31,601 bases of DNA from a virus, in IMG/VR virus record IMGVR_UViG_3300005921_000011, positions 1 to 31,601 of that record; one strand, written 5' to 3'. The translations under genes and the position numbers were made by a program. Each line of letters starts with the position of its first letter. Positions within the stretch are counted from its first letter, which is position 1. The notes under the pieces are model-generated. The model had not been told where the DNA came from. It saw only the letters and a list, made by a program, of their open reading frames with translations, and did not search any database. This document shows, in pieces, positions 1 through 31,601 of the stretch.

Positions 1-38
1 TGCGCCGAACTGCGGCGCGTCAGTGTTCCGATAGTCAT
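1..38 (-). CDS. 5' end of an unidentified leftward gene (partial)
   Basis: On the minus strand an ATG at 38 opens a frame reading M-T-I-G-T-L-T-R-R-S-S-A to the left edge without a stop. A textbook SD, AGGAG (complement of 45-49), sits 6 bases before the ATG, and a sigma70-like promoter lies further upstream at 74-102. Only 12 codons are visible, so no function can be given. It is transcribed away from the structural genes, so it probably belongs to another phage module (early, regulatory or lysis), but that is inference from orientation alone. Confidence 0.5.
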   Translation of the reverse strand, partial: MTIGTLTRRSSA

Positions 39-73
39 GCTGCACTCCTGAGATGCAGTAATATGCCGGCGTT

Positions 74-102
74 CTTATCTCATGCAGCGCACAGCGCGTC
101 AA
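74..102 (-). promoter_or_regulatory. Sigma70-like promoter for the leftward gene
   Basis: Read on the minus strand, TTGACG (complement of 97-102) is followed after 17 bases by GATAAG (complement of 74-79). The -35 matches five of six consensus positions and the -10 four of six, at ideal spacing. Transcription would start near 67, giving a leader of about 30 bases before the ATG at 38, with the SD inside it. Position and spacing make this the best promoter candidate in the window. Confidence 0.45.
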
Positions 103-419
103 TAGATCCGAACATTAAGTTTTCGTCATGTGGACTATTAGAGGCCCTGAAAGCACTACTGTGAACTTACCAATAGCGGCCGTCAGGGCGCGCGACGACG
201 CCACTATTCATCTCAACCCACGCGCACGCACGCCCAAGCCAGTATTACGGATGACGACACGACCGTAGGGTGAGGCGTGAAGGTAGGGAAGCATGCTTGG
301 GCCGGTTGTGGGTCCTCTGTAATCCTGGATGGCTGCCTCGTTTCCGGGCTTTAGGCCGCGCGCCCCACGCCCTGGTTTGCTCCCAGGAATACGTATTTCC
401 GGTCTTGGGTGAGGGCCGT

Positions 420-448
420 TTTTCCTAAGTTCCTGATTTTATTAATAT
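420..448 (+). promoter_or_regulatory. Weak rightward promoter candidate in an AT-rich patch
   Basis: In a GC-rich region, 437-448 reads TTTTATTAATAT and contains TAATAT (443-448), a fair -10. The matching -35 position (420-425, TTTTCC) is poor, so a phage-specific or activated promoter is as likely as plain sigma70. It lies just before the palindrome at 474-501 and 120 bases before the first rightward gene. Confidence 0.22.
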
Positions 449-473
449 CGCCTCGCGCGCGCGTCACGGGTTC

Positions 474-501
474 TGTCAGAAAACACTAGTAGTTTCTGAC
501 A
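474..501. promoter_or_regulatory. 28-bp imperfect palindrome, operator-like
   Basis: TGTCAGAAA (474-482) is exactly inverted as TTTCTGACA (493-501), and the centre ACTAGT (485-490) is itself a palindrome on the same axis, so 24 of 28 bases are symmetric. A hairpin could form in RNA, but no U-tract follows, so a terminator is unlikely. The symmetry suits a dimeric DNA-binding protein or a recombinase site. It lies 70 bases before the first rightward gene. Confidence 0.5.
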
Positions 502-570
502 AATGCGCCGGCTATGTTACCTACCGTACAGACGTCATCCCGGCGGCCATGCTAGCGTTTCGCCCCACTT

Positions 571-1500
571 ATGCCATTACTCGCTGGAAACACAACGGAA
601 GAATTCGGCCTCTCGGTCTCAGGCACCGGCACGGTCTCGTGGGTCATTTCCTGCATCTCCCAGCTCTCCGCCGGCGGGGACGTGCTGATCGAGTCAAAGC
701 GGGGGCTCACCGCGCAGGGGCAGGTGTACCAGCCGAGCATACTGGCGATTCCCTCGAGCTTCACGCAGGCCACGCACGGAGTGGCGACCCGGGAATTGCA
801 GTTCTTCTCCGCGGTGAATCAGGGCACGAGCTCGAACGTCGTCACGCTGGGGAAGATCGTCACGGTGACGCTCATCGGGACGACGACGTTCACCAGCACG
901 GCGACGAACTTCTTCCAGTTCAGCCCACCGAGTACGCTTCAGCCGCAGGAGTCGCTGATCTATGTGAAGGACTCCGGCTTCCAAGTGTATGATGCGCAAG
1001 GGTTGAAGAAGGTGGAAGGCGACGGCACGAGCTGCATGAGCACGGGGACGACGACGTATCCCTCCCCGGTGGCGGCGCAGTCCTACCAAGCCGCGGGGCA
1101 GACCATTCCGAGCAGCACGAACACCCCCGTCACGTTCGACACGCTGAACTTCGCCTCCCCCTCGAGCATGTACAGCACCGCCACGCCGACCCGGCTGACG
1201 GCCCCGCAGGCGGGCCTTTACCGGGCCGTGGCGAACGTGATCTTCTCCACGGCAGGGTCAAACGCGCTGGCGTCCATGTGGCTGCAGGTGAACGGCGGTA
1301 CGGCCACGCATTACGCCGTGAGCGAAGGGCATATCTCGTCCATCGCTGGAGCGAACACGAACTACCTCTCCGAGTTTCTGTTCAACCTGAACGCCGGGGA
1401 CTACGTGGAAGCGTGGGTGACGCAGAATAACGGCAGCGGGCTGGCCCTAAACGACGATACCGGGCCGGCCACCTGTTTCAGTCTCTCGCTCGTGCGCTAG
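571..1500 (+). CDS. Tail/adhesion protein with C-terminal C1q-like domain
   Basis: 309 residues, beta-rich and Ser/Thr/Gly-rich, with no signal peptide. The C-terminal part (about 180-309) looks like a C1q/TNF-type jelly-roll domain: an entry region NTPVTFDTLNF, a central GLYRAVANVIFS strand, WLQVNGG, then AGDYVEAWVTQNN and a final hydrophobic strand. Such domains end many phage fibres and structural proteins, where they trimerise or bind host surfaces. The N-terminal 150 residues look like a virion-attachment part but match no family I recognise. Start: the ATG at 571 is the only ATG after an in-frame stop at 553, but no clear SD precedes it. First gene of the rightward operon; probably a virion surface or tail protein. 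Confidence 0.6.
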   Translation: MPLLAGNTTEEFGLSVSGTGTVSWVISCISQLSAGGDVLIESKRGLTAQGQVYQPSILAIPSSFTQATHGVATRELQFFSAVNQGTSSNVVTLGKIVTVTLIGTTTFTSTATNFFQFSPPSTLQPQESLIYVKDSGFQVYDAQGLKKVEGDGTSCMSTGTTTYPSPVAAQSYQAAGQTIPSSTNTPVTFDTLNFASPSSMYSTATPTRLTAPQAGLYRAVANVIFSTAGSNALASMWLQVNGGTATHYAVSEGHISSIAGANTNYLSEFLFNLNAGDYVEAWVTQNNGSGLALNDDTGPATCFSLSLVR

Positions 1501-1611
1501 TCCGCAAAATCCACGGGGTGGTCTTGCGTCTTCCTGGCCCGGCTGTCATAACGGCAGCGCGGCGCACGTTCCGACATTGTTCGGACTCCTGGCGTGTTTT
1601 GCCGTAGGCGA

Positions 1612-1648
1612 CCCGGCGGCCCTCAGTGCAATGCTGCCGGCCGCCGGG
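1612..1648. other. Strong GC hairpin upstream of the 189-residue gene
   Basis: CCCGGCGGCC (1612-1621) is exactly inverted as GGCCGCCGGG (1639-1648) around a 17-base loop. It sits in the 180-base gap between two genes and ends about 20 bases before the SD of the next one. No T-run follows, so it is not a classic intrinsic terminator; it may shape mRNA stability or processing. The rest of the gap (1501-1611) holds only a short TCCGA/TCGGA repeat and no gene I can support. Confidence 0.45.
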
Positions 1649-1680
1649 CCGCCGACTCTCGAGCAGGACGGAGGACGTGA

Positions 1681-2250
1681 ATGCTGGTTTACAACTTTCA
1701 GGGCCCGAATAACCTGCCGGGGCGGCTCTTTGTCGCCACAGTGGGAACGGCCGTTGCGTTTAGCGCCGGGCTGGCGATCGCGAACACCGGACTGACGCTG
1801 TACAACCCGGCCACTGCCGGCCCCGTGAACGGGAGCTCGACGCAGGGGACGAAGGTCATCGTGCTGCGGGCCGGGTTCAACCCGACCGGGACGGGGACCA
1901 CGGAAGCGTGGGGCTTCGTCAAGACGATCAGCACGGCAACCCTCGGGGCGCTCTCGGCATTCTCGGGGAACATTTTCCTCGCAGGCGCCGCGGCCGGCAC
2001 CGGCTCGGGTTGCCTGCAGCTCGCCGGCACCAGCTCGTGGCTGAACGGCACGGCGAACACCACGCAGATGTGGGTCACGCAGCCGCAGAGCATCCTCGGA
2101 ACGCTCGGCGGCCAGTCCACCACCATTGTCGATTTCCACGGCGAGCTGACGCTGATGCCCAACGAGGGCTGTGTGCTCGTCCCGGTCGGTGCCGTCACGG
2201 CGCAGGCCACGGTCGTTTGGGCAGAACTGCCTTTCAGCTCGGGAGCCTAG
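1681..2250 (+). CDS. Unknown beta-rich structural protein
   Basis: 189 residues with a clear SD (GGAGG just before the ATG). Rich in Gly, Thr, Ala, Leu and Val with few charged residues, the composition of a beta-sandwich virion protein. No catalytic motif, signal peptide or membrane segment is visible. The sequence runs from MLVYNFQGPN to a C-terminal ELPFSSGA. It lies between a C1q-like tail protein and a Gly-rich tail protein and shares their orientation and base composition, so a tail-accessory or decoration role is likely. Not assigned to a named family. Confidence 0.55.
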   Translation: MLVYNFQGPNNLPGRLFVATVGTAVAFSAGLAIANTGLTLYNPATAGPVNGSSTQGTKVIVLRAGFNPTGTGTTEAWGFVKTISTATLGALSAFSGNIFLAGAAAGTGSGCLQLAGTSSWLNGTANTTQMWVTQPQSILGTLGGQSTTIVDFHGELTLMPNEGCVLVPVGAVTAQATVVWAELPFSSGA

Positions 2251-2251
2251 C

Positions 2252-3274
2252 ATGACAGTGTACGTACATGACGGCGTCACACCCGGCGGCATCTGCGGCG
2301 GCGGCAGTACGCTGACCTTCCCCGGTGCGGTGATCACTCAGGACAAGAACGGCGGCAACACGTACGTGTATGCTAACGCCGTGAATACACAGACTTTTAC
2401 GGCGAACGGGACCTACACCGTGGCCGTGGGCCCGAACGGGCGACTGCCGAACAGCCTCACGATCATCGTGATCGGCGGCGGCGGTGGCGGTGGTGGCGGC
2501 ATGTCCGTCGCCGCCGCGACGACCTCAATGGGCGGCGCGGCCGGCGCCGGCGGCGAGTATCTGACCTTCACGTTGAGCGCGGGTCAGATCGGCAATGGCA
2601 CGCTGGTCAGCGTGACAGTCGGCACGGGCGGCACGGCCGGTGCTGGCGTGACGAACGGCACCGGCACGAACGGCGGCCAAGGCGGAATCTCTGCCTTCGG
2701 AACATGGGGGACAGCCTACGGCGGCGGCGGCGGCCAAGGTGGACCCTCGGGTGCGGGTACCAGCACCAGCGGCGCTGGAGCCGGCCTGTACGCTTCTGGG
2801 GCCACAGCCAGCACGGTTGCCCCGGTGGGCGGCGTAGCTGGCGTCACCGGGGCTCCCGGTAACTCCGCAACGAACGTCAACGGTGGGGGCGGCGGCGCGG
2901 CGAGCATCTCGGCCGCGGTGGGCGGCCTTGGTGGCGCGTCAGTCCTCGGCGGAGCCGGGGGCGGTGGCGGCGGCAGCCTGACGGGCGCCGCGGTGTTCAA
3001 AGCCGGCGGCAACGGCGGCCCGCAGGGCGGCGTGAATGGAGGCCTTGGTGGTGTGACCGACGGCGCGGCAGGCGCGGCCGGCATTCCGACGGGGCTTGAT
3101 GGCGGCACGGGAGGGGGCGGCGGCGCCTCCAGCGCGGCAGCGGCGGGCGGCGCCGGCGGCGCGGGCTCGGTCGGCTCGGGCGGCGGCGGTGGCGGCAGCT
3201 CGATCAACACGCAGGCATCTGGCGCCGGCGGGGTTGGCGGTCTTGGCGCGGTCTACGTTCTGACGAATTTCTAA
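2252..3274 (+). CDS. Glycine-rich phage tail protein
   Basis: 340 residues from the ATG at 2252, chosen because GGGAG lies 7-8 bases before it; an in-frame ATG at 2171 would overlap the upstream gene by 80 bases. Residues 1-45 form a short head (MTVYVHDGVTPGG...). A QTFTANGTYTV segment and a hydrophobic strand LTIIVIGGGGG follow, the usual opening of the glycine-rich domain of phage fibres. From there to the end the chain is Gly/Ala/Ser repeats (GGGGG, GGAGG), ending GLGAVYVLTNF. Such tips form polyglycine-type bundles and often bind receptors. The repetitive GC-rich DNA is prone to slippage, which could vary the tip. Confidence 0.72.
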   Translation: MTVYVHDGVTPGGICGGGSTLTFPGAVITQDKNGGNTYVYANAVNTQTFTANGTYTVAVGPNGRLPNSLTIIVIGGGGGGGGGMSVAAATTSMGGAAGAGGEYLTFTLSAGQIGNGTLVSVTVGTGGTAGAGVTNGTGTNGGQGGISAFGTWGTAYGGGGGQGGPSGAGTSTSGAGAGLYASGATASTVAPVGGVAGVTGAPGNSATNVNGGGGGAASISAAVGGLGGASVLGGAGGGGGGSLTGAAVFKAGGNGGPQGGVNGGLGGVTDGAAGAAGIPTGLDGGTGGGGGASSAAAAGGAGGAGSVGSGGGGGGSSINTQASGAGGVGGLGAVYVLTNF

Positions 3275-3286
3275 TCGGAGGATCAC

Positions 3287-3469
3287 ATGAGCGAAGCATC
3301 AGTTGTAGTCGCAGAGGTATCAAGCCTCTACGCAACCGTCAAGGCGAAGGTCGTCGCGGTGCTCTCGTACGTCGAAGTGCACTACCAGCAGCTCGCGGCT
3401 GCACTCCTCATCGGGCACTACTCGAGCCTGGTTGAGAAGGTCGTAGCGCTCGTTCACAAGGTGCTCTAA
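3287..3469 (+). CDS. Unknown 60-residue protein
   Basis: Starts at ATG 3287 with SD GGAGG 7 bases upstream and ends in a TAATG overlap with the next gene. The sequence is almost all helix: alternating hydrophobic (Val, Leu, Ala) and Lys/Glu/His residues, with one long apolar stretch in the middle (QLAAALLIGHYSSLVE). It could be an amphipathic helix or a single membrane segment. A holin-like role is possible but unsupported: there is no lysis enzyme nearby and the hydrophobic stretch is interrupted by charges. Confidence 0.55.
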   Translation: MSEASVVVAEVSSLYATVKAKVVAVLSYVEVHYQQLAAALLIGHYSSLVEKVVALVHKVL

Positions 3470-3690
3470 TGACCTACCCGGTCTACGGAACCAGCATCGG
3501 GTCGATCCCGGTGTATGGGACCGGCATTCCGGGGAATCGTCCGGCGACGCGCACGATCGACATGCGCTCGCTGGACTACGGTGCATCGGGTCCGGAGCAG
3601 CCGTACCCGGTGTATCAGTTCTCTGGCTATCGTACGAAGTGGGAATACCCGGAACACGATCCGTTCACGCACGTACCGCCGTACTTCTAA
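3469..3690 (+). CDS. Unknown Tyr/Pro/Gly-rich 73-residue protein
   Basis: Start ATG 3469 shares its A with the previous stop (TAATG), so the two genes are probably translationally coupled. The protein is rich in Tyr, Pro and Gly, with short repeats such as PVYGTSIGSIP and PVYGTGIPG near the N-terminus and several aromatics near the C-terminus (TKWEYPEHDPFTHVPPYF). No domain is recognised. Its place between tail genes suggests a minor virion component, but this is context only. Confidence 0.5.
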   Translation: MTYPVYGTSIGSIPVYGTGIPGNRPATRTIDMRSLDYGASGPEQPYPVYQFSGYRTKWEYPEHDPFTHVPPYF

Positions 3691-3708
3691 GCAGCTCGGG
3701 AGGCTGTC

Positions 3709-4494
3709 TTGGGGAACATCCTCGGCACATCGTTCGCTAACAGTGGGTTCTCCTACGACGCGAACATCAGTCCGAACAACCAGTCCTTCAGCGGGGCTGT
3801 TCTAGCCACTATTCTTCGGCAGACTGCAATCAACATCGGCGGCATCATCGCCGGCACGGGCAGCTTCGCCAATATCACCATCGGCACGGCGACGATCTCA
3901 TCTGAGTTCGTCGGCACTGCCACGATCACGTCTTTGTCGGTCCCCGGCACGGCGACGATCAATCAGTTGCAGGGCGGCACAGCAACATTCGCTGACGTGG
4001 ATGTCACCGCGCTGTTGACTGTCTCGGGTACGGCGACGATCACCCAGCTGACGGTGGCCGGCACGGCGACGTTCCAAGGCGTTGTGGCCTTCGGTCCCAC
4101 CGCGAACGGCTTGGTGTCGATGCAGCCCGACACCGGGACGTTCACGGGCACGTTCGGCGGTTTGACGACTACAGTCACGGGCGTGGCGTATTGGTCTCGC
4201 AACGGCAACCAAGTATCACTGCTTATTCCCTATGGGACCGGCAGCAAAGCCGCAGCCGGCATTTTCAGCTTCGCGCCGATCCCTGCCGAGATTCAACCCG
4301 TCAAAGCGCAATATCGAAACCTTGTGAACGTCATAAGCGGAGGCACCTTTGTCGTTGGAGGAGGCCAAGTTGGGTTGACAAATAACGCCACTGCTACCTT
4401 GTTCCAAGGTGCCGGCGGCAACGGCTTCGCGGGTGCGTCTGCCATAGGATATGCGGCCACTTTCGAATGCGTCACGTACGCAATAGGACCGTGA
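3709..4494 (+). CDS. Tail fibre/spike-like protein with GTATI repeats
   Basis: 261 residues with a TTG start at 3709, supported by GGGAGG 6 bases upstream; no ATG gives a better start. Residues 1-50 form an attachment part with a hydrophobic ILRQTAINIGGIIAG segment. Residues 59-125 contain six copies of a GTATI/GTATF unit, mostly every 10-11 residues with one longer spacing, typical of a trimeric beta-solenoid stalk. The C-terminal 130 residues (TGTFTGTFGGLTTTVTGVAYW...) resemble the beta-sandwich tip domain that ends many phage fibres. It overlaps terS by one base (TGATG). Probably a receptor-binding or accessory tail protein. Confidence 0.62.
   Translation: MGNILGTSFANSGFSYDANISPNNQSFSGAVLATILRQTAINIGGIIAGTGSFANITIGTATISSEFVGTATITSLSVPGTATINQLQGGTATFADVDVTALLTVSGTATITQLTVAGTATFQGVVAFGPTANGLVSMQPDTGTFTGTFGGLTTTVTGVAYWSRNGNQVSLLIPYGTGSKAAAGIFSFAPIPAEIQPVKAQYRNLVNVISGGTFVVGGGQVGLTNNATATLFQGAGGNGFAGASAIGYAATFECVTYAIGP
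3883..4083 (+). repeat. In-frame GTATI repeat array
   Basis: Near-identical DNA units such as GGCACGGCGACGATC encode six GTAT(I/F) blocks spaced about 10, 11, 10, 17 and 11 residues apart inside the fibre gene. The spacing fits turns of a beta-solenoid. Codon-level similarity between units suggests fairly recent tandem duplication. Confidence 0.6.
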
Positions 4495-5225
4495 TGAGCG
4501 AACTCCCCCTCCTTCCGCGCACGCCCGATCCCGTCCACAAGCCAGGGATGCCCAAGACCCTCACCCGGTGGGACTTCTTCCTCGGGGACCTCGCGGCGGG
4601 CACCCCGGTCGACGAGGCGCGCCAGAAGCACCTCCTTACCCGCGCGGACATCGAGACCATCATTCGCGCCGATCCGCTCCAGATGCAGCGGTGGGACGAC
4701 GCCCGGGCGGCGGCCGAGCGCAGTTCCTGGTCAATCTTCCAGATCGAGGAGATCTTCGCCCGCGTGGCGCAGGGCGTAACGGTCAAAAAGGCCGTGATAG
4801 ATGTCATCGGGAATGCGGGCGGCGATTTCTATGCACTCATCGCTCGCGACCCTGACCTGATGCGCCGCTACAAGCAGGCGCAAGAGATCGCGATGCTGCG
4901 GCTGCATGAGGAGATCATCGAGCTCGCCGATGATGACTCGCAAGATACGCTTGACACGGGCGGCAAGAGTGGTACGGTACCTAATAACGCCGCGGTCGCC
5001 AGGAGTAAGCTTCAGGTCGACGCGCGCTTCCGTAAGGCGGGGCAGCTGAACGGAAAGCTCTTTGGCGAGGCGAAGCAGCAGGTGAATGTGCAGGTCAATT
5101 TGAATCATGCCGAAAGGTTGGAAGAGTGCCGAGAGCGGGCCCGGACCCGCGCTCCTTCGGCAAAGCGCCAAGCAATCGACGTGCCCTTTTCCGAAAAAAC
5201 GGATACACAGGAGACACCGACGTGA
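4494..5225 (+). CDS. terS: Terminase small subunit (TerS), Sf6-like
   Basis: 243 residues from ATG 4494, which overlaps the preceding TGA and has AGGA upstream. The small terminase recognises viral DNA and feeds it to TerL. Two similar units are visible: residues about 32-74 (LAAGTPVDEA ... RADPLQMQRWDDA) and 90-132 (VAQGVTVKKA ... ARDPDLMRRYKQA). Both share a G-x-x-V...A pattern and a DP-x-x-M-x-R...A end, like helix-turn-helix modules. The following segment with VDARFRKAGQLNGKLFG matches the oligomerisation part of Sf6-type TerS. The C-terminus is basic and disordered. The order terS - JAMM-like - small gene - terL supports the call. The stop overlaps the next gene's GTG. Confidence 0.78.
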   Translation: MSELPLLPRTPDPVHKPGMPKTLTRWDFFLGDLAAGTPVDEARQKHLLTRADIETIIRADPLQMQRWDDARAAAERSSWSIFQIEEIFARVAQGVTVKKAVIDVIGNAGGDFYALIARDPDLMRRYKQAQEIAMLRLHEEIIELADDDSQDTLDTGGKSGTVPNNAAVARSKLQVDARFRKAGQLNGKLFGEAKQQVNVQVNLNHAERLEECRERARTRAPSAKRQAIDVPFSEKTDTQETPT

Positions 5226-5842
5226 AGAAGTTCCTTGCTTGGTTCCTGACTTCGATCATTGGCGGCGTGGCGGCGGGCTCAATCGCGGTAGTCGCGACGG
5301 TGCCGAGCGCACACCCGCCGAAGCAGATTTCGATCTCGATTGGGGGCGCCCCGGAGACGGACAATTTTGCCGCGCTCCCGCGCTACGATTCGCTGCACGA
5401 GGCCGCAGTTGCCGCCGCAGTACAGCTCTACGCCTGCTCGCACTACTACGAGTGCAGCACCGTGATCGCGAAGGACAAGGCAGGCAAGTTCCTCATCCGT
5501 CCGTTCCTGCTCTCGAACTTCGCTGGCGACAACACTGAGATGTCCCACGGCGTGCCCGCCGGTTTCGAGCTGGCCGCGGACGAGCATTCGCATCCGTGCC
5601 TGCCGGACAGCCACGAAGTGAGCTTCTTCTCGCCGCAGGATGTCATGGAGAACACCTCCACGAAGACGATCGGGTACATGCTGGACCAGTGCACAGGCGA
5701 AGTGCACGAGTTCATCCCCGGCGTCACCTCGCCGAACGAGACGGAGATGCCCGGCAACCCCGGCGTGTTCTCCACGCACGGCAAAATCGTCGGGAAGATC
5801 CCGGTGGACGGTAAGAGCGTCGAGCCCCACACCGGGGCATAA
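5222..5842 (+). CDS. Exported JAMM-like (DUF4329-type) putative metallopeptidase
   Basis: 206 residues from GTG 5222: AGGAG lies 8 bases upstream and the GTG overlaps the terS stop (GTGA). Residues 1-30 form a signal peptide or membrane anchor (two Lys, then an apolar Ala/Gly/Val stretch ending near PSAHPP). The soluble part shows a JAMM-type set in order: E77 in YYECSTVIAKD, H122 and H124 in EHSHP, and S137/D140 in FFSPQD. The pattern and the later GYMLDQCTGEV strand resemble DUF4329 domains. Cysteines at 72, 78, 126 and 157 fit disulfides outside the cytoplasm. JAMM enzymes use zinc to cleave isopeptide or peptide bonds; the substrate is unknown. A wall- or host-directed role is possible. 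The family call is by eye, and the spacing between the second His and the Ser is longer than classic JAMM. Confidence 0.6.
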   Translation: MKKFLAWFLTSIIGGVAAGSIAVVATVPSAHPPKQISISIGGAPETDNFAALPRYDSLHEAAVAAAVQLYACSHYYECSTVIAKDKAGKFLIRPFLLSNFAGDNTEMSHGVPAGFELAADEHSHPCLPDSHEVSFFSPQDVMENTSTKTIGYMLDQCTGEVHEFIPGVTSPNETEMPGNPGVFSTHGKIVGKIPVDGKSVEPHTGA

Positions 5843-5851
5843 GGAGCAATC

Positions 5852-6127
5852 ATGCATTATGCGAACGGCAGGCCGGCCAAAAACGGCGACAAGGTATTCC
5901 AGATCACATATCACTCGGCGGTTATCGGCGTGCTGTATGACGCTGTACCGGGCAGCGATTACTGTAATGGACAGCTCGCTCCTCTCGGCGGCGGCGCGCA
6001 CATCGGCGCGTGCTTGGCAGATTGTGTGCATCTCGACGACGTATTCGCCGTGCTCGCGTTGGACTTAAGCGCGACTGCGACGCAGGATGTGCGCCAGACA
6101 TTGAGCAAGATGCCGCAGGCCAAGTAA
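5852..6127 (+). CDS. Conserved-looking small phage protein, unknown function
   Basis: 91 residues; AGGAG lies 6-7 bases before ATG 5852. It opens MHYANGRPAKNGDKVF, a pattern seen in small phage proteins that fold as a small beta-barrel, then IGVLYDAVPGSDYCNGQLAP and three Cys (YCNG, GACLADC). No signal peptide or membrane segment. The C-terminal part (about 65-91) looks helical. It ends in a TAATG overlap with the favoured terL start. No function can be assigned. Confidence 0.55.
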   Translation: MHYANGRPAKNGDKVFQITYHSAVIGVLYDAVPGSDYCNGQLAPLGGGAHIGACLADCVHLDDVFAVLALDLSATATQDVRQTLSKMPQAK

Positions 6128-7614
6128 TGCTGCAGCACGGGGACACCAGCAGGGCGCGTGCAGCCCGGCAACCGATGACGGATGCCGAGTTTGAGAGCGC
6201 CATGATTGACGACATGGGTCGTTTCTACGATGATCCCGTGGGCTATGTCTATTACGCGTTCAATTGGGGCGTTGGTGAGTTATCGGAGTCTGATGGACCT
6301 GATACGTGGCAGCTCGCGTTCCTCGAGAGCATCGCCGCGAAGCTCAAAGCCGACCCCGATGCGAACATCCGCGAAGCAACCGCAAGTGGGCACGGAATTG
6401 GAAAAACAACTGTCACGGCTTGGCTTATTCTGTGGTGCATGTCGACGCGCCCTCACCTTTCGGGCGTCATCACGGCAAATACCATGTCCCAGCTGTCCAC
6501 CAAGACGTGGCGAGAGCTCGCCCTTTGGTACAAGCGGGCGGCCAACAAGCACTGGTTCAAGTGGTCCGCGACCAAGTTCTGGCACGTCAAGGACCCTGAG
6601 ACTTGGTTCGTCTCGGCCGAACCTAACACCGAGCACAACTCCGAAGCCTTCGCCGGACGACACGCCAAGTACAAGATCATAATCTTCGATGAGGCCTCCG
6701 CCATCCCCGACAAGATCTGGGAAGTGACGGAAGGCGCGATGACCGACCCCCGCTCGATCTGGTGCGTGTTCGGCAACCCGACGAAGAACACCGGCCGGTT
6801 CAAGGACTGCTTCGGGCACGACAGCGCCCGCTGGGGCCGCCGGCACGTTGACTCCCGTACCTGCAAGATGACAAACAAGGTGGAACTCGATGAGTGGATC
6901 AAAGCCTATGGAATTGACTCAGACTTTGTTCGGGTCCGCATCCTCGGACTCTTTCCCCGTTTCGGGGCGATGCAGTTTATCTCTACCGAATCTGTGGATC
7001 GGGCCATGCTCGCCGACATGCCCTATGAAGCGTGGTGCATGCTGCCCGTCGTGTTTGGCGTGGATGTTGCCCGGTATGGTGACGATAAGTCCTGCATCGC
7101 TATCCGCCAAGGACGTAAGCTTCACGAGATGAGGAAGTTCCGCGAGGTCTCGACCATGCAACTCGCCGCGGAAGTCGTCGCGGCGATGAAGGACTACGGC
7201 AAGGTCGCGGCCGTCTTCGTGGACGGAGTCGGAGTCGGAGCCGGCGTGGTCGATCGCCTGCAGATGCTCGGGCACCCCGTCATCGAGGTGAACGGCGGCG
7301 AGACTGCCTTCGAGGAGGTCACGTACTACAACAAGACCGCCGAGATGTGGGCCCGCATGCGCGAATGGCTCAAGGGCGCCAAGCTCCCCGAGAAGGACAG
7401 TGAGCTGCGTCTCGCTTTGATCGGGCGAGAGTACTACTTCGACGACAAAGAACGTATAAGGCTTGAGCGGAAGAAGGATATGAAAAAGCGCGGCTTGGCG
7501 TCGCCTGATGAGGCTGACGCGCTGTGCCATACCTTCGCCGAGGAGCTGGGCGACCTGATTCGCAACAGCTTTGAGCCCGATGACGAATCCTTCGAACCGG
7601 AGACTCCCACGTGA
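6127..7614 (+). CDS. terL: Terminase large subunit (TerL)
   Basis: 495 residues if started at ATG 6127 (TAATG overlap); ATG 6175 (MTDAEFES) is an alternative, and both SDs are weak. TerL is the ATP-driven DNA packaging motor and headful nuclease. ATPase part: Walker A GHGIGKTT at 88-95, Walker B IIIFDEAS with D188/E189, then a coupling segment VFGNPTKNTGRF. Nuclease part: acidic residues D313 and D320 in GVDVARYGDD, D366 in VFVDGVG, and a late acidic site DEADAL (461-466). Length and order fit a complete enzyme. Flanked by packaging genes and followed, with overlap, by a small gene. Confidence 0.95.
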   Translation: MLQHGDTSRARAARQPMTDAEFESAMIDDMGRFYDDPVGYVYYAFNWGVGELSESDGPDTWQLAFLESIAAKLKADPDANIREATASGHGIGKTTVTAWLILWCMSTRPHLSGVITANTMSQLSTKTWRELALWYKRAANKHWFKWSATKFWHVKDPETWFVSAEPNTEHNSEAFAGRHAKYKIIIFDEASAIPDKIWEVTEGAMTDPRSIWCVFGNPTKNTGRFKDCFGHDSARWGRRHVDSRTCKMTNKVELDEWIKAYGIDSDFVRVRILGLFPRFGAMQFISTESVDRAMLADMPYEAWCMLPVVFGVDVARYGDDKSCIAIRQGRKLHEMRKFREVSTMQLAAEVVAAMKDYGKVAAVFVDGVGVGAGVVDRLQMLGHPVIEVNGGETAFEEVTYYNKTAEMWARMREWLKGAKLPEKDSELRLALIGREYYFDDKERIRLERKKDMKKRGLASPDEADALCHTFAEELGDLIRNSFEPDDESFEPETPT

Positions 7615-7832
7615 CGTACAACCTTGTACAGAAAACCCACTATATGATTCCCGCGCCCTCTGCCTATCCCGGCATGTGGGAAGTGTACTCGAGCTTGCCT
7701 AACTGGACCGGCGGACCGCCGGAGTTCAAAGGGCGGTTCCCCACGGCTGATCTCGCGCAAGCGAAGGTGCTCAGCCTGAATAACAGCTCTGCCGCGAATG
7801 CTAGCGGGCAGGGCAAAGACTCGTTCGACTAA
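7611..7832 (+). CDS. Unknown 73-residue protein
   Basis: GTG start at 7611 overlaps the terL stop (GTGA), with GGAG 8 bases upstream. The sequence starts MTYNLVQKTHYMIPAPSAYPG and continues with WEVYSSLPNWTGGPPEFKGRFPTADLAQAKVLS, a compact mixed fold with several Trp/Tyr/Pro. The tail is Asn/Ser/Gly-rich. This type of small protein between terL and portal is common in podoviruses, but no function is known to me. Confidence 0.5.
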   Translation: MTYNLVQKTHYMIPAPSAYPGMWEVYSSLPNWTGGPPEFKGRFPTADLAQAKVLSLNNSSAANASGQGKDSFD

Positions 7833-7845
7833 CAGGAGCCGTGTA

Positions 7846-8301
7846 ATGGCCGACGCCAAGAAGCGCTTCTTCCAGGGGGAGAAAGGCGCAACGCCGATCG
7901 TGGACTTCAACGCGCCGGTGCCCGAAGAGTCGCATGAAAAAAAGGCCGCGCTCCTCGAGTACCACATTGCGAAGAAGATCGGCGAAGACTTGGTCCGGAC
8001 CTACCCGGGGCGCCAGTGGCACGTGAACGTCGATACGCGCAACGAGAGCATCGTCATCGCCTGCCCGAACCTGAGCAAGCGCATGGGCTACCGCATCAAC
8101 ATGCGCCGCGACAACATCGCGGCCCTCCTGCCGCGCTGCCGTAAGGCCGCCGGCGAGATCCTCGAGCGCTACGGCGTCTCCCGCGGCAGGATCATCGACC
8201 CGTACGCGATCGAAGACATGCCGCGCGACTTCCAAGACAACGTGATCTCGGAAGACGCGAGGCACACAGTGGACAAGTGGAACAACCGTGCCAAGCAATG
8301 A
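7846..8301 (+). CDS. Unknown 151-residue protein upstream of portal
   Basis: Start ATG 7846 (MADAKKRFFQG) is preceded by AGGAG with 8-base spacing; an in-frame ATG at 7798 overlaps the previous gene and lacks an SD. The protein is charged (many Lys, Arg, Asp, Glu). A helical middle (KAALLEYHIAKKIGEDLV) is followed by strands (WHVNVDTRNESIVIACPNLS) and an Arg-rich C-terminal half. It has no recognised motif. The position just before the portal and a 14-base overlap with it suggest a head-assembly or packaging helper, by context only. Confidence 0.55.
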   Translation: MADAKKRFFQGEKGATPIVDFNAPVPEESHEKKAALLEYHIAKKIGEDLVRTYPGRQWHVNVDTRNESIVIACPNLSKRMGYRINMRRDNIAALLPRCRKAAGEILERYGVSRGRIIDPYAIEDMPRDFQDNVISEDARHTVDKWNNRAKQ

Positions 8302-10684
8302 CCCGCAGCGTAGCTCGATCGCCGAGACTCGACCGTTAGCTGTTGACCCGGCCTACGAGTACACGCGCACGCCGGCGGACCTGCCTCCGGGCATGGCAGC
8401 GAGCTCGAGCGGGGATCCGCGGCCGCCCACGGCCGGCAGCCATGAGTTGCTGAACCCGGCCGGCAACATCGCTGACCCGGCCGGGGGCATGGGACAGGCG
8501 CGCGGCAGCATGGGCGTTGCGCAGTCAGATGGGTGGTGCATCCAGAAAGCGCAGGACATCTACCTCAACTCCCGCAACTACCTCGACTCGAACATCACGC
8601 TCGGGTGGGAACGCAACCTTCACCACTTCCACGGCGAGCACGGGCCGGCGACGCCCTACACGCGTCGGGACTGGAAGCGCGCCCGGACCTTCCGTCCGAA
8701 GACGCGCGCGAACACGAAGGCCTCGGAAGCCGCCCACGCGGCCGCAGCCTTCGCCACGCAAGACTACATGGACATCACGGCGACGGACCCGACCAATGAG
8801 CAGCAGGTCATCTCGGCGCACGTAAACAAGGCGCTGCTCCAGAAGCGGCTCGAGGTCGTGCCGTGGAACTGGTTCCTGACCGCGCAGGGCGCCTTTCAGG
8901 ACACGAAGGTCTACGGCATCTGCGTGTCGCACCAGTACTGGCGCTTCGAGCAGGTGAAGGAAGTCGTCCCGGCGTTCGACGATCAGGACCGCCCGATCAT
9001 GGCCCCGTCCAGCGAGACCGGCGAAATGCTGCCGATGGGCCGCGAGAAGATGCGCATCATCGTGGATATGCCGCAGGTGGACATCATTCCGCCGGAGTGC
9101 TTCCTCTTCGATCCGATGTGCGACTGGCGTAATCCGGCGCAGACGAGCCCCTACCTGTGCATCATGTTCGGAATGTACGCAGGGGATGTGCTCAAACGCA
9201 TGAACATGGACAGCCCGAAGACGGGCCAGCCCGTGTGGCGCAAGTACTCCCTCGGGGAGATCACGTCTGCGGCGAAAGAGAACATCGACAACCGTACCCG
9301 GCGCGCCCGCGAAGGATACCGCCGCGTCGACCCGACGACCGACAAGGCGTCAGATGAATTCATGATGGTCTGGGCACACCTCAACATCATCCGCGAGGGC
9401 GGCGTTGATCTGGCGTACTGGACGCTCGGCACGCAGCTCGTGCTGACGGACCCGATCCTGCTGACAGACATGTATCCGCATCTGCAGCCCGGCGAACGTC
9501 CCTTCGTAGTGGGGTTCTCCGCGATCGAGAGCAACCGCAACTACCCCGATGGTGACGTCGCCCAGATGGCGCAGCTGCAGGAGGAAATCAACTCCGTTGC
9601 AAACCAGCGACTGGATAATGTCCGCCTGGCGCTGAACAAGCGCTACTTCATCCGCCGCGGCTCGCAGATGGACCTCGATGCGCTGATGCGCAACGTCCCC
9701 GGCGGCGGCGTGATGACGAACGATCCCGAGAAGGACGTCCAGGTTGTGAATACGCCGGATGTCACCCAATCGTCCTATCAGGAGCAGGATCGGCTCTCGC
9801 AGGACCTCGACGACTTGGTTGGCGGCTTCGGTCAGTCCAGCATTGCCGCCGGCGGTAAGCAGATGGATCGTGCTGGCAGCATGGACGTCCTTCAAGGGGC
9901 CGCGGGCGCGGTGCAGGACTACGGTATCAAGCTCTTCTTCGAGACATGGATGCAGCCGGTGCTGCGCCAGCTCGTGCGCATGGAGCAGATGTACGAGACC
10001 GATTCGGTGGTGCTGGCGATTGCCGCCAAGAGCACGCCGTTGTGGCAGCGCATGGGCACGGACATCGTGACGGACGAGCTGCTGCAGCAGAACCTGACGG
10101 TAACGATCAACGTCGGCATCGGCAATACGGATCCGGTGAAGCGGGTCCAGAAGATCACCTTCGGCATCACGCAGGTGGTGCAGTTGCCCGACATGGCGCG
10201 GCGGCTCAAGAGTCTCGAGGTGGCGGACGAGATCTTCGGCGCCCTTGGATACAAGGACGCGTCGCGCTTCTTCATGAACGATCAGGAGCTCATTCAGCAC
10301 ATGAAGACCACTCCCCCGCCGCCTCCGCCGCCAGAAGTCATGGTCAAAATGGCCGAGCTCAAGCAGCGCGGGCAGGAAGCGGCCGACCGCGACAAGCGCG
10401 AAACGCAAGCGAATGCGGACAATCACACGTGGCGCATGGCGCAGCTCAACACCACCGAGACGATGGGCCACCTGAAGAACATGACGCAGGAAGAGATCGC
10501 TTCGAACAAGAACACGACGATGCGCGACATCGGCGCGGCGAAGGAAGGCAACCGGTTGGCCGAGGTGAATCTGAAGAGGGCCGACGGGGCGCATGAACGC
10601 GCCGCCAACGCGCGCAAGCAGGCGGTCGACGCGGCGAAGCCGAAACCCAAGCCGAAGCCCGGCGGGGGCTTTCCGCCGAAGTAA
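8288..10684 (+). CDS. Portal protein
   Basis: 798 residues from GTG 8288, overlapping the previous gene by 14 bases; the SD is weak, so the start is uncertain. The portal is the dodecameric channel at the capsid vertex through which DNA enters and leaves. N-terminal 75 residues are Pro/Gly-rich and probably disordered. The core holds the usual portal features: WNWFLTAQGAFQDTKVYG, IPPECFLFDP, NYPDGDVAQMAQLQEEINS, and a long helix-rich part with YGIKLFFETWMQPVLRQL. After a Pro run (PPPPPPPEV) near residue 680, the last 120 residues are Lys/Gln/Arg-rich helices (barrel-like) ending in a KPKPKPKP tail. Size and position between terL and scaffold support the call. Confidence 0.88.
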   Translation: MPSNDPQRSSIAETRPLAVDPAYEYTRTPADLPPGMAASSSGDPRPPTAGSHELLNPAGNIADPAGGMGQARGSMGVAQSDGWCIQKAQDIYLNSRNYLDSNITLGWERNLHHFHGEHGPATPYTRRDWKRARTFRPKTRANTKASEAAHAAAAFATQDYMDITATDPTNEQQVISAHVNKALLQKRLEVVPWNWFLTAQGAFQDTKVYGICVSHQYWRFEQVKEVVPAFDDQDRPIMAPSSETGEMLPMGREKMRIIVDMPQVDIIPPECFLFDPMCDWRNPAQTSPYLCIMFGMYAGDVLKRMNMDSPKTGQPVWRKYSLGEITSAAKENIDNRTRRAREGYRRVDPTTDKASDEFMMVWAHLNIIREGGVDLAYWTLGTQLVLTDPILLTDMYPHLQPGERPFVVGFSAIESNRNYPDGDVAQMAQLQEEINSVANQRLDNVRLALNKRYFIRRGSQMDLDALMRNVPGGGVMTNDPEKDVQVVNTPDVTQSSYQEQDRLSQDLDDLVGGFGQSSIAAGGKQMDRAGSMDVLQGAAGAVQDYGIKLFFETWMQPVLRQLVRMEQMYETDSVVLAIAAKSTPLWQRMGTDIVTDELLQQNLTVTINVGIGNTDPVKRVQKITFGITQVVQLPDMARRLKSLEVADEIFGALGYKDASRFFMNDQELIQHMKTTPPPPPPPEVMVKMAELKQRGQEAADRDKRETQANADNHTWRMAQLNTTETMGHLKNMTQEEIASNKNTTMRDIGAAKEGNRLAEVNLKRADGAHERAANARKQAVDAAKPKPKPKPGGGFPPK

Positions 10685-10743
10685 GTTCACAGTTTGAGGC
10701 CCGGAAGGTGGACCGAGCCCGGGGAAGGGGAGTAAATAGCAGG

Positions 10744-10953
10744 ATGAGCGACCAGAGCAAAGACACCATCAACCTGACGACCGGACGTACGGCGCAGGAA
10801 GATGCTGAGCGACAGACGGAAGGCCCTTCGGGCAATCCGCCTCATCCGTCTGCCGTGGGCGGCGCCGGCGCGGCGAAGTTCGTGAATCCAAGCACCACTC
10901 CCACCTCGAAGGGCAATTACGGCGCCCCGGTGGGCGACACCATTCTCAAGTGA
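10744..10953 (+). CDS. Unknown 69-residue protein
   Basis: The start chosen is ATG 10744 (MSDQSKDTINL); an upstream in-frame ATG at 10708 would add a basic leader with no SD. A GGGGAG lies about 11 bases upstream. The protein is hydrophilic and disordered, with Thr, Ser, Gly, Pro and Asn dominating (NLTTGRTAQED, NPPHPSAVGGAG). First of a string of seven very small genes between portal and scaffold. Confidence 0.45.
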   Translation: MSDQSKDTINLTTGRTAQEDAERQTEGPSGNPPHPSAVGGAGAAKFVNPSTTPTSKGNYGAPVGDTILK

Positions 10954-10962
10954 GGTAACGAC

Positions 10963-11292
10963 ATGCCCGCTGGTCCAGGCGCTCCCCCTTCTGCCCCCGG
11001 CCTTCCGGCCGGCGGCGCACCGCCTCCGGTGCAGCAGGCTCCTGCGATCCCGCAGGCTGCTCCTCCGGTTCGTCAGGCCCCGCCGGCGCCCCCGGCTGCG
11101 CCCCCGGTGCGGCAGGCCGCGCCTCCTCCGCCGGCGGCTCCGACCCTCGGCAACGCTCGTCCGCCCGCGCTCGGCGCGGCGAATGCGCCGCCCGTGAATG
11201 CTCCGGCGGCGGCTCCGCACCCGGCTTCGGTGGTCGGTCAGCCCGTTCGCGGCTTCGGCGGCCCCGTCCGCATGGGTAAAGGTGCAGCGTAA
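10963..11292 (+). CDS. Pro/Ala-rich 109-residue low-complexity protein
   Basis: ATG 10963, preceded by GAGG. Nearly all Pro, Ala, Gly, Gln and Val, with repeats of APPVRQAPPAP (twice) and APPPPAAP. The C-terminus is Gly/Arg/Lys (GFGGPVRMGKGAA). It has almost no acidic residues and no predicted fold. It may be a flexible linker or an interaction tail. The stop overlaps the next start (TAATG), so it is likely coupled. An antisense frame here is open because of base composition and is not credible. Confidence 0.5.
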   Translation: MPAGPGAPPSAPGLPAGGAPPPVQQAPAIPQAAPPVRQAPPAPPAAPPVRQAAPPPPAAPTLGNARPPALGAANAPPVNAPAAAPHPASVVGQPVRGFGGPVRMGKGAA

Positions 11293-11474
11293 TGGGCCTC
11301 GGCCGACAGACAGCCCCCGGCGTTCCCGGTAGCTTTCCGCTGCCGAACCCCGGCGCTACCGGCATGGCATACAAGGCCAATGCCATCCATCCGAGCGCCG
11401 CGGCGGCGCTCAACAAGGGTCCGGCGCAGAACCCCGTCAACGGTGGTCGCCCGGGCATGCTGGGTCGCAAATGA
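11292..11474 (+). CDS. Small Gly/Pro/Ala-rich protein, 60 residues
   Basis: Starts in a TAATG overlap with the preceding gene. It reads MGLGRQTAPGVPGSFPLPNPG, then an Ala-rich AIHPSAAAALNKG stretch and a Gly/Arg-rich end (NGGRPGMLGRK). Basic, probably disordered. No function is known. Similar in style to the previous Pro-rich protein, with which it is probably co-translated. Confidence 0.45.
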   Translation: MGLGRQTAPGVPGSFPLPNPGATGMAYKANAIHPSAAAALNKGPAQNPVNGGRPGMLGRK

Positions 11475-11650
11475 TGAAGATGCCCAAGGTTGGGGGCGCC
11501 GGGAAATTCAAAGCCCCGAAAATTTCCGCAGGTCCGAAGCCGATGAAGATTCACCCTGCCGCGCAGGCGCGCGTTCGCTTGCCGCAGGGCATGGACAACA
11601 CCGGAGACGCCGCGCCGCCGCCATGGCTCCCAGGCGTAGGAAAGATCTGA
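11471..11650 (+). CDS. Tiny basic protein, 58-59 residues
   Basis: Two adjacent ATGs (11471 and 11474) open the frame, overlapping the previous stop (ATGATGA). It reads MKMPKVGGAGKFKAPKISAG, then HPAAQARVRLPQG and ends PPPWLPGVGKI before a TGA at 11648-11650. Eight Lys and two Arg against two Asp make it strongly basic, like a nucleic-acid-binding or capsid-interior peptide, but no motif confirms this. No SD is seen; translation probably relies on coupling. Its TGA overlaps the next ATG (TGATG). Confidence 0.45.
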   Translation: MMKMPKVGGAGKFKAPKISAGPKPMKIHPAAQARVRLPQGMDNTGDAAPPPWLPGVGKI

Positions 11651-11916
11651 TGCCAAGCGTATCTCGAGCACAGCAGAAGGCCATGCATGCCGCCGCGGCG
11701 GGCAACAGCACGATCGGCATTCCGCAGTCCGTCGGAGAGGACTTTTCGGCGGCCGATCATGCACGTGGACCGGCAAAATTACCGGCACGCAAGAGCAGCT
11801 TTGCCACGGCAATGAAAAGCCATGGCTATTCAAAAGGCGAGCACAAGCGCCATCCGGCCACGAGCCACACCTCGGCCTTCGGATCCGAGGGCAACAAGTA
11901 CCGGAAGACGAAGTGA
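11650..11916 (+). CDS. Small basic protein with a DUF3008-like N-terminus
   Basis: 88 residues from ATG 11650, the TGATG overlap point; longer in-frame starts overlap two upstream genes. It opens MPSVSRAQQKAMHAAAAGN and continues with IPQSVGEDFSAADHARG, resembling the short SKAQQ-type proteins (DUF3008-like) of phages and bacteria; the match is by eye. The second half is Lys/His/Ser-rich (KSHGYSKGEHKRHPATSH) and ends KYRKTK. Strongly basic. Probably a head-associated or DNA-binding accessory, unproven. The stop overlaps the next GTG. Confidence 0.55.
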   Translation: MPSVSRAQQKAMHAAAAGNSTIGIPQSVGEDFSAADHARGPAKLPARKSSFATAMKSHGYSKGEHKRHPATSHTSAFGSEGNKYRKTK

Positions 11917-12110
11917 GCATCAACATCAAGCCGAGCCATAAAGGCTTGCTGCACAAGAACTTAGGCGTTGCGCAGGGCTCACCGATCCCGGCAGGGAAAC
12001 TGGCGAAGGCCGCCAACAGCAACAGTGCCGCGGTGCGCAAACGCGCGGTGTTCGCTGAGAATGCAAAGCATTGGAATCATTCAGGAAAGAAGCATCCGTC
12101 CAGTCGATAA
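11913..12110 (+). CDS. Small basic phage protein, 65 residues
   Basis: GTG start at 11913 overlaps the previous TGA (GTGA). The sequence has the pattern SHKGLLHKNLGVAQGSPIP, then KLAKAANSNSAAVRKRAVFAENAKHWNH. This arrangement (HK-x-LGV-x-x-G-x-x-IP...RKRAxFAxNAKxW) is one I recognise as recurring in small proteins of podoviruses and prophages, whose function is unknown. Highly basic, probably helical. Last of the overlapping micro-genes. Confidence 0.55.
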   Translation: MSINIKPSHKGLLHKNLGVAQGSPIPAGKLAKAANSNSAAVRKRAVFAENAKHWNHSGKKHPSSR

Positions 12111-12122
12111 CAGGAGAAACCA

Positions 12123-12458
12123 GTGCCCAACCTACCAGGGGCCCCGGCAGTAGAGTTCGTCGATTCCCGTGAGAAAGACCTGTTCGAGATCGCTCGACGC
12201 GGCGAAGCCGTGCGCGCGTTCCTGCAGTCTACGGAAGTCGGCAAACTCCTGCACGCCCGGGCCAAAGAGATGATCCGCCTAGCCGAACAGGACGCGCTCG
12301 ACGTGGATCCGGATGGCTGGAGCTGGTTCCGGGCTCGCACCAAACTCAGACAGATTCGCCAGCGCGCGACCATAGCGCGGCTCTTCATCAATTGGCTGGG
12401 CGAAGCCATCCTCGAGGGCGACCAAGCCGCCGGGGAATTAGAAGATTACCGCACCTAG
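12123..12458 (+). CDS. Unknown helical 111-residue protein
   Basis: GTG start at 12123 with AGGAG 7-8 bases upstream. Mostly alpha-helical and charged: EKDLFEIARRGEAVRAFLQ, LHARAKEMIRLAEQDAL, then WSWFRARTKLRQIRQRATIARLFINWLG. Ends in an acidic tail (DQAAGELEDYRT). No membrane segment or catalytic motif. It lies directly before the scaffold gene, so a role in head assembly is possible; nothing in the sequence proves it. Confidence 0.55.
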   Translation: MPNLPGAPAVEFVDSREKDLFEIARRGEAVRAFLQSTEVGKLLHARAKEMIRLAEQDALDVDPDGWSWFRARTKLRQIRQRATIARLFINWLGEAILEGDQAAGELEDYRT

Positions 12459-12468
12459 GAGAACGAAA

Positions 12469-13668
12469 ATGGCTGATCCTACCAGCAGTCCGTTAAGTAC
12501 GTCCCAACCCGAGAAGACAATGGATGACAAACTCGCGGATCCCCGTAGAGTAGGTCGTGACCCGAACATTGAGGCTCGGGAACGCATCATGGCAGAGCTC
12601 GACGAACGCATCATTGCGGATCGAGCGGCCGATGATCAGAGATTTTTCGCGTCGGCAGATGTCGATGCACGTGCCGCGGCGCTGGCCGCGGAGATGGCGA
12701 AGGAAGCGCGCGGCGCGCCGCTCGACGTGGACCGGGGACACCGGGACTTGGCCGAGCAGGGCGGCGAAGCGGAACCCGCCAATCTTGAGGATGGGGCTGC
12801 AGACGTTGAGGCGATGAATCCGCCTCCCGCGGCGACGAAGCCAGCGGTGCGCGAAGCGCAGCGAATCAGCCACAAGGGCGAGGACCCCCTCGGCGAGTAC
12901 GTCGTTCGGGTGGAGGGCAAGCCCAAGTTTAGAACCGTTGTGGACGGCAAAGAGCGTTTGATCGACCTCGATGACGCACGACGGGAGCTCCAGTACGGTT
13001 TGGCGGCCAAAATCAGGTTCGACCAAGCGAACGAACTGAAGCGACAGCTCGAGGCGAAACTGAGAGCCCCGGCGCCGACGCCAGTGCCCGCAAAACCAGC
13101 GGCACCTGCGATCGACGACCTGGCCTTGGCCCAAGGGCTGGTCCGAAGTCTCGTGAGCGAGCCAGAGGACAAAGCGGCGGCGAAGATGGCTGAGACGTTC
13201 CGGACGATCCGACAGGCGGCAGCGCCTGCGGTGGACGTGAACGCCGTGGAAACCCGCGCCGCTGAGCGAGCGTTAAGAACGATTGCAGAACGCGAGAATC
13301 AAAGGGCACTGCAGAGCGGCCTCGGCCGGTTCAAGCAGGACTACCCTGACATTGCTAGCGACCCCGATCTGTTTACACTCGCTGACAAGAGAACGAATGA
13401 CATTGCTGCGGCGAACCCCACGTGGGCTCCCGAGCAGGTCATGTTAGAAGCTGGAAAGCAGACACGCGAATGGATGGCGAAACTTGGTGTCAAGCCCTCC
13501 AACGCGGCGGTACAGCAGGCCAGTAACCGTCAGCAACGTAAAGAGACTCTAGTACCGATGCCGCAGACGCGCACAACGCGTCCGGTGGCTGCCAAGGCCG
13601 AAGAGACCGACAACTCCCCGCAGGGGATCATGGCGGAGCTCAGAAAGAGCCGAGGTCAGCCGTACTAG
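12469..13668 (+). CDS. Capsid scaffolding protein (probable)
   Basis: 399 residues, SD AGGAG before ATG 12469. Scaffold proteins guide coat assembly and leave before packaging. The sequence fits: hydrophilic, Ala/Glu/Lys/Arg-rich, N-terminal 130 residues disordered and acidic, a middle segment (EYVVRVEGKPKFRTVVDGKERL) that looks like a small strand unit, long helices such as DDARRELQYGLAAKIRF and ERALRTIAERENQRALQ, and a short basic C-terminus (ELRKSRGQPY) of the kind that contacts coat protein. It immediately precedes the major capsid gene, the usual place. There is no sequence signature, so the call rests on composition and order. No protease gene is visible. Confidence 0.72.
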   Translation: MADPTSSPLSTSQPEKTMDDKLADPRRVGRDPNIEARERIMAELDERIIADRAADDQRFFASADVDARAAALAAEMAKEARGAPLDVDRGHRDLAEQGGEAEPANLEDGAADVEAMNPPPAATKPAVREAQRISHKGEDPLGEYVVRVEGKPKFRTVVDGKERLIDLDDARRELQYGLAAKIRFDQANELKRQLEAKLRAPAPTPVPAKPAAPAIDDLALAQGLVRSLVSEPEDKAAAKMAETFRTIRQAAAPAVDVNAVETRAAERALRTIAERENQRALQSGLGRFKQDYPDIASDPDLFTLADKRTNDIAAANPTWAPEQVMLEAGKQTREWMAKLGVKPSNAAVQQASNRQQRKETLVPMPQTRTTRPVAAKAEETDNSPQGIMAELRKSRGQPY

Positions 13669-13683
13669 ACGGAGGACAAGAAA

Positions 13684-14625
13684 ATGTCAGGTCAAGTTTG
13701 GAGCACGTCCGCACTCGGCGGATACATGTGGTCGCCAAACCTGTCGCGTAAGCTGCGCACGGCTCTTCAGCCGATGGTGCGCTTCCGTCAGTTTTGCGAT
13801 GCGAAAGAGGCGTTCGGCCTCGGCATCGGTGCGACGTTCAACTGGAACATCTATAGCGATGTCCAGCAGGCCGGCTCGACTCTGGTGGAAAACCAGGTCA
13901 TGCCCGAGACCAATTTCATCATCACCCAGAACTCGCTGACCATCACTGAGTATGGCAACAGCGTGCCGTTCACGAAGAAGCTGGACGATCTGTCCGAGCA
14001 GCCCGTGACGGAAATCATCCACAAGGTCCTCAAGAACGACGCCCGCAAGGTGCTCGATCTGGCGGCCTACAACCAGTTCAACGCCAGCCCGTACCGAATT
14101 TGGGGCACCAGCACCAGCACGATCGTGGTCAACACGAACGGCACGGTGTCGGGCACCAGCTCGGGCCCGCTGACCAACACCCTCGTGAAGGTCATCGCGG
14201 ACTACATGGCCGAACAGAACGTCCCGACGTTCGACGGCGTGAACTACATGGCCATCTTCCGGCCGACTCCGTTGCGCGCGTTCAAGAACAACCTTGAAGG
14301 CATCAACCAGTACACCCCGGAAGGCTGGCACGTGATCATGAACGGCGAGAAGGGCCGTTACGAAGGCATTCGTTTCGTCGAGCAGACCAACATTCCGCTC
14401 GCGACGAACAGCCTCGGTAACACCTTCGCCAATACCGATCGCGGGTTCTTCTTCGGATCTGACACGGTGGTCGAGGCCTTCGCGATCCCCGAGGAAATCC
14501 GCGGCAAGATCCCCACCGACTACGGTCGTTCGCGCGGCATCGCGTGGTACGCCGAGCTGGGCTTCGGTATTGCTCACACTGAAGTACCGGGCAGCCGTAT
14601 CTTCGTGTGGGACAGCCAGGCCTAA
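13684..14625 (+). CDS. Major capsid protein, HK97 fold, possibly N4 gp56-like
   Basis: 313 residues; a strong SD (GGAGG) precedes ATG 13684. It forms the head lattice. Visible features fit the N4-gp56 coat group: a strand TFNWNIYSDVQQAGSTLVE (laying out the E-loop), then NSLTITEYGNSVPFTKKLDD, a long helix (KVLKNDARKVLDLAAYNQF), a Thr/Ser-rich loop, FRPTPLRAFKNN, and the near-terminal GRYEGIRFVEQTNI strand. No cleavable prohead domain is apparent, consistent with a separate scaffold. Its codon use is smooth and it is followed, one gene later, by a strong terminator, as expected for a highly expressed gene. The subfamily is uncertain. Confidence 0.85.
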   Translation: MSGQVWSTSALGGYMWSPNLSRKLRTALQPMVRFRQFCDAKEAFGLGIGATFNWNIYSDVQQAGSTLVENQVMPETNFIITQNSLTITEYGNSVPFTKKLDDLSEQPVTEIIHKVLKNDARKVLDLAAYNQFNASPYRIWGTSTSTIVVNTNGTVSGTSSGPLTNTLVKVIADYMAEQNVPTFDGVNYMAIFRPTPLRAFKNNLEGINQYTPEGWHVIMNGEKGRYEGIRFVEQTNIPLATNSLGNTFANTDRGFFFGSDTVVEAFAIPEEIRGKIPTDYGRSRGIAWYAELGFGIAHTEVPGSRIFVWDSQA

Positions 14626-14640
14626 GAGGGGGAACTACAC

Positions 14641-15123
14641 ATGGCGAAGAAATCACTGAACGACGAAGCCAAGGGTGCAAAAGCCGGTGACGGCTTGGCT
14701 CTTGATACCAAGCAGGGTATCGAGCAGTCGCACTCCAATGGCAGCCAGTCCGGTCACTCCGGGCACGGCAAGGGCTCTTCGGGCCTCGAGCGTCTGCTCG
14801 AGCCGGAGAAGAATGACGACGAGTTTGGCAAGGGCACGGTTGCCGCGCCTGCTGAGCTCGACGAAATTCGCGACGGCCCGAATCAGGACGGCATGGGCGA
14901 AGAGACGCTGCTTTACGGCGGCGGCTACTTCGAGGTCGAGAAGGCGGGGTTGGAGGACGGCGTGAGCATCCGTGAGACGATGGATGCCGACAAGGCTGAG
15001 CCGAACTACAACTACGACATCGACCCCATGACTGGCAATGCTCCGGAGCGCAAGGTCGGACGTAGCAACAACTACACCGTATCGGGCAAGCGCCGGAACA
15101 AGTTCCTGGTCGGAGAGATGTAA
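14641..15123 (+). CDS. Unknown hydrophilic 160-residue protein after the capsid gene
   Basis: A good SD precedes ATG 14641, 16 bases after the capsid stop, so it is in the same transcript. N-terminal 50 residues are Lys/Gly/Ser/His-rich and disordered; the middle is acidic (EPEKNDDEFGKG, ELDEIRDGPNQDG); the C-terminal 40 residues are mixed and end KRRNKFLVGEM. No domain is recognised. Genes in this position often encode decoration or head-completion proteins. The terminator right after it ends the head transcript. Confidence 0.55.
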   Translation: MAKKSLNDEAKGAKAGDGLALDTKQGIEQSHSNGSQSGHSGHGKGSSGLERLLEPEKNDDEFGKGTVAAPAELDEIRDGPNQDGMGEETLLYGGGYFEVEKAGLEDGVSIRETMDADKAEPNYNYDIDPMTGNAPERKVGRSNNYTVSGKRRNKFLVGEM

Positions 15124-15148
15124 GAAACCGCTGCGGCGGTAAGAAACG

Positions 15149-15186
15149 CCCGGCGGTCTGGCAACAGGCCGTCGGGTTCTTTCTTT
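15149..15186 (+). terminator. Intrinsic terminator after the capsid operon
   Basis: CCCGGCGGTCTG (15149-15160) pairs with CAGGCCGTCGGG (15165-15176) over 12 base pairs with two G-U wobbles, closing a GCAA (GNRA) tetraloop. The T-rich tract TTCTTTCTTT (15177-15186) follows at once. This is a classic rho-independent terminator and lies between two convincing genes. It would trim read-through so that head proteins are made in excess over tail proteins. Confidence 0.9.
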
Positions 15187-15198
15187 GAGGAGCACAGC

Positions 15199-15642
15199 AT
15201 GGCACAGCGAATTCCGCGAACGCAGTACGAGTGGGATCGTCCGGCCCTCGGCATCACCGAGAAGCAGTTCGACAAGGGCGCCGACCTCTACGAGGGGATC
15301 AACGGCAGCGCCCACATGGATACGAAGTTCGAGAACACTGAGCGCCTGCAGGTCATGGACCCGCATGGCGATCACCACGGCCGTCCGATGCCGCGCGACG
15401 GAGACTTCTTCGAAGCGTGGAACCACAATGAGTGGGGCAAGGACAGTTTCGATCAGGCCGAATACGATCGGCGCTTTGAGGGCCGGCGCGATGGCAACAA
15501 GCCGTATCATGGCTTGGGCCTGCCGGGGAAGAAGGATCTCGCGTCGAACGCGAACCCCGCCTACTGCAACGGCAACATTGCCGGCTTGGCGGATTGCGAA
15601 GACGACCCGCGCGATCAGGGGATAGGGCAGAAGACGCCGTAG
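15199..15642 (+). CDS. Unknown 147-residue acidic protein
   Basis: SD GAGGAG precedes ATG 15199, just after the terminator. The protein is hydrophilic and rich in Asp, Glu, Gly, His and Asn: YEWDRPALGITEKQFDKG, then DPHGDHHGRPMPRDGDFFEAWN. Two Cys sit near the C-terminus (AYCNGNIAGLADCED). No signal peptide, membrane segment or motif is seen. By position it may be a minor head or connector protein. Confidence 0.55.
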   Translation: MAQRIPRTQYEWDRPALGITEKQFDKGADLYEGINGSAHMDTKFENTERLQVMDPHGDHHGRPMPRDGDFFEAWNHNEWGKDSFDQAEYDRRFEGRRDGNKPYHGLGLPGKKDLASNANPAYCNGNIAGLADCEDDPRDQGIGQKTP

Positions 15643-15652
15643 GAGGGCGACG

Positions 15653-16051
15653 ATGGCTCGCAATACGTCAGGGCTGCGCCGAGGCTCAGCCCCCGGGCTG
15701 TCACGGCTGCACGGCGGCCCGTTGGTGGACCTGCTTCCTCCGGAGGCGGCGCCGACACCGGTGTATGACCCCGAGGCGCTTGCGCAGCAGGTCTCTTCCG
15801 AGAACGGGCCCCGGCTCGTTCAGGGGAAGAACCTCTTCTCCCCTTCCGGCCAGTTCATTCGTGAGCTGCCGGAGGGCGAGTGGTACGTGACCACTCCGGA
15901 GATGGAGGCGAATAACCGCAAGGCGCGAGCGAAGCAGCGCGCGCAGCGAGCGGGAAAGGGGCTCGTCGATCTGGCAAAGCTGCCCGATGACGTGCTGAAG
16001 ATCCAAAAAGAGCGCGCGCAGATCCTAGCTGCTGAGGCGCTGGGAGAGTAG
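15653..16051 (+). CDS. Unknown 132-residue protein upstream of the adaptor
   Basis: SD GGAGG precedes ATG 15653. N-terminal part is Gly/Pro/Leu-rich (RGSAPGLSRLHGGPLVDLLPPE). The middle holds a strand-like unit (LFSPSGQFIRELPEGEWYVTT). The C-terminal 50 residues are a long basic helix (NNRKARAKQRAQRAGKG ... QKERAQILAAEALGE), possibly coiled. Three bases separate it from the adaptor gene. A neck or head-completion role is plausible, not shown. Confidence 0.55.
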   Translation: MARNTSGLRRGSAPGLSRLHGGPLVDLLPPEAAPTPVYDPEALAQQVSSENGPRLVQGKNLFSPSGQFIRELPEGEWYVTTPEMEANNRKARAKQRAQRAGKGLVDLAKLPDDVLKIQKERAQILAAEALGE

Positions 16052-16053
16052 CG

Positions 16054-16878
16054 ATGGCCCTGACACCCGTAGCCAACATGACCTTCCTGCAGCTGGTTCA
16101 GCAGCTGTACCGCGAAGTGGGCGCTGCCGGCGGCACGCCGACGACAGCCATCCCCACCACAGCCAATACCACGGGCGAAATCCTGCGCCTCGTGAACTAC
16201 GTGCACGATGCCGAGCTCGACATTCAGAACATGTGGGTCGACTGGAAGTGGCTGCGCCAAACACTGACTTTCTACACCGCGGCGCAGAACCAGACCGGCA
16301 TCTTCACGACTTCCGGCGGCTCGATCAGCGCGTATCCCACAGACCTCGCCGAGTGGGACTGGAAGAGCTTCTTCATCTATCCGGTGAATGCGACTAGCCC
16401 GCAGCCGCTGGCGACCGCTGAGTGGCAGGAAGTGCGCAATCAGGTGTTCAACACCACGAGTTACACCCAGCCGTGGCGCGTCATCGTGATGCCGAACAAC
16501 ACCTTCCGATTCGACAACATCCCCGATCAGAGCTACCAGTGCTTCTGCGAGTACCGTACGGTGCCGTATGACCTGAAGAACGATGCGGATGTGTCAAACA
16601 TCCCGACTCGCTTCGCCAATCGCGTCATCCTCGAGATGGCACGCCTGAAGTACGGCATGTTCGAAAACGCCCCCGAGCAGGTGGCGCAGGCGAAGTTGCA
16701 GCTCTATGGCACGGTGACGGATGACGGCATCCCGACCAACATGGGCCTCCTCGCCGCGCTCGAGAACGATCAGCTGCCGAACCGCAAGAACAGCCGGCGC
16801 CAGCAGGGCAACAACATCGTCGTGTCGACTGACTACGGCGTGGGATACGACAGCCAGAACTGGGACGGGAGCTACTGA
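16054..16878 (+). CDS. Head-tail adaptor, phage SU10 adaptor type
   Basis: 274 residues; GGGAGAG precedes ATG 16054. Adaptor proteins sit under the portal and connect it to the tail nozzle. The N-terminus has the pattern of SU10-type adaptors: FLQLVQQLYREVGAAGG, a Thr-rich link, then TGEILRLVNYVHDAELDIQNMW and WKWLRQ. A beta-rich middle follows, and a helix RFANRVILEMARLKYGMFENA near residue 200 in turn. The C-terminus is flexible (NSRRQQGNNIVVSTDYG). Length is normal for the group, and the stop overlaps the nozzle ATG (TGATG). This points to a short-tailed virion. Confidence 0.78.
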   Translation: MALTPVANMTFLQLVQQLYREVGAAGGTPTTAIPTTANTTGEILRLVNYVHDAELDIQNMWVDWKWLRQTLTFYTAAQNQTGIFTTSGGSISAYPTDLAEWDWKSFFIYPVNATSPQPLATAEWQEVRNQVFNTTSYTQPWRVIVMPNNTFRFDNIPDQSYQCFCEYRTVPYDLKNDADVSNIPTRFANRVILEMARLKYGMFENAPEQVAQAKLQLYGTVTDDGIPTNMGLLAALENDQLPNRKNSRRQQGNNIVVSTDYGVGYDSQNWDGSY

Positions 16879-19385
16879 TGCCCCGCGGTGGCGGCCTCAA
16901 GTCTGTCACCCAGACGAAGTACTATCCCTTTAACGGAGGGCTGGACGTCGTCACGCCCGCGCTTTCTGTGGATCCTGGTTTCTGCCTTGCGATGGTCAAC
17001 TACGAGCCGTACTACAACGGCGGCTACCGGCGCATCGACGGCTACGAGCGCTTCGACGGGCATTCGAAGCCCAGCCTCGGGACTGCATACGGCTTCCAAG
17101 TAAGCTCTCTCTCCGGCATCACCGGCGTGGGCACTCTCACTTCAACCTCGGCCACCAACGTCTACCAGCCGGGGACCGGCGTCACTTCCGGCGCGACCGC
17201 CATCGTGGTTGCCGCGATCACCACCTACACGCAGACGGTGCAGATCACCGGCACGCTGACGACCACCGGTACAGCTACGCAGTATTGGCTGGCGATCACG
17301 CGCGTCGCCGGCACGTTCGCTACTGCCGAGAAGATGTACATCGGCACGACGACGATGACCGCGACGATCGTGACGACGCCGTCAGCCAACTATGGCCCGG
17401 GCGGCACCGGCACGGACGGCTTCCTCTACACCAGCGAGTTCGAGTTCGGCGCGCAGAACTACTACCGCCAGCAGATCCTCGTGGTGCCCGGCACGGGCAA
17501 TATCTTGGGTGTCTGGCAGAACGGCAGCAACGTATACGCAGTCCGCGGAACGAGTACAAACACCGGCACCCCGGCGGTGATGTGGCTCTCCACCAGCACC
17601 AACGGCTGGGGCACGAGCGCACTCACCTACGCGAACACGCTCTACTACGGCACGCTGGCGCTCAACACCGCCATCTTCACCGCGCAGATCAACCAGAACG
17701 GGTACATGATCGTCGGCACGATGACCGCCGGCACGCTCGCGGCCGGCATGACGGTCAGCGACACCACGGGTCTCGTGCCGATCGGCGCTACGATTACGAA
17801 TCAGCTGCCCGGGGGCGTCGCCGGGGGCACGGGCACATACCAGCTCAGCGTCATCCCTTCGATCCCCGTTCCGGTCGAGGGCATGTTCGCCTGCAACGAC
17901 ACCGCGACGCTGCCCATTGCGGGACAGACCGTCACCGGCGTTACCAGCGGAGCGGTGGGCACGGTCGCCTACGTGATCCCGCAGGACACGGCTGTCGGGT
18001 ACATCGCTTTCAGCAAAGTCACAGGAACTTTCTCCAACGCGGAGAGCCTCACGGCCGGCGGTACCGGGTTTGCCAATGCCGTCGGCACGAACGTTCTCTT
18101 CGCGCTTCCCGGCGGGACGCAGGGTTTCTACCGCTGGCAGAATCAGAATTTCTACGCCGGCACCGCGCAGTACAATGCCTACGGTTGCAACGGCGTCGGG
18201 CCGGCATTCCAAATCGACAATGCCCAGCTGATCACGCCGATCCTGATGCCGCTCATTGCGCTGACGAACCAGCCCCCGGCCAACAACCCCTTCCTGCTGT
18301 GCGCCTACCAGGGTTTTCTCTTCCTCGCCTTCCCGGGCGGCATCTATCAGCAGTCGGTGGCGGGTTCGCCGCTGCAATTTGACGGCTTCTTGGGTGCGGA
18401 GGAGTTCAGCGTCGGTGACACGATCACCGGCCTCTTCAGCATGGTCGGCCCGAATCTCATCATCCCGACGAAGCATTCTTCGTGGGCACTCTCGGGGAAT
18501 TCAGATGCAAACTTTGTTCAGTCTCTCGTTGCTGAAAAAGCCGGAGCCATCCTATATTCTGGTCAGCTCCTTGACACTGTATATGCCATCAACAACCTGG
18601 GCATTACCTCCCTCAGTCGTACCCAATCTTACGGCAACTACGTCGGTGCTACCGTCTCTCAGCTGATCCAGCCGATGATCAATGCGCTGCGCCCCAACTT
18701 CAACGACTCGACCATCGTGCGAGAGTTCAACGAGGCGCGCTTCTACTTTAACGACGGTTCGTGCCTCATCATGTACGTGCCGGGGTTGGGTCAGCAGAAC
18801 AAGGCATGGAGTGCGATCGAGAGCGGCGTGACCGCGCAGTTTGGCTACGCGAGCTACCCCTCTCCGATCTTCAACATCTGCAACTCAGAAGACCAGAACA
18901 ACAACGAGGTCGGCTACTTCGGCCTCAGCAACGGAGACGGGTATGTCTACCAAGACAGATCGGGGCAGTCCTTCGACGGCATTGCCATTACTTCCTATAT
19001 ACGACTCGCTTTCAATAACGTGGGATCCCCTGCCGTACGGAAGTACTTCCGCAGGGCGGACCTGGAGCTCAACTCTCCCGCCCAAGTCATGCTCAAATTC
19101 GCCGCTGACCTCACGTACAGCAACGAGGAAAGTGCGAGCTCGCTCCAGTTCCTCACTGCGGCGAATATCCCGGCGGTAGAAGTCTTCGGTGGCGGCGGCT
19201 ACTGGGACAGTGTCAACTGGAATCAGTTCTACTGGGACGGCCAGGCGATCAGCACGGCGCGCGCCCAGCTTGACGGCACGGGCCTGAACATCAGCTTCCT
19301 GATCTTCCACCAGGCCGTGGTCGATCTGCCGTTCGTCCTTCAGGGACTGACACTCTACTATGACCCGCGAAGGAATCAGCGCTAA
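16878..19385 (+). CDS. Tail nozzle-like protein with inserted beta domains
   Basis: 835 residues, starting in a TGATG overlap. The opening KYYPFNGGLDVVTPALSVDP and NYEPYYNGGYRRIDGYERFD matches the start of podovirus nozzle/tail-tubular proteins, which form the channel below the adaptor. The core has propeller-like blades (FLAFPGGIYQQS, LIIPTKHSSWALSG, EFNEARFYFNDG, NNEVGYFGLSNGDGYVYQD). Three extra beta units are inserted: about 97-165, 265-335 (with a GGTGTYQLS end as in many fibre repeats) and 337-412; the first and third share a VTSGA... VxGTF-x-x-AE pattern. No catalytic motif. The stop overlaps the fibre gene (TAATG). Confidence 0.72.
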   Translation: MPRGGGLKSVTQTKYYPFNGGLDVVTPALSVDPGFCLAMVNYEPYYNGGYRRIDGYERFDGHSKPSLGTAYGFQVSSLSGITGVGTLTSTSATNVYQPGTGVTSGATAIVVAAITTYTQTVQITGTLTTTGTATQYWLAITRVAGTFATAEKMYIGTTTMTATIVTTPSANYGPGGTGTDGFLYTSEFEFGAQNYYRQQILVVPGTGNILGVWQNGSNVYAVRGTSTNTGTPAVMWLSTSTNGWGTSALTYANTLYYGTLALNTAIFTAQINQNGYMIVGTMTAGTLAAGMTVSDTTGLVPIGATITNQLPGGVAGGTGTYQLSVIPSIPVPVEGMFACNDTATLPIAGQTVTGVTSGAVGTVAYVIPQDTAVGYIAFSKVTGTFSNAESLTAGGTGFANAVGTNVLFALPGGTQGFYRWQNQNFYAGTAQYNAYGCNGVGPAFQIDNAQLITPILMPLIALTNQPPANNPFLLCAYQGFLFLAFPGGIYQQSVAGSPLQFDGFLGAEEFSVGDTITGLFSMVGPNLIIPTKHSSWALSGNSDANFVQSLVAEKAGAILYSGQLLDTVYAINNLGITSLSRTQSYGNYVGATVSQLIQPMINALRPNFNDSTIVREFNEARFYFNDGSCLIMYVPGLGQQNKAWSAIESGVTAQFGYASYPSPIFNICNSEDQNNNEVGYFGLSNGDGYVYQDRSGQSFDGIAITSYIRLAFNNVGSPAVRKYFRRADLELNSPAQVMLKFAADLTYSNEESASSLQFLTAANIPAVEVFGGGGYWDSVNWNQFYWDGQAISTARAQLDGTGLNISFLIFHQAVVDLPFVLQGLTLYYDPRRNQR

Positions 19386-21001
19386 TGGCACAGCCAGTTT
19401 TCTACACCTACAGTGGCGCCTTCATCCCGGGGACCCTTGCGCGTGCTGAAGCCGAGGCCACCGAGTTCACCTCCGTGCAGGTCGGCTTCGACAAGCTCGC
19501 CATCCAGGGCATCGACAGCGGGACAGCCAATGCCTACGTAGTGACGACATCCGGTGGCCAAGACGGCGCGTACTCAGATGGCATGGTGGTTGAATTCAAA
19601 GCAGCGAACAGCAACACCGGCGGCAGCACGATTGCCGTCGACAGTGGAACAGCTGTGGGCCTTACACAACCCAACGGCCAGTCTCTTGTTGCTGGCGCAA
19701 TCATCGCGAACAATTGGTATACCTGCCGATATAACAGTACATACAGCGCGTGGACGGTCATCGCGCCATCCAGTACAGTTATCACGAGCAACACGATCTC
19801 GGCGGCAGCACCCACGCATCTTGTGGGGCTGGTGGCCGCGGGCGGTGTCTCGACGGCATGCGCGCCGATCGACGTGACATTCGCGCTCGACCAGACGATC
19901 AGTCCGACGATGACCGGGGCGTGGAAATTCTCCGGCGCGGTGCAGTTCGCATCCACGGTGACGTTCGCCACCGGTTTCACGCTGACGGGCGCCAACAATG
20001 CGTATGCGATTACGCTGGACGGCAGCGCGACACTGGGCGAATCCTACGGCGTCGAGATCAATGCCGGTACGAACGCCAGCGACATTGCCTTCCTCGTTAA
20101 CAACCAAAGCGGGGGCACGGCTTTCTTCGAGATCTTGGGCACCGGCGGCGTCACCGTGGGCTCGCCCACGGGCGGCAGCCAAGGTCTCGGAACGATCAAT
20201 GCAACCGGCCTGTTCGTTAATGGCGCAGCTGTCAAGACCACCAGCATCTCAAGCGCCAATCCTTCGGCTACAATCGGATTGGCGGCAGTCGATGGTACGG
20301 CGCTGACCTTCATGACATCCGATAGCGCGCCGGCGCTATCGCAAGCCATCGTGCCGACGATGACCGGCGCATGGACATTCACACCGTCGAGCGCCGTCAC
20401 GGCGGTCACAATCAATGCCCGGGTGAATGCGGCCGGTCTGTCTCTGGTTGGCGGCACCAACACGGTCAACACCTACCTGCTGTCGCTCGCCACTGGGCAA
20501 GGGTCGGGTTTTTCCAGTGGTATATCCATTCAAGCCGGCACAAGTAGCGCCGACGCCGCTCTTTACATCGCCAACGCGGCTGCCACCCTTGCCTACTTTG
20601 CGGTTTTTGGCGATGGCGAAACATACGTATATCAACCAACCACGTATGCTGCTGTTGGCCCCTCGGGCACTTACCAAGTTGGCATGATGGAGGCAAACCT
20701 CAATTCCCAAATAAGCGGCAGCTATGCGTTGGTGATGACTGACCGGGGCAAACTTGTCGAAACGGCCGGACACACTCTGACGATTCCCGCCAACGCAAGT
20801 GTCGCGTTTCCGGTCGGCACCACCATCGTAGTGTTCAATGGAAGTTCCGCCAGCAGCACCACTATCGCCATTACATCTGACACGCTTTTGTTCATTCCTT
20901 CGAACTCCACCGGCTCGCGAACGCTGGCCCCCTTAAGCGTGGCAACGCTCTACAAACTCGCCGCCACTGAATGGCTCATCTGGGGGTTTGGAATCACATG
21001 A
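19385..21001 (+). CDS. Tail fibre protein
   Basis: 538 residues; AAGGA upstream and a TAATG overlap with the nozzle. The first 45 residues (GAFIPGTLARAEAEATEF ... VGFDKLAIQG) are a known phage-fibre attachment pattern that anchors to the nozzle. The middle is a long Thr/Ser/Ala/Gly-rich beta region with repeated TMTGAWKFSGAV / TMTGAWTFTPSSAV units. Near the C-terminus, YALVMTDRGKLVETAGHTLTIPANASVAFPVGTTIV resembles a common fibre-tip beta domain. No chaperone gene is obvious. Probably the main receptor-binding fibre; the receptor is unknown. Confidence 0.75.
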   Translation: MAQPVFYTYSGAFIPGTLARAEAEATEFTSVQVGFDKLAIQGIDSGTANAYVVTTSGGQDGAYSDGMVVEFKAANSNTGGSTIAVDSGTAVGLTQPNGQSLVAGAIIANNWYTCRYNSTYSAWTVIAPSSTVITSNTISAAAPTHLVGLVAAGGVSTACAPIDVTFALDQTISPTMTGAWKFSGAVQFASTVTFATGFTLTGANNAYAITLDGSATLGESYGVEINAGTNASDIAFLVNNQSGGTAFFEILGTGGVTVGSPTGGSQGLGTINATGLFVNGAAVKTTSISSANPSATIGLAAVDGTALTFMTSDSAPALSQAIVPTMTGAWTFTPSSAVTAVTINARVNAAGLSLVGGTNTVNTYLLSLATGQGSGFSSGISIQAGTSSADAALYIANAAATLAYFAVFGDGETYVYQPTTYAAVGPSGTYQVGMMEANLNSQISGSYALVMTDRGKLVETAGHTLTIPANASVAFPVGTTIVVFNGSSASSTTIAITSDTLLFIPSNSTGSRTLAPLSVATLYKLAATEWLIWGFGIT

Positions 21002-21672
21002 TCCCGCGTCCTAAATTAGTTGTCGACGGTGTGGAGATCGCGCCGCTCAAATGGAGCCGGGCGATTGACCGCCGCTGCGTGGCGCGGGCTCGCGCGGCCG
21101 CCGAGTTGCGCCGCTACCGCAGGATCAAAGCCACCGGGATCATGGTCGCGATAATGAACGCCGGCTTCGCCCCGACGCTCGCACTTTTTGTCACAGCCCA
21201 AACGACTTCCACCACCACGGTGCCAAGCGGCGCCACCAGTCTCAAGCTCGAAGCATGGGGCGGCGGTGGCAACGGCGGCGGCGGGACCGCGGGGTTTGCC
21301 GGGGGTTCCGGAGCATACACTCTCTGCACGCTGTCGTGCGCGGCGTCGAATGGTAAAACACTGGTTGTCACCTGTACGCAAACGGCGCTGGCGGGCCAGA
21401 CATGCCCGCCGTATACAGTACAGTCTGGGTCGTTTTCAATCTCCACGATCTCAGCAGGCTGTGGAACCGGGGGCCCTTCCGGAAACGGAGGCACCGCGGC
21501 GAACGCGAATTCCGGCGCCACCAACATCAACGGGGTCAACGGGACTTCGACAAATGCCACCCCCGCGGCCAGCAATGGGAATATCCCAGGGGACGGCGGT
21601 CCATATGGTACTGGCGGCGGCCATCTCGGAGGCAACGCCCAGCTCGGGGCCGTAGTCTTCTACTATACGTAG
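20998..21672 (+). CDS. Second glycine-rich tail protein
   Basis: 224 residues from ATG 20998, which overlaps the fibre stop (ATGA); an in-frame start at 20971 is less likely. Residues 1-48 are unusual: VVDGVEIAPLKW, then a very Arg/Ala-rich helix (RRCVARARAAAELRRYRR). Then a short apolar stretch leads to TTTVPSGATSLKLEAWGGGG, the entry of a Gly-rich domain like that in the gene at 2252. Unlike that one it has six Cys (TLCTLSC, TCTQ, QTCPP, GCGTGG). It ends GAVVFYYT. Probably an accessory fibre tip. ATG 21142 is an alternative start that would drop the basic helix. Confidence 0.6.
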   Translation: MIPRPKLVVDGVEIAPLKWSRAIDRRCVARARAAAELRRYRRIKATGIMVAIMNAGFAPTLALFVTAQTTSTTTVPSGATSLKLEAWGGGGNGGGGTAGFAGGSGAYTLCTLSCAASNGKTLVVTCTQTALAGQTCPPYTVQSGSFSISTISAGCGTGGPSGNGGTAANANSGATNINGVNGTSTNATPAASNGNIPGDGGPYGTGGGHLGGNAQLGAVVFYYT

Positions 21673-21686
21673 ACGTACCTCACACT

Positions 21687-21767
21687 ATGATCAGAATCAA
21701 GCACTACCGGCCCGAAGGGCATGAGAGACTCCGCCAAATGGGGTCCGTTACGATGGGGGCAACCTAA
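21687..21767 (+). CDS. Possible 26-residue micro-gene
   Basis: ATG 21687 opens M-I-R-I-K-H-Y-R-P-E-G-H and ends TAA at 21765-21767, overlapping the next ATG (TAATG). It fills the only gap between the Gly-rich gene and the next large gene and is basic. No SD is visible. It may be a real coupled leader peptide or just an open stretch; the overlap is its only support. Confidence 0.25.
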   Translation: MIRIKHYRPEGHERLRQMGSVTMGAT

Positions 21768-22957
21768 TGGCGACGACAGTAGGCGGATCCGATGGGGGCG
21801 CCCTGAGCATGGAGAACACCGGCGCGACCGCGGCCTCCCCGACGACGACGGCCAGCGGCATCACGACGCCATCGGCCCCGTCGCTCCAGAGCCTCATGAC
21901 GGCTCCACAGACGGCCGGTACGTTCGCCGCCTCCGCAGGCGGCACCGCGACCCCGATCGGCACCACGCCAACAGCGACCGCGTCCTTGGCCGGCACGATG
22001 GCAGGCATCACCAATGGGCAGATCAACCCGCAGGATTCAACCAATTCCGCTTCTCAGATCGACGCGATCACGAACGCGAACAGCCCGTACATCCAGCAGG
22101 CAGAGCAGCAGGGCCTGCTCAGCGCGGCAAGTCGGGGGCTTGAGAATTCGAGTATCGGCGCGGGTTCGGCGGAGGCTGCAGCTGTTTCGGCTGCTGCTCC
22201 TCTTGCCGAGGAAAATGCAAGCGAAGCTTCTCAAGGCATGCTCCAGAACGCGCAGCTTAGCACGCAGGCCAACGAGTTCAACGCTAGCCAGCAGAACGCG
22301 AACCAGCAGCTGACGGCCCAGCTCGGCACGCAGGAAGAGCAGTTCAACGCGAGCCAGACGCAGTCCGCGGCGGCCACGAACGCTGCCGCCCAGAACGCCA
22401 TGACCCAGCAAGTTATGTCGCTTGACGAGCAGATCAGCCAGCAGTATCTCTCGGGCACACAGGCCCAGTCCCTCGCCGGTATTCAGGGGCAGTACAACGA
22501 GCTGATCGCGTCCAATTCCAGCGCCTCCAGCATGTTCACTTCCATGATGAACGGCATTTCGGCTATGATGTCTAACCAGAACATCGCAGCCGGGACAGTG
22601 GCATCTAACGTGGCCAACGACATGAACTTGCTCCAGTCGGGACTGGGCATCATCAATTCGCTGAATGGCGGCTCCGGCGCGAACGTGCCGGGAGTGAATA
22701 CCACCGTCTCGAATGGTGGCAACACCGCCACTGTGACGCCGCAGGCCGCGCCCGCAACAACCGCAGCCCCTGCTGCGGGCGCCAGTAAAACGACCACGGC
22801 TGCCGGCACCACCGGATCGAAGGTCACGACGCCCACCACAACGGTAACGGATCCGAAAACGGGCGCCGTAACTAATCCGGCCACAGGCGTGAGCACGCCT
22901 GGATACAAGAGCAATACCGGCAGCGGCGCCGGGAGCGGATCGGCCTTCGGCTTATGA
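21767..22957 (+). CDS. Internal virion/ejection protein candidate, Ala/Gln-rich
   Basis: 396 residues; a GGGGG run upstream and a TAATG overlap. The first 85 residues are Thr/Ala/Pro-rich and disordered. Residues about 95-235 are Ala/Gln/Asn/Glu-rich helices with repeats (NEFNASQQNANQQ, EEQFNASQTQSAA), likely coiled coil. About 240-300 is a more hydrophobic helical part (MFTSMMNGISAMM). The last 100 residues are Thr/Ala/Gly/Pro-rich. This composition, after the tail genes and before a giant protein, fits the ejection proteins of podoviruses. No enzymatic motif. The stop overlaps the GNAT gene (ATGA). Confidence 0.58.
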   Translation: MATTVGGSDGGALSMENTGATAASPTTTASGITTPSAPSLQSLMTAPQTAGTFAASAGGTATPIGTTPTATASLAGTMAGITNGQINPQDSTNSASQIDAITNANSPYIQQAEQQGLLSAASRGLENSSIGAGSAEAAAVSAAAPLAEENASEASQGMLQNAQLSTQANEFNASQQNANQQLTAQLGTQEEQFNASQTQSAAATNAAAQNAMTQQVMSLDEQISQQYLSGTQAQSLAGIQGQYNELIASNSSASSMFTSMMNGISAMMSNQNIAAGTVASNVANDMNLLQSGLGIINSLNGGSGANVPGVNTTVSNGGNTATVTPQAAPATTAAPAAGASKTTTAAGTTGSKVTTPTTTVTDPKTGAVTNPATGVSTPGYKSNTGSGAGSGSAFGL

Positions 22958-23415
22958 TCAGACCACTGGAAATCAGGGACTGTCCTTGGGTTCGAGTGAA
23001 AGCGATGACGTTGGCGGCAGCGATGTATCCAGAGCTGATCGCCGACATTGACAAGGTGCACTGGCTAGTGCGCGACTTCGCAACAGGCCAGACGCACTAC
23101 GCGAAGGTAGTTGGAGAGGTAGGCGAGCCTCGAGCAGTGTTGCTGGCGCGCGTGGATCAGAACACGTGGGCCATGAAGAAGCACGCGACTGTGCTCTTCT
23201 GGTACTCGGAGATTCCCGGTGCCGGTGCAGCGTTGCTTCGGGACTTCCGGCGCTGGGCGGACAGCCAGCAGAAGCAGATTGTGATCGCGGGATTCAACGC
23301 GGACTGGGTGATGATGGATGATCGGCCGCTCATGGTGGCCGAGCGGATTGGGTTCAAACGACGCGGGGACGGAGGGCAGTTTTACTTCCCCCGCGGCCGG
23401 CACTCGGAGAAATAG
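22954..23415 (+). CDS. GNAT-family N-acetyltransferase-like protein
   Basis: 153 residues from ATG 22954, overlapping the previous stop (TTATGA). GNAT enzymes move an acetyl group from acetyl-CoA to an amine. The order of elements fits: MIRPLEIRDCPWVRVKA (first strand/helix), ATVLFWYSEIPGAGAALLRDF (strand plus the R/Q-x-x-G-x-G/A-like loop that binds the CoA pyrophosphate), then a helix RRWADSQQKQIVIAGFN and the terminal AERIGFKRRGDGGQFYF. It is shorter and more divergent than housekeeping GNATs. It lies within the ejection-protein genes, a place where such phage genes recur. It may modify a virion or host protein; the substrate is unknown. Confidence 0.65.
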   Translation: MIRPLEIRDCPWVRVKAMTLAAAMYPELIADIDKVHWLVRDFATGQTHYAKVVGEVGEPRAVLLARVDQNTWAMKKHATVLFWYSEIPGAGAALLRDFRRWADSQQKQIVIAGFNADWVMMDDRPLMVAERIGFKRRGDGGQFYFPRGRHSEK

Positions 23416-23416
23416 C

Positions 23417-24712
23417 ATGGCAGGTTTGGGTAGCATCCTTAGTGTCGTAGCAGGCGTGGTCCTAGTCGCCACCGGCTATGGCGTTGTCGCAGGCGCCGCG
23501 CTGATCGCGGGCGGCCTTGCATCCGCTGGCGTCATCGGTGGCTCCATCGGCTCGTTCCTGAACTCGGGGATGGGCAAAGGGCTCCTTGCGGCGGTATCTC
23601 TCGGCAGCATGGCGGTCGCCGCGTATGGCTCGAGCGCACTGGATGCGGGCATGGAGGCCTCGAATTCGGCGTCGACTGCGGCCACGGTGGATGCCAATAC
23701 GGCTGGCGGCGTGGCTCAAGACACGGCCAACATCAGCAGCCAAGCCGATGCGAACATCGCCGCTAGCGCGGCCAACGGCGGCAACGCTTCCTTATCCAAC
23801 GCCTTGAACACCGGCGCCGACAGTGACGCGGTCACGACCACCACCGACTACACGACCGGCACGCAGGTGTCGCAGGACATCGGCCGTATCGCGAACATGA
23901 ATCAGTCATTGTCCGATGCCAACGGCGTGACGAACCTCAACGGCCCGAACGGCATCAACGGAGCACCTCCGGAGCAGGGCGGCCTTGGTGCGAACGCCAT
24001 GCAGGCCTCGCAGGCCCAAACGGGTTCTGATACGAGCGCGGTGGCCTCTTCGGGCGCAGCGCGCCCGGGTCTTGTCGGCTCTACGGCCTCCCCCGGTGCC
24101 CCGGCCGGCACGGATACTGGCGCTGGCGCCGGTGCCGCCCCGGCGGCCGGCGGCGCCCCCGTGGATCAGAGCCCGAACGGCGTGAGCATGGCGGACATGC
24201 AGCCCGGGGCAGGTCAGTTGCCGCAGGGCGTTCAGCCGGCGACAGCATCCCCGCAGGACATGGTATCGGACACGCAGCCGAGCGAGAGCGTCAACGCGCC
24301 GAGCGGCGGCGTTTCCGGGATGCTCGGCCGGGCCGCGAGTGGTGCCACGGGTGTCGGCGGCGTCGGCAGCATCTCTCCGATGTCGGCCGGCATTCAGGCC
24401 GGGGGACAGATCCTCGCAGGCGTCGGCTCAGGCATCGCGCAGAACGAGGCGATCGAGAAGCAGATTCAGGCGCAGGAGTTCGGCCAGCTGTCCTATCAGA
24501 ATCAGTCGGAAGTCGCACAGCTGCAGGCAGCCGCGGCGAAGCCGATCACCGTGCCGTCGGGGTATCTGCAGCGCGCGCAGGCTGTCAAGAACATGGTGGG
24601 CGCGAGCCCGGCACCGACTCCGGGCCAGCCGATTTCGCCCTTCACCGCAGCCCCGGTACCTCCGGGGATGCAGTCTCCGACCACTCAGAATCCAACAGGC
24701 GGGATGATCTAA
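23417..24712 (+). CDS. Membrane-active internal virion protein candidate
   Basis: 431 residues from ATG 23417 (MAGLGSILSVV), with GGAG 8 bases upstream; an in-frame ATG at 23318 overlaps the GNAT gene. The first 75 residues are strongly hydrophobic with glycine-zipper spacing (VVAGVVLVATGYGVVAGAALIAGG, GLLAAVSLGSMAVAAYG), like one or two membrane-inserting helices. The rest is Ala/Gly/Asn/Ser/Pro-rich and low in complexity, with a second Gly/Ala hydrophobic patch near 345-370 and a helical segment EAIEKQIQAQEFGQLSYQNQ. Such proteins may build a conduit across the host envelope during DNA entry. This role is inference. Confidence 0.6.
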   Translation: MAGLGSILSVVAGVVLVATGYGVVAGAALIAGGLASAGVIGGSIGSFLNSGMGKGLLAAVSLGSMAVAAYGSSALDAGMEASNSASTAATVDANTAGGVAQDTANISSQADANIAASAANGGNASLSNALNTGADSDAVTTTTDYTTGTQVSQDIGRIANMNQSLSDANGVTNLNGPNGINGAPPEQGGLGANAMQASQAQTGSDTSAVASSGAARPGLVGSTASPGAPAGTDTGAGAGAAPAAGGAPVDQSPNGVSMADMQPGAGQLPQGVQPATASPQDMVSDTQPSESVNAPSGGVSGMLGRAASGATGVGGVGSISPMSAGIQAGGQILAGVGSGIAQNEAIEKQIQAQEFGQLSYQNQSEVAQLQAAAAKPITVPSGYLQRAQAVKNMVGASPAPTPGQPISPFTAAPVPPGMQSPTTQNPTGGMI

Positions 24713-24713
24713 C

Positions 24714-25952
24714 ATGGGCATTCTCGAGAAAGCCGCGCAAGCGCAGCCGGAAGGCGAAGGCAAGGATTCCCGCGACTCCCGTGAGACGCACAAGGAAGAG
24801 ATGCCGAAGCATCACAAGAAGAAGGAAACCAAAGCTCCTTCCGCTCCGCAGGAAGCGGATCTACCCGGTGACGACGCGGGCGGTGGCAGCGATGCCGAAA
24901 GCCAGCCCAATGCCGGTCCCGATAACGCACAGCCAAGCCCCGACGCCGATCAGTCCGGTGGTCAGGATGCCGGCCCAGGAGGGGCATCCGGTTCGGATCA
25001 GGATGAACAGGATCAGGGAGGGGACAGCGATCAGAGTGACTCCGACGCCGGCAGTCCAGATTCCCAGCCACCACAGGGCGGCGGTCAAGGCGGGCCAAAT
25101 GGCGGTCAAGGTGGTGCTCCTGGTGTTCCAAACCCGCAAGCTCCGGGCGCGGGGGATGATACATCAGGCGGCAGCGATACGCCAACTGACGGCACCGCGC
25201 CGACGCAGGGCACTGGCGACACCAGCGGCGGGGAAACCCCCGGCGATGACACCGCACAGGGCCCTGGCTCAACCGCGGACATGACGCAGATTCCGATGAG
25301 CCCCGCGGCGGAACAGGAACTTCAGCACGCGGACGATCTTCTGAATCAGGCGCTCTACGGACAGCAGGGCGACGGTACTGCGACTGCCGTGTTGCAGGGG
25401 CTGTCGGGGGATCCGCAGCACAAGCTGCGAAACGCCATCCACACCTCGCTGATGCTTCTGACCGAGCTGCACAAGCAGCTGAACAACTTTCCGCCCGGAC
25501 TCGTTATGCCGTTTGCCAAGATCGTAACGGCGCACGTGCTCGACCTCGGGCAGCAGGTGAAGCAGATCCAGTACTCGAGCTCGGATTGCACCGCGATCTT
25601 CGGAGCTGTGTACGAAGGCATCATGCGCATCTGGGGCGTCAACAAGGGGCAGGCGAAGCGCGTGGTTGGCGCCTTCGGCCGCAAATCCTTGACGCAGCAC
25701 TATGCGAACCACAAGGCGGCGCTCGCTCACGCGAAGCCGGCCATGGACGCAGCCGCTGGCGCAGCTCAGCAGGGTCCGCCGCAGGAGGCAGGCCCCCAGA
25801 CTGGCGCCCCGGTAGGCACGACCGCCTCGACCACGAGCGGCGCGCCGCCGCAGCCGCAGGTGCCGCCGGCGCAGCCAACGGATCAGGGCGCGGGGGCTTC
25901 GGCCGCGCAGGGTGGAATGTTGCAACAGGCTGCCGCAGGGCAGCCGTCGTAA
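24714..25952 (+). CDS. Acidic disordered internal virion protein candidate
   Basis: 412 residues; ATG 24714 follows the previous stop by one base, SD weak. Residues 1-45 are Lys/Glu/His-rich; 45-200 are extremely acidic and Gly/Ser/Asp/Gln-rich with GGQGGPNGGQGG repeats, clearly unstructured. About 205-345 is the only folded part (AAEQELQHADDLLNQALYG, LRNAIHTSLMLLTELHKQL, IFGAVYEGIMRIWGVNKGQ). The tail is Pro/Gln/Ala-rich. A long unfolded chain could pass through the portal channel, as ejection proteins do. No motif is recognised. Confidence 0.55.
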   Translation: MGILEKAAQAQPEGEGKDSRDSRETHKEEMPKHHKKKETKAPSAPQEADLPGDDAGGGSDAESQPNAGPDNAQPSPDADQSGGQDAGPGGASGSDQDEQDQGGDSDQSDSDAGSPDSQPPQGGGQGGPNGGQGGAPGVPNPQAPGAGDDTSGGSDTPTDGTAPTQGTGDTSGGETPGDDTAQGPGSTADMTQIPMSPAAEQELQHADDLLNQALYGQQGDGTATAVLQGLSGDPQHKLRNAIHTSLMLLTELHKQLNNFPPGLVMPFAKIVTAHVLDLGQQVKQIQYSSSDCTAIFGAVYEGIMRIWGVNKGQAKRVVGAFGRKSLTQHYANHKAALAHAKPAMDAAAGAAQQGPPQEAGPQTGAPVGTTASTTSGAPPQPQVPPAQPTDQGAGASAAQGGMLQQAAAGQPS

Positions 25953-25961
25953 GGGGACAGT

Positions 25962-26831
25962 ATGGGCTCTCTAGCATTCGCAGTCGGTGGAGGCATTGAA
26001 GGCCTCGGCAAAGGCATGAACGAAGTTGGCACTGAGCAGGTAAACGCGCAGCGCCAAGAGGCGATCATGCGCCTGCGGCAGTCGTTCGAGCAGAGTCAGC
26101 AGCAGGCCGGCTTCACCGAGCAGGAGAAACTGCAGCAGAAAACGCAGGAGTTCGAGCACGGCGAGGAGCAGACGAAGCTCAAGTACGGCGCGGCTGCCGC
26201 GGGCGCCCAGCGCCAATTCGAGGCCGGCCAGCAGACGGAGAAGTTGACGTCCGAAGAGAAGCGGACACACGAGACCGTTGAGGGCCGCGAGAACGCAGCA
26301 CTGATCCGCGCCTCCGCGGCGAGCGGCCCGAGGGGCGGCAGCGGGAAGCCCGAGTGGGAAGCCAAGCCCGTGAACGCGGCGCCGGCGAAGAATCCGGACG
26401 GCTCGCCCAACTACGCAGCGCCCGCGACCCAGATAATGGGCCTCTTCAACAATCGCACCGGCATGGCCTATAACCCGCAGGGCAGCCGCATCTACGCATG
26501 GGACAATGACAACATGCGCAATCTTCGCGACCCGAAGAGCACGAACAACAACGTGAAGCCGGGCGAGGTGGAAGATCTCCTGCGCGATCCGCTGGGAACG
26601 ATCCCCGACGGCCCGAATCAGGGGCTGCGCAAGGCCGACGTGTTCGAGCAGGCGCACGGCTATCTGCCGCGCCCGTTCATCTCGGCCGCGACACAGGCCG
26701 CGCAGCAGAAGCAGCAGGGCTCTGGCTTCAACAACGTGAACCTGATCGGTGGCGGGACGGCACAGGTGCCGCAGGCCACCGGCCCACAGGCGCCCGAACC
26801 CGTAGAGACTGAGGCGCCCGAAGCGCAATAA
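25962..26831 (+). CDS. Coiled-coil internal virion protein candidate
   Basis: 289 residues, GGGGA before ATG 25962. The short N-terminus is Gly-rich and hydrophobic (LAFAVGGGIEGLGKGMNEVG). Residues about 25-115 are a long Gln/Glu/Lys/Arg helix (RQEAIMRLRQSFEQSQQQ ...), probably coiled coil. About 140-240 is a mixed folded part (ATQIMGLFNNRTGMAYNP ... RDPLGTIPDGPN). The C-terminus is Gln/Pro/Glu-rich. It precedes the giant PLxRFG gene by 15 bases and probably belongs to the same injected set. No catalytic residues are apparent. Confidence 0.55.
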   Translation: MGSLAFAVGGGIEGLGKGMNEVGTEQVNAQRQEAIMRLRQSFEQSQQQAGFTEQEKLQQKTQEFEHGEEQTKLKYGAAAAGAQRQFEAGQQTEKLTSEEKRTHETVEGRENAALIRASAASGPRGGSGKPEWEAKPVNAAPAKNPDGSPNYAAPATQIMGLFNNRTGMAYNPQGSRIYAWDNDNMRNLRDPKSTNNNVKPGEVEDLLRDPLGTIPDGPNQGLRKADVFEQAHGYLPRPFISAATQAAQQKQQGSGFNNVNLIGGGTAQVPQATGPQAPEPVETEAPEAQ

Positions 26832-26846
26832 CCAGGAGAAGAAAGC

Positions 26847-29800
26847 GTGGCTGCTGCGGACGCTCCGGCTACTGACACAGACGAAAATGGCGAGTACGCC
26901 CCTCCGGGCCCTCAGCCTAGCGACACTGCGCCTGCCGGTGGCGGCCCTCCTACGCCTGCGCCTGTTGAGGAAGCCCCGCCGCCGCTGAAGGCCAAGCGCG
27001 AGGCCGCCAAGAGCGAGGGCAAGCGCCCCGCGTACTGGGACACGGATATGAGTGGGTCCGGTACCAATCCGGATGCCAACAAGGACATGACAAACGTCCC
27101 GGCGGAGCGGCCCGGTTATTGGGACACGAACATGTCTGCCAATGACCAGCCGGCCGCGCCGGCCGCAGCCGCACCGGCGGCGCCCTCCGCGGCGCACGTT
27201 GCTGCCATGGGCATCGGCGATGCGGTCGATAAACTCGCGATCGGCGGCGGCAAGATCGCCGGCGGCATAGCCGCGATCGGCGACAAGATCCACAGCGTCT
27301 TCACCGCGACGCCCCAGACCGGAGCGCAGGATTGGTGGTTCGGCCACGTGGTCGACCCCTATGTCCAGCGCGACGCCGAGCAGAAGCTTGGCCCGGACGC
27401 CAGCACCACAGACAAAGCGATCTATGGCGTTTCCAATATGGCCGCCACCATCGCGTCCTTCTTCGCAGGCGGCCCCGTGGCCGGCGAAGCCGAGGCCAGC
27501 AGCGCGCTTGCCGCGCATCTGATGCAGGCCGGGGCCAGCGCGACGGTGCCGGCGGCATCCGAGGCCATAGCCACCGGGCAGGACGTCCTAGACGCCACCG
27601 GCAACAAGACGGCCGCGGCCAAGGCTGCCGTCATGGCTTACATGTCCACCACGGCGGGCGCTTTGGGGCCGGCCGGGGTCGGCAAGGGCGCCTTGGCGAA
27701 GATCATGACCGGCGCGGCCATCGGCGGCGGCCTGACTGAGGCGCAGCGGCAGGCGCAGAACGCCGTCATGCCCGAGAGCATGCAGCAGAAATTTGATCCC
27801 CTGAATGAGACCTTGGGCGTTGTCACCGGCGCCGCCATGGGCGGTGCCGTGCACCTCACTGGCCCCCGGGGCGTGGTCGACGCCGGCCCGGGAAATGCCA
27901 TGGAGCACGCCCAGCGCGACGCGGCAGCCGCGGTGGCCCGCGCCGGGGGCGACGATCTGTCGCAGGTCGTGGCGGCCACCCAAGTCAACGCCCACGTCGG
28001 GGCGGTGCATGACGCCGCCGCGGTGCAGGGCGCCCGCGAGGCTGAAGCCGCCCATCAGGACGCCGCCCTGCAGGCGCACCAGCAGGCCGAGCTCGAGCAG
28101 CAGCAGGCTGAGAACGAGGGGATGCCCCCGCAAGCTGAACCAGAAGCTGCTCCGCCCGCCGAGGGGGCACAGGCCGGGGCGCTGCCCCCGGAGCAGCAGA
28201 CAGTGCTGGACCGGATCAAGGCGCAGCGTACGGCGCCGGCGGCCGAGGCCGAGCCCGAGCAGACGGTGCAGGAGCGCATGAAGGCGAACGCCAAGGGCAC
28301 CGAGGACGAGTTCGAAGAGCTCCCGGCCGAGGAGGCTGCCAAAGCCCCGGAGACGGCTCAGGAGGAGCCCGAGGAGGAAGAGGCCCCAGAGACCAATCCC
28401 AGGCCCCAGACCGCCCAGACGCTGGCTGAACGACGCCAGCAGGCGCTGGACGAGGCCATGGCGGAGAAAGTTCGGGGAAATCGTAGTGAGACTACGACGC
28501 CTGAGACAAATCCAAACGAGGCCCCTGCCGAGAAGGCTGTGGCGGCTATGGCGGCGGAAGGAAGGGCCCCCGGGACGCAGCAACGCACTGCCGAAGCTCT
28601 TGGCAACCTCTTGGGCCGTGCCGGTAAGCGCATGGCTTTGGAAGCGCACGGGCAGGACATCCTCGACACGCTTCAAGAGAACGGCACCAAGGTTAACGCC
28701 GTTGCGAACAAGTTCTGGAATGACACGTACTACAAGCTGCCCGCGGACGTGCAGGGCCGCTTCCGCCGCATGCTGGCCAGCCACGCGGGGTTGAACAGCG
28801 CGGCCGATATGGACGTGCCGATCACCGTGCGCGACCGCATGGATCTGCCTGACAACCCCGAGCATCTCGAAGGGACGGACCGGGGCTTCGTGGCTCTTAT
28901 GGACGAGGCCAACAGGCGATCGGAGGAGACCCCTGCCCCTGCTACCCCCGAGGAGCCGATCGCCGCTCCTGAGCCGCCTAATCGCCTCGCCGCCATCCGG
29001 GCGGCGGCTGAAAAGCGCCGTGGGCGCCCTCCGCTGCAGCAAGGGGGCGAGGACACGGCTGAACCGCTCTTTCAGGAACAGGCGCGCCAAGACATGGAGG
29101 CTGCTCGAGCGAAGGAGGCCCAGTACCAAGCCGTGAACCCGGAGACGGGTGAGAAGACGGCCGACCTCGCCGACTTCGCCGCCGCGCGGGCGCACAAGGA
29201 AGCCCATCCGGAGGATGACATCCAGCCGGCGCAGAAGGGCGCCCTCTCGGCCAAGCGCGAAGAGAATGGATGGTTCAATGACCAAGGCGTGGCCAAGGAT
29301 CTCGACCGGGCGATGAACCCGCGCATGGGCCATGACGAGGCGAAGGAACACTTGGCGGGGGTGTCCGATGCCACGGCCCCGCGCAGCTTTATGATCCATG
29401 CCTCGCAGGACGCCGACACGATCCCGAAGCATCTGGCGGACCAGATCACCGCCGTCAAGGCCGATGGCCTGCGGGTGAAGGGCGCCTACGAGGATGGCGT
29501 GGCGCACATCTTCGCCGACAGCCACAAGGCCGGTGACAAGGAAGAGCTCCTCAACACTGCGGTGCACGAGCTGACCCATCAAGGGTTGCACAGCTTCCTG
29601 GGCGATGACTACACCAAGACTCTGACCGGCATCGCGCATGACATCAAGGACACCAAGTGGGCGAAGGACTACGTCCAGCGCCGCGGGTACGACCTCAAAA
29701 ATCCCACGCACATGCGCCTGCTCGGCGATGAGTACGCGGCGCACTTGGCGGAGAACCAGTTTGCAGGCCGGGAGGTGCATGCAGACTTGCCGGTGCTCGA

Positions 29801-31601
29801 CCGTAATCCGTCCCACTGGCAGCGCATCACGGACGCGGTCCGGGGCGGCCTGCGCAAGCTCGGGCTCGTCAAGCACTGGAACGACAACGACGTCGCCAAA
29901 CTCATCCGGCAGGCGCAGGCTCACGTCAGCGGCGCCGAGCCGCTCAAGGCGGCGCGCGACGGGGCGGCATACAAGGCTTCCGGCGGCGCTCGCTTCTCAC
30001 TTGAGAACGCCGACGAGAACATGGAAGATCACTACGCGCCGGATCATCCGCTGGCGGTCGGCCACAAGTTCGGCCGCACTATGGAAGAGCAGGCGAACTA
30101 CAATCCTGGCTGGGTGCGCTCGGCGAAGGATACGATGAGCGACTTCCGCGACAACGCGCCGCGCAAGGTGCTGGGCGGCATCGGCCTGCGCAATCTGCCG
30201 GACTTCCTGCCGCCGGAGAAGATGCCGAACCTGCATGCCTTCATCGACGCGCACGACGCCATGGAAGGCCGCAAAGGGCAGATGCACACGCGCGACGCAG
30301 CCCTCGGTAAGGAATGGTCGCAGTGGAACGCTAAGCAGGATGACCGCGGCGCCGCGCTGAGCGACCTCATGCATGCGTCCACGCTCTCCGGGCACGATCC
30401 CTCCAAGCCCTACGTGGAGCGGTACACGGCGGCCGAGCGCGCAGCGGACCCGGCGGCCGCCAAGGACGAACGCTACCAGCGCGAGATACACCGCAGCTTG
30501 CAGCGGCAGTTCAACGAGAAGCTGGACTCCAAGGGGCAGGAACTCTACAACCGCGTGCGCGACAACTACGCAGAGAAGCGTTCGCAGGTCTATGATGCCC
30601 TAAAGGCACGCATCGCGCAGACCGATGCCGACGGGGAGACGAAGAAGAACCTCATGGCGGAGCTGCGCAAGTCCTTCGAATCGAACACCGTCAAGGGCCC
30701 TTACTTCCCGCTGCAGCGCTTCGGGAATCTGTGGGCCAACGCCAAGGATGAGAACGGCAACACCAAGGCTTTCGCCCGCTTCGAGAGCGGCGCGCAGCAG
30801 AAGGCTTGGCGGGCCGAGATGGAGAAGCAAGGATTGGTCACGGATGGCGGCAAACGCATGGATACGAACTCCATGATGGAGCGCATTGACCCCGACTTCG
30901 TCCGCAACGTCATGGGCCTCGCTCACGACGCCGACCCTTCCGGCAACCTCGAGAAGGACATCTGGGAGCAGTACCTGCGCGCCATGCCAGAGATGAGCAT
31001 GCGCAAGCACATGATCACCCGCGTCGGGCGGCTGGGCTTCTCGCAGGACGCACAGCGCGCCTTCGCCTTCAACTCCTTCCACGGCGCGCATCAGCTCGCC
31101 CGGCTCGAGTACGGCCACCAGCTCGAGAGCAAGCTCGCAGGCGCCGAGCAGGACGCCCGCGCACTCGAGCAGAAGGCCGGCCAGAACCCGGATGACAAGC
31201 AGGCGCAGTCGGACGCCCGGTGGGCGCCGGAGCTGGCGCACGAGCTCAAGGATCGGTACGAGTGGATCAAGAACCCACGCGCGAGCCGGCTGGCCTCTGG
31301 CCTCACGAAGTTCGGCTTCAACTGGTACCTCGGCGCCGCCCCCGCGACCGCATTCCGCATCTTCTCGCAGAACCCCATGCTGGCCGCTCCAATGCTGGCG
31401 AAGCACTTCAACTGGCTCGGTGCCACCAAGGAACTCTCTCGCGCCACGGGGCAGTGGGCCAAGTCCTACGGATCCCTCGGCGACACGCTGCGCGGAGATG
31501 AACGCCGCGCGCACGATGAGGCCTCCGACATGGGCGTCTTCAGCAACAACAACACGCAGATGCTGGCATCCGGCGGTGAAGGCGGCCCCATCGGCCACGG
31601 C
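26847..31601 (+). CDS. Giant PLxRFG-type internal virion protein with zincin motif (3' partial)
   Basis: GTG 26847, with AGGAG about 9 bases upstream, opens a frame with no stop to the right edge: 1585 codons so far. Features in order: Pro/Ala-rich head with a repeated RP-x-YWDT-x-MS unit (Y63 and Y91); Gly/Ala hydrophobic stretches about 125-300, possibly membrane-inserting; a long Gln/Glu/Ala-rich disordered part about 350-580; a zincin-like site HELTH at 907-911 with E962 in GDEYAAHLAE as likely third ligand; then the PLQRFG motif at 1288-1293 (PLxRFG family) and long helices after it. PLxRFG proteins are very large phage proteins, probably packaged and injected. A metallopeptidase role is inferred from the motif only. 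A 778-codon antisense frame inside it is a shadow. Confidence 0.82.
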   Translation, partial: MAAADAPATDTDENGEYAPPGPQPSDTAPAGGGPPTPAPVEEAPPPLKAKREAAKSEGKRPAYWDTDMSGSGTNPDANKDMTNVPAERPGYWDTNMSANDQPAAPAAAAPAAPSAAHVAAMGIGDAVDKLAIGGGKIAGGIAAIGDKIHSVFTATPQTGAQDWWFGHVVDPYVQRDAEQKLGPDASTTDKAIYGVSNMAATIASFFAGGPVAGEAEASSALAAHLMQAGASATVPAASEAIATGQDVLDATGNKTAAAKAAVMAYMSTTAGALGPAGVGKGALAKIMTGAAIGGGLTEAQRQAQNAVMPESMQQKFDPLNETLGVVTGAAMGGAVHLTGPRGVVDAGPGNAMEHAQRDAAAAVARAGGDDLSQVVAATQVNAHVGAVHDAAAVQGAREAEAAHQDAALQAHQQAELEQQQAENEGMPPQAEPEAAPPAEGAQAGALPPEQQTVLDRIKAQRTAPAAEAEPEQTVQERMKANAKGTEDEFEELPAEEAAKAPETAQEEPEEEEAPETNPRPQTAQTLAERRQQALDEAMAEKVRGNRSETTTPETNPNEAPAEKAVAAMAAEGRAPGTQQRTAEALGNLLGRAGKRMALEAHGQDILDTLQENGTKVNAVANKFWNDTYYKLPADVQGRFRRMLASHAGLNSAADMDVPITVRDRMDLPDNPEHLEGTDRGFVALMDEANRRSEETPAPATPEEPIAAPEPPNRLAAIRAAAEKRRGRPPLQQGGEDTAEPLFQEQARQDMEAARAKEAQYQAVNPETGEKTADLADFAAARAHKEAHPEDDIQPAQKGALSAKREENGWFNDQGVAKDLDRAMNPRMGHDEAKEHLAGVSDATAPRSFMIHASQDADTIPKHLADQITAVKADGLRVKGAYEDGVAHIFADSHKAGDKEELLNTAVHELTHQGLHSFLGDDYTKTLTGIAHDIKDTKWAKDYVQRRGYDLKNPTHMRLLGDEYAAHLAENQFAGREVHADLPVLDRNPSHWQRITDAVRGGLRKLGLVKHWNDNDVAKLIRQAQAHVSGAEPLKAARDGAAYKASGGARFSLENADENMEDHYAPDHPLAVGHKFGRTMEEQANYNPGWVRSAKDTMSDFRDNAPRKVLGGIGLRNLPDFLPPEKMPNLHAFIDAHDAMEGRKGQMHTRDAALGKEWSQWNAKQDDRGAALSDLMHASTLSGHDPSKPYVERYTAAERAADPAAAKDERYQREIHRSLQRQFNEKLDSKGQELYNRVRDNYAEKRSQVYDALKARIAQTDADGETKKNLMAELRKSFESNTVKGPYFPLQRFGNLWANAKDENGNTKAFARFESGAQQKAWRAEMEKQGLVTDGGKRMDTNSMMERIDPDFVRNVMGLAHDADPSGNLEKDIWEQYLRAMPEMSMRKHMITRVGRLGFSQDAQRAFAFNSFHGAHQLARLEYGHQLESKLAGAEQDARALEQKAGQNPDDKQAQSDARWAPELAHELKDRYEWIKNPRASRLASGLTKFGFNWYLGAAPATAFRIFSQNPMLAAPMLAKHFNWLGATKELSRATGQWAKSYGSLGDTLRGDERRAHDEASDMGVFSNNNTQMLASGGEGGPIGHG

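Follow-up and report, generated by a model that had tools for sequence, protein, structure and literature searches.

A predicted exported JAMM-type hydrolase gene occupies a conserved, translationally coupled and exchangeable slot between terS and terL in a phage clade

The window analysed here is the whole 31,601-nucleotide stretch of IMG/VR record IMGVR_UViG_3300005921_000011, which originates from a soil phage, and the features from terS to terL lie on the plus strand. A gene with a GTG start at 5222–5842 encodes a JAMM/DUF4329-type putative metallo-hydrolase of 206 residues that is predicted to be exported. It is preceded by terS (4494–5225), encoding an Sf6-type small terminase subunit (PF20901, E = 4.7e-15), the start of which is most likely the ATG at 4494 (243 residues), matching the relatives. 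As the original prediction had it, the JAMM gene starts at the terS stop: the GTG at 5222 overlaps the terS stop codon TGA (5223–5225) in a GTGA tetranucleotide (5222–5225). A Shine-Dalgarno sequence, AGGAG (5209–5213), is located inside the 3′ end of terS, eight bases before this GTG. The large terminase subunit gene terL (6127–7614; phrog_5902, E = 2.1e-58; phrog_2, E = 1e-43) begins with an ATG at 6127. The predicted position of the JAMM gene between terS and terL is correct; however, terL is not its immediate neighbour, as a 91-residue ORF (5852–6127), with no family match and present in the window only, intervenes. In most relatives, unlike the window, the JAMM stop codon abuts or overlaps the terL start. 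The gene coordinates and residues named in the original prediction proved exact, i.e., the JAMM glutamate E77 (5450–5452), the putative metal-binding HxH motif H122-S-H124 (5585–5593, with H122 at 5585–5587 and H124 at 5591–5593) followed by P125, the SxxD motif S137-P-Q-D140 (5630–5641, with S137 at 5630–5632 and D140 at 5639–5641) and four cysteines, C72, C78, C126 and C157. On the other side of terL, a 73-residue ORF (7611–7832) occupies the place where several relatives carry an HNH-like ORF; by eye, small HNH-like ORFs directly follow terL at L001:6097–6558, L036:6399–6860 and L037:2194–2574.

Sequence families, the match of the predicted fold and residues invariant in homologues all support assigning the protein to JAMM/DUF4329. 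The window protein matches DUF4329 (PF14220) with 19.5 bits (E = 1e-3) against a curated cut-off of 28.6 bits, which is passed by the homologues L006 (35.5 bits) and L020 (38.1 bits). DUF4329 matches are found in all nine members scanned and Prok-JAB matches in six of the nine, with the Prok-JAB cut-off passed by L003, L037 and L020. An AlphaFold2 model computed on a 12-sequence alignment reached a pLDDT of 79 and a pTM of 0.71, with pLDDT values of 85–96 for most of residues 51–200; an earlier model built from two sequences (pLDDT 44) was discarded. In the comparison with JAMM/MPN folds that had been proposed along with the original prediction, the eight best PDB matches of the model found by Foldseek are all JAMM/MPN proteins, including an archaeal Rpn11 homologue, PfJAMM1, AF2198 and BRCC36; their probabilities reach 1.00, and their E-values are only 3e-3 to 3.5e-2. 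A profile search against PDB sequences aligned the HSHP...SPxD residues with HSHP and SPTD of CsRpn11 (6fjv), a weak match (E = 0.58). The predicted structure thus supports an MPN fold for the window protein and its membership of the JAMM/MPN+ superfamily; this fold and its active site are already known, not new.

Homologues were gathered by TerL- and JAMM-based scans of IMG/VR. The resulting 12-sequence set consists of the window protein, nine distinct orthologues from the slot between terS and terL (eight with an intact terS–JAMM junction and one truncated copy, L037) and two relatives located elsewhere (L020 and L040). Only A61, E77, H122, H124, P125, F136, S137 and D140 are invariant across all 12 sequences, and the full JAMM set E/HxHP/FSxxD is among them. 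Since the homologues are 28–67% identical to the window protein, this conservation goes beyond chance; the E/HxH/SxxD set, which the original prediction expected homologues to retain, is intact in 12 of 12 sequences. A comparison of the JAMM gene with that of its closest homologue, L001, gave a dN of 0.255, a dS of 0.97 and a dN/dS of ~0.26, and the gene is under purifying selection. By tblastn against 50,697 phage records, no match was obtained at E ≤ 1 with the window protein, L020 or L006, nor at E ≤ 5 with L010, and L040 gave only matches at E = 0.5, to a gpK-type protein. A scan of GTDB genomes with the JAMM alignment returned no relative, and no JAMM gene lies within the fetched flanks at any of 80 loci of prophage type that surround related terL genes. 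A search of 11 of those bacterial genomes in their entirety, a weak negative because it was run without a positive control, recovered no JAMM relative, and neither did a DUF4329 search of Vibrio phages with a related terL.

Sought between terS and terL of related phages, the JAMM gene was found with an intact junction in eight relatives (L001, L003, L005, L006, L008, L009, L010 and L036) and as the truncated copy mentioned above. The order terS–JAMM–terL is the same in all eight; the terS/JAMM junction is a 4-bp ATGA overlap in seven of them and an abutting TAA-ATG in L009, and a purine-rich, GGAG-type site precedes the JAMM start in these relatives. The gene had originally been called out of place in a packaging operon, which stands as a description, with the slot conserved and the gene co-translated. 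Some sister phages are without it: in L011, terL directly follows terS, and in L012, L013 and L015 a different small ORF fills the slot. This ORF (L012:4687–4989, the same in L013, and L015:4549–4905) contains cysteines and is zinc-ribbon-like, and its L015 copy bears a very weak likeness to DUF6527 (E = 0.15). The idea that it functionally substitutes for the JAMM gene was given no weight, as this sole family match is far below threshold.

The gene in the slot has a history different from that of its neighbours. Between L005 and L008, TerS is 88% and TerL 95% identical, whereas the JAMM protein is only 39% identical; between L006 and L008, the respective values are 38% for TerS, 81% for TerL and 55% for the JAMM protein. 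DNA identity drops from ~85–90% to ~45% exactly from the end of terS to the start of terL, such that the breakpoints coincide with the gene ends. The TerL tree pairs L005 with L008 (100/99), whereas the JAMM tree pairs L005 with L010 (100/99) and L006 with L008 (100/100), a strongly supported conflict. The identity mismatch, the breakpoints at gene ends and the conflicting trees show that the JAMM gene has been replaced as a cassette, with its position and coupling retained. In a different phage, L040, a JAMM member resides within the replication module. Cassette exchange and this replication-module copy together argue against a role in packaging and would favour a variable, host-facing one. 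It is conceivable that the protein is nonetheless a cytoplasmic packaging or head-maturation factor acting on terminase or capsid, its hydrophobic helix not being a signal, and the strict terS–terL position with translational coupling would fit such a role. We consider this very improbable, given that sister phages sharing this type of terminase (L011, L012, L013 and L015) lack the gene and that it is swapped independently of TerS and TerL, has a copy in a replication module and encodes paired cysteines.

Export, a further element of the original prediction, is supported indirectly by the N-termini and the cysteines, from which we infer the location itself. The window protein begins with MKK and has an 18-residue hydrophobic stretch (residues 8–25, 5243–5296) with a mean hydropathy of 2.02, a candidate signal or anchor; no other stretch of the protein exceeds 0.73, and the model places a low-confidence helix at residues 2–18. 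Every complete slot copy, as well as L040, has a comparable N-terminal stretch (mean hydropathy of 2.0–3.0 over 18 residues) preceded by Lys/Arg. The cysteines vary in pairs: C72 and C78 are both missing in L006 and in L008, C126 and C157 are kept in 11 of the 12 sequences, and the exception, L020, which lacks the N-terminal signal, has none of the four. The paired loss and the absence of cysteines from the signal-less L020 support an extracytoplasmic location, and the co-variation fits disulphides formed outside the cytoplasm. For the window phage, we infer that this location would be a Gram-negative periplasm. The L040 relative (L040:4719–5450), also of JAMM/DUF4329 type, contains a possible lipobox (LLFGC) and lies beside methyltransferase-like and PolA-like genes.

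Accessory genes are not usually coupled so strictly to terS and terL across a clade, and the coupling could point to a function late in infection or in the virion. The protein might be a virion-associated envelope hydrolase, packaged in or attached to the particle and aiding cell-wall penetration, as proposed for lambdoid gpK. The signal-less L020 lies directly after glycine-rich tail genes, the JAMM gene is within a structural operon, and an hhalign comparison with a gpK-type C40 peptidase, extending over 92 columns, spans the JAMM part including HSHP (probability 82, E = 1e-5). Like the window protein, gpK-type proteins thus contain a phage JAMM domain; however, they are two-domain (Prok-JAB plus NlpC/P60), signal-less products of the tail module, whereas the window protein is a single-domain protein with no NlpC/P60 domain, encoded in the terminase operon between terS and terL. 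An N-terminal signal or anchor would also be unexpected in a particle protein assembled in the cytoplasm, and we regard a virion function as unlikely.

The position of the lysis genes in relatives bears on the role as well. In the 64-kb and 61-kb relatives, a lysozyme or SLT-like gene is found downstream of a giant structural gene, ~27–29 kb from the JAMM slot, with small membrane or Rz-like genes nearby in both; the G004 lysozyme gene matches PF00959 (E = 5.3e-16), and the SLT match in G001 is below threshold (E = 0.014). G002, the 31-kb relative, has a comparable ORF at the lysis position, which gave no family match. G001 and G002 carry the JAMM gene and G004 does not, and the window stops short of the region corresponding to these lysis genes. 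Because relatives encode a separate lysozyme or SLT-like gene elsewhere, it is improbable that the JAMM gene encodes the endolysin. Its product might instead contribute to late lysis as an anchored enzyme of the periplasm, cutting the cross-links of peptidoglycan: such cross-links chemically resemble the isopeptide bonds that JAMM deubiquitinases cleave, the predicted periplasmic placement and the co-expression with late genes would suit this role, and terminase-adjacent endolysins exist, e.g., in the TerL relative vir555, where one immediately follows terL. Nevertheless, we think this improbable, as relatives possess a distant lysis region of their own, with an SLT-like or phage-lysozyme gene and, in G001, a small membrane protein, and no JAMM peptidoglycan hydrolase is known.

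Other genes of these relatives are also of note. A gene for a stomatin-like (SPFH/Band 7) membrane protein adjoins the lysis region in two of them (L028:7572–8129 and L031:17566–18123). In G001, the giant structural gene and the SLT-like gene flank a histidine-phosphatase gene (L028:6050–6649; PF00300, E = 8e-25), and G002 has a similar ORF at the corresponding position. Genes resembling sugar-nucleotide/LPS enzymes occur in G001 (L029:2835–3932 and L026:2819–3817) and G004 (L032:13972–15669), with likenesses to GT9 heptosyltransferases, PfkB kinases, cytidylyltransferases, cupins and GT2, suggesting that the surface of a Gram-negative host is modified. In the window itself, an 835-residue structural protein (16878–19385) has a PHROG 'amidase' match over residues 571–830 (phrog_5107, E = 5e-14); a Pfam search with this protein gave no match, and the label may mislead.

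Keeping its slot and an intact active site while its versions are swapped, the protein probably acts on the host envelope rather than in packaging. Our preferred reading, to which we assign a probability of roughly 0.55, is that the gene encodes a periplasmic or membrane-anchored JAMM metallo-hydrolase that acts on the host envelope as an exchangeable accessory factor, not in packaging. The protein would be a late product, translated together with the terminase subunits yet taking no part in packaging. A zinc hydrolase of JAMM fold (DUF4329/Tox-JAB-2-like), it would be exported and then either cleaved or kept anchored in the inner membrane, its domain presumably stabilised by one or two disulphides. 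In the periplasm, the enzyme may cut a peptide or isopeptide bond in a component of the host envelope, and the altered envelope of the infected cell could protect against competing phages, e.g., as a superinfection factor, or help late in infection. A more specific version, which we hold only tentatively, is a periplasmic JAMM isopeptidase, co-produced with the terminase and swapped as a cassette, that cuts peptidoglycan cross-links or a surface receptor. If true, this would make it the first JAMM-fold enzyme to serve as a superinfection or envelope-remodelling factor. Most of what is known about JAMM enzymes concerns proteases of the ubiquitin type that work in the cytoplasm; secreted versions from prokaryotes and phages have been catalogued, and we found none that had been tested. 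The phage clade with the slot gene would therefore offer a small, expressible test object for secreted JAMM function, including that of the JAMM half of lambda gpK.

Several known systems can be set beside the window protein. The membrane proteins and lipoproteins of superinfection exclusion, SieA and Ltp, are exported phage proteins and not enzymes; the window protein resembles them in being variable between relatives, presumably accessory and, as predicted, exported, and differs in retaining a complete set of catalytic residues. With PfJAMM1, CsRpn11 and AF2198 of the JAMM/MPN+ superfamily it shares the fold and the E/HxHP/SxxD motif, whereas those enzymes are cytoplasmic and act on ubiquitin-like proteins, and for the window protein export and disulphide bonds are predicted. 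The closest family is Tox-JAB-2, which overlaps DUF4329 and is defined by E, H[ST]H, S and D (Zhang et al. 2012, PMC3482391), a residue set that the window protein shares; all scanned members match the DUF4329 profile, the window protein itself below the curated cut-off. The original prediction knew of no described role for such a gene in this position; secreted Tox-JAB-2/DUF4329 versions have in fact been noted in Xanthomonas phages, e.g., OP1, and in large DNA viruses (PMC3482391), whereas in the open-access literature we found no description of an exported JAMM gene that is conserved in the terS–terL slot, translationally coupled there and exchanged as a cassette. As far as we found, the conserved, translationally coupled slot and the swappable-cassette behaviour of this predicted exported gene are thus new. 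Zhang et al. 2012 proposed nuclease action or a virulence role for Tox-JAB-2 (PMC3482391), and DUF4329 was later listed as a T6SS/RHS effector domain, an RNase in some papers, with the mechanism left unsolved in the parts consulted. By this kinship, the window protein could be a secreted effector or toxin against nucleic acids or other cells, which we consider quite unlikely: the nuclease idea is itself only a prediction (PMC3482391), and the window protein, unlike the Tox-JAB-2 toxins, is a stand-alone 206-residue ORF with a predicted signal anchor and cysteine pairs, not fused to an RHS or other delivery domain, and encoded in the terS–terL slot with no conserved adjacent immunity gene, the JAMM stop abutting or overlapping terL in most relatives and the 91-residue ORF being specific to the window.
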